From the IMG/VR virus record IMGVR_UViG_3300030060_004062, positions 1-54,473 of that record: a stretch of DNA of 54,473 nucleotides, one strand, 5' to 3'. Position numbers and translations under genes: made by a program. Positions 1 to 54,473 of the stretch are shown here, piece by piece (positions within the stretch are counted from its first letter, which is position 1; every line of letters starts with the position of its first letter). The DNA comes from a virus. The notes beneath the pieces were generated by a model. That model saw nothing but the letters and a program-made list of their open reading frames with translations, did not search any database and was not told the origin of the DNA.

Positions 1-98
1 GTCCTCCAAGTTTTCGTAACATCCCTCTGTTGAATTTCCTCAATTGGCCTTCCCGGCTCAAAAACTTGGTTGCGCAACGGGAAAGGACGGACACCAGC
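1..98. repeat. terminal direct repeat, left copy
   Basis: These 98 bases recur exactly at 54375-54472; only the last base of the window (54473, a) differs from base 99 (c). The reading frame of the minor head gene continues perfectly when the two ends are joined. This is what a circular contig with a k-mer-sized overlap looks like. A true short terminal repeat is possible but it would lie inside a head gene. Confidence 0.95.
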
Positions 99-692
99 CA
101 AACCTTCCGCAGTGATTTGCTTGGTAGACTCAGCAGCATGTTGCGTCTCTGTCATGGCAATAAGGTTTACTCGACCAGCCAAACGTGCCTGTAGAATTGC
201 AGCAGCAGCAGCAGCCAAAGAAGCGTTCGTTATTGTATCGCCATCCTCAACCATCTGGTTGCGAGCATCGTTTAGTGCTGATTCCATCTCGCGCTGATTG
301 GTCCGGGTTATTTCCGATGCTTGAACCGGCGCTGTGTCGTCACGCCACGCAAGTAGCGCAAGCTGAATAATTTCATCAGTCGTTTCTTGTTTGACATACC
401 ACCATCGAAGCGATTTCTTGCCATTCTGTAGTGCAACTTCATCACGGAATGACTTTTGGACTCGCTCATAATGACCTTGTAATGTTGCTTCCCAAGTGGA
501 CACATATTTATTGGCTGGTTGTGGTGATCCGGTGGCAGCTACACTAATACGAAAGTCTCCAGCCATACGGCGGAATGCTGATCGAATTTCACGCTGAAAT
601 GTATTTTCTAGCGCAATCTTGCGGCGCAATTCATCGACAGCAACATCAGTGTTTCTCTTTGTTTCCGTGCAATAACCGCAACCACAAGTCAT
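1..692 (-). CDS. minor head protein, SPP1 gp7/Mu F-like (3' part beyond the window start)
   Basis: This is the N-terminal 230 codons of a protein whose remainder is at 54194-54374, giving 290 residues across the junction. It starts MTCGCGYC at an ATG that overlaps the portal stop (ATGA), so it is translationally coupled to the portal. The C-terminal part, with a TETQHAAES stretch, a PxRNQVFEPG stretch and a final LWINCRCSSEY, has the layout of the phage Mu F/SPP1 gp7 minor head family (PF04233), which sits at the portal and acts in DNA packaging or ejection. An alanine run lies near the middle. The N-terminal CxCxxC is unusual and could bind metal. The family call comes from motif shape and from its position between portal and protease. 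Confidence 0.8.
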   Translation of the reverse strand, partial: MTCGCGYCTETKRNTDVAVDELRRKIALENTFQREIRSAFRRMAGDFRISVAATGSPQPANKYVSTWEATLQGHYERVQKSFRDEVALQNGKKSLRWWYVKQETTDEIIQLALLAWRDDTAPVQASEITRTNQREMESALNDARNQMVEDGDTITNASLAAAAAAILQARLAGRVNLIAMTETQHAAESTKQITAEGLAGVRPFPLRNQVFEPGRPIEEIQQRDVTKTWR

Positions 693-2023
693 TCGCCAAC
701 CTGCCTACGTAGTTCTTCCTCGGTGAAGTCGTTGTCAGCAAACAAATCTTGACCTACCGGAACCAAAGTTGCTGGCTGGTATAGCGTATCACCACCGTCA
801 ATAGGCTCAAGGTTTGGCTGTTTGGCGCGAAGCTCGTTAATGGTGTAGACGCCAATCTCTTTCATTTTAGAAAGCTCATCAAGTCGTCTTGTCTGCAACG
901 CAGGGATTGACTCTTCGTTATAGGTTAGCGTGAATTTATTTAGATCAACACCGAAACGGGGGAACAAAAGACGCTCTAGACCGTCCATGATCTTCTGGTA
1001 ATTAGGCAAAACAGCTCTATCGTACAGAAGACCTATCGACGTTTGAAGATTATTAAATGTTGACGCATCTTGCGACACAAGAGGCAACGGGACTTTATAG
1101 CGGTTATAGATCGACTGCCTAGCAACTTCGTCAAGATTCGCATAGTCCATATCCTTGTTTGAGAGACCAAGCTCCTTGAAGTCAGCAGTTACCATCTCAC
1201 CATCAACACCAGCAACCATTACCTTACCGGCATTCCCGGAACCAGTAAGCTGCTCATTGATGGACTGACGTGCTTTTTCTAACTGTTCTTGGCTGGTTAT
1301 CCCGTTAAGCATCACAAAAGCAGAAAGACGAGCGCCGTTCTCCAATAGCTTCAGGTTGTGATATTTACCTTGAATCTGTTGACGCGCCTCTAGCGCCGCC
1401 GCCTCAAGAGGGCTATCGCCGAAAGAATTGTCAGTGCGGCTGGAATACCCGCGAATAATGTAAATCTCTTTCATGTCGCCAGAATAATAGCGCCATCCTT
1501 TAGCGTTCTCGTTTAGATGATACGATCCGCGACCAACACCGTTCATTACACGGTATCCGCGAGGGTAAACCTCAGTCGTGCTCAAACCGTTAGAGCTAAC
1601 CTCACGGGGATTTACAGCCCACAACTCCACAGGCTTGCTGTTAACATTACCAGCAGCGAAAACGGTAGCGTTATGAGTCAAAAGCCAATTACGAGCAAGT
1701 TGTCCCAAGAAATCAGTTTGGCTCTCAATTCCGTTTGGGTTCCTAAGCAAGTCAAGCACAGGACTTTCTGAAATAATCTTGCCATCAGAAGACTTGATTA
1801 CTGGGTCAATAAACTCAATCTCATCTGCAATTGCATCTACAGCCGTAGCAACAGAGCTTGCAGAACGATAGAAAACCATTGCCTGACTTGCTTGCAAGCC
1901 AGATCCACCATTGACAATATAATCTAAGAAAGAACCCCGGTCGAATGACCCAACCGGGATTCCTACAGTTTTAGTCTCTGTGACTACTTTTTCTTTTCGT
2001 TTGAAAAAATCAGTGAAGCCCAT
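689..2023 (-). CDS. portal protein, HK97-type
   Basis: The 444-residue product has the length and composition of the HK97-family portal (PF04860), which forms the dodecameric ring for DNA entry at the capsid vertex. Recognisable stretches are SVATAVDAIADEIEF near the N-terminus, LLRNPNG, the central NGARLSAFVML, and the late YNRYKVPLPLVSQDASTFNNLQ, which is typical of the wing/stem region. It overlaps the minor head gene by 4 nt. It is separated from terminase by about 9 kb of accessory genes, which is unusual because these genes are normally adjacent. Confidence 0.9.
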   Translation of the reverse strand: MGFTDFFKRKEKVVTETKTVGIPVGSFDRGSFLDYIVNGGSGLQASQAMVFYRSASSVATAVDAIADEIEFIDPVIKSSDGKIISESPVLDLLRNPNGIESQTDFLGQLARNWLLTHNATVFAAGNVNSKPVELWAVNPREVSSNGLSTTEVYPRGYRVMNGVGRGSYHLNENAKGWRYYSGDMKEIYIIRGYSSRTDNSFGDSPLEAAALEARQQIQGKYHNLKLLENGARLSAFVMLNGITSQEQLEKARQSINEQLTGSGNAGKVMVAGVDGEMVTADFKELGLSNKDMDYANLDEVARQSIYNRYKVPLPLVSQDASTFNNLQTSIGLLYDRAVLPNYQKIMDGLERLLFPRFGVDLNKFTLTYNEESIPALQTRRLDELSKMKEIGVYTINELRAKQPNLEPIDGGDTLYQPATLVPVGQDLFADNDFTEEELRRQVGE

Positions 2024-2051
2024 TACCGGCCTAAATTTGTTTGTTTGCTAT

Positions 2052-2081
2052 AGCGTCTAGCATTTTCATTTATATTAGACC
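2052..2081 (-). promoter_or_regulatory. possible promoter for portal/head genes
   Basis: On the minus strand a TTGACC box is followed 17 nt later by GAAAAT, and a TATAAA lies inside that spacer. It is the only candidate in the gap before the portal gene. The match is weak and the dyad found in other promoters here is absent. Confidence 0.3.
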
Positions 2082-2097
2082 GTGGGTCAAGGGTTTA

Positions 2098-2124
2098 GTT
2101 TCACAACAGATCGTTAAGTGAAAC
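2098..2124. promoter_or_regulatory. inverted repeat upstream of portal
   Basis: GTTTCAC and GTGAAAC form a perfect 7-bp dyad around a 13-nt centre, with an inner AAC/GTT pair. There is no U-tract on either strand, so it is more like an operator or an RNA stem than a terminator. Confidence 0.45.
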
Positions 2125-2143
2125 GTAGATTGCGGCTTGTTGT

Positions 2144-2383
2144 TTATTCATTCTTAAAATCCTTTGACCAGACAATCTTGATTCTTTCGATGATATCCAC
2201 ACAGAACTCACGCCACAGCGCATTAAGGCAACTCTTCACCGAGTTAAACAAGTCAACTGACAAGAGAAGGACACCAGCGACAAAAAGAATTGGCACCGAA
2301 ACGATGAAAGAAACAGCAACAGCAGGAACAATAGCAGCCCTGCGCAACCAGACGTTCTTGATTTTTCGGATTGGTAGTTTCAT
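2144..2383 (-). CDS. small membrane protein
   Basis: This 79-residue protein has a basic N-terminus (MKLPIRKIKNVWLRR) followed by a hydrophobic segment at about residues 16-45, with charged residues after it (N-in topology predicted). Its start overlaps the stop of the DUF3310 gene. I do not recognise a family. Confidence 0.6.
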   Translation of the reverse strand: MKLPIRKIKNVWLRRAAIVPAVAVSFIVSVPILFVAGVLLLSVDLFNSVKSCLNALWREFCVDIIERIKIVWSKDFKNE

Positions 2384-2766
2384 GACCCGATCTCCTCAGT
2401 AATATTCTTCTCGGCCATTGAAATCATCGCCATATCGTATCTACCAAACTTTCGTTGAGAAATAGAGCTATGACAGATGCAGGCAAGAGCGCCACGTAGA
2501 TTTTCAGAGATATCCATTGACAGGATTCCGTCTCTCATTTCATCTGTTACCTCAAGACTAGAAAGAACTCGGCTTTTATCCTGCTTGATAAACTCAATAT
2601 ATTGCAGGGCCTTTCCTAAATCTTGGTCCTTTGTGCCTTTATGATTGCACCGATATACATACTTAAACGCGTTTCCGTGATTGAAATCCATGTGCCGCGT
2701 GTATTCTATGCACTCTACATTCCCAGACGTGTAGTGATTCGGGTTTTTAATAGCGTCTTCTCTCAT
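2380..2766 (-). CDS. DUF3310 protein
   Basis: The first 60 residues carry the DUF3310 signature: NPNHYTSGNVECIEYTRHM, then NAFKYVYRCNHKG and DLGKALQYIE. This small helical domain is widespread in phages and sometimes labelled a nucleotide kinase, without a firmly known function. The C-terminal half is lineage-specific. It overlaps both neighbours by 4 nt in a tightly packed operon. Confidence 0.85.
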   Translation of the reverse strand: MREDAIKNPNHYTSGNVECIEYTRHMDFNHGNAFKYVYRCNHKGTKDQDLGKALQYIEFIKQDKSRVLSSLEVTDEMRDGILSMDISENLRGALACICHSSISQRKFGRYDMAMISMAEKNITEEIGS

Positions 2767-3965
2767 TTCAACATCTCCGGTGTGATAGAAATACGACCAA
2801 CCTCGCCAAACTCTTTGTGATAGGTGATTACTGCGGCTTCACGACCAGAAATCCAACCTCCATTAGCCGCATATGCATCACTCGCCGCCATAGTGCGATG
2901 CTGCTCAACAATCATTAGGTTGGTTTCTTTTAGCTCTCGGCTATGAAGGTGTCCAATGTGGGCATAGCTGTATTTAGTGCGGCCAAACACTTCACGGAAT
3001 TTTGCGGTAAACACATGGTCTACATTCGCAACTTTGCGTCGGTGCCCATGGTGGAAGAATAGACTGGTTAGCCCGTGCTCATAGCAATAGTAAGTTCCAG
3101 CATTCGTATCAACCTCAACACGAGGCTCAGTTTCATAAAATGCATGGAAGAACTCACGTAGCCATGACTCGCTTGCTGGATCATGGTTAGCGTCACACAT
3201 TTTAATATGAACGGTCTTGTATTTTACAAGCATCATATCTACTACACGGCGTATTACACGGATAGCAACACGGCAAAGACGCTGGAAACGTGTGTCAGCA
3301 TCAACAATATGCTTGCTTGTTGGTGTTACCGCGTCATAGCCGTCCCAGTGCAGCAGATCGCCGACGTTAGCCAGAATGCCCACCTCAGCATTCGGGGATT
3401 GATTTAGAGCCATTGAAAACCACTTGTAAATCATCTCCTCGGCAAGCTTCATATCCCAATCTTCGCCAGACTCCTCGTGCCAAGCCATCATACCAAGATG
3501 GTAGTCCGTCAAGATGTGGCAATTGGCTAGATTTGAATTTTGTTCGTTAATGTGGTCTTTGATGTAAGGAACGTAAAGAGGAATATCCCCCTTCATCGCC
3601 TCAATGCACTCACGCATCAATTCCAGTTGACGCTCGTGATCAATGCTCGTTTTTTCCCACTTAAGTTTAATGTTCCCCTCGGAGTCACGAAGCACAGACT
3701 GGCCGGTAAATTTAAACCCGTCAGCGGTCGGGGATGTCATGTCATGCTCAGGAGAATAACCTTTTCTTGCCGCAGCATTCTTTAGGCTTTTAATCGCCCC
3801 TCGTACAGTGCTTTCGTTCACCCCCAAGTGCTTTGCTGCTGCATTTGCACTCCCAAACTCAACCACGTTATCAACGTACATTTTTTGTTTATCTGTGGCG
3901 AATTGTTTAAGGCCAATAAGAATATCTTTCTCACGGCCAAATGGCTCTGTTTTTCCTCTGGTCAA
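2763..3965 (-). CDS. winged-helix/HTH plus metallophosphoesterase-like protein
   Basis: The N-terminal part has a helix-turn-helix (ANAAAKHLGVNESTVRGAI), followed by a calcineurin-like phosphoesterase domain. Metal-ligand motifs appear in order: DYHLG, NVGDLLHWDG, CDANHD, HHGH and GHLHS. Such HTH-phosphoesterase fusions are common in phages, and the substrate is unknown. I prefer a TTG start (400 aa) because GGGAG lies 6 nt upstream; the frame stays open to 4028 but with no better ribosome binding site. The same GGAGAGTGATTTG context starts the upstream small gene. Confidence 0.8.
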   Translation of the reverse strand: MTRGKTEPFGREKDILIGLKQFATDKQKMYVDNVVEFGSANAAAKHLGVNESTVRGAIKSLKNAAARKGYSPEHDMTSPTADGFKFTGQSVLRDSEGNIKLKWEKTSIDHERQLELMRECIEAMKGDIPLYVPYIKDHINEQNSNLANCHILTDYHLGMMAWHEESGEDWDMKLAEEMIYKWFSMALNQSPNAEVGILANVGDLLHWDGYDAVTPTSKHIVDADTRFQRLCRVAIRVIRRVVDMMLVKYKTVHIKMCDANHDPASESWLREFFHAFYETEPRVEVDTNAGTYYCYEHGLTSLFFHHGHRRKVANVDHVFTAKFREVFGRTKYSYAHIGHLHSRELKETNLMIVEQHRTMAASDAYAANGGWISGREAAVITYHKEFGEVGRISITPEMLK

Positions 3966-3966
3966 A

Positions 3967-4131
3967 TCACTCTCCCTTGAACTTGAATTCGCATTTACCT
4001 GTATCTGGCGCGCAGTCCCAATAAGCAACTCCTGCGTCTATTGATGCATCTTGCACATATTCACCACCTAAAATAAAACCTACTAGAAGGCCAAAGATAA
4101 AGAACAAACACCATCCCATGAAATCAAGCAA
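3967..4131 (-). CDS. 54-residue membrane peptide
   Basis: The frame (TTG start, or an internal ATG at 4119 giving 50 aa) encodes one hydrophobic segment (WCLFFIFGLLVGFILGG) and a short soluble tail with two cysteines (WDCAPDTGKCEF). The start follows the neighbour stop directly (TAGGAGAGTGATTTG), so it fits the operon without gaps. The paired cysteines suggest a periplasmic disulfide. Confidence 0.6.
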   Translation of the reverse strand: MLDFMGWCLFFIFGLLVGFILGGEYVQDASIDAGVAYWDCAPDTGKCEFKFKGE

Positions 4132-4140
4132 ATCACTCTC

Positions 4141-4644
4141 CTACAAAACCCAAATCACAGAAACCCAACCAAATACCGCCGCACATCCCAGAAACTCTGC
4201 ATATGAATGCGGACCATCAAGGTATTTGTTTGTCGGAACTTTATATCCATTAGTATAGACGACATTCGCCAGAAGGTAAACGACAAAAAGCGTCAACCCG
4301 CCACCAACCATCATTAGAGACGGAGCAATGAAACCTGCTGGATAAATCATCGTGTCGAACGCAACTGCCACCAAGAAGACAACAGAAGCCGAAACGAGGT
4401 AGCGATTTGGCATTACCTTCCAGGACAAATCAGGTCCGAACTTATGACCCGGAATGAAATACAGAATCATGTACGCCGCAACCACCAAAGTTACCCAAAT
4501 ATCCCCATAAGGCCATGCTGCCAGAACAGCAAACGGAACAGAGAACAAAATAGGAACAAATCTTGGCAGATTGTCACCAATTCCAATTCCACGACGGAAT
4601 ACACCGCCACCCAATGCGCATAGTGCTACGATTAGCCATTCCAT
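4141..4644 (-). CDS. polytopic membrane protein
   Basis: The 167-residue product has four to five predicted membrane segments, with an ARG-rich cytoplasmic loop near residue 18 and a conserved-looking GHKFGPDLSWK loop. The C-terminus (GPHSYAEFLGCAAVFGW) is again hydrophobic. I do not recognise a function; similar proteins occur next to morphogenesis or lysis genes in phages. Confidence 0.65.
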   Translation of the reverse strand: MEWLIVALCALGGGVFRRGIGIGDNLPRFVPILFSVPFAVLAAWPYGDIWVTLVVAAYMILYFIPGHKFGPDLSWKVMPNRYLVSASVVFLVAVAFDTMIYPAGFIAPSLMMVGGGLTLFVVYLLANVVYTNGYKVPTNKYLDGPHSYAEFLGCAAVFGWVSVIWVL

Positions 4645-4645
4645 G

Positions 4646-4822
4646 TTATTTCTCCGTTAGATTTTTGATGTATGAATTCAACTTTGTAACAAGTTCTTCA
4701 TACTGGACAATTTCATCCTGAAACTTCTCAATCTCATCCGCCGCCTGATGGCACATAGATCCATCGTAAACTCCATCAGATGTGTGAACCTTTGTCACTT
4801 TACGCAGAAGTTCGGTTTTCAT
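4646..4822 (-). CDS. 58-residue hypothetical protein
   Basis: An ATG overlapping the upstream stop (ATGA) opens a frame that starts MKTELLRKVTKVHTSDGVYD and ends in a helical, coiled-coil-like stretch (EIEKFQDEIVQYEELVTKLN). It stops 1 nt before the next start. The coupling at both ends supports it as real. Confidence 0.65.
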   Translation of the reverse strand: MKTELLRKVTKVHTSDGVYDGSMCHQAADEIEKFQDEIVQYEELVTKLNSYIKNLTEK

Positions 4823-5073
4823 TTCCCCCTAGCCTCCATCATGGCGTCTGCGATTTCATAGGAACGATTAGACATTGTTTGCGGATCATTATTCATTCCG
4901 TAACTTCCGCAATACGAACACATGCCATTCAAAGCCTTCGCCGCGAAATAGTCACGCAACGAAACTCCATCAGATTCTATTTTTCCGCCATCAACAAGCG
5001 CATCAATACGCTCAATGGTTCTGTCAAGGCGTCGGCTTACTCTCTCAAGTCCATCAACTTTACGTTCCATCAC
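4819..5073 (-). CDS. hypothetical protein with phage LRDYFAAKAL motif
   Basis: The C-terminal half carries SLRDYFAAKALNGMC and a final YEIADAMMEAR, a pattern found in many small phage proteins of unknown role. The N-terminal half is a charged helix (ERVSRRLDRTIERIDAL). A CSYCG pair in the middle could bind metal. It starts at GTG 5073 or ATG 5070. Confidence 0.7.
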   Translation of the reverse strand: MMERKVDGLERVSRRLDRTIERIDALVDGGKIESDGVSLRDYFAAKALNGMCSYCGSYGMNNDPQTMSNRSYEIADAMMEARGK

Positions 5074-5144
5074 TTCCTCATGCTAATCCAAATAAACACC
5101 ACCAGAACGATGGCGCACAGTATTTCTACTAGTTTGTTACGCAT
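5070..5144 (-). CDS. 24-residue single-pass membrane peptide
   Basis: The frame MRNKLVEILCAIVLVVFIW... encodes one membrane helix and ends MRK. Its start overlaps the upstream gene end by 8 nt and its stop overlaps the downstream start (TGATG). The short length lowers confidence, but the coupling at both ends is the same as in neighbouring genes. Confidence 0.45.
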   Translation of the reverse strand: MRNKLVEILCAIVLVVFIWISMRK

Positions 5145-5331
5145 CACACCAAACACGTTCATATAACATTTCTAGTGTTTTACGTTTGCTTGGCGTATTT
5201 GATGACCATTTACGATCATGGTACAGATAAAAATCAGTTATGCATCTGCCACTGAGATGACATTCTATTGTCTTAATTCCTTTCACGTAAACACCACATT
5301 CGGCTAGCTCGTCAAAGTGATCAACCATCAC
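5137..5331 (-). CDS. 64-residue hypothetical protein
   Basis: The product starts MMVDHFDELAECGVYVKGIKT and has a basic C-terminal half (KWSSNTPSKRKTLEMLYERVW). It overlaps both neighbours. No family is recognised. Confidence 0.55.
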   Translation of the reverse strand: MMVDHFDELAECGVYVKGIKTIECHLSGRCITDFYLYHDRKWSSNTPSKRKTLEMLYERVWCDA

Positions 5332-5501
5332 TCATCACCAAGCAGCTTGTTTAGGTGGTCGCGGAGTTCAACAACCTGATCTTTTGGCAGATAGTGGACG
5401 CCGACTGAGTTTACAAAAACATCAAGATCGTCATCAATATCAAACCTATTGCCAAACTCCATTGTTTTGGGGATTTCGTATTTATCATCAATAGTTTTCA
5501 T
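5328..5501 (-). CDS. 57-residue acidic hypothetical protein
   Basis: I place the start at ATG 5501, which has GAGGG 4 nt upstream; the frame also allows TTG 5516. The protein is acidic (DIDDDLDVF) with a C-terminal helix (VVELRDHLNKLLGDE). Function unknown. Confidence 0.55.
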   Translation of the reverse strand: MKTIDDKYEIPKTMEFGNRFDIDDDLDVFVNSVGVHYLPKDQVVELRDHLNKLLGDE

Positions 5502-5508
5502 CACACCC

Positions 5509-5802
5509 TCACTCAATCAGACCACGGGAAAACTTGTTTTCGAGATACTTCTCGATACCTGCAAGCATCTCAGGATTAGGCTCAACCCATTCGGACTCGC
5601 CATTCCAAACCACACTCTCAAGCGACACATAAACATCTTCGATCTTTTCAATGTGTGATTCACGATCATATCCGCAACCATCTGTTACGATTGTAATTCG
5701 TGACTCGCAATCGACACTGATGCAGAGCCATTGCCCGTCCGCATCTTTAACCGGCATCTTGTAAACGCCATCGTAGTGAACTGTTTTGTAATCTTTAGAC
5801 AT
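5509..5802 (-). CDS. 97-residue hypothetical protein
   Basis: This is the first gene of the leftward operon from the 5.85-kb promoter, with AAGGAG placed well before its ATG. The product is acidic, with a beta-like N-terminal half (WLCISVDCESRITIVTDGC). Function unknown. Confidence 0.6.
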   Translation of the reverse strand: MSKDYKTVHYDGVYKMPVKDADGQWLCISVDCESRITIVTDGCGYDRESHIEKIEDVYVSLESVVWNGESEWVEPNPEMLAGIEKYLENKFSRGLIE

Positions 5803-5826
5803 CTCAATCTCCTTTGTTGATGCCCC

Positions 5827-5915
5827 ATATTACCGCACTGACAGATAGCGTCAACTACTTTTTACGTTAATTGTCGTTATTTTATTGTTGACGGTGCGTG
5901 GCGTTGTGTTATGCT
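5827..5915. promoter_or_regulatory. divergent promoter cassette, copy 1, with central dyad
   Basis: Two promoters point away from each other. The minus promoter has TTGACG (5849-5854), a 16-nt spacer and TAATAT (5827-5832). The plus promoter has TTGACG (5888-5893), a 16-nt spacer and TATGCT (5910-5915). Between them lies TTACG-N8-CGTTA (5862-5879) in AT-rich DNA. The stretch between the two -35 boxes, read on the minus strand, nearly matches 21533-21578 on the plus strand. Confidence 0.75.
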
Positions 5916-5943
5916 GGGGTATCGGAATTAGGAGAATAGCGTT

Positions 5944-6117
5944 ATGACCTACAATGAAGCAAAGAGGGCGCAGCTACTTGGCACAAGGGTTGTTGTTAGC
6001 AATTACGGTGAAATTGTCCACATCGGCATTATCAGCAAAGTTGTTTTTTGCCGTGGATCGTGGATGGCTATAATCGATGGGTCTGCATTCGATATTGAAT
6101 TAATCGAAGAGTATTGA
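5944..6117 (+). CDS. 57-residue hypothetical protein
   Basis: This is the first gene of the plus-strand accessory block, with GGAG upstream of ATG 5944. The protein (MTYNEAKRAQLLGTRVVVSN...) looks like a small beta-barrel, SH3-like fold. It begins about 30 nt downstream of the cassette promoter. Confidence 0.65.
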   Translation: MTYNEAKRAQLLGTRVVVSNYGEIVHIGIISKVVFCRGSWMAIIDGSAFDIELIEEY

Positions 6118-6129
6118 TTAAGATACCCC

Positions 6130-6156
6130 TTGTCTTGCCGTCAAGCGCCGTATAAT
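6130..6156 (+). promoter_or_regulatory. promoter for 6180-9161 genes
   Basis: A perfect TATAAT (6151-6156) follows TTGTCT (6130-6135) with a short 15-nt spacer. It lies between two same-strand genes and just upstream of the GGAGG of the next one. Confidence 0.55.
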
Positions 6157-6179
6157 ATGAAGCATCAATGGAGGATGTG

Positions 6180-6359
6180 ATGTCAGACGAACAAGGCCTG
6201 AAAGGCTGGCTTGATGAAAACTACATAGTTGGATTTGGCCTATCAGAACCGATAATCGAAAAAGAAGATAGAAAAGTATCTATCGTAGTTCGGCTATACG
6301 GCGGCAGGAAGTCCATTGATGTTGTTGTTGAGGAGAAAAACGATGAAACATCTAACTAA
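6180..6359 (+). CDS. 59-residue hypothetical protein
   Basis: The start at ATG 6180 follows GGAGG by a good distance; the frame is open from 6168. The acidic protein (MSDEQGLKGWLDENYIVGFGL...) has no family I can name. Confidence 0.6.
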   Translation: MSDEQGLKGWLDENYIVGFGLSEPIIEKEDRKVSIVVRLYGGRKSIDVVVEEKNDETSN

Positions 6360-6432
6360 AGAAAACCTGATCTTATTAGTGTCCATGACCGCGCTTATGT
6401 CGGTGATGGTTTCGTTTCCAGATGTGTTTTAG
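6343..6432 (+). CDS. 29-residue single-pass membrane peptide
   Basis: The frame overlaps the end of the upstream gene by 17 nt, starts right after an AGGAG, and encodes one hydrophobic helix (LILLVSMTALMSVMVSF). Small size keeps confidence moderate. Confidence 0.45.
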   Translation: MKHLTKENLILLVSMTALMSVMVSFPDVF

Positions 6433-6441
6433 GAGATCGTG

Positions 6442-7269
6442 ATGATTAAATTCAAGACAGAACAAGGTGAGTATACTTCCCCGCGTAAGGGGGATTATGT
6501 GTTAGCCGAGAATATGCCCACACAGGACAAGCACGAGGCTGTTGTGGATGCATTTGAGAAATGTGGTTGCGTCCATACCTATTGTGCTGACTGGGGTGGC
6601 GTAGACAGTGATGGGGCAGAGTGGGACCGTGTTCTATTTACTTCCAGTTTGTTGACTGGTCTGCCGTGCGCAACTTGGGCAGTTAATAGCATCAATTGTG
6701 AGCGCCGCATCATTCCGGTATTCGAAGAAAAGAAGCCGCTTATTGAGGCTTTGAAGCCGGGTATGCGGGCTAAGATTAATCCGCATGGGCTTGAGGACAT
6801 GATTGTTGAGCATCGAAACGGCGCTATCATGGTGGTTGATGACAGCAACCCTGATCGGTACGTGTCTAATATCTCTTACCTTACCACCACAGACTACGAA
6901 ATCATCGAAGGAAAGCCGGGTGTTTGGGGGCCTAGTGGAGGAGATTATGGATGGCAGGTTGACTTCATGTTTGAAGCCTTTTCGCTTGAAGGAACAAAGT
7001 TTAAATCAGCACTTCGCACAAAAAAATCAGCCGAACACAAAGCCAAACTGGACCGTGTTTACACCGAGATTTTGAATAGTGATGGGTATGGTGAAGGTGA
7101 TGGTGAATGGGCTATTTACTGGAACCCTCGCTACAATTTGTTTATGGCTGAATGGCGTCACTGCCATCCCATTATGGGTTTCAGTTTCGACACACTCAAA
7201 AACGCCAATGAAGCTGTATGTCGTGCGAATAATATCATTCGTGAGCTGTCAGAAGGGAGCGAACAATGA
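6442..7269 (+). CDS. 275-residue hypothetical protein
   Basis: ATG 6442 is preceded by AGGAG. The protein is rich in aromatic residues and acidic residues, with probable beta segments in the first 160 residues and a C-terminal part (EWAIYWNPRYNLFMAEWRHCHP) that resembles small phage domains made of repeated W/Y strands. It is the largest gene of the plus accessory block. Function unknown. Confidence 0.6.
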   Translation: MIKFKTEQGEYTSPRKGDYVLAENMPTQDKHEAVVDAFEKCGCVHTYCADWGGVDSDGAEWDRVLFTSSLLTGLPCATWAVNSINCERRIIPVFEEKKPLIEALKPGMRAKINPHGLEDMIVEHRNGAIMVVDDSNPDRYVSNISYLTTTDYEIIEGKPGVWGPSGGDYGWQVDFMFEAFSLEGTKFKSALRTKKSAEHKAKLDRVYTEILNSDGYGEGDGEWAIYWNPRYNLFMAEWRHCHPIMGFSFDTLKNANEAVCRANNIIRELSEGSEQ

Positions 7270-7904
7270 GCATTAAGGATGGAGACAAGGTAAAGATCAT
7301 CAAGCAGGGTGTGCATAACAGGAACCTAAGCACGGGTTGTGTTGGTTGGGTAGTTCGTGTTTGCAATGCTATTGTTCTGGTCGAATCAGAAGATAAGAAC
7401 CAACTAGTTTGGTTCAATGTTGAAAATGTTTCCTTGGAGAAAGACGTGAAGAAAACACTTTTTGAGGCTGCTTGCGAGGCGGAGGATGGTACTGAGTGGA
7501 AAATGTCCAATGGTCACGTGTATCAGAAGATGATTGGCAATATTTACCACAAAGACAGCGGTTCAATTGCCTCATACAAAGACCTCATTAAAACCGACTT
7601 CGAGCAGCTTACGTCCGGGCCGAAGAAGAGGGATGTGCAACATGAGGGAAGGGTTCATTACGTTCCAAGTGATATGGTCCCAGAGATTGACAGTGCTTTT
7701 AGCCTTATAAAACGACTTGCAATCTGGGAAGGTGCGCAGATCGGGAAGCCGGGGTATGCGATGGAGATGGTTATGTTTAATGGTCAATCATCTAAGTTTG
7801 AACCGTTTATGCGGAAAAATCCCGCACCAATTACGGTCACATTCAAAACCAAAGAACAATGCGAAGCAGCATGGAAAGCAGAGTGCCCGGAGATGTTCGA
7901 ATGA
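7266..7904 (+). CDS. hypothetical protein with KOW/SH3-like N-terminus
   Basis: The 212-residue product overlaps the previous gene by 4 nt (ATGA). Its first 50 residues (DGDKVKIIKQGV...GCVGWVVRV) resemble a KOW or SH3-like beta-barrel used for RNA or protein contact. The rest (CEAEDGTEWKMSNGHVYQK...) is unknown. Confidence 0.6.
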   Translation: MSIKDGDKVKIIKQGVHNRNLSTGCVGWVVRVCNAIVLVESEDKNQLVWFNVENVSLEKDVKKTLFEAACEAEDGTEWKMSNGHVYQKMIGNIYHKDSGSIASYKDLIKTDFEQLTSGPKKRDVQHEGRVHYVPSDMVPEIDSAFSLIKRLAIWEGAQIGKPGYAMEMVMFNGQSSKFEPFMRKNPAPITVTFKTKEQCEAAWKAECPEMFE

Positions 7905-8086
7905 GCATGGAAAATAAAGCTGTAATTGTTGGTGATGCGCACTGCAAAGATTGTGAATGGCCGGTAATACAGGCTGAATGGTCAGGGTGGAGTGACTATT
8001 GGGGATATTGCTCCAACAAGTCATGCAAGAATCATCATGGCGAACCTTGGGGCCAGTGTGATCCTGAATTTGTGGGGAGAACATGA
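7901..8086 (+). CDS. 61-residue zinc-ribbon-like protein
   Basis: The start at ATG 7901 overlaps the upstream stop (ATGA). Two cysteine pairs (CKDC near residue 15 and CSNKSC near residue 38) and several histidines fit a zinc ribbon. Function unknown. Confidence 0.6.
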   Translation: MSMENKAVIVGDAHCKDCEWPVIQAEWSGWSDYWGYCSNKSCKNHHGEPWGQCDPEFVGRT

Positions 8087-8364
8087 CCGATAGACAGTTT
8101 TACAGAGAATACGGAGTTGTGTTCAATCGTGATTACGGCGACTTTGCTAAAGCTGGCGTTATGTATAAGGTTATGCATAAGCCAGGAATTGGCGATGTTG
8201 CATTGTGTGGGGATGTTGAATTTCCCCTGCTCAAGGTTGACCGTCTTCGCTCGTATGGAAACACCTTATTTTTCGAAAAAAGCGCTGACTTCGATTATGA
8301 GTACGAGATTGGAGTGCGGCGCATAGATTTCACGATTAATTTTACGGCACTTGATGATGAATGA
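8083..8364 (+). CDS. 93-residue hypothetical protein
   Basis: It is coupled to its neighbours by ATGA overlaps. It starts MTDRQFYREYGVVFNRDYG and seems mostly beta-strand. No family recognised. Confidence 0.55.
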   Translation: MTDRQFYREYGVVFNRDYGDFAKAGVMYKVMHKPGIGDVALCGDVEFPLLKVDRLRSYGNTLFFEKSADFDYEYEIGVRRIDFTINFTALDDE

Positions 8365-8521
8365 TCTTGTAACACCACTTCAATCAGCATGGGCAAAAGC
8401 AGAATGTGAGGCCCGTGATGCTGAATGGGAGGATGCAAGTAACGCTAATGCGCTTCGTGTCAAGGCTGACAGGATGAAGGAGCGTCTGGATAATGGTGAA
8501 CTTTATGAGGTGGCGTTTTGA
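8357..8521 (+). CDS. 54-residue hypothetical protein
   Basis: The frame starts MNDLVTPLQSAWAKAECEARD, overlaps the upstream gene by 8 nt and is almost all alpha-helical with alternating charges. It ends GELYEVAF with a stop that overlaps the next TTG start. Confidence 0.55.
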   Translation: MNDLVTPLQSAWAKAECEARDAEWEDASNANALRVKADRMKERLDNGELYEVAF

Positions 8522-8700
8522 ATAAGATTGAAAAAATTAGGCAGGCAGTAGCAGATTACATGCGGTCTGAAGGATGTAGTTGCTGTCGAGATACTGAGGC
8601 CCACGAAATCAACGCTGAGAGGCTTGGAAGGCTTCTTGGTGTAGGCCCGTACAAAGACGGAACCGGATATGATTTCAGCCAATACCGTAGCGAAAAATGA
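8518..8700 (+). CDS. 60-residue hypothetical protein (TTG start)
   Basis: The only coupled start is a TTG overlapping the previous stop (TTTTGA), with GAGGTGG upstream. The product has a CSCC motif that could bind metal, followed by a helical segment (EINAERLGRLLG). Confidence 0.5.
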   Translation: MNKIEKIRQAVADYMRSEGCSCCRDTEAHEINAERLGRLLGVGPYKDGTGYDFSQYRSEK

Positions 8701-8954
8701 TCACCTACTACGTAAACAACATCCCTAACGCCAAGATCAATGGCGTGTCTATGTATTGTGCTGTCGAATCCGGAAAGCCTGTCTGTTATGGAGGACGGTT
8801 ATATACCGATTCTCATTACGTGATGACAGGTGATTTTAGCTGGGTGCTTGGACTAAATGCAAATGGAAGGCCGGTGTGTCGATTTGAACGCGTGCCGTCT
8901 CCAATTTTAAACGAGCGACACTGGATTACTGAATCATATGAGGCAAAGGATTGA
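8697..8954 (+). CDS. 85-residue hypothetical protein
   Basis: It is coupled by an ATGA overlap. The product starts MITYYVNNIPNAKINGVSM and looks beta-rich with several aromatic residues. Function unknown. Confidence 0.55.
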   Translation: MITYYVNNIPNAKINGVSMYCAVESGKPVCYGGRLYTDSHYVMTGDFSWVLGLNANGRPVCRFERVPSPILNERHWITESYEAKD

Positions 8955-9161
8955 ATGATGAAAGTTCAGGTTTGGTATGATGTAAACAGAGGTTCATCAA
9001 GTGGGTTTGCAACCGTGGAAGAAACTGAAGTTGTTTACTGTAGAACAATGACCTTTGACGAAACCGGAATTCGGTTCTTTGATCGGCCTCCTCATGGTGG
9101 GAAAGATGTGATCAAGGAATTCTTCAAAAAATATAATAGATTTCGGGTCTTGAATTACTAG
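8955..9161 (+). CDS. 68-residue hypothetical protein
   Basis: This is the last gene before the block terminator. It starts at ATG 8955 or 8958, directly after the previous stop. The protein (MKVQVWYDVNRGSSSGFATVE...) is unrecognised. Confidence 0.55.
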   Translation: MMKVQVWYDVNRGSSSGFATVEETEVVYCRTMTFDETGIRFFDRPPHGGKDVIKEFFKKYNRFRVLNY

Positions 9162-9187
9162 CTATTAACAACAGAACAACCAAAAGA

Positions 9188-9217
9188 AGAGGCCGGTTGA
9201 TCCGGCCTTTTTCTTTA
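9188..9217 (+). terminator. terminator of the plus block, probably bidirectional
   Basis: GGCCGG-TTGAT-CCGGCC is followed by TTTTTCTTT on the plus strand. Read from the minus strand it is followed by TCTTCTTTT, so it can also end the protease transcript. Confidence 0.85.
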
Positions 9218-9850
9218 TTCGTACAGGGAGCAGAAGTCGTGTATTGATGTGAACCCTGACAATCCCATTAGTGAAGACTGACCAAAACCAACCACCGCAG
9301 GGAACACGGCTGTAGACAGCCCGATCAACTCACCATCATCATCAAACACCGGCCCACCAGATGATCCGGGTCCAATATCAGCATCAAAGACATACAGCTT
9401 TACCTTTTTTGCATCGAACATGCTTGACACCACACCGTCAGAGATGACCCACTCAAGTCGCATAGGGTTACCCATTGCTGTTACGCGCTCACCAAACTCA
9501 GGCTCGCGGCAATCAATCTTTGCTGGGTCGCTATCGACTGGATCATCCATCTTCATCACAGCCCAATCCGACCCTTCGCTTTTCGCCACGACCTTTGCTG
9601 GCCGCTCTGTGCCATCCTTAAACTTTATCGTCTTATCACCGGGAGTATCCGCAACATGACGATTGGTCAAAATTAAACCCGGCGCGATTAACACACCGGA
9701 CCCGTGACCGTTCTTACCCTGAACTTTGACAACCGTAGACATTAGCTCTACATAGTCAGGCGGTTTTTGATATTCATTAGATTTGATTGCACCATAGATA
9801 GCCGTGACAGCCACAGCACATCCTAGCGCGTACTTAGTTAGAGTTTTCAT
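9215..9850 (-). CDS. exported trypsin-like serine protease
   Basis: The 211-residue protein has an N-terminal hydrophobic segment (about residues 6-21) that looks like a signal anchor or signal peptide, then a chymotrypsin-fold domain. All three catalytic residues are visible: His65 (TNRHVAD), Asp95 (SDWAVMKM) and Ser164 (GPGSSGGP). HtrA/DegP proteases have this architecture, but no PDZ domain is present. It has its own promoter and terminators, which marks it as a moron. A phage-encoded exported protease is unusual; it could act in the periplasm on the host envelope or on incoming phage. The protease call is firm; the role is a guess. Confidence 0.9.
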   Translation of the reverse strand: MKTLTKYALGCAVAVTAIYGAIKSNEYQKPPDYVELMSTVVKVQGKNGHGSGVLIAPGLILTNRHVADTPGDKTIKFKDGTERPAKVVAKSEGSDWAVMKMDDPVDSDPAKIDCREPEFGERVTAMGNPMRLEWVISDGVVSSMFDAKKVKLYVFDADIGPGSSGGPVFDDDGELIGLSTAVFPAVVGFGQSSLMGLSGFTSIHDFCSLYE

Positions 9851-9879
9851 CTTATTTCTCCAGAAGTAAAACCTCTATA

Positions 9880-9907
9880 AGTCTACGCCTATTGACGAAA
9901 TGTGCAA
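9880..9907 (-). promoter_or_regulatory. protease promoter with TWACG-N8-CGTWA-type dyad
   Basis: TTGCAC (9902-9907), 16-nt spacer, TAGACT (9880-9885). Within it, on the minus strand, TTTCG-N8-CGTA (9884-9900) matches the dyad found in other promoters of this genome. Confidence 0.6.
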
Positions 9908-9909
9908 GG

Positions 9910-9935
9910 AAAAAGGCACCCCGCTAAGAGTGCCT
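9910..9935 (-). terminator. terminator after tRNA
   Basis: On the minus strand AGGCAC and GTGCCT pair around an 10-nt loop and are followed by TTTTTCC. It lies 3 nt after the tRNA CCA end. Confidence 0.8.
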
Positions 9936-9938
9936 GAA

Positions 9939-10014
9939 TGGTAGTCCCGGTTGGATTCGAACCAACTCTTTGACCCTTATGAGGAGTTCGTGCTGACCAT
10001 TACACTACGGGACC
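9939..10014 (-). tRNA. tRNA with CAT anticodon (Met or Ile-CAU)
   Basis: The cloverleaf is complete at 76 nt: acceptor GGTCCCG/CGGGACT (first pair G-U), D-arm GTGT/GCAC, anticodon loop CTCATAA, T-arm GTTGG/CCAAC with TTCGAAT loop, encoded CCA. The anticodon stem has one mismatch (A-C at its base). CAT can be elongator Met or, if lysidine-modified, Ile; the sequence does not decide. Confidence 0.92.
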
Positions 10015-10019
10015 ACATA

Positions 10020-10304
10020 TCACTCCACCCCCAAGCCGATTGATTGAATTGCGTGCAACATTTCAGCTATACAAATATCCTTAGTGTTCTGCGATCTTGT
10101 TTTAAAGCAGCCTTCACCTTGTGAATAATCAAACGCTGCCTCAGCCATCACCTCAACCTGTTCTTTGGTGAGTTTGCCGGAAATGCCACGCAAAGCAACA
10201 AGTGATCCATTGATAACTGCTGTGTTCGTCAATCCAACGGTTCCATCAATCGGCTCAAAAGGCCAATTCGATGTATCTTCTACAGGAACAGCCGCCAGCT
10301 TCAT
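10020..10304 (-). CDS. 94-residue hypothetical protein
   Basis: GGAGG precedes ATG 10304. The product (MKLAAVPVEDTSNWPFEPIDG...) has a helical middle (TKEQVEVMAEAAFDY) and ends 5 nt before the tRNA. It is co-transcribed with the tRNA and the broken gene upstream. Function unknown. Confidence 0.6.
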   Translation of the reverse strand: MKLAAVPVEDTSNWPFEPIDGTVGLTNTAVINGSLVALRGISGKLTKEQVEVMAEAAFDYSQGEGCFKTRSQNTKDICIAEMLHAIQSIGLGVE

Positions 10305-10519
10305 TTGCCTTCCTCCGCTGCAATAATGGCAGATATAAACCCAACCCTAAATTCTTTAACCGTTCCCTCTGAGACGCTGCAATCTTGACATCCTTATGGA
10401 TCGAGCAATGTAAGGTCTGCGTATCCAGACCCTGTATACATCATCCCATCAGTCGATTCCTTGAGTGCGGATATGGCGGCTTTGGCATCATCAGAATAGT
10501 TAACCCATAAACAGTCCAC
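10301..10519 (-). pseudogene. small gene split by an in-frame TAA, start codon unclear
   Basis: The frame beginning at GTG 10519 reads VDCLWVNYSDDAKAAISALK... to LLDP, then TAA (10397-10399 region, after CTCGATCCA), then GCQDCSVSEGTVKEFRVGF... and ends in a TGA that overlaps the next ATG (ATGA). The downstream coupling shows where the original gene ended. No good ATG or ribosome binding site exists upstream, because promoter sequence lies there. It looks like a decayed gene with both its start lost and an ochre mutation. Confidence 0.55.
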
Positions 10520-10520
10520 A

Positions 10521-10549
10521 ACAATACGACAATCAACGTAACACGTCAA
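10521..10549 (-). promoter_or_regulatory. promoter with TTACG-N8-CGTA dyad
   Basis: TTGACG (10544-10549), a 17-nt spacer and TATTGT (10521-10526). The spacer holds TTACG-N8-CGTA (10525-10541), one of the best examples of the shared dyad. It would transcribe the broken gene, the 10020 gene and the tRNA. Confidence 0.7.
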
Positions 10550-10551
10550 CA

Positions 10552-10580
10552 AGAAAAAGGCGAGAAATTAATCCCGCCTT
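10552..10580 (-). terminator. terminator after 10610 gene
   Basis: On the minus strand AAGGCG/CGCCTT with a 12-nt loop is followed by TTTTTC. Confidence 0.75.
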
Positions 10581-10609
10581 ATAGTCGCACGTTGCACTAC
10601 ATCATCTTA

Positions 10610-10876
10610 TCAATAATCATACCCGGTGCAATGAGACACAAGTTTATACATCTTGTCATATGTCATGGTGTTAGTTCTGTCATCCTCAAATTCGAATCCT
10701 ATTGTATCCTCAATCCTCATCATCCACATTTCACCGCTAAAAGTTATGCATGTGTGTATCTTGTCATTTTGAAGTGACGATCCAAAAATTGATCCATAGT
10801 AGAACCCAGCTCCAATGCACGATACTACGACAAAGGCACCAACTAGGTAATCACGAATGCTTTTGATTGTTTCCAT
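10610..10876 (-). CDS. 88-residue single-pass membrane protein
   Basis: AAGGAG precedes ATG 10876. The N-terminus METIKSIRDYLVG leads into a membrane helix (AFVVVSCIGAGFYYGSIFG), then a soluble domain with an acidic stretch. The frame stays open further upstream but without a ribosome binding site. A weak TTGACG box overlaps the terL stop just upstream. Function unknown. Confidence 0.6.
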   Translation of the reverse strand: METIKSIRDYLVGAFVVVSCIGAGFYYGSIFGSSLQNDKIHTCITFSGEMWMMRIEDTIGFEFEDDRTNTMTYDKMYKLVSHCTGYDY

Positions 10877-10921
10877 GTAAATCTCCTTATACAGAAACCC
10901 TACACACAACGCCATTAAACG

Positions 10922-12100
10922 TCAAGCGAAGAAACCGCCGCTGCGACGAACAGCCTCAAGCGCGTACCGGCAAGCATCAATGACGTGGTTCTTTTTGTCC
11001 TCAAGGATCGGCGTTATATCGCCTGTCAGTTTGTCTGTCTTGTAGCTGTAGTGTGATAGCTCATCAATCGTATGCTTACAGTCTGGATGTACAATAATGT
11101 CATACGACTTCATAAATTCGATACCGTCTTTTACCGAATCTGCGCCCTTCTTTGCTGGCCTGATCCTGAACCCTTGGCGCTTCATGTAGCTGATTGTCTC
11201 AGGTCTGGCAGAGTCAGCTGTGATGATCCATTCCCTTGCCCCCGGTATCTTGTCGAAAAGCTCTGGCGTATCGTCAATCTCACAGCCAACAGCGTATGCT
11301 TCACGGTCGATGTACATCTTGCGATTGTCGCTATCAATCCAGCACCGGACCAAAACAGTAGGGTCAACAGAGAACCCCCAGTCGGCACCAAAATAGAAAG
11401 TGCAATCCTCTGGTGTTTTGAAGTTTTGCACGCTCCAGTTGCGAAATACCCGTGTTTCAGAGTTCTTTAGGTAATCGCCATTCCACACATGGTTGTATCT
11501 GTCTATGTCTCGGCGCTGGTCCCATTCCATTTCCTCACGCAGTGTGTCGGGGAAAAACGGGTTATCATTCCAGTTGACGCGCTTAATGACAGACTTGGGC
11601 GGGATTTCTTTTCCTCGAAGCATGGAATCAACAGGATCAGTGTCAAATCTTGGATTCCACGTAAAGACCAGCCTAGAGCCAGACTTTCGCACAGTAGGGA
11701 TCAATAGCTTTAGGCTGTTGTCAGAGACAGTGTTAGCCTCCTCAACCCACGCAATATCAATGCCCTCTGTTGATTTAATGCTGTCCGGGTTAGTTCTAAG
11801 CCCCGCAAAGATAAAGAGCGAACCGTTACGGCCTCTGATTTCGGTCTGCGTTGAGTCATAGAAGCCAGATAGCCCCGCCGCTTCTATCTTGTCGTCAAGC
11901 AGCCTTTTGACGGAATCTTTGATAGACAACTGAATTTCACGGCAACACAATATTCGCAGTGGCTTTTGAGCGGCCATAACAACAAGGGCCTGAGCCACTG
12001 AATGCGACTTACCAGACCCTCGACCGCCATAATAACCGATATACCTTAAGTCTTCCCTGAATACGTCCTTGAACGCACTAGGTATCGTTACTTGTGACAT
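10922..12100 (-). CDS. terL: terminase large subunit
   Basis: The 392-residue packaging motor has an N-terminal ATPase with Walker A GGRGSGKS (residues 25-32) and Walker B IAWVEEA (about 117-122), and a C-terminal RNase H-like nuclease with acidic residues in FGADWGF (D240), ITADSARP (D296) and KKNHVIDACRYAL (D375). It matches the Terminase_3/PBSX-type family. I take ATG 12100 rather than the upstream TTG in phase; it overlaps terS by 23 nt. Confidence 0.95.
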   Translation of the reverse strand: MSQVTIPSAFKDVFREDLRYIGYYGGRGSGKSHSVAQALVVMAAQKPLRILCCREIQLSIKDSVKRLLDDKIEAAGLSGFYDSTQTEIRGRNGSLFIFAGLRTNPDSIKSTEGIDIAWVEEANTVSDNSLKLLIPTVRKSGSRLVFTWNPRFDTDPVDSMLRGKEIPPKSVIKRVNWNDNPFFPDTLREEMEWDQRRDIDRYNHVWNGDYLKNSETRVFRNWSVQNFKTPEDCTFYFGADWGFSVDPTVLVRCWIDSDNRKMYIDREAYAVGCEIDDTPELFDKIPGAREWIITADSARPETISYMKRQGFRIRPAKKGADSVKDGIEFMKSYDIIVHPDCKHTIDELSHYSYKTDKLTGDITPILEDKKNHVIDACRYALEAVRRSGGFFA

Positions 12101-12569
12101 CTTCACCCGGATCAACAAACTGCACAGTCACCCCAGTCTCCACCGGACCACCATCCTTACCCGTTACCTCAGTTCTGTTAACGTCCATCAGACCGAGATC
12201 ACGAGCGATAATATTGGCGTTAAGCAACTCAGCCGCAGCCCCTTCAAACTTCTGTGTTCGAATTACATTCTCAATTCGCGTTGTGATTTCCACAAAATCT
12301 TTGTTGTTTTTATAATTTGACCACGTTTGAGGGGATATATCCAAGAAAATACAAAGCCCGGTCATGGTCATGGCCCGCATCTTCATAATAGGTTCGTGAG
12401 TATTGACCCCTTGGAATGATGTCACTTTATCCTCCCAAAGAGGATTACTCTCTACCCACTCGAAATACTCACATGCGGCTTCCCATAAGACATCAGGGTC
12501 AGCGAACAATGGGCTTCTGCCATGTGAGCTTCTTTTCTTCCAAAACTGATTACCTGTTGGTGCGCCCAT
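12078..12569 (-). CDS. terS: terminase small subunit
   Basis: The 163-residue protein starts MGAPTGNQFWKKRSSHGR and contains the conserved block ILxWEAACEYFEWVESNPL, KMRAMTMTGLCIFLDIS and AAAELLNANIIARDLGL, typical of the P22 Gp3-like small terminase family that recognises pac/cos DNA and feeds TerL. Its start overlaps the upstream stop (TAATG). Confidence 0.9.
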   Translation of the reverse strand: MGAPTGNQFWKKRSSHGRSPLFADPDVLWEAACEYFEWVESNPLWEDKVTSFQGVNTHEPIMKMRAMTMTGLCIFLDISPQTWSNYKNNKDFVEITTRIENVIRTQKFEGAAAELLNANIIARDLGLMDVNRTEVTGKDGGPVETGVTVQFVDPGEDVTSNDT

Positions 12570-12799
12570 TATTCATCCCAGCCCATTACTTTATATTTCA
12601 GAAAGTCCCCGATAATCGCAGCAGCCTTGCAGTTTTCTTTATTCTTGCCGTATGTTGTCAAGCACTCATATCCGTTTTCGCCAACCTTTCTCCCAATAAT
12701 GATAACTTGGTCAAGTCGGTTGTCTTTACACACCCTTTCCGCATGTGAAACAGGTATGTTTATATCATCTTCAATACACTCTTTAATTCCTCGTGGCAT
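12569..12799 (-). CDS. 76-residue hypothetical protein
   Basis: It is coupled to terS by a TAATG overlap. The protein (MPRGIKECIEDDINIPVSH...) has an internal stretch ERVCKDNRLDQVIIIGRKVGE. Function unknown. Confidence 0.55.
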   Translation of the reverse strand: MPRGIKECIEDDINIPVSHAERVCKDNRLDQVIIIGRKVGENGYECLTTYGKNKENCKAAAIIGDFLKYKVMGWDE

Positions 12800-12802
12800 A
12801 CA

Positions 12803-13003
12803 TCAATACCTCGGTGAGCATTTTGAGCATTGGCAAGAGATAAATCTAATAATGTCATCTCCATTACCCTGATTGTACCCACGGTCAAATTTCTCGTTAG
12901 CACATACTTCGTTGCCATCAATATATTTTGATCTTAAGAATGATGAGAAACCATCATAGTCTTCACAGTCATCTTCTTTGTTGAAACGCATCTTAAATCC
13001 CAT
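12803..13003 (-). CDS. hypothetical protein with CxCxxC end
   Basis: The start is ATG 13003 or ATG 12991 (which has GGGA at a good distance). The protein ends ISCQCSKCSPRY, so the C-terminus has three close cysteines. It overlaps the remnant frame at 12993-13052. Confidence 0.5.
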   Translation of the reverse strand: MGFKMRFNKEDDCEDYDGFSSFLRSKYIDGNEVCANEKFDRGYNQGNGDDIIRFISCQCSKCSPRY

Positions 13004-13052
13004 GCTCTGTAATTGTCTCTGGCGTCATTTTTGTTGGTCTACCGGCTGGCAT
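12993..13052 (-). pseudogene. remnant of a GRPTK-type small terminase/HTH gene
   Basis: The 19-codon frame reads MPAGRPTKMTPETITEHGI and stops. MxAGRPTKxTPExxxKLE is the usual beginning of a common phage DNA-binding protein family; here only the first 14 or so residues survive. It sits upstream of an unrelated, intact terS, so it is probably a relic of replacement. Confidence 0.45.
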
Positions 13053-13098
13053 TACTTACCCCAAACTTCCTATCAAAAGCATCCTCGAACTCGCTCAT
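13039..13098 (-). CDS. 19-residue peptide
   Basis: GGGGGTGAT precedes ATG 13098. The peptide MSEFEDAFDRKFG... resembles N-termini of small phage proteins. It is the first frame after the 13.15-kb promoter and may be a leader peptide or a truncated gene. Confidence 0.35.
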   Translation of the reverse strand: MSEFEDAFDRKFGVSNASR

Positions 13099-13120
13099 AT
13101 CACCCCCAAAACATCACAAC

Positions 13121-13148
13121 ATTATAACGATTTACGCCGAATTATCAA
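13121..13148 (-). promoter_or_regulatory. terminase-operon promoter
   Basis: TTGATA (13143-13148), a 16-nt spacer and a perfect TATAAT (13121-13126). The spacer contains a degenerate dyad TTCG-N8-CGTTA. It lies inside the 3' end of the 13132 gene and would drive terS and terL. Confidence 0.7.
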
Positions 13149-13332
13149 GCTCCATAAGGCACTCAATAACCTTATCCTTGTTGGCGACAACCATCATTGC
13201 AAGATCGTTATCGTCGAACATGATAGACAGACGGTCCATTACGATAGACTGAATTGCCTGTTCCTTTGTGCTGAACTCTTCACCATCCGCACCAATGAAC
13301 ATGACTTTGTTAACTGTTTTAACTTCAACCAT
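13132..13332 (-). CDS. 66-residue hypothetical protein
   Basis: GAGGA precedes ATG 13332, which overlaps the upstream stop (TGATG). The acidic, hydrophobic-helical protein (MVEVKTVNKVMFIGADGEEF...) is unrecognised. Confidence 0.55.
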   Translation of the reverse strand: MVEVKTVNKVMFIGADGEEFSTKEQAIQSIVMDRLSIMFDDNDLAMMVVANKDKVIECLMELDNSA

Positions 13333-13646
13333 CACGAATCCTCAAATTTTGGAACATATGACCACGCAACAAGCTCATCACCCTGAAGTAGCAATGGTAA
13401 GTAATATGGCTCGTCCTCTCCTCCATCATTGTAGAACCAACCAGTATAATTATCCCCATCATCCGCCACGTCATTAGGATAAAGAAACATATCGTTAAGA
13501 TAATATGCAGAAAAGCTTGCCATCTTTCCGTTGTGCGCCCTTTTAACGCAAACTATGATTTCACGGCACTCCATACCATTCGGCATGTCTGGAATATCAT
13601 CACCATAGTACCAGTATCCTGTGTATTTCTTGACAACCTCACCCAT
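13332..13646 (-). CDS. DUF551-like protein
   Basis: ATG 13646 follows GGAG. The protein is rich in W and Y (YTGYWYYGDDIPDMPNG...) and ends GDELVAWSYVPKFED, which resembles the short W-rich phage family DUF551. Function unknown. Confidence 0.5.
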   Translation of the reverse strand: MGEVVKKYTGYWYYGDDIPDMPNGMECREIIVCVKRAHNGKMASFSAYYLNDMFLYPNDVADDGDNYTGWFYNDGGEDEPYYLPLLLQGDELVAWSYVPKFEDS

Positions 13647-13794
13647 CACACATCTCCTCAAAAATCTCATCCATGTTGCTATGTAGAATCATATCCTCGT
13701 TTTCCAGATAGCAACGCTCACAGTGGCAATCGTAAAAGTCTTGCTCTTCCTGAGTAAGCACAACCTGACATTCTCGGCAAATCAACTTGACCAT
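13639..13794 (-). CDS. 51-residue zinc-finger-like protein
   Basis: GGAGG precedes ATG 13794. The frame MVKLICRECQVVLTQEEQD... carries CREC and CHCERC, a four-to-five-cysteine pattern of a treble-clef or ribbon finger. Confidence 0.6.
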   Translation of the reverse strand: MVKLICRECQVVLTQEEQDFYDCHCERCYLENEDMILHSNMDEIFEEMCDG

Positions 13795-13830
13795 TAGAGC
13801 CTCCATTGTTGGGCTTTCAGTATCGATTAA

Positions 13831-14001
13831 TCAATCTTGTTCGTCAAACTTTTGAACAGTTGTTTTCACTATCCGGTATGCCCTTTGTCTCACTGCGGAT
13901 TCTGTCCGTTTGATAATTGACGCAATCTTACAAACTGGCATATCGCCCCAATTGTCGCGTATAAAATCGTCTTGAGCTTTTGTCCAAAGTTTTACAGCCA
14001 T
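13831..14001 (-). CDS. SANT/Myb-like DNA-binding protein
   Basis: The 56-residue frame MAVKLWTKAQDDFIRDNWGD... MPVCKIASIIKRTESAVRQRA is a clear Myb/SANT-type helix-turn-helix, as found in small phage regulators. It starts 4 nt after the upstream gene ends. It is one of two small regulators in this region and could be the protein that binds the shared promoter dyad. Confidence 0.7.
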   Translation of the reverse strand: MAVKLWTKAQDDFIRDNWGDMPVCKIASIIKRTESAVRQRAYRIVKTTVQKFDEQD

Positions 14002-14005
14002 GCCA

Positions 14006-14254
14006 TCACCGGATCAGTTCAATCATCTCTTCCTTTTTCTCGTCCAGCTTTTTAACAACGTGCTGAACGATTGTATCAATTGACGCGGCATTATCTGCCA
14101 TTACTTTTGACACACGCACTTCCGCTTGGAACGACCCACTGATTGCGCTGATTAGGTAATAGTGACCACTGATTCCGATAGCATCGAACGGAATCAAACG
14201 AAGCGACAAAAGTTTCCAGTGTCCCATGTTTTCAAAGTCTGAATCATTTAGCAT
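14006..14254 (-). CDS. 82-residue hypothetical protein
   Basis: It overlaps the end of the DUF2591 gene. The protein (MLNDSDFENMGHWKLLSLRL...) ends in a charged helix (VVKKLDEKKEEMIELIR). Function unknown. Confidence 0.55.
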   Translation of the reverse strand: MLNDSDFENMGHWKLLSLRLIPFDAIGISGHYYLISAISGSFQAEVRVSKVMADNAASIDTIVQHVVKKLDEKKEEMIELIR

Positions 14255-14672
14255 GAATGTTCTCCATTAGTTCGTCGGGTATTTCGATTTCGTCTTTCCC
14301 GTTCTCAGTCATGCAAACAGCGCGGCATATTGCGATCTTGGCGTCTTTATGGGGCTCGGCATCGACGGTGTAATCGTCATCCTCGCCAGTGTACTCGCAC
14401 GAAACCAAGAACTTTCCCTCTCGGTAGTGCCGCAAGTCACGGATCGTAAGTCTGAACTCGTCAATCAGTATGCCGGTGTGAGCCCAATTTCCTGATGGGT
14501 TGAAGTCATCAAACCTAAACTCACTGTTTGGGTTTTTCAGGATGCGAACGTCATTTGGTTTTTCTGTCCATCCCCATCCGCGATCAGTCACCAAAGACGG
14601 TTGACCATACAATACAGACGCAACCGCCCAATTCAGCGCCCGCCCTTCAAGTTCCGATACTTTAACTTTCAT
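14244..14672 (-). CDS. DUF2591 protein
   Basis: I take ATG 14672, where MKVKVSELEGRALNWAVA begins; this is the typical start of the DUF2591 phage family, followed by the RGWGWTEKPND region and LRDLRHYREGKFLV. The frame is open upstream but without family similarity. Function unknown. Confidence 0.8.
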   Translation of the reverse strand: MKVKVSELEGRALNWAVASVLYGQPSLVTDRGWGWTEKPNDVRILKNPNSEFRFDDFNPSGNWAHTGILIDEFRLTIRDLRHYREGKFLVSCEYTGEDDDYTVDAEPHKDAKIAICRAVCMTENGKDEIEIPDELMENIHAK

Positions 14673-14922
14673 CACACACCACATCCAACTCTTTACGTGT
14701 CCAAACAACGTCACCTGATTGCAGAATTCGAATTTTTGACGCTTTGCCGGAATGGTCAAGAACCTCGACGGTCATTTCATACGGCTCTGATAGATCAACT
14801 CGACCAGACTTAACGAAGTTCTCTAGTTCATAGCTGAAACCGATTTCACGCAGCTTCAATGCATCGTTAATAGCCTCTGGCGAACTTGCAATAATTGACA
14901 TTGCTAGAAGTTTGCAGATCAT
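14662..14922 (-). CDS. 86-residue hypothetical protein
   Basis: ATG 14922 overlaps the upstream stop (ATGA). The product (MICKLLAMSIIASSPEAINDA...) has a helical N-terminus and a beta-like C-terminal half ending ELDVVCDES. Function unknown. Confidence 0.55.
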   Translation of the reverse strand: MICKLLAMSIIASSPEAINDALKLREIGFSYELENFVKSGRVDLSEPYEMTVEVLDHSGKASKIRILQSGDVVWTRKELDVVCDES

Positions 14923-15137
14923 TTCTTTTCTCCAATTTTTTCTACAACCCAATCAGCCGCCAACCATATATTCAGAACGATAAGTGGCTTTGTTGAGTCA
15001 AATCCATCAGGGGAATACTCTGGAAAAAACCAGACAAAAACTAACGGTAATCCCCACATAGCAATCATAAACTTAGCCACCACATCCTCCATGTTTAAGT
15101 GACAATACACAATACGCCAAGCGACGTATCTAGTCAA
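14919..15137 (-). CDS. 72-residue membrane protein
   Basis: The frame starts at TTG 15137, overlapping the methyltransferase stop, or at ATG 15092. It has a hydrophobic middle (FMIAMWGLPLVFVWFFP) and a second semi-hydrophobic stretch (PLIVLNIWLAADWVV). Confidence 0.5.
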   Translation of the reverse strand: MTRYVAWRIVYCHLNMEDVVAKFMIAMWGLPLVFVWFFPEYSPDGFDSTKPLIVLNIWLAADWVVEKIGEKK

Positions 15138-15847
15138 GTATGTTTTATTCTGAACATTAGCTCTTGAAATGCAGTCGCCGCCACGATTGGAACCTGACCA
15201 TTCCCAATGGCTTTAAGTCTGTCCACCCTATGGGCCAATGCATTAGCCATTCTGTCCACTCCGGGTTTATCTTTCCCCCAGCATGTGTAGCTAAAGTTGG
15301 TGTCTTCCTCGTATATTCCGCTGGATAAGCTCCCTCTTTCGAGTTGTGCGCTGTTGGCGTGGGCAAGAACCCATAAACGCGGCCTGACATGGTTCGCTCC
15401 ACACTCGGAAGCTCGTAAGCGCATCCATTCCGAATCGTACCCGATAGAGGCCAAGTCTCCGAGAACTCTACCAAGTCCTCTGGAAACAAGCCTATCTGAG
15501 TTTTCCACGAACACGAATGATGGTCGTATTTCGCTAACAATTCGGAACATTTCTGACCACAATCCTGATTTTTCTCCTTCGATTCCCGCTCCTTTTCCTG
15601 CGCTGCTGATGTCTTGGCATGGAAACCCGCCAGATACGCAGTCAACAATGCCTCGCCACGGCTCCCCTCTAAAAGTTCGCACTTCATCCCAGATCGGGAA
15701 CGGCGGTAAAATGCCATCATTTTGTCGCTGCATGAGTACACTTGCGGCATATCTGTCGTATTCAACTGCGCATACTGTTCTGTGTCCGAGCAATTGGCTT
15801 CCCAATATTCCACCACCTGCGCCCGCGAAAAGCTCCAAGACATTCAT
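15134..15847 (-). CDS. dcm: DNA cytosine-5 methyltransferase
   Basis: The 237-residue protein has the m5C motifs in order: ELFAGAGGG (I), the PCQ catalytic loop GGFPCQDIS (IV), VFVENSDRL (VI), RPRLWVLA (VIII) and AIGNGQVP (X). It is short, with a very small target-recognition region. It probably protects phage DNA from host restriction. ATG 15847 lies right after the previous stop (TAAATG). Its second reading frame is also open and protein-like (see the entry at 15157). Confidence 0.92.
   Translation of the reverse strand: MNVLELFAGAGGGILGSQLLGHRTVCAVEYDRYAASVLMQRQNDGILPPFPIWDEVRTFRGEPWRGIVDCVSGGFPCQDISSAGKGAGIEGEKSGLWSEMFRIVSEIRPSFVFVENSDRLVSRGLGRVLGDLASIGYDSEWMRLRASECGANHVRPRLWVLAHANSAQLERGSLSSGIYEEDTNFSYTCWGKDKPGVDRMANALAHRVDRLKAIGNGQVPIVAATAFQELMFRIKHT
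15157..15843 (-). CDS. overlapping frame within dcm, possible second protein
   Basis: In another frame of the same strand a 228-codon ORF begins 4 nt after the dcm ATG. It contains AYLAGFHAKTSA (over the dcm PCQ loop), SETWPLSGTIRNG, LPTPTAH and NPEWTEWLMHWPIGWTDL (over dcm motif X). From memory these strings, especially WLMxWPxGWTDL, recur in phage proteins, so the frame looks conserved rather than accidental. Whether it is translated, by a second start or by frameshifting, cannot be seen. Confidence 0.45.
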   Translation of the reverse strand: MSWSFSRAQVVEYWEANCSDTEQYAQLNTTDMPQVYSCSDKMMAFYRRSRSGMKCELLEGSRGEALLTAYLAGFHAKTSAAQEKERESKEKNQDCGQKCSELLAKYDHHSCSWKTQIGLFPEDLVEFSETWPLSGTIRNGCAYELPSVERTMSGRVYGFLPTPTAHNSKEGAYPAEYTRKTPTLATHAGGKINPEWTEWLMHWPIGWTDLKPLGMVRFQSWRRLHFKS

Positions 15848-16276
15848 TTAACCCTCTTCCAAAATACTGTTAACTTCATCCATAAGCTCTTGATTATTAA
15901 GGCCCGGAATCAGTTCTGAGCAAATCAATTCAACCGCATCATTCATAAAATCCTGAAATTCATCTTGCGGCATTTTGTCGAATGCAATTGACTTGTAGTT
16001 CCGAACCTTGTCACCATTTGGCAACTGAACAATGTCGCAATGACCTAGGCGACCTTTGATATAGGTATACATCGCCTGTGTGGTTGCCCCATCAATGTTA
16101 TCGGCTATCTTTGCGCACAGACCCATAAACAACCTGTGTTGGCGTCCTGACCGTGGTTTAGACACCTGAATACGATACACACGGTTATTTTCTAGTTTGT
16201 CGAACTCTTGCCGCGCATAATCGTCAGCGGGGATGAAACCGTTTGGAACTTTGCGGTAGTATACTTTGGTTGTCAT
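15848..16276 (-). CDS. DUF1367 protein
   Basis: The 142-residue product matches DUF1367: PNGFIPADDYARQEFDKL, YRIQVSKPRSGRQHRLFMGL and NYKSIAFDKMPQDEF. The family sits in lambdoid nin-like regions, near recombination genes. It ends with TAA directly followed by the dcm ATG. Confidence 0.85.
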   Translation of the reverse strand: MTTKVYYRKVPNGFIPADDYARQEFDKLENNRVYRIQVSKPRSGRQHRLFMGLCAKIADNIDGATTQAMYTYIKGRLGHCDIVQLPNGDKVRNYKSIAFDKMPQDEFQDFMNDAVELICSELIPGLNNQELMDEVNSILEEG

Positions 16277-16380
16277 AGCGGGAAACCATTTTTATAGATA
16301 ATTACCCACATAAGACCAATGAATGTGGCAAAAGTTATTCCAATCATTGCGATCAACCCACAATAAATAAACTTTTCCAT
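16273..16380 (-). CDS. 35-residue single-pass membrane peptide
   Basis: The frame MEKFIYCGLIAMIGITF... has one membrane helix. Start and stop overlap both neighbours (TGATG and ATGA), which supports translation. Confidence 0.5.
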   Translation of the reverse strand: MEKFIYCGLIAMIGITFATFIGLMWVIIYKNGFPL

Positions 16381-16532
16381 CACTCCACCTCATAATCCAC
16401 AACGTCCCATTCATCTCCTGAATGATCCCAATCAAGGTCATCAGACCAGCACGACACAACATCGCCATTGCGGAACGTTACATTTACCGAAATATCATCG
16501 AAAACAGGCTGGAACCCACCTTCCCAAATCAT
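16380..16532 (-). CDS. 50-residue acidic hypothetical protein
   Basis: ATG 16532 follows AGGTGATGTG. The protein has a VTFRNGDVVSCWSDDLDWDH pattern, also seen in other small phage proteins of unknown role. Confidence 0.55.
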   Translation of the reverse strand: MIWEGGFQPVFDDISVNVTFRNGDVVSCWSDDLDWDHSGDEWDVVDYEVE

Positions 16533-16542
16533 CACATCACCT

Positions 16543-16866
16543 TTAGTTGTAATTTCCTGTATGTATTCGCCATAGCCTTAAGGACAGCGCCTTTCCATCG
16601 ACCCCCCAAGACTGAAGAAACTCAATCTCGTTACCTTCTCTGTCGTGCAAGTCAGAATGGCACATATAACACAACGGTATAACCCAACAGTCAGATGCCT
16701 TTAGACCCATTCCACGAGGAACGCCACGCAACAAATGGTGCGGTTGACTCGGAGCCGCTGCGCCACAGCAACAACACGGCATATGCCTGACGTTAGACAA
16801 GTGCTTTTCGTCTTTAATCCGCCCCTTCTTGATTCGCTTTGGTTTCTTGCCTTTGGGTATTAGCAT
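16543..16866 (-). CDS. HNH-type (DUF968/NinG-like) zinc nuclease
   Basis: The 107-residue protein has a basic N-terminus (KKPKRIKKGRIK), then the DUF968-type order: VRHMPCCCCG, QPHHLLR, RGMGLKASD and IPLCYMCHSDLH. The CxxC pairs and histidines form a treble-clef HNH site. In lambdoid phages this family replaces Holliday resolvases. Here a RusA gene also exists, so its target may differ. Confidence 0.8.
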   Translation of the reverse strand: MLIPKGKKPKRIKKGRIKDEKHLSNVRHMPCCCCGAAAPSQPHHLLRGVPRGMGLKASDCWVIPLCYMCHSDLHDREGNEIEFLQSWGVDGKALSLRLWRIHTGNYN

Positions 16867-17054
16867 TCAGGTCCTTCCGGCAAGTAATCCCAATGCGTTG
16901 GATTCCACTCACACTCTTGGCTTACAGCCCAATGATCTATAACAAACTTAAATATGCCATCAGATTTGTAGCAAACAGCAGACCATTTTCCGTCAGTAGC
17001 CCAAAAATCAGATTCATCAGGCGCACTATCAATAGTTTTCCAATCAGCTTTCAT
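16860..17054 (-). CDS. DUF551-like protein
   Basis: ATG 17054 overlaps the upstream stop (ATGA). The protein reads MKADWKTIDSAPD... and ends HWDYLPEGPEC, the typical W-K-T-I-D/S-A-P and HW-x-P-LP pattern of DUF551. Function unknown. Confidence 0.65.
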   Translation of the reverse strand: MKADWKTIDSAPDESDFWATDGKWSAVCYKSDGIFKFVIDHWAVSQECEWNPTHWDYLPEGPEC

Positions 17055-17329
17055 CGCGGCAAATCCTTCCATTTTTCTGCGACAAAACTAATGTAGTCGT
17101 CACAACACCAACACGAAGTCCACTTATCAACGATCAACCATTCGCCGTGATACACCCTTTGCTCTCCGTTGAAATATGCAACTGAGATGCTATCATCGCC
17201 AGTTCCAGAAGCGTACGATGAGTCGGTTCTCCTTCCTTTAATCAATACTGGCGTACCATCTCTAGGAGCGAACTCCATATCTCGCCACATTCCTAGTTTA
17301 GACTTGATCCAGTCAAGAATCTTGCTCAC
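17051..17329 (-). CDS. DUF551-related protein (GTG start)
   Basis: GTG 17329 has AAGGAG at a good distance, overlapping the upstream gene end. The sequence WRDMEFAPRDGTPVLI is the signature of this W-rich family, followed by a Cys pair (SCWCCDDYISFVAEKWKDL). Function unknown. Confidence 0.65.
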   Translation of the reverse strand: MSKILDWIKSKLGMWRDMEFAPRDGTPVLIKGRRTDSSYASGTGDDSISVAYFNGEQRVYHGEWLIVDKWTSCWCCDDYISFVAEKWKDLPR

Positions 17330-17531
17330 CTCTAATCTCCTTCCTACGTTCCTCAATCTTCTCTTCAAGAAAATCGGTTATGTTGCTTTTATCAACCTGT
17401 ATCGAGTCCCAAGTTACAGAATGAATCATCCGCAACGTGTCAACTTGCTCTAAGGTCTGGCATTCTTTCAGAAGATAGTAGAACCCTCTACCCCAATCTT
17501 CTGCGCTTTCGCATTTAATCGTGTAGTTCAT
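17313..17531 (-). CDS. 72-residue hypothetical protein
   Basis: ATG 17531 (MNYTIKCESAEDWGRGF...) follows GGTGG by 7 nt. The product is helical and charged at its C-terminus (FLEEKIEERRKEIRGE). Function unknown. Confidence 0.55.
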   Translation of the reverse strand: MNYTIKCESAEDWGRGFYYLLKECQTLEQVDTLRMIHSVTWDSIQVDKSNITDFLEEKIEERRKEIRGEQDS

Positions 17532-17745
17532 CTCCATTCCACCATTTATTAACGCCATCAACCAACCAAATCATCACAAGCCCAGCACCTAATGCAACCG
17601 CAGAGCAAAACGCCATTACTCCAGCGAACTCGAATGCAATGCTCCAATATCGGTATGTGAACCACATCAGGAACAATCCAGACAGAAGCGACAAAGCCCC
17701 ACCAGATATTAGGCACCATATGACTGTGTGTGATTTATTCATCAT
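17515..17745 (-). CDS. two-pass membrane protein
   Basis: The 76-residue product has two hydrophobic helices (about residues 8-30 and 38-64) separated by YRYWSIAFEF. It overlaps the genes on both sides. Function unknown; a holin-like shape is possible but its context is early. Confidence 0.55.
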   Translation of the reverse strand: MMNKSHTVIWCLISGGALSLLSGLFLMWFTYRYWSIAFEFAGVMAFCSAVALGAGLVMIWLVDGVNKWWNGDELHD

Positions 17746-17947
17746 ACTTATCTACGACAATTGTATTGTAAATTTGCAATGCCGTCACAAGATGATTTAC
17801 CTCATCCGTCTTCCCACCAAACTCAACCTTGTAATAAACAACATGGTCATATGGACGAGTTACCATAGTGATCTTGCACCCATTCTTGTCCATGACGACA
17901 ACTGGATACTCTTTAGCATAAAAGCTATTCAAGAAAACCTTATCCAT
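17735..17947 (-). CDS. 70-residue hypothetical protein
   Basis: This is the first gene after the 17.98-kb promoter, with GGAGG before ATG 17947. The product (MDKVFLNSFYAKEYPVVVMD...) is a small mixed alpha/beta protein. Function unknown. Confidence 0.6.
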   Translation of the reverse strand: MDKVFLNSFYAKEYPVVVMDKNGCKITMVTRPYDHVVYYKVEFGGKTDEVNHLVTALQIYNTIVVDKYDE

Positions 17948-17971
17948 AACATCCTCCTTTAAAGATAACCT

Positions 17972-17999
17972 ATAGTACGGCATTTGTCGTTTGTGTCAA
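17972..17999 (-). promoter_or_regulatory. promoter with AACG-N8-CGTA dyad
   Basis: TTGACA (17994-17999), 16-nt spacer, TACTAT (17972-17977), with AAACG-N8-CGTA (17976-17992). It would drive the long operon of small genes, dcm and finally terminase. Confidence 0.75.
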
Positions 18000-18006
18000 G
18001 TATATT

Positions 18007-18438
18007 TTAAGCCCAATCTTCGCCAGCGTCGTATTTGAGTATCGCTACTTTGTGGTCTCTTGGCTTCCCCATAAACAGTAGTCGAGGTGATAAGGCCCAT
18101 TTGTTAACCGTTCCTCGTTTGCCCATCTTTCTTACAAACCCCATAGATTCAAGGCGCTTCATAGATGCAGAAACATTTTGTTGGTGCAACCCAAGCTGGC
18201 TGGCAATCTCTGATTGTGTTGCGGTAATAATGTTTCCATAATCGACATATCTTTGACACAGACAAAGAACCCTAAGATCAACCGCACTTTTAATCTTGGC
18301 TACTTCATCGTATGCGTCTGGATCATTCATAGTGAACCTCTTAAATGGCGACCTGTGTCTTGACCTTGATGTGTATTCAAAGTATACATCAACTAGCTGG
18401 TCGTCATCATCATAGACGTACCGTTTCTTTGACGACAT
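18007..18438 (-). CDS. winged-helix regulator or RepL-like replication protein
   Basis: The 143-residue protein has a winged helix: TATQSEIASQLGLHQQNVSASMKRLESMGFVRKMGKR. Its helix-turn-helix is MarR/RepL-like, and the ending (NKWALSPRLLFMGKP) is reminiscent of firmicute-type RepL initiators. It is flanked upstream by an inverted repeat that encloses its promoter, so self-regulation is likely. It is the best candidate for a phage-wide regulator. Confidence 0.75.
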   Translation of the reverse strand: MSSKKRYVYDDDDQLVDVYFEYTSRSRHRSPFKRFTMNDPDAYDEVAKIKSAVDLRVLCLCQRYVDYGNIITATQSEIASQLGLHQQNVSASMKRLESMGFVRKMGKRGTVNKWALSPRLLFMGKPRDHKVAILKYDAGEDWA

Positions 18439-18439
18439 T

Positions 18440-18521
18440 AAATAAGACCTAAACCTAAACCTAGAACTAACTTGCAGGTGTTACTATACTAACATCATGG
18501 TATTAGGTAAAGGTCTTATTT
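18440..18521. promoter_or_regulatory. inverted repeat enclosing the regulator promoter
   Basis: AAATAAGACCT (18440-18450) and its exact complement AGGTCTTATTT (18511-18521) face each other; the match continues with ACCT on both sides after a 2-nt mismatch. Between them on the minus strand are TTACCT, a 16-nt spacer and TATAGT. A second AAACCT direct repeat lies inside the left arm. This could be an autoregulatory operator or iterons of an origin. Confidence 0.65.
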
Positions 18522-18576
18522 TTTGCAGTTTTAAAGGGCTTCAAATCTCTTCTACTTCTTATCCAAGATTACATAC

Positions 18577-18605
18577 AAAAAACCGCCCCTTTCGGAGCGG
18601 CTTGA
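18577..18605 (-). terminator. terminator of the recombination operon
   Basis: On the minus strand CCGCTCC-GAAA-GGGGCGG is followed by TTTTTTG. It stops transcription coming from 21.5 kb before the regulator gene. Confidence 0.9.
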
Positions 18606-18620
18606 TGTTGTTGTTGCATC

Positions 18621-18944
18621 CTAAGATTTCTTGATTTCTTCCACCTTTTGGAAAGAATCTCTAAGAAGCGTTCCCAGTAATATCTCCCCATCATATGTAA
18701 GAGTTACCGATGGGCCACACTCACGTCCAGCCGGATAATCTACATCTATTTCATCAACCATAAGATCGTGCACCGCATATATGAAATCTTAGACAACATC
18801 GCCAATCTCATCTTCCTTGCGGAATGGCTCAAGGGAAATATCGTAACCTTCCCAATTGTCCACTCCACCGGCTTCAAGTGCTGCTAGCTTGGCTTCGATG
18901 CGCTCAAGTTCTTTTAGTCGTTTTGCACTGATTTTAGTTTCCAT
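18621..18944 (-). pseudogene. gene split by an in-frame TAA
   Basis: ATG 18944 overlaps the mazG-like stop (TGATG). The frame runs 51 codons (METKISAKRLKELERIEAKL... EIGDVV), meets TAA at 18789-18791, then stays open for 55 codons (DFIYAVHDLMVDEIDVDY... EEIKKS) to TAG. The second half has no ribosome binding site, so one 107-residue gene with a single ochre codon is the simplest reading. The N-terminal pattern AKLAALEAGGVDNWEGYD occurs in small phage proteins of unknown role. Confidence 0.6.
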
Positions 18945-19279
18945 CACAAAAAACCCTTTCCGAGTCGTGTTTTCAATCCAACCTTCTCAGACGTTGCGTT
19001 GAACTTATCCATCACAGCCTGATCAAGATCAATTCCGTATTCCATTGCAATCAGGTCAGCGCAGATAATTACGTCAGCAAGTTCCTGAGAGAGATGTTCT
19101 ACCGTATCCCGTGATCCTGCAATGCCCATACGCTCACGTTCAAGTTTCTTGATTACGTTACATGCTTCACCAACCTCTCCGCAAAGTTCATTTCCACGGT
19201 ATGATGGTGTGATCTGACCGCCAGAATCCCATTCCTTTTGTCTCGCAACGTTAGCTTCTCGTAGTGTCGTGTAAATCAT
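18944..19279 (-). CDS. MazG-like nucleotide pyrophosphohydrolase
   Basis: ATG 19279 follows GGAG. The 111-residue protein has the single MazG helix bundle: ARQKEWD, RGNELCGEVGEACNVIKKLER and HLSQELADVIICADLIA, with the metal-binding ExxE and ExxD acidic residues. It hydrolyses NTPs or dNTPs; in phages this may tune nucleotide pools or alarmones. Confidence 0.85.
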   Translation of the reverse strand: MIYTTLREANVARQKEWDSGGQITPSYRGNELCGEVGEACNVIKKLERERMGIAGSRDTVEHLSQELADVIICADLIAMEYGIDLDQAVMDKFNATSEKVGLKTRLGKGFL

Positions 19280-19289
19280 AATTCTCTCC

Positions 19290-19919
19290 TCATTTAATCC
19301 CAAACGCGCCATTATAAGCCAATACCGCGTCATTTACCTTCGATTTGAAACCAGAAACTTCCGATTCCATGCATTTAATGAACTCGTCATCACGCTCAAC
19401 GCGAATCCTGAAAGAACGCAAATCAGGATGATAGAACCACAAATCATTCCATTTACGCTCTGCAACCCACATTTCGCACTGGCACTGAGTGAAGTAATCA
19501 GTCGGAACTTTCTGCGTTACGTAGCTCTCAAGCAGAACCTTCATGTGATTGTCGTTCTTTAGACACTTGATCTGCATCATTCCGTCATCACCAACCAAGC
19601 CATCAGGGCTGCATCCAGCGGTCATTTCGTCATTGGTGATAAACCCAATCAGTTGCACATCGCAATCAAACTCGAACTCGTAAAGGCTGCGCGCCTCTTC
19701 CTCTAGCTCATGTCCGCGATCAGTCCATCGGTTGCCCTCCCATTTATCCAAGGGCTTTCCTGCGATAATGCTAGACGCCTTGTCATATGCATACTTCTTA
19801 GCAGATGCAGACGGCTTTCCTTGTGTCGTGATGATGTTTGACATTTCGGAAGCCGTTGCAACCTTGCTACGCAGCGCATACCACTCGTCTGTGTTTTGCT
19901 CTACGTTGTGGATTTTCAC
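19290..19919 (-). CDS. YqaJ-like viral recombinase/exonuclease
   Basis: GTG 19919 overlaps the upstream stop (GTGA) and has GAGG before it. The 209-residue protein shows the lambda-exonuclease fold: EWYALRSKVATASEMSNII, WTDRGHELEEEARSLYE, CSPDGLV (catalytic D), MQIKCLK (in place of the usual E/Q-x-K) and YFTQCQCEMWVAERKW. With the Erf-like annealase next to it, this forms a two-component recombination system. Confidence 0.9.
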   Translation of the reverse strand: MKIHNVEQNTDEWYALRSKVATASEMSNIITTQGKPSASAKKYAYDKASSIIAGKPLDKWEGNRWTDRGHELEEEARSLYEFEFDCDVQLIGFITNDEMTAGCSPDGLVGDDGMMQIKCLKNDNHMKVLLESYVTQKVPTDYFTQCQCEMWVAERKWNDLWFYHPDLRSFRIRVERDDEFIKCMESEVSGFKSKVNDAVLAYNGAFGIK

Positions 19920-20134
19920 GAGCAAACCTCTTTCAAAACGATAACGCAATCATCTGGTTTCGGCTTCTCGTGGTCTGATGCGTCATCAAAAGGTGGTGGA
20001 TTGTTTCTGAAAGACCTGTCAGCAAAAACAAATGCATACTCACTTTGATCAAGTGCGTCGGCAATCATAGCTAAGACATACGATTTTCCTGTCTGAACCT
20101 TTCCAGACACAGTGATCTCAATTACATCAACCAT
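19916..20134 (-). CDS. 72-residue P-loop protein
   Basis: The start overlaps the Erf stop (TAATG). The N-terminus EITVSGKVQTGKSYVLAMIADAL carries a Walker A (GKVQTGKS), but the protein is too short for a full NTPase and no Walker B is obvious. It lies between annealase and exonuclease, so a role in that complex is possible. Confidence 0.65.
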   Translation of the reverse strand: MVDVIEITVSGKVQTGKSYVLAMIADALDQSEYAFVFADRSFRNNPPPFDDASDHEKPKPDDCVIVLKEVCS

Positions 20135-20883
20135 TATTCTTCATTCTCCTTTGGAAACTGAGCCATAGCCTTTTCAAATTGCTGATGGTTTAATTGCAGC
20201 AAACTATTGACCTTGAAATATGCAAGAAGCTTTTCTTTGTTCTTGCCGTGTTTCTCGATCAGTTTATCAAGCGTTTCGGCTTGTTCTTCCGTAATGAAGT
20301 TACCACCAGCCGCGTTACCGTCGTCGTCTTCATCAACCATCGTGACGTTGAAGATCAGGCACAGTAGATAGCGACGACCATAGCTGATTGTTGACCCAAA
20401 ACCATGAGTCGCAGACTTGTTTGCCTTTCCGCTTGGCCCAGCCATATCAGCCGGAATATCCGACTTGTAATCCTTGCTGTAACCATCCGTATGTGAAACC
20501 GTGCAAGTCACACCGTAATGACCATCAAGGTTTGACTGGAACGTACCAAACGAAACGCTAAACCCGTTCTCAGTAATCACCGGCATGATTGCCTTTGATA
20601 CCGTTTCCAGACGAGCGTACTTAGACTTGGTATGGCTATTTTCAGCATCACGCACAACTTGAGGAATACTAGCCTGCGCAAGACGCATTGCCGCATTGAA
20701 CTTTTCCTTGCGGTCCTGCTCAAGCATCTTCTCGCGCATTTCCCAAAGACGTTCCATCTTGTCGATGTCTACGCTTTCGTCACGCGCAGCACGTTCGATC
20801 ATCGACAACATAGCCATGGTTGCATCTTGTTCCTGATGCTCCACAACCGCGTTATCTTCTTTCTTTGCTAGTTCGTTAGTCAT
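20134..20883 (-). CDS. erf: Erf-family single-strand annealing protein
   Basis: The 249-residue product contains the Erf core: FNAAMRLAQASIPQVVRDAEN, KYARLETVSKAIMPVITENGFSV, TCTVSHTDGYSKD and THGFGSTISYGRRYLLCLIFNV. Erf proteins form rings that anneal complementary DNA and, with the neighbouring exonuclease, circularise or recombine phage DNA. The C-terminal 60 residues are helical. Confidence 0.9.
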   Translation of the reverse strand: MTNELAKKEDNAVVEHQEQDATMAMLSMIERAARDESVDIDKMERLWEMREKMLEQDRKEKFNAAMRLAQASIPQVVRDAENSHTKSKYARLETVSKAIMPVITENGFSVSFGTFQSNLDGHYGVTCTVSHTDGYSKDYKSDIPADMAGPSGKANKSATHGFGSTISYGRRYLLCLIFNVTMVDEDDDGNAAGGNFITEEQAETLDKLIEKHGKNKEKLLAYFKVNSLLQLNHQQFEKAMAQFPKENEE

Positions 20884-20894
20884 TTGCGTTCTCC

Positions 20895-21482
20895 TCAGTT
20901 ATCAAACCAAAATACAATGCGAAAGTCTTTTGCGGCATCCTCGTTAACCCTGCCATCGTCATAAATCCAGAACGTCTCTTTCGCTCGTTTTTCTACGCAC
21001 TCAATCAGGTGATTCATTACGCACTCATCAACCCACCATTCGCGAAACACATAATCTTGGGCGGTAGTTGACTTGCACCACATTTTGGGAAGAACACCAT
21101 TCTCATCAAGGTTACGTGCCACATCTTCATGAACCATGCCACGAACTTTGTATGAGTGATTGTTGTCTTGGTAATTATATAACTCAAACAAAGTCAAATA
21201 ACTATGCGAGTGACCGTCAAGGCCCCATCTTTCGCAATCATCTGAAATTTGCTTTGAACAATCAGAAGGCATTCCTTTTGGTTCTAATTCATTTAATTGA
21301 GAACCATCACTGCGAACTGAAGCTAACGCAGAAAACAACCGATAATCCCTGCCAGAGTAGATAGGTACAACCGTGTATTCTCCGTCGTAATGATCAATCT
21401 CAAAATGGTCGGAGCAAAGCCATACTTTTTCACCGTTAAGGTGACGTTTAGCCTCGCAATGAATGTGAATATCGCAACCCAT
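20895..21482 (-). CDS. 195-residue conserved hypothetical protein
   Basis: The protein begins MGCDIHIHCEAK, a start seen in a family of phage proteins of unknown function; the middle YSGRDYRLFSALASVRSDG resembles them too. It is the first gene of the leftward operon from the 21.5-kb cassette. Confidence 0.65.
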   Translation of the reverse strand: MGCDIHIHCEAKRHLNGEKVWLCSDHFEIDHYDGEYTVVPIYSGRDYRLFSALASVRSDGSQLNELEPKGMPSDCSKQISDDCERWGLDGHSHSYLTLFELYNYQDNNHSYKVRGMVHEDVARNLDENGVLPKMWCKSTTAQDYVFREWWVDECVMNHLIECVEKRAKETFWIYDDGRVNEDAAKDFRIVFWFDN

Positions 21483-21510
21483 TTAATCCTCCACAATTAA
21501 CTCACACGCC

Positions 21511-21601
21511 CTTATATCATGCCGACGAATAACGTCAACATAAAAATAACGATAATTAACGTTAAAAATGTGTTGACTTGTAACTATGAGTGACGTAATT
21601 T
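21511..21601. promoter_or_regulatory. divergent promoter cassette, copy 2, with central dyad
   Basis: The minus promoter has TTGACG (21533-21538), 16-nt spacer and TATAAG (21511-21516). The plus promoter has TTGACT (21573-21578), 17-nt spacer and TAATTT (21596-21601). Between them is TAACG-N8-CGTTA (21547-21564). Bases 21533-21578 are nearly identical to the reverse strand of 5849-5893. It starts both the recombination and the replication operons. Confidence 0.75.
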
Positions 21602-21630
21602 GCAGATGGTTTTTATCAATGGAGTGCGAG

Positions 21631-21903
21631 ATGCGCCAAGAAGATTTTGAGAAGTTTTTGTCTAAGTTTGATCACCTTATGCCTGATGTTTCAGAGGTTG
21701 AAAGTCGGGATCATATCGGTATTTCAAATAAGCTGGATGAGGCTTGCCTTGGATACAAAAAAGAACCTCAGAAGCTATGCGAAAAGCTGATGAATAACCC
21801 CAAGTTCTATGAACGTTTCATTGAAAAACGTACAAGCGTTGCAGACAATGAACGTTTTGAGTGTCGCCTTGATGCTTGGGTAAAATGGCAGGAGTCAAAG
21901 TGA
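21631..21903 (+). CDS. 90-residue hypothetical protein
   Basis: ATG 21631 follows GGAG; an earlier in-frame start at 21586 lies inside the promoter. The acidic, helical protein (MRQEDFEKFLSKFDHLMPDVS...) is the first gene of the replication operon. Function unknown. Confidence 0.6.
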   Translation: MRQEDFEKFLSKFDHLMPDVSEVESRDHIGISNKLDEACLGYKKEPQKLCEKLMNNPKFYERFIEKRTSVADNERFECRLDAWVKWQESK

Positions 21904-22091
21904 TGGAGTGGGTTTGGGAGCAGTGGTATGTTGCTTTATTTATGTCTCTGCTATTGATTCTCTCTGTCAATAAAGCGTTGAAAATTATTGAGAGAGAAAA
22001 TGGTAGAATTTCAAGTGTGTTGGGCGCATTAACCGGAGTATCTCTTTATGTCGTTGCTCTCTATGCCTTGAGGACTGGTGGGTTCTTTTGA
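21903..22091 (+). CDS. two-pass membrane protein
   Basis: ATG 21903 overlaps the upstream stop (TGATG) with AGGAG before it. The 62-residue protein has hydrophobic helices at about residues 7-20 and 41-57. Function unknown. Confidence 0.6.
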   Translation: MEWVWEQWYVALFMSLLLILSVNKALKIIERENGRISSVLGALTGVSLYVVALYALRTGGFF

Positions 22092-22510
22092 AATTAGTAT
22101 TTCCGTTTGATCCAGTGCCGAAGGGAAGGCCGCGCTTTAATGGTCATGCGTACACACCTAAACGCACTCGTGACGCGGAAAAAGCTATCAGAGAATATGC
22201 TTCGTTAATTTGGAAAGGTGAGGCTATTGACAAGCCTATTGTTGTTAACTTCACCTTCCGTTTCAAGGTTTCTAAGTCTTGGGCTAAGTCGAAAAAAGAG
22301 AAAGCCTTGAGCGGTGAACTCAAGCACGTATCAAGGCCAGATCGTGACAACCTAGAAAAGATGGTGTCAGACGCACTAAACGGTATTGTTTGGGTTGATG
22401 ATAGTCAGATTTACGACGGTAGATCACGAAAAGAATATGCCGAACACGGGGAGATTGTTGTTGAAATAGGAGAGGAAGATGGACGAGAAAACGGAACAGG
22501 CAGCGCGTGA
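22088..22510 (+). CDS. rusA: RusA-family Holliday junction resolvase
   Basis: The start is TTG 22088, overlapping the upstream stop. The 140-residue protein has KGRPRFNGHAYTPKRT at the N-terminus and the RusA core RPDRDNLEKMVSDALNGIVWVDDSQIYD, with the catalytic aspartates. It resolves branched DNA before packaging. Confidence 0.9.
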   Translation: MKLVFPFDPVPKGRPRFNGHAYTPKRTRDAEKAIREYASLIWKGEAIDKPIVVNFTFRFKVSKSWAKSKKEKALSGELKHVSRPDRDNLEKMVSDALNGIVWVDDSQIYDGRSRKEYAEHGEIVVEIGEEDGRENGTGSA

Positions 22511-22598
22511 TTGCACTGCACACACTGAAATAGATGACGACATGATGACAACGTTTCAGCGCATTCTATTGTTGTTGAAACGCTTGCGGAAGAAATAA
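22479..22598 (+). CDS. 39-residue hypothetical protein
   Basis: GAGGAAG precedes ATG 22479. The frame overlaps the rusA end by 32 nt and ends with a basic helix (TFQRILLLLKRLRKK). Possibly an amphipathic membrane or DNA-contact peptide. Confidence 0.45.
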   Translation: MDEKTEQAARDCTAHTEIDDDMMTTFQRILLLLKRLRKK

Positions 22599-22599
22599 G

Positions 22600-22806
22600 A
22601 TGAAAAAACTTAACTATGGAAAGCCAATTGATATAGCAGTTGGTGTTTTGGTTGATAGTGGTTTTCGCGCTCATAAAGATCATGAGGGTAACTGCTATCT
22701 AGATGGCCGCCTTGTGATGGCTCGTGATGTTGTCATCAAGGCTAACAAGGTTTTGGAAGATAAGGGGATGCGAAAAATTCGCTATCCGGGTGTTTTGGAG
22801 GGTTAA
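22600..22806 (+). CDS. 68-residue hypothetical protein
   Basis: It starts right after the previous stop. The protein (MKKLNYGKPIDIAVGVLVD...) is small and basic. Function unknown. Confidence 0.55.
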   Translation: MKKLNYGKPIDIAVGVLVDSGFRAHKDHEGNCYLDGRLVMARDVVIKANKVLEDKGMRKIRYPGVLEG

Positions 22807-22807
22807 A

Positions 22808-23257
22808 ATGAAAAACAAATGCAATTTTATCGGTCGTGTTGGGCAAGACCCGCAAGTGAACCAAACAGGCAATGGCGTCAAGGTAGCTAATGTGTCTATT
22901 GCCGTGTCTGAAAAGTTTAAGGATGGACAAGGAAATCAACAAGAGCGCACTGAATGGGTTCGCTTGATCTTTTGGGGCAATCGTAATGGCGATGGCTTGG
23001 CTGGTGTCGTTGAACGATTCGTCAAAAAAGGCGACTTGATCGACGTTGAATCCAAGTTGCAAACTCGCAAATGGACCGACCAAAGCGGTCAAGAAAAATA
23101 CAACACAGAATTTGTTGTTACTGATCTTGTTATGCTTGGCGGTAACAAAAACGGCGGATCGAACAACAACTCTGGCGGATCTGGCGATGGCTGGGGTAAA
23201 GGTGGGTCTTCTGGTCGCGGAAGTCCAGACTTGGACGGCGATCCAATTCCGTTCTAA
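22808..23257 (+). CDS. ssb: single-stranded DNA-binding protein
   Basis: ATG 22808 has GAGGG upstream. The 149-residue OB-fold protein begins MKNKCNFIGRVGQDPQV, has ERTEWVRLIFWG and a Gly/Asn-rich linker, and ends DLDGDPIPF, the bacterial-type acidic tip that recruits partners such as helicase and recombination proteins. Confidence 0.93.
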   Translation: MKNKCNFIGRVGQDPQVNQTGNGVKVANVSIAVSEKFKDGQGNQQERTEWVRLIFWGNRNGDGLAGVVERFVKKGDLIDVESKLQTRKWTDQSGQEKYNTEFVVTDLVMLGGNKNGGSNNNSGGSGDGWGKGGSSGRGSPDLDGDPIPF

Positions 23258-23469
23258 TGGACAATTTAATATCTGCCGCAAAACTAGCAAAGAAACTCAG
23301 CAACGGATTCATCAGAACCATAACGCTTGAGTTAACCGAGTACGGCGTGATTGTAAGATGTCATGCCGTAAACGGAACTACGTACGGTCATACTGTGCGG
23401 TTGGAGTGCGCATGGTGTGACATAGATGAACTAGATAAAACTATCAGAAGGGTTGAAGAAATCCTTTAA
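23257..23469 (+). CDS. 70-residue hypothetical protein
   Basis: It overlaps the ssb stop (TAATG). The protein (MDNLISAAKLAKKLSNGF...) ends in a helix with a regular IDELDKTIRRVEEIL pattern. Function unknown. Confidence 0.6.
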   Translation: MDNLISAAKLAKKLSNGFIRTITLELTEYGVIVRCHAVNGTTYGHTVRLECAWCDIDELDKTIRRVEEIL

Positions 23470-23478
23470 GGAGATGTG

Positions 23479-24990
23479 ATGGAGATCGCAAGTTGGCCGC
23501 ACCAGATACGCGGCATTGAAATGTTGCGCCAAAGCCTGATGTCTGGTCATAAAAGGCCGCTTCTACAGGCGCCCACCGGATCCGGCAAGACGCGCCTAGC
23601 AGCGCAAATCACCAGAAATGCGCTTGATAAAGGTAAAAAAGTTGCTTTCACGGCACCGGCTATCGGACTGATTGATCAAACCGTTCAATCATTTTACGAA
23701 CTTGGAATTGACAGCGTAGGGGTTATTCAAGCCGACCACCATATGACTGACTGGTCAAAGCCGGTGCAGATCATTAGCCCTATGACGTTGAACCGTCGAG
23801 AAAACTACCCAGATGCAAATTTGGTTCTTGTCGATGAGGCTCACGAAAAGCAAGAAGTCATAAAAAAATGGATGGATCAATATCCAAACATTACATTTAT
23901 TGGCTTGTCCGCAACTCCATGGTCAAAGGGTCTTGGTGACTGGTACGACGATCTAATTAAGCCAACCTTTATTAAGGAACTTATTAGTAAAGGTTATTTG
24001 AGCAAATGGAAGGCTTGGAGTCCTGATCACCCAGATAGAAGCGGCCTAGTAAAGACGGTAAACAAAGAAGGCATTGAAGACTATACAGATAGATCAATGC
24101 TTGCGACTATGGATAAAAAGCCCCTTGTTGCAAAGATCGTTCAGAATTGGATTGAAAATGGAGAGAATCGACCGACCTTTTGCTTTTGCGTAAACCGTAA
24201 ACACGCTAGGTCTATTCAAGAGGAATTTGAGGCGGCAAATATTCCTTGTGGATATATCGACGCCTTTACTAAACCACACGAACGAGAACAACTAAAAAAA
24301 GACTTCCACGAAGGAAAAATTAAAGTTGTTTGCAATGTTGGTTGCTTAACTCGTGGTATTGATTGGGTTGTTTCTTGCGCTATTCTTGCAAGGCCACTGC
24401 GATCAGATATGCTTTACGTTCAAATTATTGGTCGTGTATTACGCAAAGATCAATGGGAATACGCATATATTTTTGATCACTCTGACACGTTTGATACGCT
24501 TGGATCATTCGAGGATATTGACTATTCTCGTTTGCACACTGCGGAACTTGATGAACAGATCAAGAAAGAACGTGACGATAACCGCAAGAAGTCAAAAACC
24601 CGTGAGTGTCCAAAGTGCAAATCGGTTATTCCGCCCGGTCAATCTGTTTGCGGATGTGGGTTTAAGCCCGAGCCGATTCATGATGTTGAATTGGTTGACG
24701 GTAGACTAAAAGAATACGGATCAAAATCAGATGAGAAGCCAAAGAACAGCGTAAACATGAAAGGCAAGGAAATACCTAACCGTGACTTCTACGCAATGCT
24801 TTTGCACCATGCTGAAAAGAAGGGATATGCGGCTGGATGGGCACCCAATCAATACAAAAAAAAGATTGGCGAATACCCGAACGAGCACAAAAACGTAACG
24901 CCAATTAAACCAGTATCGGAGGTGCAATCATGGATCAAAGCAATGGGGATTCGGTACGCAATGGGCAAGAAGAAAGCGAGGAGTTCCTAG
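23479..24990 (+). CDS. DEAH-box superfamily 2 helicase
   Basis: The 503-residue protein has motif I APTGSGKT (31-38), II DEAH (119-122), III SATPW (144-148), the V/VI region CNVGCLTRGID and QIIGRVLR, and a C-terminal zinc ribbon (ECPKCKSVIPPGQSVCGCG). It resembles phage UvsW/SSL2-type helicases that unwind branched or R-loop DNA at replication. ATG 23479 follows AAGGAGATGTG; this site is complementary to a small RNA at 28806-28887. Confidence 0.92.
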   Translation: MEIASWPHQIRGIEMLRQSLMSGHKRPLLQAPTGSGKTRLAAQITRNALDKGKKVAFTAPAIGLIDQTVQSFYELGIDSVGVIQADHHMTDWSKPVQIISPMTLNRRENYPDANLVLVDEAHEKQEVIKKWMDQYPNITFIGLSATPWSKGLGDWYDDLIKPTFIKELISKGYLSKWKAWSPDHPDRSGLVKTVNKEGIEDYTDRSMLATMDKKPLVAKIVQNWIENGENRPTFCFCVNRKHARSIQEEFEAANIPCGYIDAFTKPHEREQLKKDFHEGKIKVVCNVGCLTRGIDWVVSCAILARPLRSDMLYVQIIGRVLRKDQWEYAYIFDHSDTFDTLGSFEDIDYSRLHTAELDEQIKKERDDNRKKSKTRECPKCKSVIPPGQSVCGCGFKPEPIHDVELVDGRLKEYGSKSDEKPKNSVNMKGKEIPNRDFYAMLLHHAEKKGYAAGWAPNQYKKKIGEYPNEHKNVTPIKPVSEVQSWIKAMGIRYAMGKKKARSS

Positions 24991-25325
24991 AGCGTGTTTC
25001 TATTTGCATGTTTGATGGTGGTTTACCGGAAGATTGGGCTAGGTCTGTAGCTAAGATATCAACATCATGGAGGCCAGAGGGCGTGTTTCCTTCAAGATGG
25101 AAAGTTATGGTGGATGATGCCTGCAAGGCCGCGCAAGGATGGTGGCAAGCGTTTGAGGACAACGATTGGTCAACAGATGACCTAAAGGGGCTTGTGCCCA
25201 TCTTAAACGGACGTGAGGTTGTTGAAGTAGGAATTGCATCCGTTACACTAAGTGATGGAGAGAAGGTTCACAGAAGGCCGCAAGGTGATGGTGTGGCTAA
25301 GTGGGATGAAGGATTTAGGAAATGA
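24930..25325 (+). CDS. 131-residue hypothetical protein
   Basis: It overlaps the helicase by 61 nt and the methyltransferase by 4 nt. The protein starts MDQSNGDSVRNGQEESEEF and ends VHRRPQGDGVAKWDEGFRK. Function unknown. Confidence 0.6.
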   Translation: MDQSNGDSVRNGQEESEEFLERVSICMFDGGLPEDWARSVAKISTSWRPEGVFPSRWKVMVDDACKAAQGWWQAFEDNDWSTDDLKGLVPILNGREVVEVGIASVTLSDGEKVHRRPQGDGVAKWDEGFRK

Positions 25326-26017
25326 AACACGCACGAAAAGAAATTATTGGTGATTGTGTCTTGTATCATGGAGACTGCATGGAGATTATGAAAGAACTTG
25401 ATATGGTTGATGCTGTTGTTACCGATCCTCCGTATGGTATTGGAGAGAGCAACAAAAAAGGTCAATCGCGCGGTAAAATGGCAAAGCCAAAAAACTATAA
25501 GGGCGCAGACGGATGGGATGAAAAACCAGCATCCAAGGAGTGCATAGAAAAAATCAGGTCAATTTCAAAAAATCAAATAATCTTTGGTGGAAATTACTTT
25601 GATGGATTGGGATCAACTTCATGCTGGCTAGTTTGGGACAAGCAAAATGGCAGCAACGATTTCGCCGACTGCGAATTAGCTTGGACAAATTTAGATAAAG
25701 CAGTTAGGCGCATATATTGGCGATGGAACGGAATGATAAGAAAAGGCAATGACATTAGAGAGCATCCGACGCAAAAACCTGTCGGTGTTATGGAGTGGTG
25801 CCTAACTCATGTCCCTGATGCGCAAACAATTCTTGATCCGTTCATGGGAAGCGGAACAACTCTAGTTGCGTGCGCCAAGATGGGTCGCAAAGGCATCGGC
25901 ATTGAACTTGACCCAGAGTATTTTGACATAGCCTGTAAGCGTGTTGAGGAAGCATATAAACAGCCTGATATGTTCGTACAGGTGCAAAAGAAACCAGAAC
26001 AAGACAGTATGTTTTGA
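25322..26017 (+). CDS. DNA adenine or cytosine-N4 methyltransferase
   Basis: The 231-residue protein has the beta-class order: motif IV TDPPYG (34-39) first, then the SAM-binding motif I DPFMGSGTTLVA near the C-terminus, with EHPTQKP and ELDPEYF between and after. The TDPPYG loop fits N6-adenine or N4-cytosine methylation. With the m5C enzyme it gives the phage two separate DNA modification activities. Confidence 0.9.
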   Translation: MKHARKEIIGDCVLYHGDCMEIMKELDMVDAVVTDPPYGIGESNKKGQSRGKMAKPKNYKGADGWDEKPASKECIEKIRSISKNQIIFGGNYFDGLGSTSCWLVWDKQNGSNDFADCELAWTNLDKAVRRIYWRWNGMIRKGNDIREHPTQKPVGVMEWCLTHVPDAQTILDPFMGSGTTLVACAKMGRKGIGIELDPEYFDIACKRVEEAYKQPDMFVQVQKKPEQDSMF

Positions 26018-26163
26018 TAGAGTTCTATGTATTGCATAATGACATGCTGAAACTTGAAATATGCCCTGCTTGGAAAGATATATATTGCTCATTCGATAAT
26101 TCAAGAATGTCGATGATTGGGCATCATGGCTTTCATGCTGTCACAGTGGTTTTTGAGGGGTGA
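26014..26163 (+). CDS. 49-residue hypothetical protein (TTG start)
   Basis: The frame starts at a TTG overlapping the methyltransferase stop (TTTTGA), as does 8518. It reads MIEFYVLHNDMLKLEICPAW... and ends 3 nt before the primase. It has no strong ribosome binding site. Confidence 0.45.
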   Translation: MIEFYVLHNDMLKLEICPAWKDIYCSFDNSRMSMIGHHGFHAVTVVFEG

Positions 26164-26166
26164 TAA

Positions 26167-27078
26167 ATGACACTTTTGGAGAGGTGTGAGGGTAGATGGT
26201 TCGACATTCTGGCAACGCTAGGAATTGACAAATCTTTCTTGTCCGGCAGAAATGGTCCTTGTCCAATGTGCTCTGGTAGAGATCGCTGGAGGTGGACAGA
26301 TCACAAGCAGGCTGGAATGTGGGTTTGCAATCAATGCGGAACTGGTAACGGCATAAATCTTTTGATGCAATATCACGGATGGGACTTTAAACAATGCGCC
26401 CAAGAAATTGAAAAAATCATTGGATCGACCACGTATCACAAGCAAAAGAAACCATCTGAAGATGAGTGTTTAGATAAAATGCGGGCGGTGTGGTCGTCAA
26501 CTAAGCCTGTGACAAAAGGCGATCCTGTTGACAAGTACCTTTGTTCTCGCAATATCGACTTGCCACGGTTCCCCAAGATTATGAGGTATGCGCCGCTTTT
26601 GCATCATCCCGATGGCAGATTTCACGGAATGGTCTGCGCTATCTCAGATGCACAAGGAAAGATTGTTAACCTTCACCGCACGTTCCTGAACGAAGATGGA
26701 ACTAAGACGGAAACTACCAAGGCCAAAAACAAGCTAACTATGCGTGGTTCAATTCCAGAAGGAAGCTCAATCAAGCTATACGGCCACAAAGGCCGTTTAG
26801 CGATTGCTGAGGGAATAGAAACGGCACTTAGGTATATGGTGCTACATAAAGTCCCAGCGTGGCCCTGCGTGGCCTCAAAACGGCTCTCTACGTTTATGCC
26901 AGACGATGATGTAACGGAATTGATCATTGCGGGCGACAACGACGAATCGTTCACTGGGCAAAAAGCTATGTTCGAAGCTGCGAATAGAATTTGGGTTGAA
27001 CGAAAAAAGCGCGGTATACCGATTAAGATCACACCGCACCTTGCACCAGATTTAGGGAAAGATTGGGCCGATTATTAA
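26167..27078 (+). CDS. zinc-ribbon/Toprim primase
   Basis: The 303-residue protein has a Prim_Zn_Ribbon domain with CPMC (C32, C35) and CNQC (C54, C57), then a Toprim domain with EGIETAL and IAGDND. This is the T7 gp4/P4-alpha-type phage primase without a helicase part; the helicase upstream is of another superfamily, so a host replicative helicase may be used. Confidence 0.9.
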   Translation: MTLLERCEGRWFDILATLGIDKSFLSGRNGPCPMCSGRDRWRWTDHKQAGMWVCNQCGTGNGINLLMQYHGWDFKQCAQEIEKIIGSTTYHKQKKPSEDECLDKMRAVWSSTKPVTKGDPVDKYLCSRNIDLPRFPKIMRYAPLLHHPDGRFHGMVCAISDAQGKIVNLHRTFLNEDGTKTETTKAKNKLTMRGSIPEGSSIKLYGHKGRLAIAEGIETALRYMVLHKVPAWPCVASKRLSTFMPDDDVTELIIAGDNDESFTGQKAMFEAANRIWVERKKRGIPIKITPHLAPDLGKDWADY

Positions 27079-27229
27079 TTTGACATGGCCCTTCTTATCG
27101 CCTAAATACGAATTGTGATGAGATATCCATCCGGTGTTATTTTTTAAAACACATTAAACATATGAAAGGCCGGTTTCTTTATCGGTTTGCTTTCGGTTTT
27201 CGGTGGTCCCCCCGTATCTCCTCACAATC

Positions 27230-28402
27230 TTAGTTTAGAGACTCAACAACTACATTCATGTCAGAGACAGTTATGTTGGTTGTCGCGCTAGTGTTCTCAA
27301 CAAAAACCTCAATGTAATCGTTCTCGTTTAGTTCTACGACTGTCTGAACCACGGTATTTTCAGAACGACCAGATGAGTTCGCAGTGGTGTATGTCTCACT
27401 ATTATCTACAACCGTTCCGTTTAGTGCGATATACGATCCGATAACGTTGTTTGTTCCAGAAGTGAACGACAAAACAGCAGTTACCTTGTATGCCCGAACG
27501 ATTGCCCCGTCAGACGTAAGGCGATTATTCGCGTGAGTGAAACGCTGAGTGATAGGTTCAACCGTAGTTGTTCCAGCCACTTTAACGGGTGTATTAGTTG
27601 CCGCAATGACCGTGGCTGTCGCATTACCAGTCATTGTCATATGAGCAATGTTTGCACTGTTAATTACGCCACTGCAATCCGACCAGTTTGATTTGTCGTC
27701 GTCGTATTGGACTCCGGTTGTGTATGTTCCCGATCCAGAAAAGTTAACGGTGTCTAGGATGTATCCTTCAACTGGGATTGTTGCCGAAACATCAGCATTA
27801 ATTCCTGTTGCTCCAGACGTAACCACAAAAACAGAGTTGGTAACACGCAATCTACGTGTGAGGGTTAATGTTGATGGAAGAATTAATCCTGTTCCGCCAG
27901 AGGCTGGTTGGATCAGGCTGTCAGAAAAAACAATAGAACCAATTGTTCCATCAAATGTTAGGTTCGAACTGTTCAGAATAGCGCATGTATTAAATACAGC
28001 GTTGTTGTAGCCTGCAATAGTGCCAACATTAGCGCAGTTTGTGAAGTTGAATGCCAGCCAGTCAAGTGCTTGGTTAGCATTTGCTGTGGCATCAAGATCA
28101 ACAGCGGTTCCATGGGTAATAGTGAAGAACCGACATATGATTGTCCACTCACTAGTCAGAAGTGCAGTTCCAGCATCAAGCCCGGTACTGACCAGAGACG
28201 TGTTTTCAGATGATCCACCGGCCAATGTATTGTTTTGCCCTGCTACGATTCTATCTCCTGTCAGATCAATATCACCATTCAGGTAATACGTTTTGTCATC
28301 CTCAAGCGTGATAATCCCTCCAACAGCGGTAGGAAAATCGGACTTGTGAGATACAAAGACAATGTTATCTTGTCCACCAGGAAGAACACCAACGCCAATC
28401 AT
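27230..28402 (-). CDS. receptor-binding spike/fibre
   Basis: The 390-residue product has repeated short beta-strands with N/T/G-rich turns (GAGSS..., TITHGTAVD, DTVNFSGSG) fitting a beta-helix, and a C-terminal jelly-roll-like domain (VRAYKVTAVLSFTSGTNNVI... VEVFVENTSA). It is the terminal gene of the tail-lysis cluster and converges with the primase. A host-recognition role is inferred. Confidence 0.7.
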   Translation of the reverse strand: MIGVGVLPGGQDNIVFVSHKSDFPTAVGGIITLEDDKTYYLNGDIDLTGDRIVAGQNNTLAGGSSENTSLVSTGLDAGTALLTSEWTIICRFFTITHGTAVDLDATANANQALDWLAFNFTNCANVGTIAGYNNAVFNTCAILNSSNLTFDGTIGSIVFSDSLIQPASGGTGLILPSTLTLTRRLRVTNSVFVVTSGATGINADVSATIPVEGYILDTVNFSGSGTYTTGVQYDDDKSNWSDCSGVINSANIAHMTMTGNATATVIAATNTPVKVAGTTTVEPITQRFTHANNRLTSDGAIVRAYKVTAVLSFTSGTNNVIGSYIALNGTVVDNSETYTTANSSGRSENTVVQTVVELNENDYIEVFVENTSATTNITVSDMNVVVESLN

Positions 28403-28668
28403 TACGCAGCCTCCGAAATCACTGCAATGCTTTTAGAGTCATCAGGTCTTGCATAAATCTCGAAACCAGCTTGAGGCTTGATTGCAATTGATCCTTTAGG
28501 GAAAATAGTAATCCCCACGTCTGTTGCGCTTGGTGTTGTGCTTTTTTCGAACAATTCAATGGAAACTGTTCCACCATTCTGCAATGTGTAAACAACGTTA
28601 TCTGTTAGAGTCGATGTGATGTCGGTCCAAACATCTTCTGTAAGAGCTATGTTTATTGTATTAGCCAT
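28402..28668 (-). CDS. 88-residue tail-associated hypothetical protein
   Basis: ATG 28668 follows GGGAA. The beta-rich protein (MANTINIALTEDVWTDITS...) precedes the spike gene with an overlapping stop and could be a fibre assembly or collar domain. Confidence 0.55.
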   Translation of the reverse strand: MANTINIALTEDVWTDITSTLTDNVVYTLQNGGTVSIELFEKSTTPSATDVGITIFPKGSIAIKPQAGFEIYARPDDSKSIAVISEAA

Positions 28669-28685
28669 TTCTTGTTCCCGGTTTC

Positions 28686-28723
28686 GTCCTGCCGGGTTGA
28701 TCGGTACGCCGACGGGGCAGGAC
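28686..28723. promoter_or_regulatory. 5'-leader inverted repeat
   Basis: GTCCTGCC and GGCAGGAC form a perfect 8-bp stem with a 22-nt loop 18 nt upstream of the 28668 start. It has no U-tract, so it is more likely a mRNA stabiliser or regulator than a terminator. Confidence 0.45.
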
Positions 28724-28805
28724 AAAACCGCCTACCTGTGTGCACCCAGAAACGCACCGATCAAGAACAAATATAGAACAAACACAATCTTAGGTAAATA
28801 AAAAC

Positions 28806-28887
28806 CAAAAGACCGCTAGAAATAAATCTAACGGCCTTCTGGGAGGAGATGTGATGTGCGCTCTACGGGAGGAGAAAACCGGAGCGC
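28806..28887 (-). ncRNA. candidate small RNA with anti-Shine-Dalgarno sequences
   Basis: A promoter (TTGACA 28917-28922, 17-nt spacer, CATATT 28894-28899) overlaps the holin stop, and a terminator (GGCCGTTAGA/TCTAGCGGTC then TTTT, 28806-28838) follows 60 nt later. The ~82-nt RNA starts with a 9-bp stem (TGTGCGCTC/GAGCGCACA). UCUCCUCCC occurs twice, in the loop and in the linker. The linker segment is complementary over 12 nt to the helicase GGAGATGTGATG ribosome binding site and start. Confidence 0.5.
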
Positions 28888-28918
28888 ACATTCAATATGT
28901 AGTGCATCCCCTCTAATG

Positions 28919-29494
28919 TCAACTACTAGATTTAGATATTTTGTTCCAGTGCTCAATAGCCTCATCAGATAGCGGCTTTGATTCGTCGTCCATTTCTGAT
29001 TTGAATTGATCTTGTGTGATCTCTTTTTTGCCCAGATCACGGATTCGATCCTGAGTGTCAAGAATTGCCTTAACCTGATCGGCAGACGGTCCTTTACCTA
29101 GCTTAACTTTTTCAAGGTGCCTAGTTGTAAAGTAGAATCCAGCAATAGCGATAAAGACAGCGGCGAGCCACTCGGGAACAAGAGCATATGCCGCCATAGC
29201 CGAACTAAACCGAACAGGGTCAAAGATAGGCCAAACAAGTAACCCCATAACACCCAAAGCCATCAGCGGTCTGGGCGCACGGTTTAACCCGTCCCACAAC
29301 GAATCCCACCAAGTCCTGTTCTGTCTTAACTGTGAGTTCTCAGACGAATAGGCAGCATGTACTGCCATTGCCTCAGTGTGTTGATTAGACTCTTGCTGTA
29401 CCTTGTCTCCGGTAAATTTTGCTACGGTATTACCTACAGCACTAACCGTTGACCCGATACCACCCACAAACAAGTTTTTGAGAAACCCAATCAT
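28919..29494 (-). CDS. holin, 3-TM type
   Basis: The 191-residue protein starts with MIGFLKNLFVGG, contains PLMALGVMGLLVWPIF and a second helix near FIAIAGFYF, and ends with an acidic helix. This matches the 3TM holin family often seen next to T4-type lysozymes. It overlaps the lysozyme gene by 4 nt. Confidence 0.8.
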   Translation of the reverse strand: MIGFLKNLFVGGIGSTVSAVGNTVAKFTGDKVQQESNQHTEAMAVHAAYSSENSQLRQNRTWWDSLWDGLNRAPRPLMALGVMGLLVWPIFDPVRFSSAMAAYALVPEWLAAVFIAIAGFYFTTRHLEKVKLGKGPSADQVKAILDTQDRIRDLGKKEITQDQFKSEMDDESKPLSDEAIEHWNKISKSSS

Positions 29495-29964
29495 CCCGTT
29501 ACGATCATGTCTTTAATTCGAATCGCACGATTGCCAACTTGACGCGCCCATTTGCTATCAAGAGCCTCTACTCCCGCCCTTTCGAAATCACCAGAACGCA
29601 TGGCAGAAAGCATATTCTTGAACTTTGACATACGATGCCACCCAAGATTAAAGCACATATTGGCTAGGGCTTCTTGACGAAGATCAGACAGATCGCGCCA
29701 CCAAGGTATGTTGCGGTCTAAATCATCGCAAACACCCTTGATGTCATTCATGCACAGAATCTCCACCTGATTGTTTGTGAGAACAAGTTTAGACAAGTCG
29801 AAAGACTGATCAATGCCAATCATGTTCATCTCATCTTGAGACAAACCAACATGGTCAAGGTTGCGACCAATGCCAACAGTCAAAAGCCCCTCAGTATCGC
29901 GATACGGTGTACTCCTTACACCCTCATCAATCTTCAACTGATTCACGAGTCTTACAATGTTCAT
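29491..29964 (-). CDS. T4-type lysozyme (endolysin)
   Basis: The 157-residue enzyme has the GH24 catalytic triad: E14 (LKIDEG), D23 (YRDTEG) and T29 (LLTVGIG). The C-terminal domain has CFNLGW and the motif near WARQVGNRA. It cleaves peptidoglycan at lysis. No signal peptide is seen, so release depends on the holin. Confidence 0.93.
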   Translation of the reverse strand: MNIVRLVNQLKIDEGVRSTPYRDTEGLLTVGIGRNLDHVGLSQDEMNMIGIDQSFDLSKLVLTNNQVEILCMNDIKGVCDDLDRNIPWWRDLSDLRQEALANMCFNLGWHRMSKFKNMLSAMRSGDFERAGVEALDSKWARQVGNRAIRIKDMIVTG

Positions 29965-29967
29965 ATC

Positions 29968-30336
29968 TCAATCCGGCTTGATAATATCGTCTACAGAGCA
30001 AATATCTTTTTTGGAAAAGCCAAACTTTTTGCAGGCAGCACTGAACATAACAACCACACCCTTTGCACCATAAAGACCACCAACCGCAAGAATGCCATAA
30101 GTTATTGGCCCGTCTGGAATCTCCATCCATTCAATAATTCCGCCCCAGAAAACACCACAGAAGAACACCAAGAAGGGCTCAAGCAAGAATTCCCTGAACG
30201 TCGGGAACCGCCTTTTTATGTGCGACCAATAGACAAAACGACCAATTAATATTGATGCAAAATAGAGAAAGCTTGCATAGTAATCCTTCGCCACGGCTAT
30301 CATTTCATTCCAAAATCCTATGTCTCTATATGGCAT
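29968..30336 (-). CDS. membrane protein of the lysis cassette
   Basis: The 122-residue product has three hydrophobic segments (about residues 18-32, 50-66 and 78-100) and begins 3 nt upstream of the endolysin stop. A second holin or antiholin (LydA-like) is plausible but not proven. Confidence 0.6.
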   Translation of the reverse strand: MPYRDIGFWNEMIAVAKDYYASFLYFASILIGRFVYWSHIKRRFPTFREFLLEPFLVFFCGVFWGGIIEWMEIPDGPITYGILAVGGLYGAKGVVVMFSAACKKFGFSKKDICSVDDIIKPD

Positions 30337-31011
30337 CTACACACGCTTAAACTTATTAATTGCTCTTTCCATTAAACAATAACCCAAAGTTTTATTTAAT
30401 GAAAGAGTTGAGCAATCATTTATTAGCGGTATAGCCTTCTCGCCTATCCTTTCGGCTAGTATGTTATCATCTTCTTTGTTTATGTCAATTCCGGTGTCAA
30501 CAAAAACATACTCAGAAAGGTCTAATAGTTCTGTTTTTTTCTTCGTGAACCTGCGCTTGTGAACAAAGTAAGAATTTTCACCAGCAACTAAAACTCGACC
30601 ACCATACAAAGCGCACGTTCCAAATCTTAGAACATTTCCGGCCTGCATTGCATTTTTAACCGGAGCAAGAGCGTACATGTAAGTTTTATCACTGAAGTCA
30701 TCGGACTTTGGTTTAAACAAAAACGCTGTCTTAATCATCCAGACGCAAAAAGCCATAAAGGCCATTATCAAGGGCCAGAATCCTTGATCTAGGTACACCC
30801 CCGACAAGTTAGTCACTGTGCTTAGAGATACGTAGAGGCCAAGAATAGCAATCATTGCCTGCGCGTTTCCGTTCCTAACGTTAGGCCACGCAATAGCGCA
30901 CAAACAAATAATGCTCAGGTCGTGAAATACCCAAGCAGCGAACCATTGATCCTCAAAAAAGTAATGAGCGAACTGAAAATACATCAAGCCGCCCATCAAC
31001 ATCGTCATCAT
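30337..31011 (-). CDS. multi-pass membrane protein with a soluble C-terminal domain
   Basis: The first 100 residues contain about four membrane helices; the remaining 120 form a soluble domain (ALYGGRVLVAGENSYFVHKRRF... CSTLSLNKTLGYCLMERAI). It sits between spike and lysis genes. I do not recognise it. Confidence 0.5.
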   Translation of the reverse strand: MMTMLMGGLMYFQFAHYFFEDQWFAAWVFHDLSIICLCAIAWPNVRNGNAQAMIAILGLYVSLSTVTNLSGVYLDQGFWPLIMAFMAFCVWMIKTAFLFKPKSDDFSDKTYMYALAPVKNAMQAGNVLRFGTCALYGGRVLVAGENSYFVHKRRFTKKKTELLDLSEYVFVDTGIDINKEDDNILAERIGEKAIPLINDCSTLSLNKTLGYCLMERAINKFKRV

Positions 31012-32396
31012 TAAAACCCATCGGTTTCAATACCTGTTAGCAACGCCAAATATCCAGCGTAACTTGTCAACCCTGATGCATTTGCCGTGGCCGCAACATC
31101 AGATGTACTAACCGATGTTGACGCACCGGTGACCGGATTTGCAGAGTTTAGGCCATCACCCGATCCGCTACTGTCGTTGCAATAGACAGACAAGATCAAG
31201 TCGCTCGATTTGTCCCATGTGAAATCAAGCCAGTCGCTTGATATTGATCCTGCTGCCGGGACCGTGACAGCATCAGACCCGTTGAACTGAATTTTTGTCA
31301 AACCTGACGCATCCCAAACATCCCCAGATTCGCTTGCTTGCCCGATAAACGCCTTCGACAGCACCAGCGGTTCAGAAGCATCCCCGCCAAACGTTAACCT
31401 CATCTTTGTTACAGGCCCCGACGGAGCGGTGATAACGGATGCAGGGATACGGACTTTAATTGTTTTGGTGCCCACGTTGCCGAACTTTCCATTTTGTGCA
31501 ACCGAAAAGATACTAGCGGTTTCCTCGACTGGCGGATCAGGATCAGGGGCCGCAGGAGATTCAACAATCGGCGGAATGTGACAATAAACCGAAATATTGC
31601 CTTCATGCGTCCCATCCATGTATGGACGTGAATATCCAATGCAAACGTTGCGTTTCACCACGCCAACATGACATGCAACCCCGTTATTATCGGGAATGTC
31701 TTCCGAAATAACACAAACATTACCCGTCAATTCAGGCTCGCCAACCGACGCGTGGTTTGCGGCCCGCCAGAAGTTCACGAACAGATTGTCCTTGATTTTA
31801 TGCCCGCCGCCACTTCCGCCGAACACTCCATAGCTGTTTATCTGCGGCACAGAGTTGATGGCAATGCAGCGTTCCATGGTTCCGCCGATACAAGTCGCCG
31901 CAAAATTGACTGGCAAACCCTCACCTGCCCCAGACCCGACATACCCAGCTTGGTAATACATTTCCTCAAACTGGACCCCATAAACTACAGGGCTTGAACT
32001 ATCACATTGAATTCCTATAGCATATTTTTCATCAGTAACACCGGCAATGCTGCCGCACTTTCCACCGATCACCGAGCAATTCGCTGCTGCAAGCCACGCC
32101 CCGATATAGCGATTTCCGCTCAAGTCGATATTAACGATCTCTGATCCGTCACCTTCAAGTTTTATGCCGACACGCGCCCCTGTAACTTTGCCGCCCCCAA
32201 TGCTGTCACCGACAATAGAGTTTGAACCTTGAGCGATAACACCGTAATTCCATGCGTTTCCTCCGCCGCCGACGTCAACGGTGTGGCCCGCAAGATCAAG
32301 AAAAGCAGTACCTGTGAAAACAAGACCACCAGCAATGTCTTGAGAAAGCTTGTAGGTTCCAGACCCGTAGGTCCCGGAAGATGAAATCAATGTCAT
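31011..32396 (-). CDS. tail spike with beta-helix fold
   Basis: The 461-residue protein starts MTLISSSGTYGSGTYKLSQDI, a usual start for spike beta-helix domains, with repeated I/V-N-x-G turns (VDIGG, SIVGDS, CSVIGGKCGSI). After a proline-rich linker (PAAPDPDPPVEE) comes a C-terminal sandwich domain. It probably binds or degrades a surface polysaccharide. Confidence 0.75.
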   Translation of the reverse strand: MTLISSSGTYGSGTYKLSQDIAGGLVFTGTAFLDLAGHTVDVGGGGNAWNYGVIAQGSNSIVGDSIGGGKVTGARVGIKLEGDGSEIVNIDLSGNRYIGAWLAAANCSVIGGKCGSIAGVTDEKYAIGIQCDSSSPVVYGVQFEEMYYQAGYVGSGAGEGLPVNFAATCIGGTMERCIAINSVPQINSYGVFGGSGGGHKIKDNLFVNFWRAANHASVGEPELTGNVCVISEDIPDNNGVACHVGVVKRNVCIGYSRPYMDGTHEGNISVYCHIPPIVESPAAPDPDPPVEETASIFSVAQNGKFGNVGTKTIKVRIPASVITAPSGPVTKMRLTFGGDASEPLVLSKAFIGQASESGDVWDASGLTKIQFNGSDAVTVPAAGSISSDWLDFTWDKSSDLILSVYCNDSSGSGDGLNSANPVTGASTSVSTSDVAATANASGLTSYAGYLALLTGIETDGF

Positions 32397-32560
32397 TGCT
32401 GTTTTTCCAATCCATCTTCCGTCGAGTTCAAAACCATACCTGTTTGATAGTCACCTTCAGCAACAGTGAATATCTCGTTAGGTTGTAATTCCCAATCCCG
32501 CTCAATAGCTCTCGCAGATACTGGATTTCCCAATCCGTTACTTGATATTGCCCATTCCAT
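32393..32560 (-). CDS. 55-residue hypothetical protein
   Basis: ATG 32560 follows GGAG. The small protein (MEWAISSNGLGNPVSARAIERDWELQPNE...) lies between fibre and spike genes, overlapping the spike start. A chaperone or adaptor for the spike is possible. Confidence 0.5.
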   Translation of the reverse strand: MEWAISSNGLGNPVSARAIERDWELQPNEIFTVAEGDYQTGMVLNSTEDGLEKQQ

Positions 32561-32561
32561 A

Positions 32562-33809
32562 TTAGAATCTCCAACCACGAACACTGATTGAACCTTGGGC
32601 GTTAACTCCACCTACAAAATAATAGATTTGCTGTGGGGTCAGCAACGGCAACTCATTGCTTGCCACGTCAAATGTAACCGTTCCGGTTTCAACTTTCAGT
32701 CTAGAAACACCGTAAACGTCACTTGAGTCGGGTATCACAGACAAGGCAATATCTTGCTGGCCGCTCGATGAATTCAGAATAAGAGACAAGGAAACTGTAG
32801 TCGCCGTTGTCGGTATGGCGCTTGACAAGCTAACTAGAGTTGGTGTCGTTGCAGTTCCAAATGCGAGAACAGATGCAATAACTTGAAGAACCAAATCCCC
32901 GCGCTGCAAAAACCCCCTGAGGTCACTGCTGCTGTCGTTATACACGGCACCAACATAACCCTTATGAGTGTAACCACTTGGCAAAGTCGGAGACGTGTCA
33001 CTTGTTGACATCAATCCAGCAACCGTAGACCCGTTGGTTATGACCCACAAATGATACCAAGTGCTTGGAGCCTCAGATCCAGAATCCAATCCGTTAACGC
33101 CAGAAACGGTTATATCAACAGTAAGGTTAACATTTTCAACCCTTACTTTCCCACCACTCCCATCATCTAAGACTAAAGCCCCTGCGTCAATATCGACAGT
33201 TGAAACAGTGACCCACTTGTTAATAAGAGACTCATACGGAGCAAGGGTATTTGGCCCAGCAACCTGAGTTGAACCTGAAGATGAAGACCACGGCTGCAAT
33301 AGCCAAGCACCAGAACCACCATCGGCTGATGAATCATACCTAACCTCGACCGGTCCATTAGTCGTGATCTCAGTCGTAATCGCGCTTCCATCGTTGTTTA
33401 ATAGTTTTTTTGTGCCGAGCAATCCGCCTGACGTCTGACCAATGTTCAGAGTCGAATTGGTGGTTGATGCGTTTGCTGGCGTGAACCAGATAGTTGCCCC
33501 ATCCATGTTGGCGTAATCTGAAGGTATTTTTACGCCAGAAGAACCCGATATAGGGGTTACTTCGTATGTATTAGCCGACCCTGAATCTACAAATCCTTGA
33601 GATTTAACCCCATGCAGGAACGCAGATTCAGCCATTTGCAACAGGTTGCTGTCTGATGTGCCATCATCTGTGCTTAGAGACTGACCAGAACGAGAAACAA
33701 GATTCTCGGCTTCACCAAGAAAGTTGTTGATGTTTGTAGCGCCCAAAAAATCAGTAGCGGCCGGATCGTTTCCTGCCGGATCGTTTACAAAGGTTCTGAA
33801 ATTACGCAT
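32562..33809 (-). CDS. tail fibre protein
   Basis: The 415-residue protein starts MRNFRTFVNDPAGNDPAATDF, then has S/T/G-rich beta segments (TPANASTTNSTLNIGQT, GSGAWLLQPW) typical of fibre shafts, and ends GGVNAQGSISVRGWRF. It follows gp48 directly, where fibres lie in Mu-like tails. Confidence 0.8.
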   Translation of the reverse strand: MRNFRTFVNDPAGNDPAATDFLGATNINNFLGEAENLVSRSGQSLSTDDGTSDSNLLQMAESAFLHGVKSQGFVDSGSANTYEVTPISGSSGVKIPSDYANMDGATIWFTPANASTTNSTLNIGQTSGGLLGTKKLLNNDGSAITTEITTNGPVEVRYDSSADGGSGAWLLQPWSSSSGSTQVAGPNTLAPYESLINKWVTVSTVDIDAGALVLDDGSGGKVRVENVNLTVDITVSGVNGLDSGSEAPSTWYHLWVITNGSTVAGLMSTSDTSPTLPSGYTHKGYVGAVYNDSSSDLRGFLQRGDLVLQVIASVLAFGTATTPTLVSLSSAIPTTATTVSLSLILNSSSGQQDIALSVIPDSSDVYGVSRLKVETGTVTFDVASNELPLLTPQQIYYFVGGVNAQGSISVRGWRF

Positions 33810-33815
33810 TTTCTA

Positions 33816-34436
33816 CTAAGACCTTGTTTCAATAATTAGGTATACATTAGCCGGAATTACCTTCTCTAGCAAGCATCGTATTCTATCCTCATCAATACCG
33901 CGAACAAGCTGTTGGGGTAATTTATAGGGCAAAGACTCCCCGCCACGGTCAACTTCAGCAACCAAGATAAATCTTTTTGCAACATCACCTATTAAGTGTT
34001 GAGGCAATCTGTACGGCAAAGAGTAATAAGGCTTGCCCGGATATAGGGTTACGGTTATCCCATCCAGAAAAGCGTTAACAAATGACTGAAGCTCTGACAA
34101 AGTTACAAGTGGTGACTTCTTTATTCTGTCGAGAACAAGCTGGCGACGGGTTTCAATGTCAGTTACAACCCCGAAGCACTCGTCAGGAAGCCCAACAGAC
34201 TTTTCCCATTCATCAATGAGCAAAGTTGTTTGATTGATATCAAACTCTTCCGAAAGCTCCTCAATCAACTGTTCAGTAGTGTTGATCGGGGTTGACATGC
34301 CGTAAACGAGGCCACGAAGATTTGTATCTTCTTTGTATTTGGATTCCCAAGCGATACCATCAGGCATATGGGATGCTAATTCGTTAGCCGTGCCCTCTCT
34401 GTTCGGAGCCTTGAATATCTGCTTTGTTATGGTCAT
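33816..34436 (-). CDS. baseplate protein, Mu gp48-like (DUF2313)
   Basis: The 206-residue protein matches the YmfQ/DUF2313 family: ATANELASHMPDG, NLRGLVYGMSTPINTTEQLIEELSEEFD and a C-terminal LLIDEWEKSVGLPDECFG. It links the baseplate J protein to fibres. It overlaps the J gene by 1 nt. Confidence 0.85.
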   Translation of the reverse strand: MTITKQIFKAPNREGTANELASHMPDGIAWESKYKEDTNLRGLVYGMSTPINTTEQLIEELSEEFDINQTTLLIDEWEKSVGLPDECFGVVTDIETRRQLVLDRIKKSPLVTLSELQSFVNAFLDGITVTLYPGKPYYSLPYRLPQHLIGDVAKRFILVAEVDRGGESLPYKLPQQLVRGIDEDRIRCLLEKVIPANVYLIIETRS

Positions 34437-35785
34437 TAGAATGACACCGTTCCTAAGACTGCAATTTCACCTGAAGATATTGAGATTGTCCCTGATGGAG
34501 CAGAAAGCGAGAACGAGTCAATTTCTGTTCCGGTTGTCGTATCTACCGTGTTATTGATTGCCCCAAGATAATCCGCCTCAGTAACGTCATCTTCAAAATC
34601 TACGCTATCATCAAAGAACGCCTGAAGCTGGTTTTCAATTGCAGTTCTCATTGTGGGAGTGTCAGGTGTGATGGATGTGAAAGTAAAATCAACCTCCACT
34701 GGCGTTGGGGCAAATACGAAAACATCAGCCTCAGAAGTGTTTGCTGGCATTGCCCCGTTATCAATAATGGCCTGCTTTGTGTTTGCCAAAACTGTAGCAG
34801 TAGGGATTATGTTTGCATCACCGTCACGCAGAACGTAAACAAAGACCTGACCGGGGGCTGGAGCAGATCCCGGAGATGGCGCAGGGTCCGCAACTGACAA
34901 GGTTGGCGTAACAACAAACGCCCTAGTGTTACCAGCAACGCCAAGAGCGGCAAGCTTTACCTGATCGGCTGTAAATACACCTTCAATAATAGATCGTGAA
35001 AGCAATATCCTAGCGCGATACTCATCATCCGTCTCAATATCAGACCCGCCTGATATTCCGTCAAACTGTGCGGTTCCAGTGCCATCTGCCCCTGTAATGG
35101 CGGAAGATAGGTTTAGAACAGAACCGGCATCCAGATTAGTGCTAGAACCGGTCGTGGTGCATGAAACATTTGCATTGGCATAAGTGGAAGTATAGGAGAT
35201 GGTTCCAGTTGCTGGTGTCGCCGGAGATCCTGAAATCTGAAATGTAAACTGATCGCGCGCGGTAACGGTTATCGAAAATGTTCCATTATATTCCGCCTGA
35301 TCTGCGCCTGATATAGTCACTTCAAGGTTACTTGCTAGGGAGTGGTCAGCCGCCATCGTTGCGGTTGCAGTTGTCCCAGATCGCGTAATAGAACTAATAG
35401 CCTGACTAACATTCTGAATAACCGCTACTGCGGATGTTTCATATTCAAGTCCGTTAGAACCGTTGAATATAGTCAGAGCAGGAATTACCGTTCCGTTAGT
35501 TCCGGGTATAGAAAGATTACCCTCAGCCGATGATGCGGGGTTTCTTGTTAGGTCTTCGTAATCACCCCATCGCTCAAGGTAAACACCACCGGCAAATTGA
35601 GGAAACAACTGGAACGAAAGATCACGAATTTTTAGCTGGTTTGAATACGCCAAGGCAGAAGCCGAATCAATCATCGGCCTTGCAAATGATCCGAAAACAG
35701 TAGGATCAACTTCTGGAATACGACGCCTTAGCTCGGCACGACCTTGACCAGATAGCGTTGCATATGTTTCAAAGTTCAGAGCCAC
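34436..35785 (-). CDS. baseplate J-like protein (Mu gp47)
   Basis: The 449-residue protein is the baseplate wedge J/gp47: RRRIPEVDPTVFG at the N-terminus, the YLERWGDYEDLTRNPASSAEGN box and DEYRARILLSRS near residue 260. An inserted beta domain (TMAADHSLASNLEVTISGADQAEYNG...) near residues 140-200 also occurs in the tail terminator of this phage. It forms the inner baseplate wedge. Confidence 0.88.
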   Translation of the reverse strand: MALNFETYATLSGQGRAELRRRIPEVDPTVFGSFARPMIDSASALAYSNQLKIRDLSFQLFPQFAGGVYLERWGDYEDLTRNPASSAEGNLSIPGTNGTVIPALTIFNGSNGLEYETSAVAVIQNVSQAISSITRSGTTATATMAADHSLASNLEVTISGADQAEYNGTFSITVTARDQFTFQISGSPATPATGTISYTSTYANANVSCTTTGSSTNLDAGSVLNLSSAITGADGTGTAQFDGISGGSDIETDDEYRARILLSRSIIEGVFTADQVKLAALGVAGNTRAFVVTPTLSVADPAPSPGSAPAPGQVFVYVLRDGDANIIPTATVLANTKQAIIDNGAMPANTSEADVFVFAPTPVEVDFTFTSITPDTPTMRTAIENQLQAFFDDSVDFEDDVTEADYLGAINNTVDTTTGTEIDSFSLSAPSGTISISSGEIAVLGTVSF

Positions 35786-36224
35786 GAGTATTATCCCAAA
35801 GAATTGAATAAGATTTTGTTTCGCCGGTAACGGTTGTTATTTCAATGTTAAAACTTACACCTTTTGCGGTTACATTGGCAACACTTGCACTAACTGACTT
35901 TGCTATTCCATCTTCTACCATCCAAGCCAAGCAGTTATTTGCAGCAACTTCAATTTGATTGATTATGTCTCTTGTTATCCTTGATTGCTCATATAGCCAC
36001 AATATTGATCCAAGGCCACGCCCCACATCAGCAGTAAGAATATTACCAACCCAACCGCGACGACTAAACGCAGTTGCTACGTTTGATGCGGGCGCACGGT
36101 CATCGGTGAACAAAGAAACAATAATTGCTGTCTCAAACCCATCAACAGATTCGAAGTTTTGATCAAAGACAGAAAGATCGTAAATTCCGTCTGCATTTTT
36201 TTTAAGTCTAAGGTCTTGCTTCAT
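35769..36224 (-). CDS. baseplate protein, Mu gp46-like
   Basis: The 151-residue protein begins MKQDLRLKKNADGIYDLSV and has FETAIIVSLFTDDRAPASNVA and WVGNILTADVGRGLGSILW, typical of the gp46/W-like wedge subunit. It overlaps J and spike genes. Confidence 0.8.
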   Translation of the reverse strand: MKQDLRLKKNADGIYDLSVFDQNFESVDGFETAIIVSLFTDDRAPASNVATAFSRRGWVGNILTADVGRGLGSILWLYEQSRITRDIINQIEVAANNCLAWMVEDGIAKSVSASVANVTAKGVSFNIEITTVTGETKSYSILWDNTRGSEL

Positions 36225-36841
36225 ACTGGAGGTCCCGTATTAGATGCACCTGACTGAACCCCGCTATGAACGTGAGTTTTGAGACTTTTACCATCAGCCG
36301 ACACATCTCCACCAGTCACCACTAGGCCCGCCGCAGTAAAGTCAAAGGTAGTTCCGCCAACATCGAAAGAAACTGAGTTTGACGCGGTTACAGAAACATC
36401 ACCGCCAGAAATAACGGTAACATCTCCACCAGCGGTTAGAGAGGCACTCCCACTTACAATCACCTGAGTGTTTGCAACTGAATTAACCAAAACATCGCCG
36501 TTCTCTTTGAAGTAAACGTATGAACCAGTTACATAGTTTCCAACCGCAACCTCACCCTCGGAAAGGTTCTTTAAGGTTCTGTTTTTGGGATCGTCTGCAA
36601 TCCCTATTGCGTTAGACTCAAGTCCATTTTGCGCAAACAGCATTGCTATTGAACCAGCAGGAGGGTTATGCATCACACCATACGGTGTAAAAAGCGTTCC
36701 CTTCTGTGGGTTTGTGTCACTTTTACCCTCATATGAAAACCAACCATCACGCAGGTTTACGCTATCGTCTGAACCGATAACCTTAGCCATCTTGAAGATT
36801 GATTTAAGTCTCTGCAATATGTTGTAAGGGATACTACTCAA
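36221..36841 (-). CDS. central spike, Mu gp45-like
   Basis: The 206-residue protein matches Mu gp45: N-terminal OB-like part (GWFSYEGKSDTNPQ), then VDVISGGDVSVTASNSVSF repeats that form the triple beta-helix, and a late HVHSG that could be the HxH iron-binding tip used for membrane piercing. Confidence 0.85.
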   Translation of the reverse strand: MSSIPYNILQRLKSIFKMAKVIGSDDSVNLRDGWFSYEGKSDTNPQKGTLFTPYGVMHNPPAGSIAMLFAQNGLESNAIGIADDPKNRTLKNLSEGEVAVGNYVTGSYVYFKENGDVLVNSVANTQVIVSGSASLTAGGDVTVISGGDVSVTASNSVSFDVGGTTFDFTAAGLVVTGGDVSADGKSLKTHVHSGVQSGASNTGPPV

Positions 36842-37986
36842 CGCTGGAACCTTACGCTTGTATCTGGGGTTTGGCGCTGCAAATTATTACCTTGACGCGC
36901 CCGTCTCGTGTCAGTCTCGTTATCAATTCGTACATTATACGCTTCTGGCGGCGCCATTGAAATAATACAATTCGTTCCGCCAAGAATATCAACAGAATAT
37001 TCTACAGATCGAATAAGCATAATCCCCCGGATACCCGCAAAATCATCCTTCACAGAGACTAGTTGCCCAAAATCCCATAGCTCGCCATTTTTCTGAGAAA
37101 CGCCAACAACAGTCACTTTATAGTCGGTGCTTCTAGCCTTCCTTACATTGGCCTCTTCAACCGCACGATTGCCACTTTCTGAATTGCCCATAGACTCCTC
37201 GGACTGCAAGTTCAGGAATCTGCTTTCCCGTATTGCTGAATCGGTAGCTTCACCACCCCGACTTGTCGAATCATCTTCGTAGTCACTCAAGAACCCAAAG
37301 TTGTCTTGAGACGAAACCTTGTAAGTCCTGAATCTGTTCTGATGATCGAATGAGACAGAATAATTTTTTACATTGTTGTTAGTGTTGTTAATCTCATGGG
37401 TGATAGAAGATGAAGCCCTAACCAATCCCGGACGGTAAACCAAAAGTCTACCATCGCCACTTGCCACTAGGTATACTTGTTTCTTGCGGGCAAAAGATGT
37501 CAGATAATCAATGCAAGATTTACCCGCATCAGCCGAAACACCCACATCGGCCTCAAAAGAAAACTCATCACCGGAATCCTCAAACAGAACCGGCGATCCG
37601 ATAGAGTTTACAACCTCAATATCCGCACCAAGATCGGCAATAACTTTTTCACACATCCCAACCATTGAAACGGGAGTCGGAATATTCTTTGCCGCGTCTG
37701 GAACAGATGAATCAATCAAATCGCAAGTGTTGTCACGCCCCGAAACCTCAACGGTGTGCGTGTCGTCATCCATTCGACCAATTACACGCTCCGCAAATCC
37801 GGTAATCTTTGGCTTTCCATTAACAACAACCTGAACCTTATCCCCTGCTTTTACAGGATACCGCGCCGGGGTTGTGTTTGATGAAGTGAACCGAAACGCG
37901 CCTGAATTGGCGTCAATTGATCTTTGAACGCTTGCTGTCTCCCAAAGCTCAAATTTCTTGCCGTTTACACGAATTTCAAAACTCAC
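36838..37986 (-). CDS. baseplate hub, Mu gp44 (P)-like
   Basis: The 382-residue hub starts MSFEIRVNGKKFELWETASVQR and contains VEVSGRDNTCDLIDSSV, CIDYLTSFARKKQVYLV and a final VSMAPPEAYN. It caps the tail tube and holds the spike. Confidence 0.85.
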   Translation of the reverse strand: MSFEIRVNGKKFELWETASVQRSIDANSGAFRFTSSNTTPARYPVKAGDKVQVVVNGKPKITGFAERVIGRMDDDTHTVEVSGRDNTCDLIDSSVPDAAKNIPTPVSMVGMCEKVIADLGADIEVVNSIGSPVLFEDSGDEFSFEADVGVSADAGKSCIDYLTSFARKKQVYLVASGDGRLLVYRPGLVRASSSITHEINNTNNNVKNYSVSFDHQNRFRTYKVSSQDNFGFLSDYEDDSTSRGGEATDSAIRESRFLNLQSEESMGNSESGNRAVEEANVRKARSTDYKVTVVGVSQKNGELWDFGQLVSVKDDFAGIRGIMLIRSVEYSVDILGGTNCIISMAPPEAYNVRIDNETDTRRARQGNNLQRQTPDTSVRFQR

Positions 37987-39383
37987 GTTCTAAACACCGT
38001 AGTTTGACCCTCAATCATCGTCGCTGCGTCATCGGGGTTTAAGTCACGCAGCTCTAGCCCGCGATTTGCCAATGCAACATCATCGGTAAATTCCTCGGCG
38101 TTCAGCTTGTATGCAAGAACAAAGGAAGAAACCGGAGCACCCAGATTGATTGTTGTGGTATCAAATGTTTGCTGTCTTTTCTGATCCAGAACAGCCAAAG
38201 AAGCAAGCCTTACATCTTCAACAGCAGTTCTTACGTTAGAATCAGACTGTATAAGTTCAGAATCCTGCGTATCGACACGCATTAACTGTTCATGTGCGTT
38301 TTCAAGTTCCTGCCTGACTGTATTCACATCATCAATGGTTCTGTACTCATTAGCCGCCGCAACCTCATAAGCCGCTATAAGTGCGTTTATACGTGTTGTA
38401 TATACAATGCTCTCGCGATTTGCGTTACGCTCAATCCTTCCTTGAGTTGTCGCAGGCCACAAAGGGACACTAGCGCCAGAAGCATCAGAAACATAATCCC
38501 CACGAATGTCTGACAATCTCAGCGCCAACCCAGCGCCAAAGTTCGTCAAGGATATCAAGTCACCAAAAGCTGAGCTTAGTGGACTTTGAAACGTATTGAG
38601 AAGGTCAAGCCCCTGATTAAGGCTAAACGTTCCTGTAGCTGCGCTTTCAGATGCAACCCTACTAAGTCCCAAGCTGATGTTCTGCCAGAAACCGGGATTG
38701 TTAACATCTGAAGCCCCGACGAATGTTGCGGCCAAATCACCGCCACTTCTAATCAAAGACGAGGCGTTCAACTGCGTGTTCTGGATAATTCGCCCAACCT
38801 TGCTCAGTGTTTCAACCGGTAGGGTGTTCTTTATTTCTTCGTATGAATCTGCAATTGCTTGCTGAAAATCGTACTCAGCAACCGACGCATTAGCCGCCGT
38901 GTCAGGGTTTATCCAATCACTTGCCAATGTGTTTTCGGTCTGCAACCTAGCTTCATCACCAAGCTGATACACTTCCTCAACATCAACAGGCGATTGAGCC
39001 GGACCCGCAGCAGGGCGACCTGCGGCAAACTCAAGGTTGAACGCTATTTCACCAACAGACTGTTGGCTTGCATCAATGGAATACGGAAGCGCATAAACGT
39101 TTTGCGTTCCAAAAACCGGAAGCGTAAGGCTACCAGCCCCAGACTCATTCAGGGCTTGTCTTAGGGCATCTGACCTAGCCTTGAAGTCCGATCCAGTTAC
39201 AAACGCCCTGACAGTGAATTTAGGCGGCAGTTGCCCCAAGTCCTCAACAAATCGCTCGCTTGAGTTTACGTACTCATGCAATACGATCTTTCGACCCTCT
39301 TCAGGTAGGATTTCACTCCTTACGAGGAACGGTATTCCCTTGAATGATGCCGGTAAAAGCTGTCTTGTTAGATTATCTGTCAT
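37983..39383 (-). CDS. DNA circularisation protein, Mu N (gp43)-like
   Basis: The 466-residue protein begins MTDNLTRQLLPASFKGIPFLV and has VLHEYVNSSERFVEDLGQLPPKFTV, the Mu gpN N-terminal domain (DNA_circ_N). It sits between tape measure and hub, where it acts as a baseplate/tail component. Confidence 0.85.
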   Translation of the reverse strand: MTDNLTRQLLPASFKGIPFLVRSEILPEEGRKIVLHEYVNSSERFVEDLGQLPPKFTVRAFVTGSDFKARSDALRQALNESGAGSLTLPVFGTQNVYALPYSIDASQQSVGEIAFNLEFAAGRPAAGPAQSPVDVEEVYQLGDEARLQTENTLASDWINPDTAANASVAEYDFQQAIADSYEEIKNTLPVETLSKVGRIIQNTQLNASSLIRSGGDLAATFVGASDVNNPGFWQNISLGLSRVASESAATGTFSLNQGLDLLNTFQSPLSSAFGDLISLTNFGAGLALRLSDIRGDYVSDASGASVPLWPATTQGRIERNANRESIVYTTRINALIAAYEVAAANEYRTIDDVNTVRQELENAHEQLMRVDTQDSELIQSDSNVRTAVEDVRLASLAVLDQKRQQTFDTTTINLGAPVSSFVLAYKLNAEEFTDDVALANRGLELRDLNPDDAATMIEGQTTVFRT

Positions 39384-39390
39384 TCAACCA

Positions 39391-41184
39391 TCAATCAAAA
39401 GGATTCCACCAGCTATCTCCTTGACTTCCTGTGTTCAGGCCAATCTCAGAGGATGTAACTTTTGAGCCGGGAGCAGCAGCGACTTCAATTCGCCCCGACA
39501 TATTCATGTTGTTGTTAACTCTTGCGGCCTTTTGATCTGCGACACTTTTTGTCGCCTCGTCATCACCAAATCCAAAAAAGCTTTTCGCATCTGAAATGCC
39601 GCCAGAAAAAGTTTCTTTTATGCTTCCAAGATTAGAAGACACGCTTTCCAAAGCCTGCATCGCCCCGCCATTTACTAACGAATCCACTCCCTCAACCAGC
39701 ATTTTTACGTATTGCACTGCAGCCTTTAATGGAACAAGCATAATCTTTATTGCTGTTCCAATTTTATCTAGAGCCCACGCAAACCCGTCAAACGAATCTC
39801 CACCGTTTTCTACTACACCGAAAAGATCAAGGATTGGCGATATGGCCTTTCCGGCTTCGCTTGCTATTTCTTTGACCATTTGAATAACGGGATGACCTGT
39901 GTTCCACCAATAGACAAAACCCGCAGCAAGACCCGCAACGGCAGCGGCGATCAACCCAAACGGAGAAAGAAGGACAGACAGAGACATTGCCAAGGCACCA
40001 AGCCCCATAGCAAGAATAGGGATTATGGCGACAAGAGAAGCTATTGCCGCTCCGAACTTAATTAGGGCAGGATTGTTATTGATAAATTCTTTCATGACCT
40101 TTCCAGCCGCCACAAAGAATTTTGCCAAAACCACAACTACAGGCTTTATGACATCCCCAATTGCCTCAAATGTATTTACCGCAACGGCCCTCAAAATACT
40201 AAATACGGTGCTTGATCGACCAGCCCTATTTTCAAGCTCCCTCATCATAGAGTTTAGAGCACGATCACTAGCCGCCTGTTTCATTGTTTCTTCTAAAGTG
40301 TCAATTCGGTTGATGGCTTTTTCAATAAATCTAGCCGCTTCAGGCCCGAAAACTTTTTGGAGAACAGCACCCCTCTTCGATACGTCAATCTTTGCAAACT
40401 TTTCTAGTTGCTCTGTCAGAGCGCCAACCGGATCAGCCATAAGCTCCTTGATAAGCTTTGGGCTTCTCTTGAACTTGTTGAACATCATGTTTAGTCCAGA
40501 TGCAGCAAGTTCACTAGTTGTCTCTACTTGGTTCGCGAATGCAGCAAGACCAGAAACAACCTCTGGCGGAAACCGCATTGTCCCCATGGTGCCGCTTGTT
40601 CTCTCAATGATGTTGATCATGTCTGGGCCGTTGGCGGCAAAGCTATCCGCCAAGAAGTTAACCTGATCCATCAAGTCGCTGATGGCTGTTTGACTTAATC
40701 CAAGCTTTGCCCTAATAGAACCTAGCGCCCTACCCGCCTCGGAGTCAGCCATGTCGAAAGCTACAGCAGTACGCGCACCAAGCTTAACAAAATCATCAAG
40801 CTCCTCAAGAGGTATGCCCATCTTCAGACCCTCAAAGGCTTGCTGCAATAGACCTACTTTGTCTTTGCCAAGCTCTTCTGATAGAGCCTCCATAGACGAT
40901 TCCATTGCATTGAGCTGAGAATCAGTTAGATCACCTACGCGCACAAGGTCTGCAAGAGCATCTTCGACCGCAACCGACTGCTTAACGAACTTAGTAAGCG
41001 CAGCGCCCACAGCAGCGCCACCAACAGCACCGGCAAGATTCTGCATTTTATCGCCGGTTCTCTGTAGCCTCTCACCCATGGAAATAACCCCACGAGTGGC
41101 TTTTTTTACCTTGCGTTCAAATGCGTTAAGAGGCCCGGAAAACCTGTCAACTACCTGATAAATATACTCAATTGAGTTGCTCAT
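39391..41184 (-). CDS. tape measure protein
   Basis: The 597-residue protein has a long helical N-terminal part and hydrophobic stretches (about residues 350-420, AIASLVAIIPILAMGLGAL...). It follows the frameshifted chaperone pair. Its length suggests a tail around 90 nm, as an estimate from the usual 1.5 angstrom per residue. Confidence 0.85.
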   Translation of the reverse strand: MSNSIEYIYQVVDRFSGPLNAFERKVKKATRGVISMGERLQRTGDKMQNLAGAVGGAAVGAALTKFVKQSVAVEDALADLVRVGDLTDSQLNAMESSMEALSEELGKDKVGLLQQAFEGLKMGIPLEELDDFVKLGARTAVAFDMADSEAGRALGSIRAKLGLSQTAISDLMDQVNFLADSFAANGPDMINIIERTSGTMGTMRFPPEVVSGLAAFANQVETTSELAASGLNMMFNKFKRSPKLIKELMADPVGALTEQLEKFAKIDVSKRGAVLQKVFGPEAARFIEKAINRIDTLEETMKQAASDRALNSMMRELENRAGRSSTVFSILRAVAVNTFEAIGDVIKPVVVVLAKFFVAAGKVMKEFINNNPALIKFGAAIASLVAIIPILAMGLGALAMSLSVLLSPFGLIAAAVAGLAAGFVYWWNTGHPVIQMVKEIASEAGKAISPILDLFGVVENGGDSFDGFAWALDKIGTAIKIMLVPLKAAVQYVKMLVEGVDSLVNGGAMQALESVSSNLGSIKETFSGGISDAKSFFGFGDDEATKSVADQKAARVNNNMNMSGRIEVAAAPGSKVTSSEIGLNTGSQGDSWWNPFD

Positions 41185-41366
41185 TATTTCTTTTTCATCC
41201 GGGCTTCTTGATCACGTATTATTTTTGTCTGCCTATCTCTTATTACTTCAATTTGATAGACAGACATATAGTCAACTTCAGAGTAACTTAAAGCGCCTTC
41301 CGCTCTGTAGACTGTGTCATAGACGTATTCGATCCACTTTCGTCTAGAAAATCCAATCCGATAGTA
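41184..41366 (-). CDS. tail chaperone frameshift extension (gp41'-like)
   Basis: This frame has no good start and is entered by -1 frameshifting. In the zero frame GCA AAT TTT, the slippery heptamer A AAT TTT (41366-41372) allows a slip, giving a fusion of 158 plus 60 residues that ends EARMKKK. The extension ends where the tape measure starts, as in Mu and most siphoviruses/myoviruses. Confidence 0.75.
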   Translation of the reverse strand, partial: YYRIGFSRRKWIEYVYDTVYRAEGALSYSEVDYMSVYQIEVIRDRQTKIIRDQEARMKKK

Positions 41367-41839
41367 AAATTTGCACAATAGGCTACTGCCATACCCACCA
41401 TGTCTTTCGGGTTTAGTTCCTCAAACATCTCAGATGTCATTGGAACCTCACCTTCCACCAAGGCAAGAGGTGCATTCTTAAATGTCACCATTTTCTTGAA
41501 GTTATGAACGAAAGCAGAACGATCAACCGATGAAACCTTTAAGGCAACATCAATCATATCTTTCATATCTTCCGATTCAAGCTTGTGATCATCCTCTGTT
41601 CGATCAGTGAACTTTTTAACCTCTTCGCCGGTTTCTTCTTTTTGTTTTCTTTCTTCACTGACCTTGCGCATGTCGAAGAACGCCTTGGTAATGGCGCACT
41701 CAAGCTTATCCGCATACTCAAAATGTTTGCCGTTAAACTCAGAAAGCTCAACAAACTCAACTTCCCGAAAATCACCTTTTACCGGCATTTTAACGGGACG
41801 TTTAAGCGTATAGATCATTTTACCATCAATATGTGACAT
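41288..41839 (-). CDS. tail assembly chaperone, Mu gp41-like
   Basis: The 183-residue acidic protein (MSHIDGKMIYTLKRPVKMPVK...) has the usual FVELSEFNGKHFEYADKLECAITKAFF core. It holds the tape measure during tail assembly. A downstream -1 frame makes the longer variant. Confidence 0.85.
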   Translation of the reverse strand: MSHIDGKMIYTLKRPVKMPVKGDFREVEFVELSEFNGKHFEYADKLECAITKAFFDMRKVSEERKQKEETGEEVKKFTDRTEDDHKLESEDMKDMIDVALKVSSVDRSAFVHNFKKMVTFKNAPLALVEGEVPMTSEMFEELNPKDMVGMAVAYCANFTIGLDFLDESGSNTSMTQSTERKAL

Positions 41840-41864
41840 AGTGGTTTCCTGCCTTTATGTCTGA

Positions 41865-42251
41865 TTAGCCGATTTGAATCGGATTGCCTTTGAACTCAAG
41901 CGGAATATCACCGTCTGAAGTAAGGCTCATTTCTGGATCGTTCGAGAGGGACGCGGTAGACATGTTCATTTGAATTCCGCTATCCACATACTGGATTACC
42001 AATTCGCCCGGAGTAGATTTCCATGCGGCGATTTTTCCAGCAGAATCCGACGTGTTAGGCAGGGAAAAGTTAATTGCCCCCACCTTTGTCTCAGCATTTA
42101 CAGAGTGAACCGTTTCAATGCTGTCGCCGCCGCCAGATGTTGACCGAACGTTAGTTTCACCAAAACCACCAGTTACCATAAGGGTGTTGGGGATGATGTA
42201 AACAGTTTCGCCATTAACTCGGACGGAGCCGTTAGATAGTGCTTTTGACAT
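41865..42251 (-). CDS. tail tube protein, Mu gp40-like
   Basis: ATG 42251 (MSKALSNGSVRVNGETVYIIPN) is preceded by AGGTGA. The 128-residue beta-rich protein has VTGGFGETNVRSTSGGGDSIETVHS and KVGAINFSLPNTSD, typical of contractile tail tubes. Confidence 0.88.
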   Translation of the reverse strand: MSKALSNGSVRVNGETVYIIPNTLMVTGGFGETNVRSTSGGGDSIETVHSVNAETKVGAINFSLPNTSDSAGKIAAWKSTPGELVIQYVDSGIQMNMSTASLSNDPEMSLTSDGDIPLEFKGNPIQIG

Positions 42252-42262
42252 ACCCAATCACC

Positions 42263-43867
42263 TTACAGAGTAATAGTTGTTGAGCTTGACCTGATATCAA
42301 AATCAAGCGCCAAGTTGTAGTTAACGTCACGAATCTGAGTGACAATCGGAAGCGGCCCGTTAATCGCAACAGAGCCGGTTGCAAGCGTTACATCAATCGT
42401 TGTGTTGTCGCTGAAATACTTTACAGCAGCCTGACCAGCCTGAACTAGAACGTTTGCCGCAAGAACTTGGTAGATATCCAGAAGATCGGCACGAATTGAG
42501 TTTTCGTTTTCAATCGACCGACCCGGAACCAGATCACCTTGAGTCAAGCGTGATTGCGAGTAGTTAGACTTCAAAACGTTAAAGAAAATCTCACGGCAAA
42601 CCGAACCGGTGCGAACATAGTTCAGATACAAGAAGCTATCGTTTGCATTGCCAGCCGCATCAGTGGTGCGGGTAGTAACAACCGGACCCATGATCATCGT
42701 ATTCAGAGCGCGGTTAACACCAAACGTTGTAAAACCAGCGTTCTCAAGCTCAACCTGTTCAGTCGCGGTGTACAGGTTCGTTGGTGACGTTACCGGAGCA
42801 TTCGCAAGCGGGGTATTAAAGTACGGCAGGGAAGCCAAAGCTGGTCCACCAGTCGCATCATTCGGTGCATTTGATGCCGTGATACGATCCGCAATCTGCG
42901 ATCCAGTCGAAAGCCGCTTGTCATCAACCGACATAAAGTAGGTCAAAATCCAGTCAGCAGGCTGTAGTATTGCGGGGCCTTTATGCGTTGCGGTGTCAAG
43001 CTTGTTGTTGCCGCCTACAACCAATGACTGGTCGTTAAGCGATGCAACCTTGGACTTGGCATTTGCTACCGTTGCGCTGAATCCGTGGAAAACAACGCCA
43101 TCCATAATCTGATTGGAAGCGTTGAACCGTGCGCTGAAATAGTCAGTAGCGGTGTCAAGGTCAGAAGTCCAACCTTCAGGCCAGCTTACAGAGGTGTAGC
43201 GGATGCCTTCGATGACGTCAAACACACCGGTAAATGATGGATCAGTAGAACCACCGGCCCAACCTGTCAGCGTGGCAGTTACACCAGCAACAGAATTATC
43301 TACGTTCTCGTATTTCAGGCCGTAGGTGTTGCCTAGTGATCCGACATCATCAGCCGTTAGTGTTAGCGTTCCGGTAGCATTTGACGCAGTGAAAGGCACG
43401 TAATCAAGCGCATCGAATGCAGCATCAACAGCAGCCGCGATTTCCGTTGCCGTGTCGCCAGTCGTTACAGATACATCAACTTGGAACTGAGTCTGATCAA
43501 CTGCGGTGATACGCAAAGTGCCATCAGAAGTCGCAGTGCCAGAAAATGCAATTTCAGCGGTTGCCGCTACGCCTGAACCATTCGGATCAAGTGAAATGAC
43601 ATCAAGCTTCGGAATAACAACAGAATTGTCTTTGTTAACACCAAGGAACCAGTTATTGATTCGATGATACGCCTCATCCTCACCAAAAGCGGCGCGGACT
43701 TGGGCGCGTGTCATAAGGTGAACATCGGTAACGAGCGCACCAGATGTAGCAGAGCCACCCGTGCCCGTCTGGCATACGATAAGGCTCTTACGATCCTCAA
43801 ACGCATCTACCAGAGGTGCCTGGAGTAGCTGAATATTTCCGCGGGGATTACTTGAGGGTGAACCCAT
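42263..43867 (-). CDS. tail sheath protein, Mu gp39-like
   Basis: The 534-residue sheath has VVIPKLDVISLDPN, an inserted domain TATSDGTLRITAVDQTQFQV, the middle RIGDRI-like region (SQIADRITASNAPND), and the C-terminal LNYVRTGSVCREIFFNVLKSNYSQSRL and QAAVKYFSDNTTIDV typical of sheaths. It contracts to drive the tube through the envelope. Confidence 0.92.
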   Translation of the reverse strand: MGSPSSNPRGNIQLLQAPLVDAFEDRKSLIVCQTGTGGSATSGALVTDVHLMTRAQVRAAFGEDEAYHRINNWFLGVNKDNSVVIPKLDVISLDPNGSGVAATAEIAFSGTATSDGTLRITAVDQTQFQVDVSVTTGDTATEIAAAVDAAFDALDYVPFTASNATGTLTLTADDVGSLGNTYGLKYENVDNSVAGVTATLTGWAGGSTDPSFTGVFDVIEGIRYTSVSWPEGWTSDLDTATDYFSARFNASNQIMDGVVFHGFSATVANAKSKVASLNDQSLVVGGNNKLDTATHKGPAILQPADWILTYFMSVDDKRLSTGSQIADRITASNAPNDATGGPALASLPYFNTPLANAPVTSPTNLYTATEQVELENAGFTTFGVNRALNTMIMGPVVTTRTTDAAGNANDSFLYLNYVRTGSVCREIFFNVLKSNYSQSRLTQGDLVPGRSIENENSIRADLLDIYQVLAANVLVQAGQAAVKYFSDNTTIDVTLATGSVAINGPLPIVTQIRDVNYNLALDFDIRSSSTTITL

Positions 43868-44070
43868 TACGAATCAGCCTTCTTTTTAGTAGTTACAGAC
43901 TTAACAACTTCAACAGCGCCATCCATACCGGCATCCCGCAGGCGGTTGCGCCAATAGCGATCTAGCGGAACACCGTCTTTGTCCGCCTTTACCATGATTG
44001 TTGATCCGGGCTTTACACCGTTCAAAATCACGTCACTCTTGTTGACAAGAGTAATTGTGTTTTGCTTCAT
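43867..44070 (-). CDS. DUF2635 protein, Mu gp38-like
   Basis: I choose ATG 44070 (MKQNTITLVNKSDVILNGVKPGS), because the family starts here; the frame is open from 44160. The 67-residue product has PLDRYWRNRLRDAGMDGAVEVV. It precedes the sheath exactly as in Mu. Confidence 0.8.
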   Translation of the reverse strand: MKQNTITLVNKSDVILNGVKPGSTIMVKADKDGVPLDRYWRNRLRDAGMDGAVEVVKSVTTKKKADS

Positions 44071-44131
44071 TGATTTGTTCTCATATGCGGAGATCATTGC
44101 GCAATGTTCTCTTTTCGTTTCAATCCACAGC

Positions 44132-44160
44132 ATTATGAAGCACAAAAGAAGAACATTCAA
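44132..44160 (-). promoter_or_regulatory. tail-operon promoter
   Basis: TTGAAT (44155-44160), a 17-nt spacer and CATAAT (44132-44137). It starts the long tail operon. It lacks the shared dyad, so it probably belongs to a different expression class. Confidence 0.6.
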
Positions 44161-44188
44161 TAATTTGTTTGATTGTGTGATTTTTCTG

Positions 44189-44217
44189 TTGACAGGTTAC
44201 GTTTATTGCCGTATGTT
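44189..44217 (+). promoter_or_regulatory. plus-strand promoter with TTACG-N8-CGTA dyad
   Basis: TTGACA (44189-44194), 17-nt spacer and TATGTT (44212-44217), with TTACG-N8-CGTA at 44197-44213. It faces away from the tail operon, and a terminator follows 130 nt later. Confidence 0.75.
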
Positions 44218-44223
44218 TATGTC

Positions 44224-44378
44224 GGATAGAAAGTCGTGATAAACGTTCGTTTAAAGTTGGCATGGCAACTATACTGGTGATGTGTGTGACGCTGAGTTTT
44301 TCACGATAATTTCATACAGCTAATTACCAGACCAGAGATAGGCCCTCTTCGGAGGGTCTTTTCTTTTGGATGTAAATG
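44224..44378 (+). ncRNA. candidate orphan small RNA
   Basis: The promoter above and the terminator (GGCCCTC-TTCG-GAGGGTC then TTTTCTTTT, 44348-44378) define a ~155-nt RNA. No convincing ORF lies inside; the best is 15 codons without a ribosome binding site. It is on the strand opposite to all neighbouring genes, and lies upstream of the tail operon promoter. Confidence 0.55.
44348..44378 (+). terminator. terminator of the orphan plus-strand RNA
   Basis: GGCCCTC-TTCG-GAGGGTC forms a 7-bp stem with one G-U, followed by TTTTCTTTT. Confidence 0.85.
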
Positions 44379-44380
44379 TA

Positions 44381-44392
44381 ATGTTATAACAT
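44381..44392. promoter_or_regulatory. 12-bp perfect palindrome
   Basis: ATGTTATAACAT directly follows the terminator. It could be an operator. Chance cannot be excluded in AT-rich DNA. Confidence 0.35.
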
Positions 44393-44399
44393 AACACTT

Positions 44400-44879
44400 T
44401 TTGATTCAGATACTATTAACCGCCTTTTCTCCCTGCAATCTTAAAGAAATTACCGTTCTTTTTTGCAGTCTCAGACCACGAGAAGCCATAAGGCCGGATA
44501 CTTCGTTTCCCTTTTGCGCCAGTGTGACGCATCGCAAGGCTTACCTTCCTCACGAACTCCCATGTCCCTTAAGCGGATCGGACAAATCCTAGATAGATTA
44601 TTCCCCGTGGTCAGTGGGGTGGAACTCTACCTAGAAAGCAAAATCCCCCGGTGGTGCCGGTTTGCAGGTTCCCGTTGCTGGCAAGCAGAGCGGAATTTAA
44701 TTGTCATCTTGTTTAGCATCGCGACGACCAAACGATATGGGAAAGTTTTTATAGATAAAATGACGATACAAGTTGAAATTATAGATAATTCTGGTATCTT
44801 CATTTTTACAGACGCGGAAACAACCGTTCCAAAAACCGTGTCTGTCTGGCGGCACGATGTTGATAGCATCTGTCGCCGC
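44400..44879 (-). ncRNA. candidate structured RNA, second in this island
   Basis: No frame on either strand of this ~480-nt stretch resembles a known protein. On the minus strand it folds well: TAGGTAGA/TCTATCTA encloses CCCC/GGGG, and the loop GACCACG (44606-44612) can pair with CGTGGTC (44474-44480) as a pseudoknot. TTGCG/CGCAA and CTGCAA/TTGCAG hairpins follow. The outer helix keeps a G-U on the minus strand but would have an A-C mismatch on the plus strand, so minus is favoured. A promoter TTGATT (44909-44914), 17 nt, TATAAA (44886-44891) is suitably placed. It is not a class I can name. Confidence 0.4.
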
Positions 44880-44889
44880 TTTCTTTTTA
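44849..44889 (+). terminator. plus-strand terminator-like hairpin
   Basis: GCGGC/GCCGC with an inner GATG/CATC stem is followed by TTTCTTTTT on the plus strand. It overlaps the putative minus-strand promoter and the first stem of the structured RNA, so its role is ambiguous. Confidence 0.5.
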
Positions 44890-44919
44890 TAGGGTGTTTC
44901 TATCTGAAAATCAACCACG

Positions 44920-44956
44920 AAAAAAGGCAGCGCTTCGAACACTGCCTTTTACTTTT
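44920..44956. terminator. bidirectional terminator
   Basis: AAAAGGCAG and CTGCCTTTT pair around CGCTTCGAACA. The minus strand ends in TTTTTT and the plus strand in TTTTACTTTT. Confidence 0.8.
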
Positions 44957-44978
44957 AGGGTCGGTAATGATTCCAATC

Positions 44979-45043
44979 TAAATCAAAACGACCATCAATC
45001 TCCAATGACTTATATAAAGTACTTAATTTCCAACAAAGAATCA
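44979..45043 (-). other. short unassigned frame between two terminators
   Basis: On the minus strand a frame reads LILCWKLSTLYKSLEIDGRFDLDWNHYRP and stops just before the bidirectional terminator. It begins in the T-tract of the previous terminator with no ATG. It may be the 3' remnant of a gene. Confidence 0.3.
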
Positions 45044-45044
45044 A

Positions 45045-45076
45045 CAAAAAAAAAGCCCCGCTATTGCGAGGCTAAA
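45045..45076 (-). terminator. terminator overlapping the 45061 stop
   Basis: On the minus strand GCCTCGC-AATA-GCGGGGC is followed by nine T. The stop codon lies in the loop. Confidence 0.9.
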
Positions 45077-45258
45077 CGTCTTGCTATTGTTTCAAATGGC
45101 TCTGGATCGTGACCAGTTACCTTATACCACGTTTCGCTTGTCCAGTTATAGTTAGGCATTACAGACTTTACTACTCCGTAGAATGTTCCTTGTGCAAGCT
45201 TAACTGATACCTTATCTCCAACTTTAAATGATCGCATGGATTGGGTGGTTGTCATCAT
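45061..45258 (-). CDS. SH3/KOW-like small protein
   Basis: The 65-residue product has FKVGDKVSVKLAQGTFYGVVKSV, a small SH3-like barrel pattern. It starts in the upstream gene (ATG 45258 or 45255, or ATG 45237) and stops inside its terminator. Function unknown. Confidence 0.55.
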   Translation of the reverse strand: MMTTTQSMRSFKVGDKVSVKLAQGTFYGVVKSVMPNYNWTSETWYKVTGHDPEPFETIARRLASQ

Positions 45259-45430
45259 ACATATCCAGATTAACTGTCACTTCGTACATATCGAACTGAG
45301 CCATTTCATCGGCACGTTTTTTAATGATTTTTTCAAGGTGCGGCGGCAAAGTAGGTTCTTTAACGATAAAACCTTTTTTCTCAAGTTTCTTTTTATTTTT
45401 AAGGCTAACGATAATTGCTTTGGTGTTCAT
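45224..45430 (-). CDS. 68-residue basic hypothetical protein
   Basis: GAGGAG precedes ATG 45430, and a strong promoter lies upstream. The lysine-rich protein (MNTKAIIVSLKNKKKLEKKGF...) is unrecognised. Confidence 0.6.
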   Translation of the reverse strand: MNTKAIIVSLKNKKKLEKKGFIVKEPTLPPHLEKIIKKRADEMAQFDMYEVTVNLDMYDDNHPIHAII

Positions 45431-45459
45431 CTGTCTATCTCCTCTGTGTTGATAAGTAT

Positions 45460-45488
45460 GTTATACGACGTATGGCGAAACATGTCAA
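45460..45488 (-). promoter_or_regulatory. promoter with TTTCG-N8-CGTA dyad
   Basis: TTGACA (45483-45488), 17-nt spacer, TATAAC (45460-45465), with the dyad at 45464-45480. It forms a compact unit with the 45430 and 45258 genes and the terminator at 45045. Confidence 0.85.
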
Positions 45489-45501
45489 CAAGAAAATGCA
45501 T

Positions 45502-45530
45502 AAAAAAGACCGCCCATTTAGAGCGGCCTT
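45502..45530 (-). terminator. terminator of the tRNA-containing unit
   Basis: On the minus strand GGCCGCTC-TAAAT-GGGCGGTC is followed by TTTTTTA. Confidence 0.9.
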
Positions 45531-45536
45531 CTTGCA

Positions 45537-45749
45537 TTAGGCTTTCAGCTTTTCTTGAAGGATATCTAAGAGGCACAAAAGATCGTCAGCGGCTGTTTCG
45601 GCCTCCATCATATCCTCTAGTGCATCAAAAGACTTGTCGCTTTTTTGTTCAGCGTGAAGCGTTCTCAATTGATTTACAGCCTCCGCAATAGAATATGTCA
45701 GAGACTCGGTTTCATCAATTACTCGCTGGGTTATTTCAATCTGTTTCAT
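45537..45749 (-). CDS. 70-residue helical protein
   Basis: ATG 45749 starts MKQIEITQRVIDETESLTYSI; the whole protein is an acidic helix, possibly a coiled coil. It ends next to the terminator. Function unknown. Confidence 0.55.
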   Translation of the reverse strand: MKQIEITQRVIDETESLTYSIAEAVNQLRTLHAEQKSDKSFDALEDMMEAETAADDLLCLLDILQEKLKA

Positions 45750-45760
45750 CACACACAACC

Positions 45761-45997
45761 TCAAAAATGTTTGGCGTGATAAGAGTCAATAGTCTTTCCT
45801 GATTCGCTCATCACGAAAACAGAAAACGCCTCATATTCAAGAAATTCTCCCATATCTTCGTGCAGCACGAGGTTGATTTCACACAGTCCACCAGATGGAG
45901 TCTCAAAAGAAATTGTTCCATTTGGTGTTTTTAGAACGCTGCGTGCTTCCTGAACAAGCTCAAGATTTCCGCAGTGTTTCGTCTTTAGGTACATCAT
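45761..45997 (-). CDS. 78-residue hypothetical protein
   Basis: It follows the tRNA cluster by 27 nt. The protein (MMYLKTKHCGNLELVQEARSVLK...) is a mixed alpha/beta product of unknown role. Confidence 0.55.
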   Translation of the reverse strand: MMYLKTKHCGNLELVQEARSVLKTPNGTISFETPSGGLCEINLVLHEDMGEFLEYEAFSVFVMSESGKTIDSYHAKHF

Positions 45998-46024
45998 GTC
46001 TTTCTACTTTCTTTCTGTCTAAGT

Positions 46025-46098
46025 TGGAGCCACAGGCAGGAATAGAACCTACAAAACCTCACTACAAAAGAGGAGTGATACCATTTCACCACAGTGGC
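46025..46098 (-). tRNA. tRNA-Thr (TGT anticodon), slightly degenerate
   Basis: The 74-nt cloverleaf has acceptor GCCACTG/CTGTGGC (one T-T mismatch), D-arm GTGA/TCAC, anticodon arm CCTCT/TGAGG with loop TTTGTAG, T-arm GTAGG/CCTGC and encoded CCA. The discriminator is U73, which is more usual for tRNA-Gly; Thr normally has A73. It may be decaying or may have changed anticodon. Confidence 0.8.
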
Positions 46099-46100
46099 AT

Positions 46101-46176
46101 TGGTCTAGGTGGCAGGACTTGAACCTGCGGCCTCTGGTTTCCAAAACCAGAGCTCTACCAACTGAGCTACACCTAG
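46101..46176 (-). tRNA. tRNA-Pro (TGG anticodon)
   Basis: The 76-nt cloverleaf is perfect: acceptor CTAGGTG/CACCTAG, D-arm GCTC/GAGC, anticodon stem CTGGT/ACCAG with loop TTTGGAA, T-arm GCAGG/CCTGC and encoded CCA. Only 2 nt separate it from the neighbouring tRNAs. Confidence 0.93.
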
Positions 46177-46178
46177 TT

Positions 46179-46253
<75 letters not shown>

Positions 46254-46383
46254 ATAAATTAAATGGTGGGGCGCAACCAAATAGTCACCCCCACCCAAAA
46301 GCCGAATACAAAACAGGGTTGGAAACCTGAAATGTTTTGGTTGTTGTACCTATCATCGCAATGAAAGGCGAACTTCCCCGGCA

Positions 46384-46788
46384 CTATTTCGTCAATTCTT
46401 CCAGATCACCACGAAAGTCAATATATGGGATGATTGATTGCGGCTTGAAGGTTACACGGTAATGGTACTCGCTAACACTTGCAGAATCAACCTGCTCAGC
46501 AAATTATGTTACGTTGTCAGAAAGGCCAAGAAAGTTCTTCTTGTACTGACCGGGCCCAGTCTTGCAAGTCACGGTCAACTGACCTGATTTGTCGTAATTT
46601 CCAAGAGAGCACTTGCCCTCCATTACAAGCATATACTCGCTTGTGATCCCATTGTAGAACACAATGCGACGATCAATCTCAAAGTTGTCAGCAGCTTTTG
46701 ACAGGTTACTTGATGCAATGTCAGCGTCATTACACGCGGAAAGGCCAATAGCCACCAATGGAACAGCAAGAAATTTAAGTTTATTCAT
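46384..46788 (-). pseudogene. phage beta-sandwich lipoprotein gene with in-frame TAA
   Basis: ATG 46788 follows AAGGAG. The N-terminus MNKLKFLAVPLVAIGLSAC ends in a lipobox (LSAC), then DNFEIDRRIVFYNGITSEYML and GPGQYKKNFLGLSDNVT. TAA at 46504-46506 follows, but the same frame continues for 39 codons (FAEQVDSASVSEYHYRVTF... RGDLEELTK) to TAG. From memory the intact family reads LSDNVTYF here, so TAA seems to replace a Tyr codon. The family is often annotated as a phage beta-sandwich lipoprotein, probably for superinfection exclusion. It lies between the large RNA and the tRNAs. Confidence 0.75.
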
Positions 46789-46805
46789 CTCATTCTCCTT
46801 TATTT

Positions 46806-47479
46806 CGATCACCCCAACACCAAGCAGAATCTAGAATACTTGATGTCACCATGTTGATTCATGTGTTGCCCACTTATCAGGGGTGTATTTGAAGTGAGGC
46901 GTTCGGCCTTCCAAGGAGCGTCCTCTGTATTTTTACATACTCGACCACTATCCGAACCTGCTTTTTCGAGTGTTTCCACAGCCTCACAAAAGACAAGACC
47001 CCAAGGGCATGGCGTAGAGCAATCCGGTGCAACTCATACGGCAGGCTAATCCTTCGCCTGATCTTGTCATTTCTAAGGGCGGGTGATGTGGCGTGACCTT
47101 TGCCTATCTGGCTGGTTATTTCCTCACGCTGGACCGGGAATAAACATCTACCCTGCTTGCCAGCACATCAACCCACTACTTAACCCCCATGCACCACAAT
47201 CGGGAGGCATCGGCTGGAACTGTGGAGCTTAATTCTGGCTATGGGATTAACCAGTCAACACCAGCCTGAAACTTAATTCCGCTACGTTACATCACGGCTA
47301 CCACGCATTTCCTTTTATATAGCGGGAACTATGTGCTCCGTGGCCTCCCCCGCTAGATGTTGGATGGTCGCTAACTCCACCTACCTTCGCATTGCCTGAC
47401 TTTCGCCGCATCGGTTTCCCTCTTAAGGGTCTGGAAGGCCATTCACCGTCTACATGAGCTTACATGCTTCAACATCTAA
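46806..47479 (-). ncRNA. large structured RNA, GOLLD/ROOL-like
   Basis: About 670 nt without a plausible ORF on either strand carry many perfect long-range helices in minus-strand RNA: TAGATGTTG (47470-47478)/47354-47362; 47349-47355/47320-47326; GGGTTGATGTG (47164-47174)/47081-47090; 47062-47068/46992-46998; 46981-46987/46894-46900; and 46952-46957/46901-46906, crossed by 46966-46971/46939-46944 as a pseudoknot. A CAGGC/GCCTG hairpin lies at 47042-47060. It has its own promoter and is followed by a lipoprotein gene and three tRNAs. Size, ornate structure and tRNA context match the giant phage RNAs GOLLD and ROOL. The RNA call is strong; the exact class is not certain. Confidence 0.75.
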
Positions 47480-47484
47480 ACCAA

Positions 47485-47513
47485 CTTTTACGCCATCAAA
47501 CGTTATGCGTCAA
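47485..47513 (-). promoter_or_regulatory. promoter of the large RNA, with AACG-N8-CGTAA dyad
   Basis: TTGACG (47508-47513), 17-nt spacer, TAAAAG (47485-47490), with TAACG-N8-CGTAA at 47488-47505. Transcription would start within a few bases of the first RNA helix. Confidence 0.75.
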
Positions 47514-47590
47514 GAAGTTTTTTGCGTTACTTATAGGTAAAGTTTTGTAGGTAATTCGTGTTTTCTATCAATAATTTACTTGCAGGTAAA

Positions 47591-48697
47591 CTATGGCAGA
47601 GGTTCATCGTCTAGGTCGATTGACGAATCAAGTTCTGACATATCATCGCCGTTCAGGTCCCAATTGGCCACTACATTACGGAAAGCCACATCAGGCTGCA
47701 GTTGCCACCCGTTGCCCTCAAAGGTAATAACTGAAGGTAGCGCAAAGTCGTATACAATCGTGCTGTAGGCATTGTTTCGAATTCCGTTGCCGAACCCATT
47801 AGATACAGGAACGAACTTCTGTTGTGTGTCCGGGTCGGTGAACTCGAAACCAAACAGCGTACTATACAGGGAACGGTAAATTTCAGTGTAGCCTAGTGTC
47901 TTAGCGTCAAAACCTGATGCATCATTCGCGGTCGGAAAAAAAACAACAATCGAAAAGTTCTGGATTAAAATCTGTTTGCCCAAATTCCCCGGATAAAAAG
48001 AGGCCACCGAATCGTTCATAGTGTGGCGGTCTTTTGAAACATCCACGTCAGTAGGGATAACGAACGCCCAAAGAGTGTTTGCGTCCGCTTGTTCCGTATA
48101 CATAGACTGAGCGTGGTCAATTGTTGCAACCCCGGTAACCCTGACAGACCGAACAAGCTCAATGCTGGCAATATCACCAGTCGGGAAAGAAGGATAACCG
48201 CTTACATCAATCGTGAACGTGTTTGCATCTGGAACTGTTGCAACTGTGTGAATGCCAACAAGGCCAGATCGGCCCTCAAGCAAAACACCTGAACCAGTTG
48301 GAAGTGTGTCAATCCCCGATGGAAACTCAATCTCAAACGTGCGACGATTCGGAACCGCAACTATAGTGTGTATTGTGTTCCATACCGATTCGTTGAAACC
48401 ATCAATATCTAGCGTCGTGGAATCAAGTGCTTGCTGTGGAGCTGTAAGATCATGATCGAAGTTTGTTGTAAATCTTACCGTTCCATCTCCATTATCAACC
48501 GCGCTTGCAATGCTATTCTCAAACTTGCCGGATGAAATGACAACCTTTTTACCAACAGTCAATCCGTGGGCGGTAGACGAAACTGTCACAGTTGATCCGT
48601 CTGACGTTGCCGTTCCAGTGAGTGTCACGCTAAACTTGTCAGTGAAAGCAGGCAAATAGCTGCGCATGTGATTCACTATATCATTTGGACTGATCAT
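47591..48697 (-). CDS. tail terminator-like protein with inserted beta domains
   Basis: The 368-residue protein starts MISPNDIVNHMRSYLPAFTDKF and ends with a part like tail terminators (LWAFVIPTDVDVSKDRHT... LGKQILIQNFSIVVFFPT). In between are two or three beta modules with STAHGLTVGKKVVISSG-type motifs, the same kind as in the J protein. It takes the place of Mu gp37. The terminator role is inferred from position between neck and sheath genes. Confidence 0.65.
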   Translation of the reverse strand: MISPNDIVNHMRSYLPAFTDKFSVTLTGTATSDGSTVTVSSTAHGLTVGKKVVISSGKFENSIASAVDNGDGTVRFTTNFDHDLTAPQQALDSTTLDIDGFNESVWNTIHTIVAVPNRRTFEIEFPSGIDTLPTGSGVLLEGRSGLVGIHTVATVPDANTFTIDVSGYPSFPTGDIASIELVRSVRVTGVATIDHAQSMYTEQADANTLWAFVIPTDVDVSKDRHTMNDSVASFYPGNLGKQILIQNFSIVVFFPTANDASGFDAKTLGYTEIYRSLYSTLFGFEFTDPDTQQKFVPVSNGFGNGIRNNAYSTIVYDFALPSVITFEGNGWQLQPDVAFRNVVANWDLNGDDMSELDSSIDLDDEPLP

Positions 48698-49125
48698 ACT
48701 TTTGCCCGCTCTTTAAATCTTTGGTAAAATAGGTCTATTGTGTCGCCAACAGTATTGTTGATCGCCAGAATCAGTGTGGGACGTGCGCGCATTCTACTGG
48801 TGCCAGTCTCAACAAATTCTCCGTACTCCGCACTGAAACCAACTCTCATTGTATGCCAGCTTGCAACCTTACCATTGTAAGACCTCAGCAAACGTCCAGT
48901 CTCAGAAGCAAATGGTTCACCCGCTGCCGATGCCTGATGCTCACGACCACGACGCAAATAAACCCGTCCTGTCTTACGCTGCTTAGTTGTTAAGTTCTCC
49001 GTCTCACGCCCAACAATATCAACCGTGTCAATCAAGGCTTCACGCATACCTTGTTTATGATATTCCACATGTTTAGGAATCTCAATTAGAACCGATTTTG
49101 TCTTTTTGGTTGTCGTGATTTTCAT
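48694..49125 (-). CDS. neck/tail completion protein, HK97 gp10-like
   Basis: The 143-residue product has the gp10 pattern VGFSAEYGEFVETGTSRMRARPTLI near the C-terminus and a basic N-terminus. It overlaps the tail terminator gene by 4 nt. No ribosome binding site precedes ATG 49125, while a promoter places the RNA start at or next to the ATG, so a leaderless mRNA is possible. Confidence 0.8.
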   Translation of the reverse strand: MKITTTKKTKSVLIEIPKHVEYHKQGMREALIDTVDIVGRETENLTTKQRKTGRVYLRRGREHQASAAGEPFASETGRLLRSYNGKVASWHTMRVGFSAEYGEFVETGTSRMRARPTLILAINNTVGDTIDLFYQRFKERAKV

Positions 49126-49131
49126 AGGTCA

Positions 49132-49160
49132 AATATACGACATCAAAAAAAGTTTGTCAT
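49132..49160 (-). promoter_or_regulatory. promoter for neck and tail terminator genes
   Basis: ATGACA (49155-49160), 17-nt spacer, TATATT (49132-49137). The right dyad half (CGTA) is present and the left one is lost. The predicted start is at the ATG of the 49125 gene. Confidence 0.6.
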
Positions 49161-49175
49161 TTGGTGTTTTTGTTG

Positions 49176-49204
49176 TTGGCGCGTTACGACGGCTGTCGTA
49201 TAAA
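49176..49204 (+). promoter_or_regulatory. promoter with TTACG-N8-CGTA dyad
   Basis: TTGGCG (49176-49181), 17-nt spacer, TATAAA (49199-49204), with the dyad at 49184-49200. It drives the isolated plus-strand gene at 49235. Confidence 0.75.
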
Positions 49205-49234
49205 AATGACATCAACCAACCGAGGAGATGAACA

Positions 49235-49543
49235 ATGTCTAAAATTGCAGTCCGCATGAATAAAGGCTTCCATGTTGAGTTCGACAATGGACTTACCTTT
49301 AGCGTTCAGTTTGGAAGTGGTAACTATTGCGATAACCGCAATGAGGAATTCACCACAGATGGATACAAAATGTCGTCCAATGCTGAAATTGCAGTCTGGG
49401 ACAAAGAAGGAAACTTCTGCAAATTGTCTGAATACGATGACGTTGCTGGATATATTCCTGTTGACGATGTTTTTGACCACATTCAAAATGTGAGGAAAAT
49501 GCCATCAGGAACCAACGGCAATAACTGGAACTACAAAGCTTGA
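49235..49543 (+). CDS. 102-residue moron protein
   Basis: The gene lies alone on the plus strand between minus-strand neck genes, with its own promoter, GAGGAG and terminator. The beta-rich acidic protein (MSKIAVRMNKGFHVEFDNGLT...) has no family I recognise. Its placement is that of a moron, expressed independently of the late operon. Confidence 0.75.
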   Translation: MSKIAVRMNKGFHVEFDNGLTFSVQFGSGNYCDNRNEEFTTDGYKMSSNAEIAVWDKEGNFCKLSEYDDVAGYIPVDDVFDHIQNVRKMPSGTNGNNWNYKA

Positions 49544-49549
49544 TACTTT

Positions 49550-49576
49550 CCCCGGCTTCGGTCGGGGTTTTCTTTT
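49550..49576 (+). terminator. terminator of the 49235 gene
   Basis: CCCCGGC-TTCG-GTCGGGG is followed by TTTTCTTTT on the plus strand. It overlaps the end of the head closure gene. Confidence 0.9.
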
Positions 49577-49973
49577 AAGAACTAGACCCATCTACATCAT
49601 CATCACCACGATCAGAGCATTGCACGATCAGATAACGGTTATCTTCACCGTCATTTGTGACACGCAGCGCTCTGAATCGTTTTCCGTTGTAGTCTATGAA
49701 GTGGTTTCCGTCTTCTGGAAGAACGATAGAAGAATTGAATCTTACATAGAACAGGTGGGTTGCACGGTCATCAATCGCGATACCCGCAAACCGCTTAGTT
49801 CCTTCTACCGTTTCGATAGCTGACCATAGGCGGTAAAGTTCAACAAACGTCTCTACGCCAGACGGGTTGTCAAAATCTGGAACTAAATCACGTCGTTGCA
49901 CTGAAATAGGGTGACGTAAATCACCGGTGCAAATTTCCAGTTTTGGGAATCTCTTCTTTCGGCACGTTGCCAT
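49575..49973 (-). CDS. head closure protein, SPP1 gp16-like
   Basis: The 132-residue protein has CTGDLRHPISVQRRDLVPDF and YRLWSAIETVEGTKRF, the usual pattern of the head-tail joining stopper. It has two close cysteines at each end. It overlaps the adaptor gene by 1 nt. Confidence 0.8.
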   Translation of the reverse strand: MATCRKKRFPKLEICTGDLRHPISVQRRDLVPDFDNPSGVETFVELYRLWSAIETVEGTKRFAGIAIDDRATHLFYVRFNSSIVLPEDGNHFIDYNGKRFRALRVTNDGEDNRYLIVQCSDRGDDDVDGSSS

Positions 49974-50599
49974 TATGCGAACACTTCCAAGATTCGATAT
50001 GGTGCAAGCAGAGACCTAGCCGCTCCACCGACTGAACCCTTTGACTCAGCACACTCGCAATCGCCACGATCCTCAAATAGTGCGTTCGACATCATCATTA
50101 TGGCTATTTTAATCGGTTGCGGAACAGCAGAAGCATCACCATAACCAGCAACAAACGTTACGCGAATAGGACGTGGCAACTCCGTTCCATGTAGCCACCA
50201 GCTTGAATCTGGAAACGAATTAGGAAACAGCAAGCGGGGATATGTGATATAATCCTTTAGCTTGTAATCCGTGAAAGCGTCATAAGACTCAGTTGATTCA
50301 TTCCACGTTTCAACCGAAGTGATGGACTGTAATGGAGATTTGTTAATCTGGATGAATGGACCTTGCTCAAGTCGAGTGCAAAGTAATGTCTGAAAGTCAC
50401 CACGCGCTGTACGCTCAACAAACCAACGTCCGGTGTATGCCTCGGCCAAGTCTGTTGCTGTCTGCAAATACGCTGCAATAAGCGCATCTTCATCGTCAAA
50501 GGAAATCTTGGCAAATTCCTTGAACTCAGAAACAGTAACCGGCAACTCAGCAGGAGCTACCGTTACAGTGTAATAGTCATTTTTGAAGACAGCGGACAT
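49973..50599 (-). CDS. head-tail adaptor, HK97 gp6-like
   Basis: The 208-residue protein starts with VTVAPAELPVTVSEFKEFAKI and has DDEDALIAAYLQTATDLAEAYTGRWFV and IKIAIMMMSNALFEDRGD, typical of the gp6 connector that binds the portal. Confidence 0.85.
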   Translation of the reverse strand: MSAVFKNDYYTVTVAPAELPVTVSEFKEFAKISFDDEDALIAAYLQTATDLAEAYTGRWFVERTARGDFQTLLCTRLEQGPFIQINKSPLQSITSVETWNESTESYDAFTDYKLKDYITYPRLLFPNSFPDSSWWLHGTELPRPIRVTFVAGYGDASAVPQPIKIAIMMMSNALFEDRGDCECAESKGSVGGAARSLLAPYRILEVFA

Positions 50600-50638
50600 T
50601 GAAACCCTATCTATATATCACGCAACCCACCTTTAAGG

Positions 50639-51010
50639 TTACGCATTTTTAAAGTCGGCCTTGAAAGCTGCTTTCATTTTACCAAGAGACTTGCGACGAT
50701 CAAGCTTAACGCCAAATTCAGCCGCATATTCGTCTAGCGTCTCTTTATCATCCATTGAGTACACAAATTCCCAATCAGGTCCATTTTCCGGCTCTTTATC
50801 TTGTTCTTGTTTTTCGACAACTTCAGCTTTTGTGTCTTCAATTTCGACATCAATAGATGGTTTTTCGACATCCGCAAATTCAGCCCATGCAGTCGCGCAG
50901 ATTTGATCAGCCCATTTCTGAGTTAGATCATCTTCGCCCTCTTTAACCATTCTAACATGAACGCCCTCGAACGCAAATAGACCTGACTTGAGGATATTGA
51001 CTTTAACCAT
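50639..51010 (-). CDS. 123-residue head-associated hypothetical protein
   Basis: The protein has a short beta N-terminus, an acidic linker (EIEDTKAEVVEKQEQDKEPEN) and a C-terminal helical domain (LDEYAAEFGVKLDRRKSLGKM) similar to small HeH/SAP-like domains. Its position between decoration and adaptor genes suggests a head role. Confidence 0.6.
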   Translation of the reverse strand: MVKVNILKSGLFAFEGVHVRMVKEGEDDLTQKWADQICATAWAEFADVEKPSIDVEIEDTKAEVVEKQEQDKEPENGPDWEFVYSMDDKETLDEYAAEFGVKLDRRKSLGKMKAAFKADFKNA

Positions 51011-51031
51011 AATTTACTCCGAAAGAAGGTA

Positions 51032-51051
51032 GGGAGGCCCGAAAGCCTCCC
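51032..51051 (-). terminator. partial terminator or attenuator after the decoration gene
   Basis: GGGAGGC/GCCTCCC forms a perfect stem, but only TACCTTC follows on the minus strand. It could reduce transcription of downstream neck genes relative to capsid. Confidence 0.5.
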
Positions 51052-51059
51052 GTGCTAGA

Positions 51060-51482
51060 TTATTCAGGCAGAACTTCGCCGTTCAACATGCACGAAACAT
51101 TGATGGTTGCACCAGTCGTGGTGCCAGTCGAAACAATGTTAGGACGCACATAACGCTTGGTGCTGTGAACACCGGCTTTAAAGTAGGAGTCACCATCTGC
51201 GGTAGCAGCGGTTACACCAGTGTCAACAGCATCAGAACCGCTAACAACGACGATCTTTTCAGAGCCAACCGTAGTACCGTCGGAAAGACCGGAGTCATCA
51301 CCTTCAGTAAAGGTCAGCTTGTAAGTGCCATCGGTATATGCGCTTGCGGCAATGAAGAAAGTCACGCCAAGGTCAGCATCTTTAGTGTCAAAGATGAAAC
51401 CGTTAGTGGTGGTATCAGTGGCAATGTCGCCCTCAAAAGCGAGGAGAAGATTGCCGTGAGTAACCATTTCGCGTACAGCCAT
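51060..51482 (-). CDS. head decoration-like protein
   Basis: The 140-residue, beta-rich protein (MAVREMVTHGNLLLAFEGDI...) ends RPNIVSTGTTTGATINVSCML, similar in form to Bbp16-type capsid cement proteins. It lies directly after the major capsid gene with an 11-nt gap, the usual place for decoration proteins. Confidence 0.7.
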   Translation of the reverse strand: MAVREMVTHGNLLLAFEGDIATDTTTNGFIFDTKDADLGVTFFIAASAYTDGTYKLTFTEGDDSGLSDGTTVGSEKIVVVSGSDAVDTGVTAATADGDSYFKAGVHSTKRYVRPNIVSTGTTTGATINVSCMLNGEVLPE

Positions 51483-51493
51483 TTTAAAACTCC

Positions 51494-52786
51494 TTAAGCC
51501 GCAATTTTCAGAATTTTACCGGCTTCGTAGTTCGTAACCGCACCGCCGACACGTTTAGTGGTGTAATAACGAACATACGGTTTAGCGGTATAAGGATCAC
51601 GCAGAACGCGAATGCCGAGACGGTCTACAACGGTATAGAACTCTTCGAAGTCCGCAACAACCATTGCAAGCGCATTGGATGCTTTTACAGGCATGTCTTC
51701 CATGAACACAACATCCTTGCCAAGCAGCATTTTAGTGCCGCCTTCCATAAGGATACGCGGGTCAAGAAGGTATGCGCCATCGGAACTTTTAAGCTGCATA
51801 ACATCGGTAAACGTTGCACGTTTCATGCCGAATGTTGCGTTCGCCTGATAATCTTCGATCAGCGAGTTGCCAAGCTCAATGATGTCATCAGCATCGAAGT
51901 CGCCAGAGGTACCAGAGGTAATCTGCTCAACTGCATTACGCTCGTAAACACCAGCAGACGACCAAGCCGCATACGACAGGAAGCCTTTAGGTTTCTGAGA
52001 ACCATCACCAGCAACAAAAGAGGTGTTCTCTTTGCGACCAATCTGCGACGAAACCTTACGGGACAGCCAGCCTTCGATATCAAAACCAGCGTCATCAAGC
52101 ATTTTCTGCGTAGCGCGAGGCTGTGCATATACTTCATGTACCGGAATCTTGATAAGGCCAACCTGCGGGGTGTTGGTGTCCGGGCGAGACTGTACTTCAC
52201 CAACCCAACCCGAATCAGACTCATCGTCATCAAGGATAAGTTCGTAAACATCCGAAGTCGTGGTCACAACGTTTGCAACCTGACGAAGCGGAGAGGTTTC
52301 GAAAATACGCTCGCTGATCTGGTTAGAACGGTCAGTGGTAACGAAATAACCACCATCCGGGCCAGATGCAGCAACCATGTCCTTAACCTGACGATCAACT
52401 TCACGATCATCGGCGCCAAACAGGTTTTTCTCAGCGTATGCCTTGTAAGCGCGTTCTACGTGTTCCTCATCAACAAGAACACCTTTGCGCAGGTAACGTG
52501 CAACAGCGTGTTTAAACTCTGGATCACCGGCATCCTCGCCAGCGTCACCGCGAGCAATTTTACCTTCGAGGAATGCAACCTTCTGCTCAAGTTCTTTAGC
52601 AGCAGCTTTTTCTTCTGCACGTTCTTTGTTTACGGCGTCGATACCATCAGCGGCATCTTTAGCCATTTTTTCGAGCTTTTCATTGTCAAGCCCGTCTACT
52701 TTGCCCTTAACTTCATCAAGAGCAGACTGAAACGCAGTTACGGAATCGTAAATACCCTTCAGTTCAGTTTTGATTTCTTCGCTCAT
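51494..52786 (-). CDS. major capsid protein, HK97 gp5-like
   Basis: The 430-residue protein has an N-terminal charged coiled coil (about residues 1-100), the delta/scaffold domain removed by the prohead protease, then the HK97 fold with PDGGYFVTTDRSNQISERIFETSPLRQVANVV, DTNTPQVGLIKIPVHEVYAQPRATQKMLDDAGFDIE and a C-terminal KPYVRYYTTKRVGGAVTNYEAGKIL. Confidence 0.95.
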   Translation of the reverse strand: MSEEIKTELKGIYDSVTAFQSALDEVKGKVDGLDNEKLEKMAKDAADGIDAVNKERAEEKAAAKELEQKVAFLEGKIARGDAGEDAGDPEFKHAVARYLRKGVLVDEEHVERAYKAYAEKNLFGADDREVDRQVKDMVAASGPDGGYFVTTDRSNQISERIFETSPLRQVANVVTTTSDVYELILDDDESDSGWVGEVQSRPDTNTPQVGLIKIPVHEVYAQPRATQKMLDDAGFDIEGWLSRKVSSQIGRKENTSFVAGDGSQKPKGFLSYAAWSSAGVYERNAVEQITSGTSGDFDADDIIELGNSLIEDYQANATFGMKRATFTDVMQLKSSDGAYLLDPRILMEGGTKMLLGKDVVFMEDMPVKASNALAMVVADFEEFYTVVDRLGIRVLRDPYTAKPYVRYYTTKRVGGAVTNYEAGKILKIAA

Positions 52787-54201
52787 TATTCACCTTTGAT
52801 AGCGATTTGAATACGTTTGAGTTCAGTAAGAATATCGGCATCGTCCGCTTCCCGCTTCTTACTCTCATCCGCATCCCGCATCAAAGACTTGTGAGCCGAA
52901 ACAAGCATTCTTGCTTTTTCACCTTGGCAATATACACCAGATTTAAACAGTTTTTCAAGTTCTCGTTCAGTAAATGCTTCAAAATCATCAATTCGGAAGC
53001 ACATTTTCTCTTGGAATGGACTTTCCATACCCATCTTTTCGTAATAACGATTAACGTTATTTACTACAGTCTGGCGATCTGCATCTGGGATATCAACTCC
53101 ACCTCTTGCACCTGACAGCGCAGCTGCAGCGGCAAAGATTGCACGAGGAACAGCAACCAAACGGCCATCAATCACATCCGCAATCGGAAGCTTGTATGCG
53201 CCAAAGTCTGATGCATTTTCACGGTCAAACCAGAGGAACGCCTTGCGGTAATCTTCACTAGGCTCATCCTCTGAATCAAGCAACTCACGGAATCGACCCA
53301 TAGCCATAGTAGAGTCCCAAGCGCGATCACGATCAGCAAGAGGCAAATCTTGATAGGGAACAGCTGATTTAAAACCGGTAACGTCTGCACTGTTGTTCAT
53401 TGGGATTGTAACTAGAGAGACCTCCCAGAGCTTAAGTCGCTTCAGTTTGCGAATATTGCCATCCCATTCATAGTCGTCAATCGAATAGCCAATAGACATT
53501 TTGCGAATAGAGCCAACACGCATCTGGGGCATAACACGACCCTTTACAAAGTCGTCATCCTTTGGCATTCGACCCTTGACCCACAGTCCTTTGCTGTCTG
53601 ATCGAATTTCATCATACACACCAATAGGCATGTCGTGGCTGTGCTGCCAAAGAACGGGGAGCTTCTCCGAACCAGAATAATCTTTCATGGTTTCGTCAAA
53701 AGCACCGGACATCACGATATCATCGCCACGGTCCAGATTGCCGTAGGTACTTGCGTACCCCTCGAAAGTATAAAATCCGTCGTCGGCTTCCTTAACGTCT
53801 TTGACCTCAAAACCAACAACCATACGCTTCATGGTCATGTCATTAAAACCTTTTTCAGAATCAATTTTATCAAGTTGCTTGTCTTTTGAATCGGCCCAAG
53901 ACTTTCCAGCATCACCACCCCACAATTCCCAAGCAATTCTACCAGCAGACGGGAACCCTTCTTCACCAGAGTTGAACCCTTCTGCTTCCTTGTCCACCTC
54001 GTGACGGGCAAAATAAGAAACCATGCGGCGCACCGTGTCAGCAGATAGCTCCTCACGGTTTTTTAGCTGAGTAGCACGCGCAACGCCTACATCTGTGCCG
54101 CCACGCCCAAACTCTTTTCGCCACTCTAAACCTTTGGTGGCATTGCTCGCCATTTGTTCTGTTGGCTTCAGGTCAATTTCTTCGCCGCGATATTTAGCCA
54201 T
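52786..54201 (-). CDS. prohead protease in a three-domain fusion
   Basis: The 471-residue product has an N-terminal domain (about 1-105) with RGGTDVGVARATQLKNREELSADTVRRMVSYFARHEVDK and AGRIAWELWGGDAGKSWA, a conserved phage domain of unknown role. An HK97 prohead protease (about 120-280) follows, with LWQHSHDMPIG (His), SIRKMSIGYSI (Ser) and LWEVSLVTIPM (Glu). A C-terminal domain (about 290-470) resembles the N-terminal one in layout (PIADVIDGRLVAVPRAIF... VVNNVNRYYEKMG). It matures the capsid and overlaps the capsid start. Confidence 0.9.
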   Translation of the reverse strand: MAKYRGEEIDLKPTEQMASNATKGLEWRKEFGRGGTDVGVARATQLKNREELSADTVRRMVSYFARHEVDKEAEGFNSGEEGFPSAGRIAWELWGGDAGKSWADSKDKQLDKIDSEKGFNDMTMKRMVVGFEVKDVKEADDGFYTFEGYASTYGNLDRGDDIVMSGAFDETMKDYSGSEKLPVLWQHSHDMPIGVYDEIRSDSKGLWVKGRMPKDDDFVKGRVMPQMRVGSIRKMSIGYSIDDYEWDGNIRKLKRLKLWEVSLVTIPMNNSADVTGFKSAVPYQDLPLADRDRAWDSTMAMGRFRELLDSEDEPSEDYRKAFLWFDRENASDFGAYKLPIADVIDGRLVAVPRAIFAAAAALSGARGGVDIPDADRQTVVNNVNRYYEKMGMESPFQEKMCFRIDDFEAFTERELEKLFKSGVYCQGEKARMLVSAHKSLMRDADESKKREADDADILTELKRIQIAIKGE

Positions 54202-54473
54202 TGTTTACATTGTACTCGCTACTACAGCGACAATTAATCCAAAGTTGAATAGGTGCCGATGATGGGTCTCCGGGATATTTTAACTGATACCCTTCAAGAA
54301 TAAAAGGTTGGTTTACTTTAACCGTCGATCCGTTTTCTTGCCTGTGTGATTGCCGAACTCTTGAATCACCAACAGTCCTCCAAGTTTTCGTAACATCCCT
54401 CTGTTGAATTTCCTCAATTGGCCTTCCCGGCTCAAAAACTTGGTTGCGCAACGGGAAAGGACGGACACCAGCA
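54194..54473 (-). CDS. minor head protein, C-terminal part (continues at 692-1)
   Basis: This is the 3' end of the gene that begins at 692, joined through the circular overlap. The end LWINCRCSSEYNVNNG fits the family C-terminus. It overlaps the protease start by 8 nt. Confidence 0.8.
   Translation of the reverse strand, partial: AGVRPFPLRNQVFEPGRPIEEIQQRDVTKTWRTVGDSRVRQSHRQENGSTVKVNQPFILEGYQLKYPGDPSSAPIQLWINCRCSSEYNVNNG
54375..54472. repeat. terminal direct repeat, right copy
   Basis: It is identical to bases 1-98. The last window base differs from base 99, which might reflect a strain variant or a low-coverage end. Confidence 0.95.

Follow-up and report, generated by a model that had tools for sequence, protein, structure and literature searches.

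Large phage RNAs encoded close to tRNA genes can reach very high levels and are thought to scaffold, cage or sequester tRNAs or ribosomes; to our knowledge, GOLLD and ROOL are the only ones among them that have models. A stretch of about 670 nt without open reading frames (ORFs), lying near three tRNA genes in a tailed-phage genome, raises the question of whether it encodes another such RNA, and whether that RNA would belong to either family. The genome is virus record IMGVR_UViG_3300030060_004062, analysed here over its entire 54,473 bases (the window) and recognised as a tailed phage by its gene content, including portal, terminase, head protease, major head protein, sheath and baseplate hub proteins. 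Our preferred reading, to which we assign a probability of about 0.5, is that the stretch encodes a large non-coding RNA outside all described families, which the phage carries as tRNA-associated cargo.

A gap without coding signal

Neighbouring genes in the window mostly abut or overlap, as seen in a whole-genome survey of gaps, and the largest gap is at 46786-47590 (the survey ignores a spurious 62-aa ORF there). These approximately 800 nt are non-coding. The longest ORF is 62 aa and others of 49 aa upwards occur; the period-3 power is 1.1, compared with a median of 4.7 and a 5th percentile of 1.76 for genes. Neither Pfam nor PHROG matched any of the six frames of the gap (with stops written as X), and nothing was matched when its three minus-strand frames were searched against phages with tblastn. 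The stretch itself occupies most of the gap:

46806-47479, minus strand: candidate large non-coding RNA, ORF-free, with neither a period-3 signal nor a protein family

Each of its minus-strand frames contains 12-15 stops, its purine content is 0.557, and stops are commoner on the sense strand. The original prediction of some 670 nt devoid of coding potential is therefore borne out. With neither periodicity nor a protein match in any of the frames, the gap cannot be recognised as a gene or the remnant of one, and the idea that the stretch is a decayed gene was dropped after the six-frame, tblastn and period-3 checks yielded no remnant. An unrecognised coding region made of short or recoded ORFs could draw on the ORFs of 49-62 aa, but is highly improbable given the same negative results and the density of stops in the minus-strand frames.

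A probably acquired block with tRNA genes

The gap is part of a larger segment with the following features:

44161-47590, no strand assigned: cargo block of 3.4 kb between a 368-aa gene and the gp38-like and sheath genes, missing from seven relatives
46384-46785, minus strand: VG64-type gene (PF25682 / phrog_478), by family match
46179-46253, minus strand: tRNA-Met (CAT), by tRNA prediction
46101-46176, minus strand: tRNA-Pro (TGG), by tRNA prediction
46025-46098, minus strand: tRNA-Thr (TGT), by tRNA prediction
45503-45533, minus strand: intrinsic terminator-like hairpin inside the block, from a terminator scan
45054-45073, minus strand: intrinsic terminator-like hairpin 3′ of the minus-strand cargo genes, from a terminator scan

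In addition to the ORF-free stretch, the VG64 gene and the three tRNA genes, the block contains small ORFs, which lie downstream of the tRNA genes on the minus strand together with terminator-like hairpins. In the seven relatives compared (L003, L004/L028, L026, L027, L029, L030/L033 and L032) only 1-21 nt separate the 368-aa gene from the gp38-like gene, behind which comes the sheath gene, with identities to the window of 43-56% for the 368-aa protein and 53-64% for the sheath; in L031 the 368-aa and gp38-like genes adjoin or overlap, and no upstream start was located. No tRNA genes were found in the fragments of the sheath-bearing relatives, nor any stretch-like RNA or Rfam match. As the seven relatives lack the block, the stretch, the VG64 gene and the tRNAs appear from this comparison to be acquired cargo, presumably by gain. 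The location of this block is a new observation of the present analysis, and the junction of the 368-aa and gp38-like genes (44161-47590), nearly empty in the relatives, may be a hot spot for cargo.

The original prediction had placed the RNA next to three tRNAs and between a tail terminator and a gp38-like gene. All three tRNA genes are present (46025-46253, minus strand), but about 550 nt away and with the VG64 gene in between. As implied there, the tail sheath gene comes immediately after the gp38-like gene, but the latter has no family match, and the supposed tail terminator gene on the 5′ side matched neither Pfam nor PHROG.

The window shares 100% identity with two further contigs from different samples, one covering 40317-47755 and the other 47590-51805; only the former contains the stretch, which is unchanged. 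An in-frame TAA interrupts the VG64 gene at 46504-46506 (minus strand), and the frame continues beyond it, still matching PF25682 to its end. The same TAA is present in the second contig, making a sequencing error unlikely. Given this stop, decay may be under way in part of the block. Among the matches listed, VG64-type genes from phages infecting Rhizobium, Paenibacillus, Mycobacterium and Streptomyces are 65-72% identical in DNA, a high value for hosts so far apart; the family bears the label recombination directionality factor, yet a search of the window genome for a tyrosine integrase (PF00589) found none.

A second stretch in the block, of approximately 550 nt (44370-44920), also has no period-3 signal and no family match, suggesting that filler may be tolerated there. 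This and the in-frame stop in the adjoining VG64 gene keep alive the reading in which the ORF-free stretch is neutral or decayed cargo DNA – either what is left of a gene or intergenic filler that arrived together with the tRNA block – and has no function as RNA. Its shuffle-like structure statistics, described below, and the lack of any conservation seen beyond the identical contig are likewise as expected of such DNA, whereas the absence of a protein remnant in six frames and of residual periodicity is not, and for a genome as compact as this one, some 800 nt of filler would be out of the ordinary. We consider this reading possible, though unlikely.

Comparison with known large phage RNAs

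Rfam was searched at gathering and at permissive thresholds. The ROOL model (RF03087) did not match the stretch at E<=10, and as a positive control ROOL was recovered in L. salivarius pMP118 (L053) with 130 bits and E=1e-29; the GOLLD model (RF02032), which describes the conserved 3′ region, also gave no match at E<=10, with no GOLLD control genome above the cut-off. No other Rfam family, including group I and II introns, was found in the stretch, and outside it there was only a chance-level match to Spy490483c (E 9.7). Membership in GOLLD or ROOL, as originally predicted, is rejected at the sensitivity of Rfam. The GOLLD/ROOL-like setting is real – about 700 nt, ORF-free, in a phage and near tRNAs – and it is what a strongly diverged member of either family, at ~670 nt, would share; with neither model matching and the ROOL control working, we give such divergence almost no credence.

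The likeness to ROOL extends to a similar length, to the absence of ORFs, to a frequent location near phage tRNAs, to a purine-rich sense strand (0.552 in ROOL and 0.557 in the stretch) with an excess of stops, and to a weak single-sequence minimum free energy (MFE) signal; the stretch differs in having no covariance-model match. ROOL is an RNA-only octameric cage whose architecture of multiple helices and pseudoknots is supported by covariation. GOLLD is likewise a large phage RNA near tRNAs (PMC12286853), but the stretch lacks a match to its model and has no tRNA inside it; a further trait of GOLLD is its accumulation during lytic growth. By analogy, the stretch may possibly work as GOLLD and ROOL do.

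Two further systems are large phage RNAs that are likewise unclassified. Phage ICP1 expresses an unclassified lncRNA of ~800 nt that is its most abundant transcript, with RNA-seq support (PMC7567579):

NC_015157 (L024:15098-16108), minus strand: ICP1 large RNA, in an ORF-free gap

The ICP1 RNA resembles the candidate in its ORF-free gap, in having no Rfam family (its best Rfam match is below the gathering score), in its purine content of 0.552 and in a similar pattern of stops. It differs in having a clear U-tract hairpin as well as RNA-seq support, and ICP1 has no tRNAs. Only chance-level matches were seen when the ICP1 RNA was compared with the window by blastn. Phage K has two large lncRNAs near tRNA genes, shown by RNA-seq (PMC9241854), which are alike in size and location, their sequences having been compared through the phage-collection search only. 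ICP1 and phage K set a pattern in which a compact phage genome contains 0.6-1 kb that is free of ORFs and shows no coding signal, and the stretch has this pattern too.

Searches for homologues of the stretch in phage and plasmid records, 2.9 million viral contigs and 85 thousand species genomes returned only the identical contig, at a sensitivity limited by the need of pattern scans for exact stretches of 16-24 nt and by the failure of blastn to detect strongly diverged RNA. The viral contigs were scanned with back-translated stretches of three minus-strand frames and one plus-strand frame and with one exact 16-mer, whose 17 other matches were unrelated; two scans of the species genomes gave none. 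Strong blastn matches among phages stem from the VG64 gene and not from the candidate RNA, and no similar stretch turned up in the VG64-bearing loci examined. A covariance model of a 195-nt 3′ domain matched only itself, with the ICP1 and ROOL loci included in the search. The sequences at 44676 and 47165 share an inverted similarity of 27 nt, which was dismissed as chance (E 2.4). The sole homologue found is 100% identical and so carries no substitutions in which covariation could show.

Folding, transcript ends and a possible role

The stretch can be drawn as a fold with an 11-bp helix, two closed domains (98 and 97 nt) and a 3′ hairpin, preceded by a promoter-like sequence:

47485-47513, minus strand: weak promoter-like TTGACG-17-TAAAAG, 9/12 matches, with a -10 lacking the final T
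47431-47441, minus strand: 5′ arm of the strongest long-range helix, 11 bp, pairing with 46904-46914 at a mean probability of 0.91
46904-46914, minus strand: 3′ arm of the same helix, pairing with 47431-47441
47079-47176, minus strand: predicted domain with a closing helix of 12 bp, z -1.7
46982-47078, minus strand: predicted domain with a closing helix of 17 bp and two interruptions, z -2.7
46815-46848, minus strand: 3′-end hairpin of 11-12 bp, shortly before the VG64 start

The strongest helix is UGGCCUUCCAG/UUGGAAGGCCG, with its 11-bp arms 537 nt apart, and the z values of the two domains apply to boundaries picked from the fold itself, after folding. Relative to dinucleotide shuffles, the MFE of the stretch has a z of -0.24 (20 shuffles) or -0.39 to -1.08 (40 shuffles), and both the entropy and the count of certain long-range pairs are near the shuffle means. 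An equally strong best helix occurs in 24% of shuffles, and as many strong helices in 20%; 120-nt windows along the minus strand of the stretch average z +0.42, against a genome mean of -0.40. The long-range helices claimed originally can be drawn, but none goes beyond shuffle levels, and the description of the RNA as ornate is unproven, as no structural statistic exceeds the shuffles and only identical copies were found. Folding of the stretch cannot yet be told from chance. The genuine ROOL and ICP1 RNAs score more strongly, at -1.84 and -1.74 respectively, yet values of only about -1.8 leave the energy test with little power for such RNAs, so that it neither supports nor excludes structure here; single-sequence folding statistics cannot establish RNAs of this kind.

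The promoter that the stretch was proposed to own, TTGACG-17-TAAAAG, is visible by eye but is weak and below threshold; a consensus scan of the 1.45-kb region, in which 2.2 chance sites are expected, listed no minus-strand site at 47485-47513. A search for a terminator at the 3′ end of the ~670 nt found none, the hairpin at 46815-46848 having no U-run and therefore not being a terminator, and a discrete 670-nt RNA would need processing. The absence of a terminator between the stretch and VG64 is compatible with the stretch serving as a lengthy untranslated leader, or as a regulatory region, of a transcript of VG64 and the cargo, in which the strong local hairpin directly before VG64 controls translation and no separate RNA is made. 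Phages seldom have leaders as long as 670 nt, and most of the other VG64 genes examined (loci L007-L020) have ORFs directly upstream, making this improbable. Unclassified cargo RNA is thus ranked as most probable, ahead of functionless cargo DNA and, behind that, a long leader.

The reading as a large non-coding RNA without a described family is favoured because the stretch lies in the largest ORF-free gap of the genome, shows neither periodicity nor a protein match, was seemingly acquired with the tRNAs and is unchanged in the second contig; because its size and setting match those of the ICP1 transcript (PMC7567579), the phage K lncRNAs (PMC9241854) and GOLLD and ROOL (PMC12286853); and because its purine content and sense-strand stops are as in ROOL and the ICP1 RNA. 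Against it stand the shuffle-level structure, the weak promoter, the missing 3′ terminator, the lack of a diverged homologue, the in-frame stop in VG64 and the second stretch without coding signal (44370-44920). We infer that the stretch would be transcribed leftward during infection, starting at the weak promoter upstream or as read-through from the late operon, in a cargo transcript ending at 45503-45533 or 45054-45073, from which the RNA would be freed by nucleolytic processing. By analogy with other large phage RNAs, a stable folded RNA could then act in trans as a scaffold, as a cage or by sequestering tRNAs or ribosomes. More tentatively still, it could belong to an undescribed class of giant ornate phage RNAs, with no relation to GOLLD, ROOL or OLE, whose members move from phage to phage as cargo alongside tRNA genes and build a large RNA-only assembly during infection. 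A further candidate, unrelated in sequence and carried in a removable block, would point to an accessory role, and relatives that live without the block offer a natural contrast of presence and absence.

Terminator-like sites number eight in the block region, compared with 3.5 expected from shuffles. At 44189-44359, in divergent orientation to the sheath genes, the plus strand has a promoter-like TTGACA-17-TATGTT (10/12) followed by a strong terminator-like hairpin (44340-44359); together they delimit a candidate small RNA of ~130 nt.
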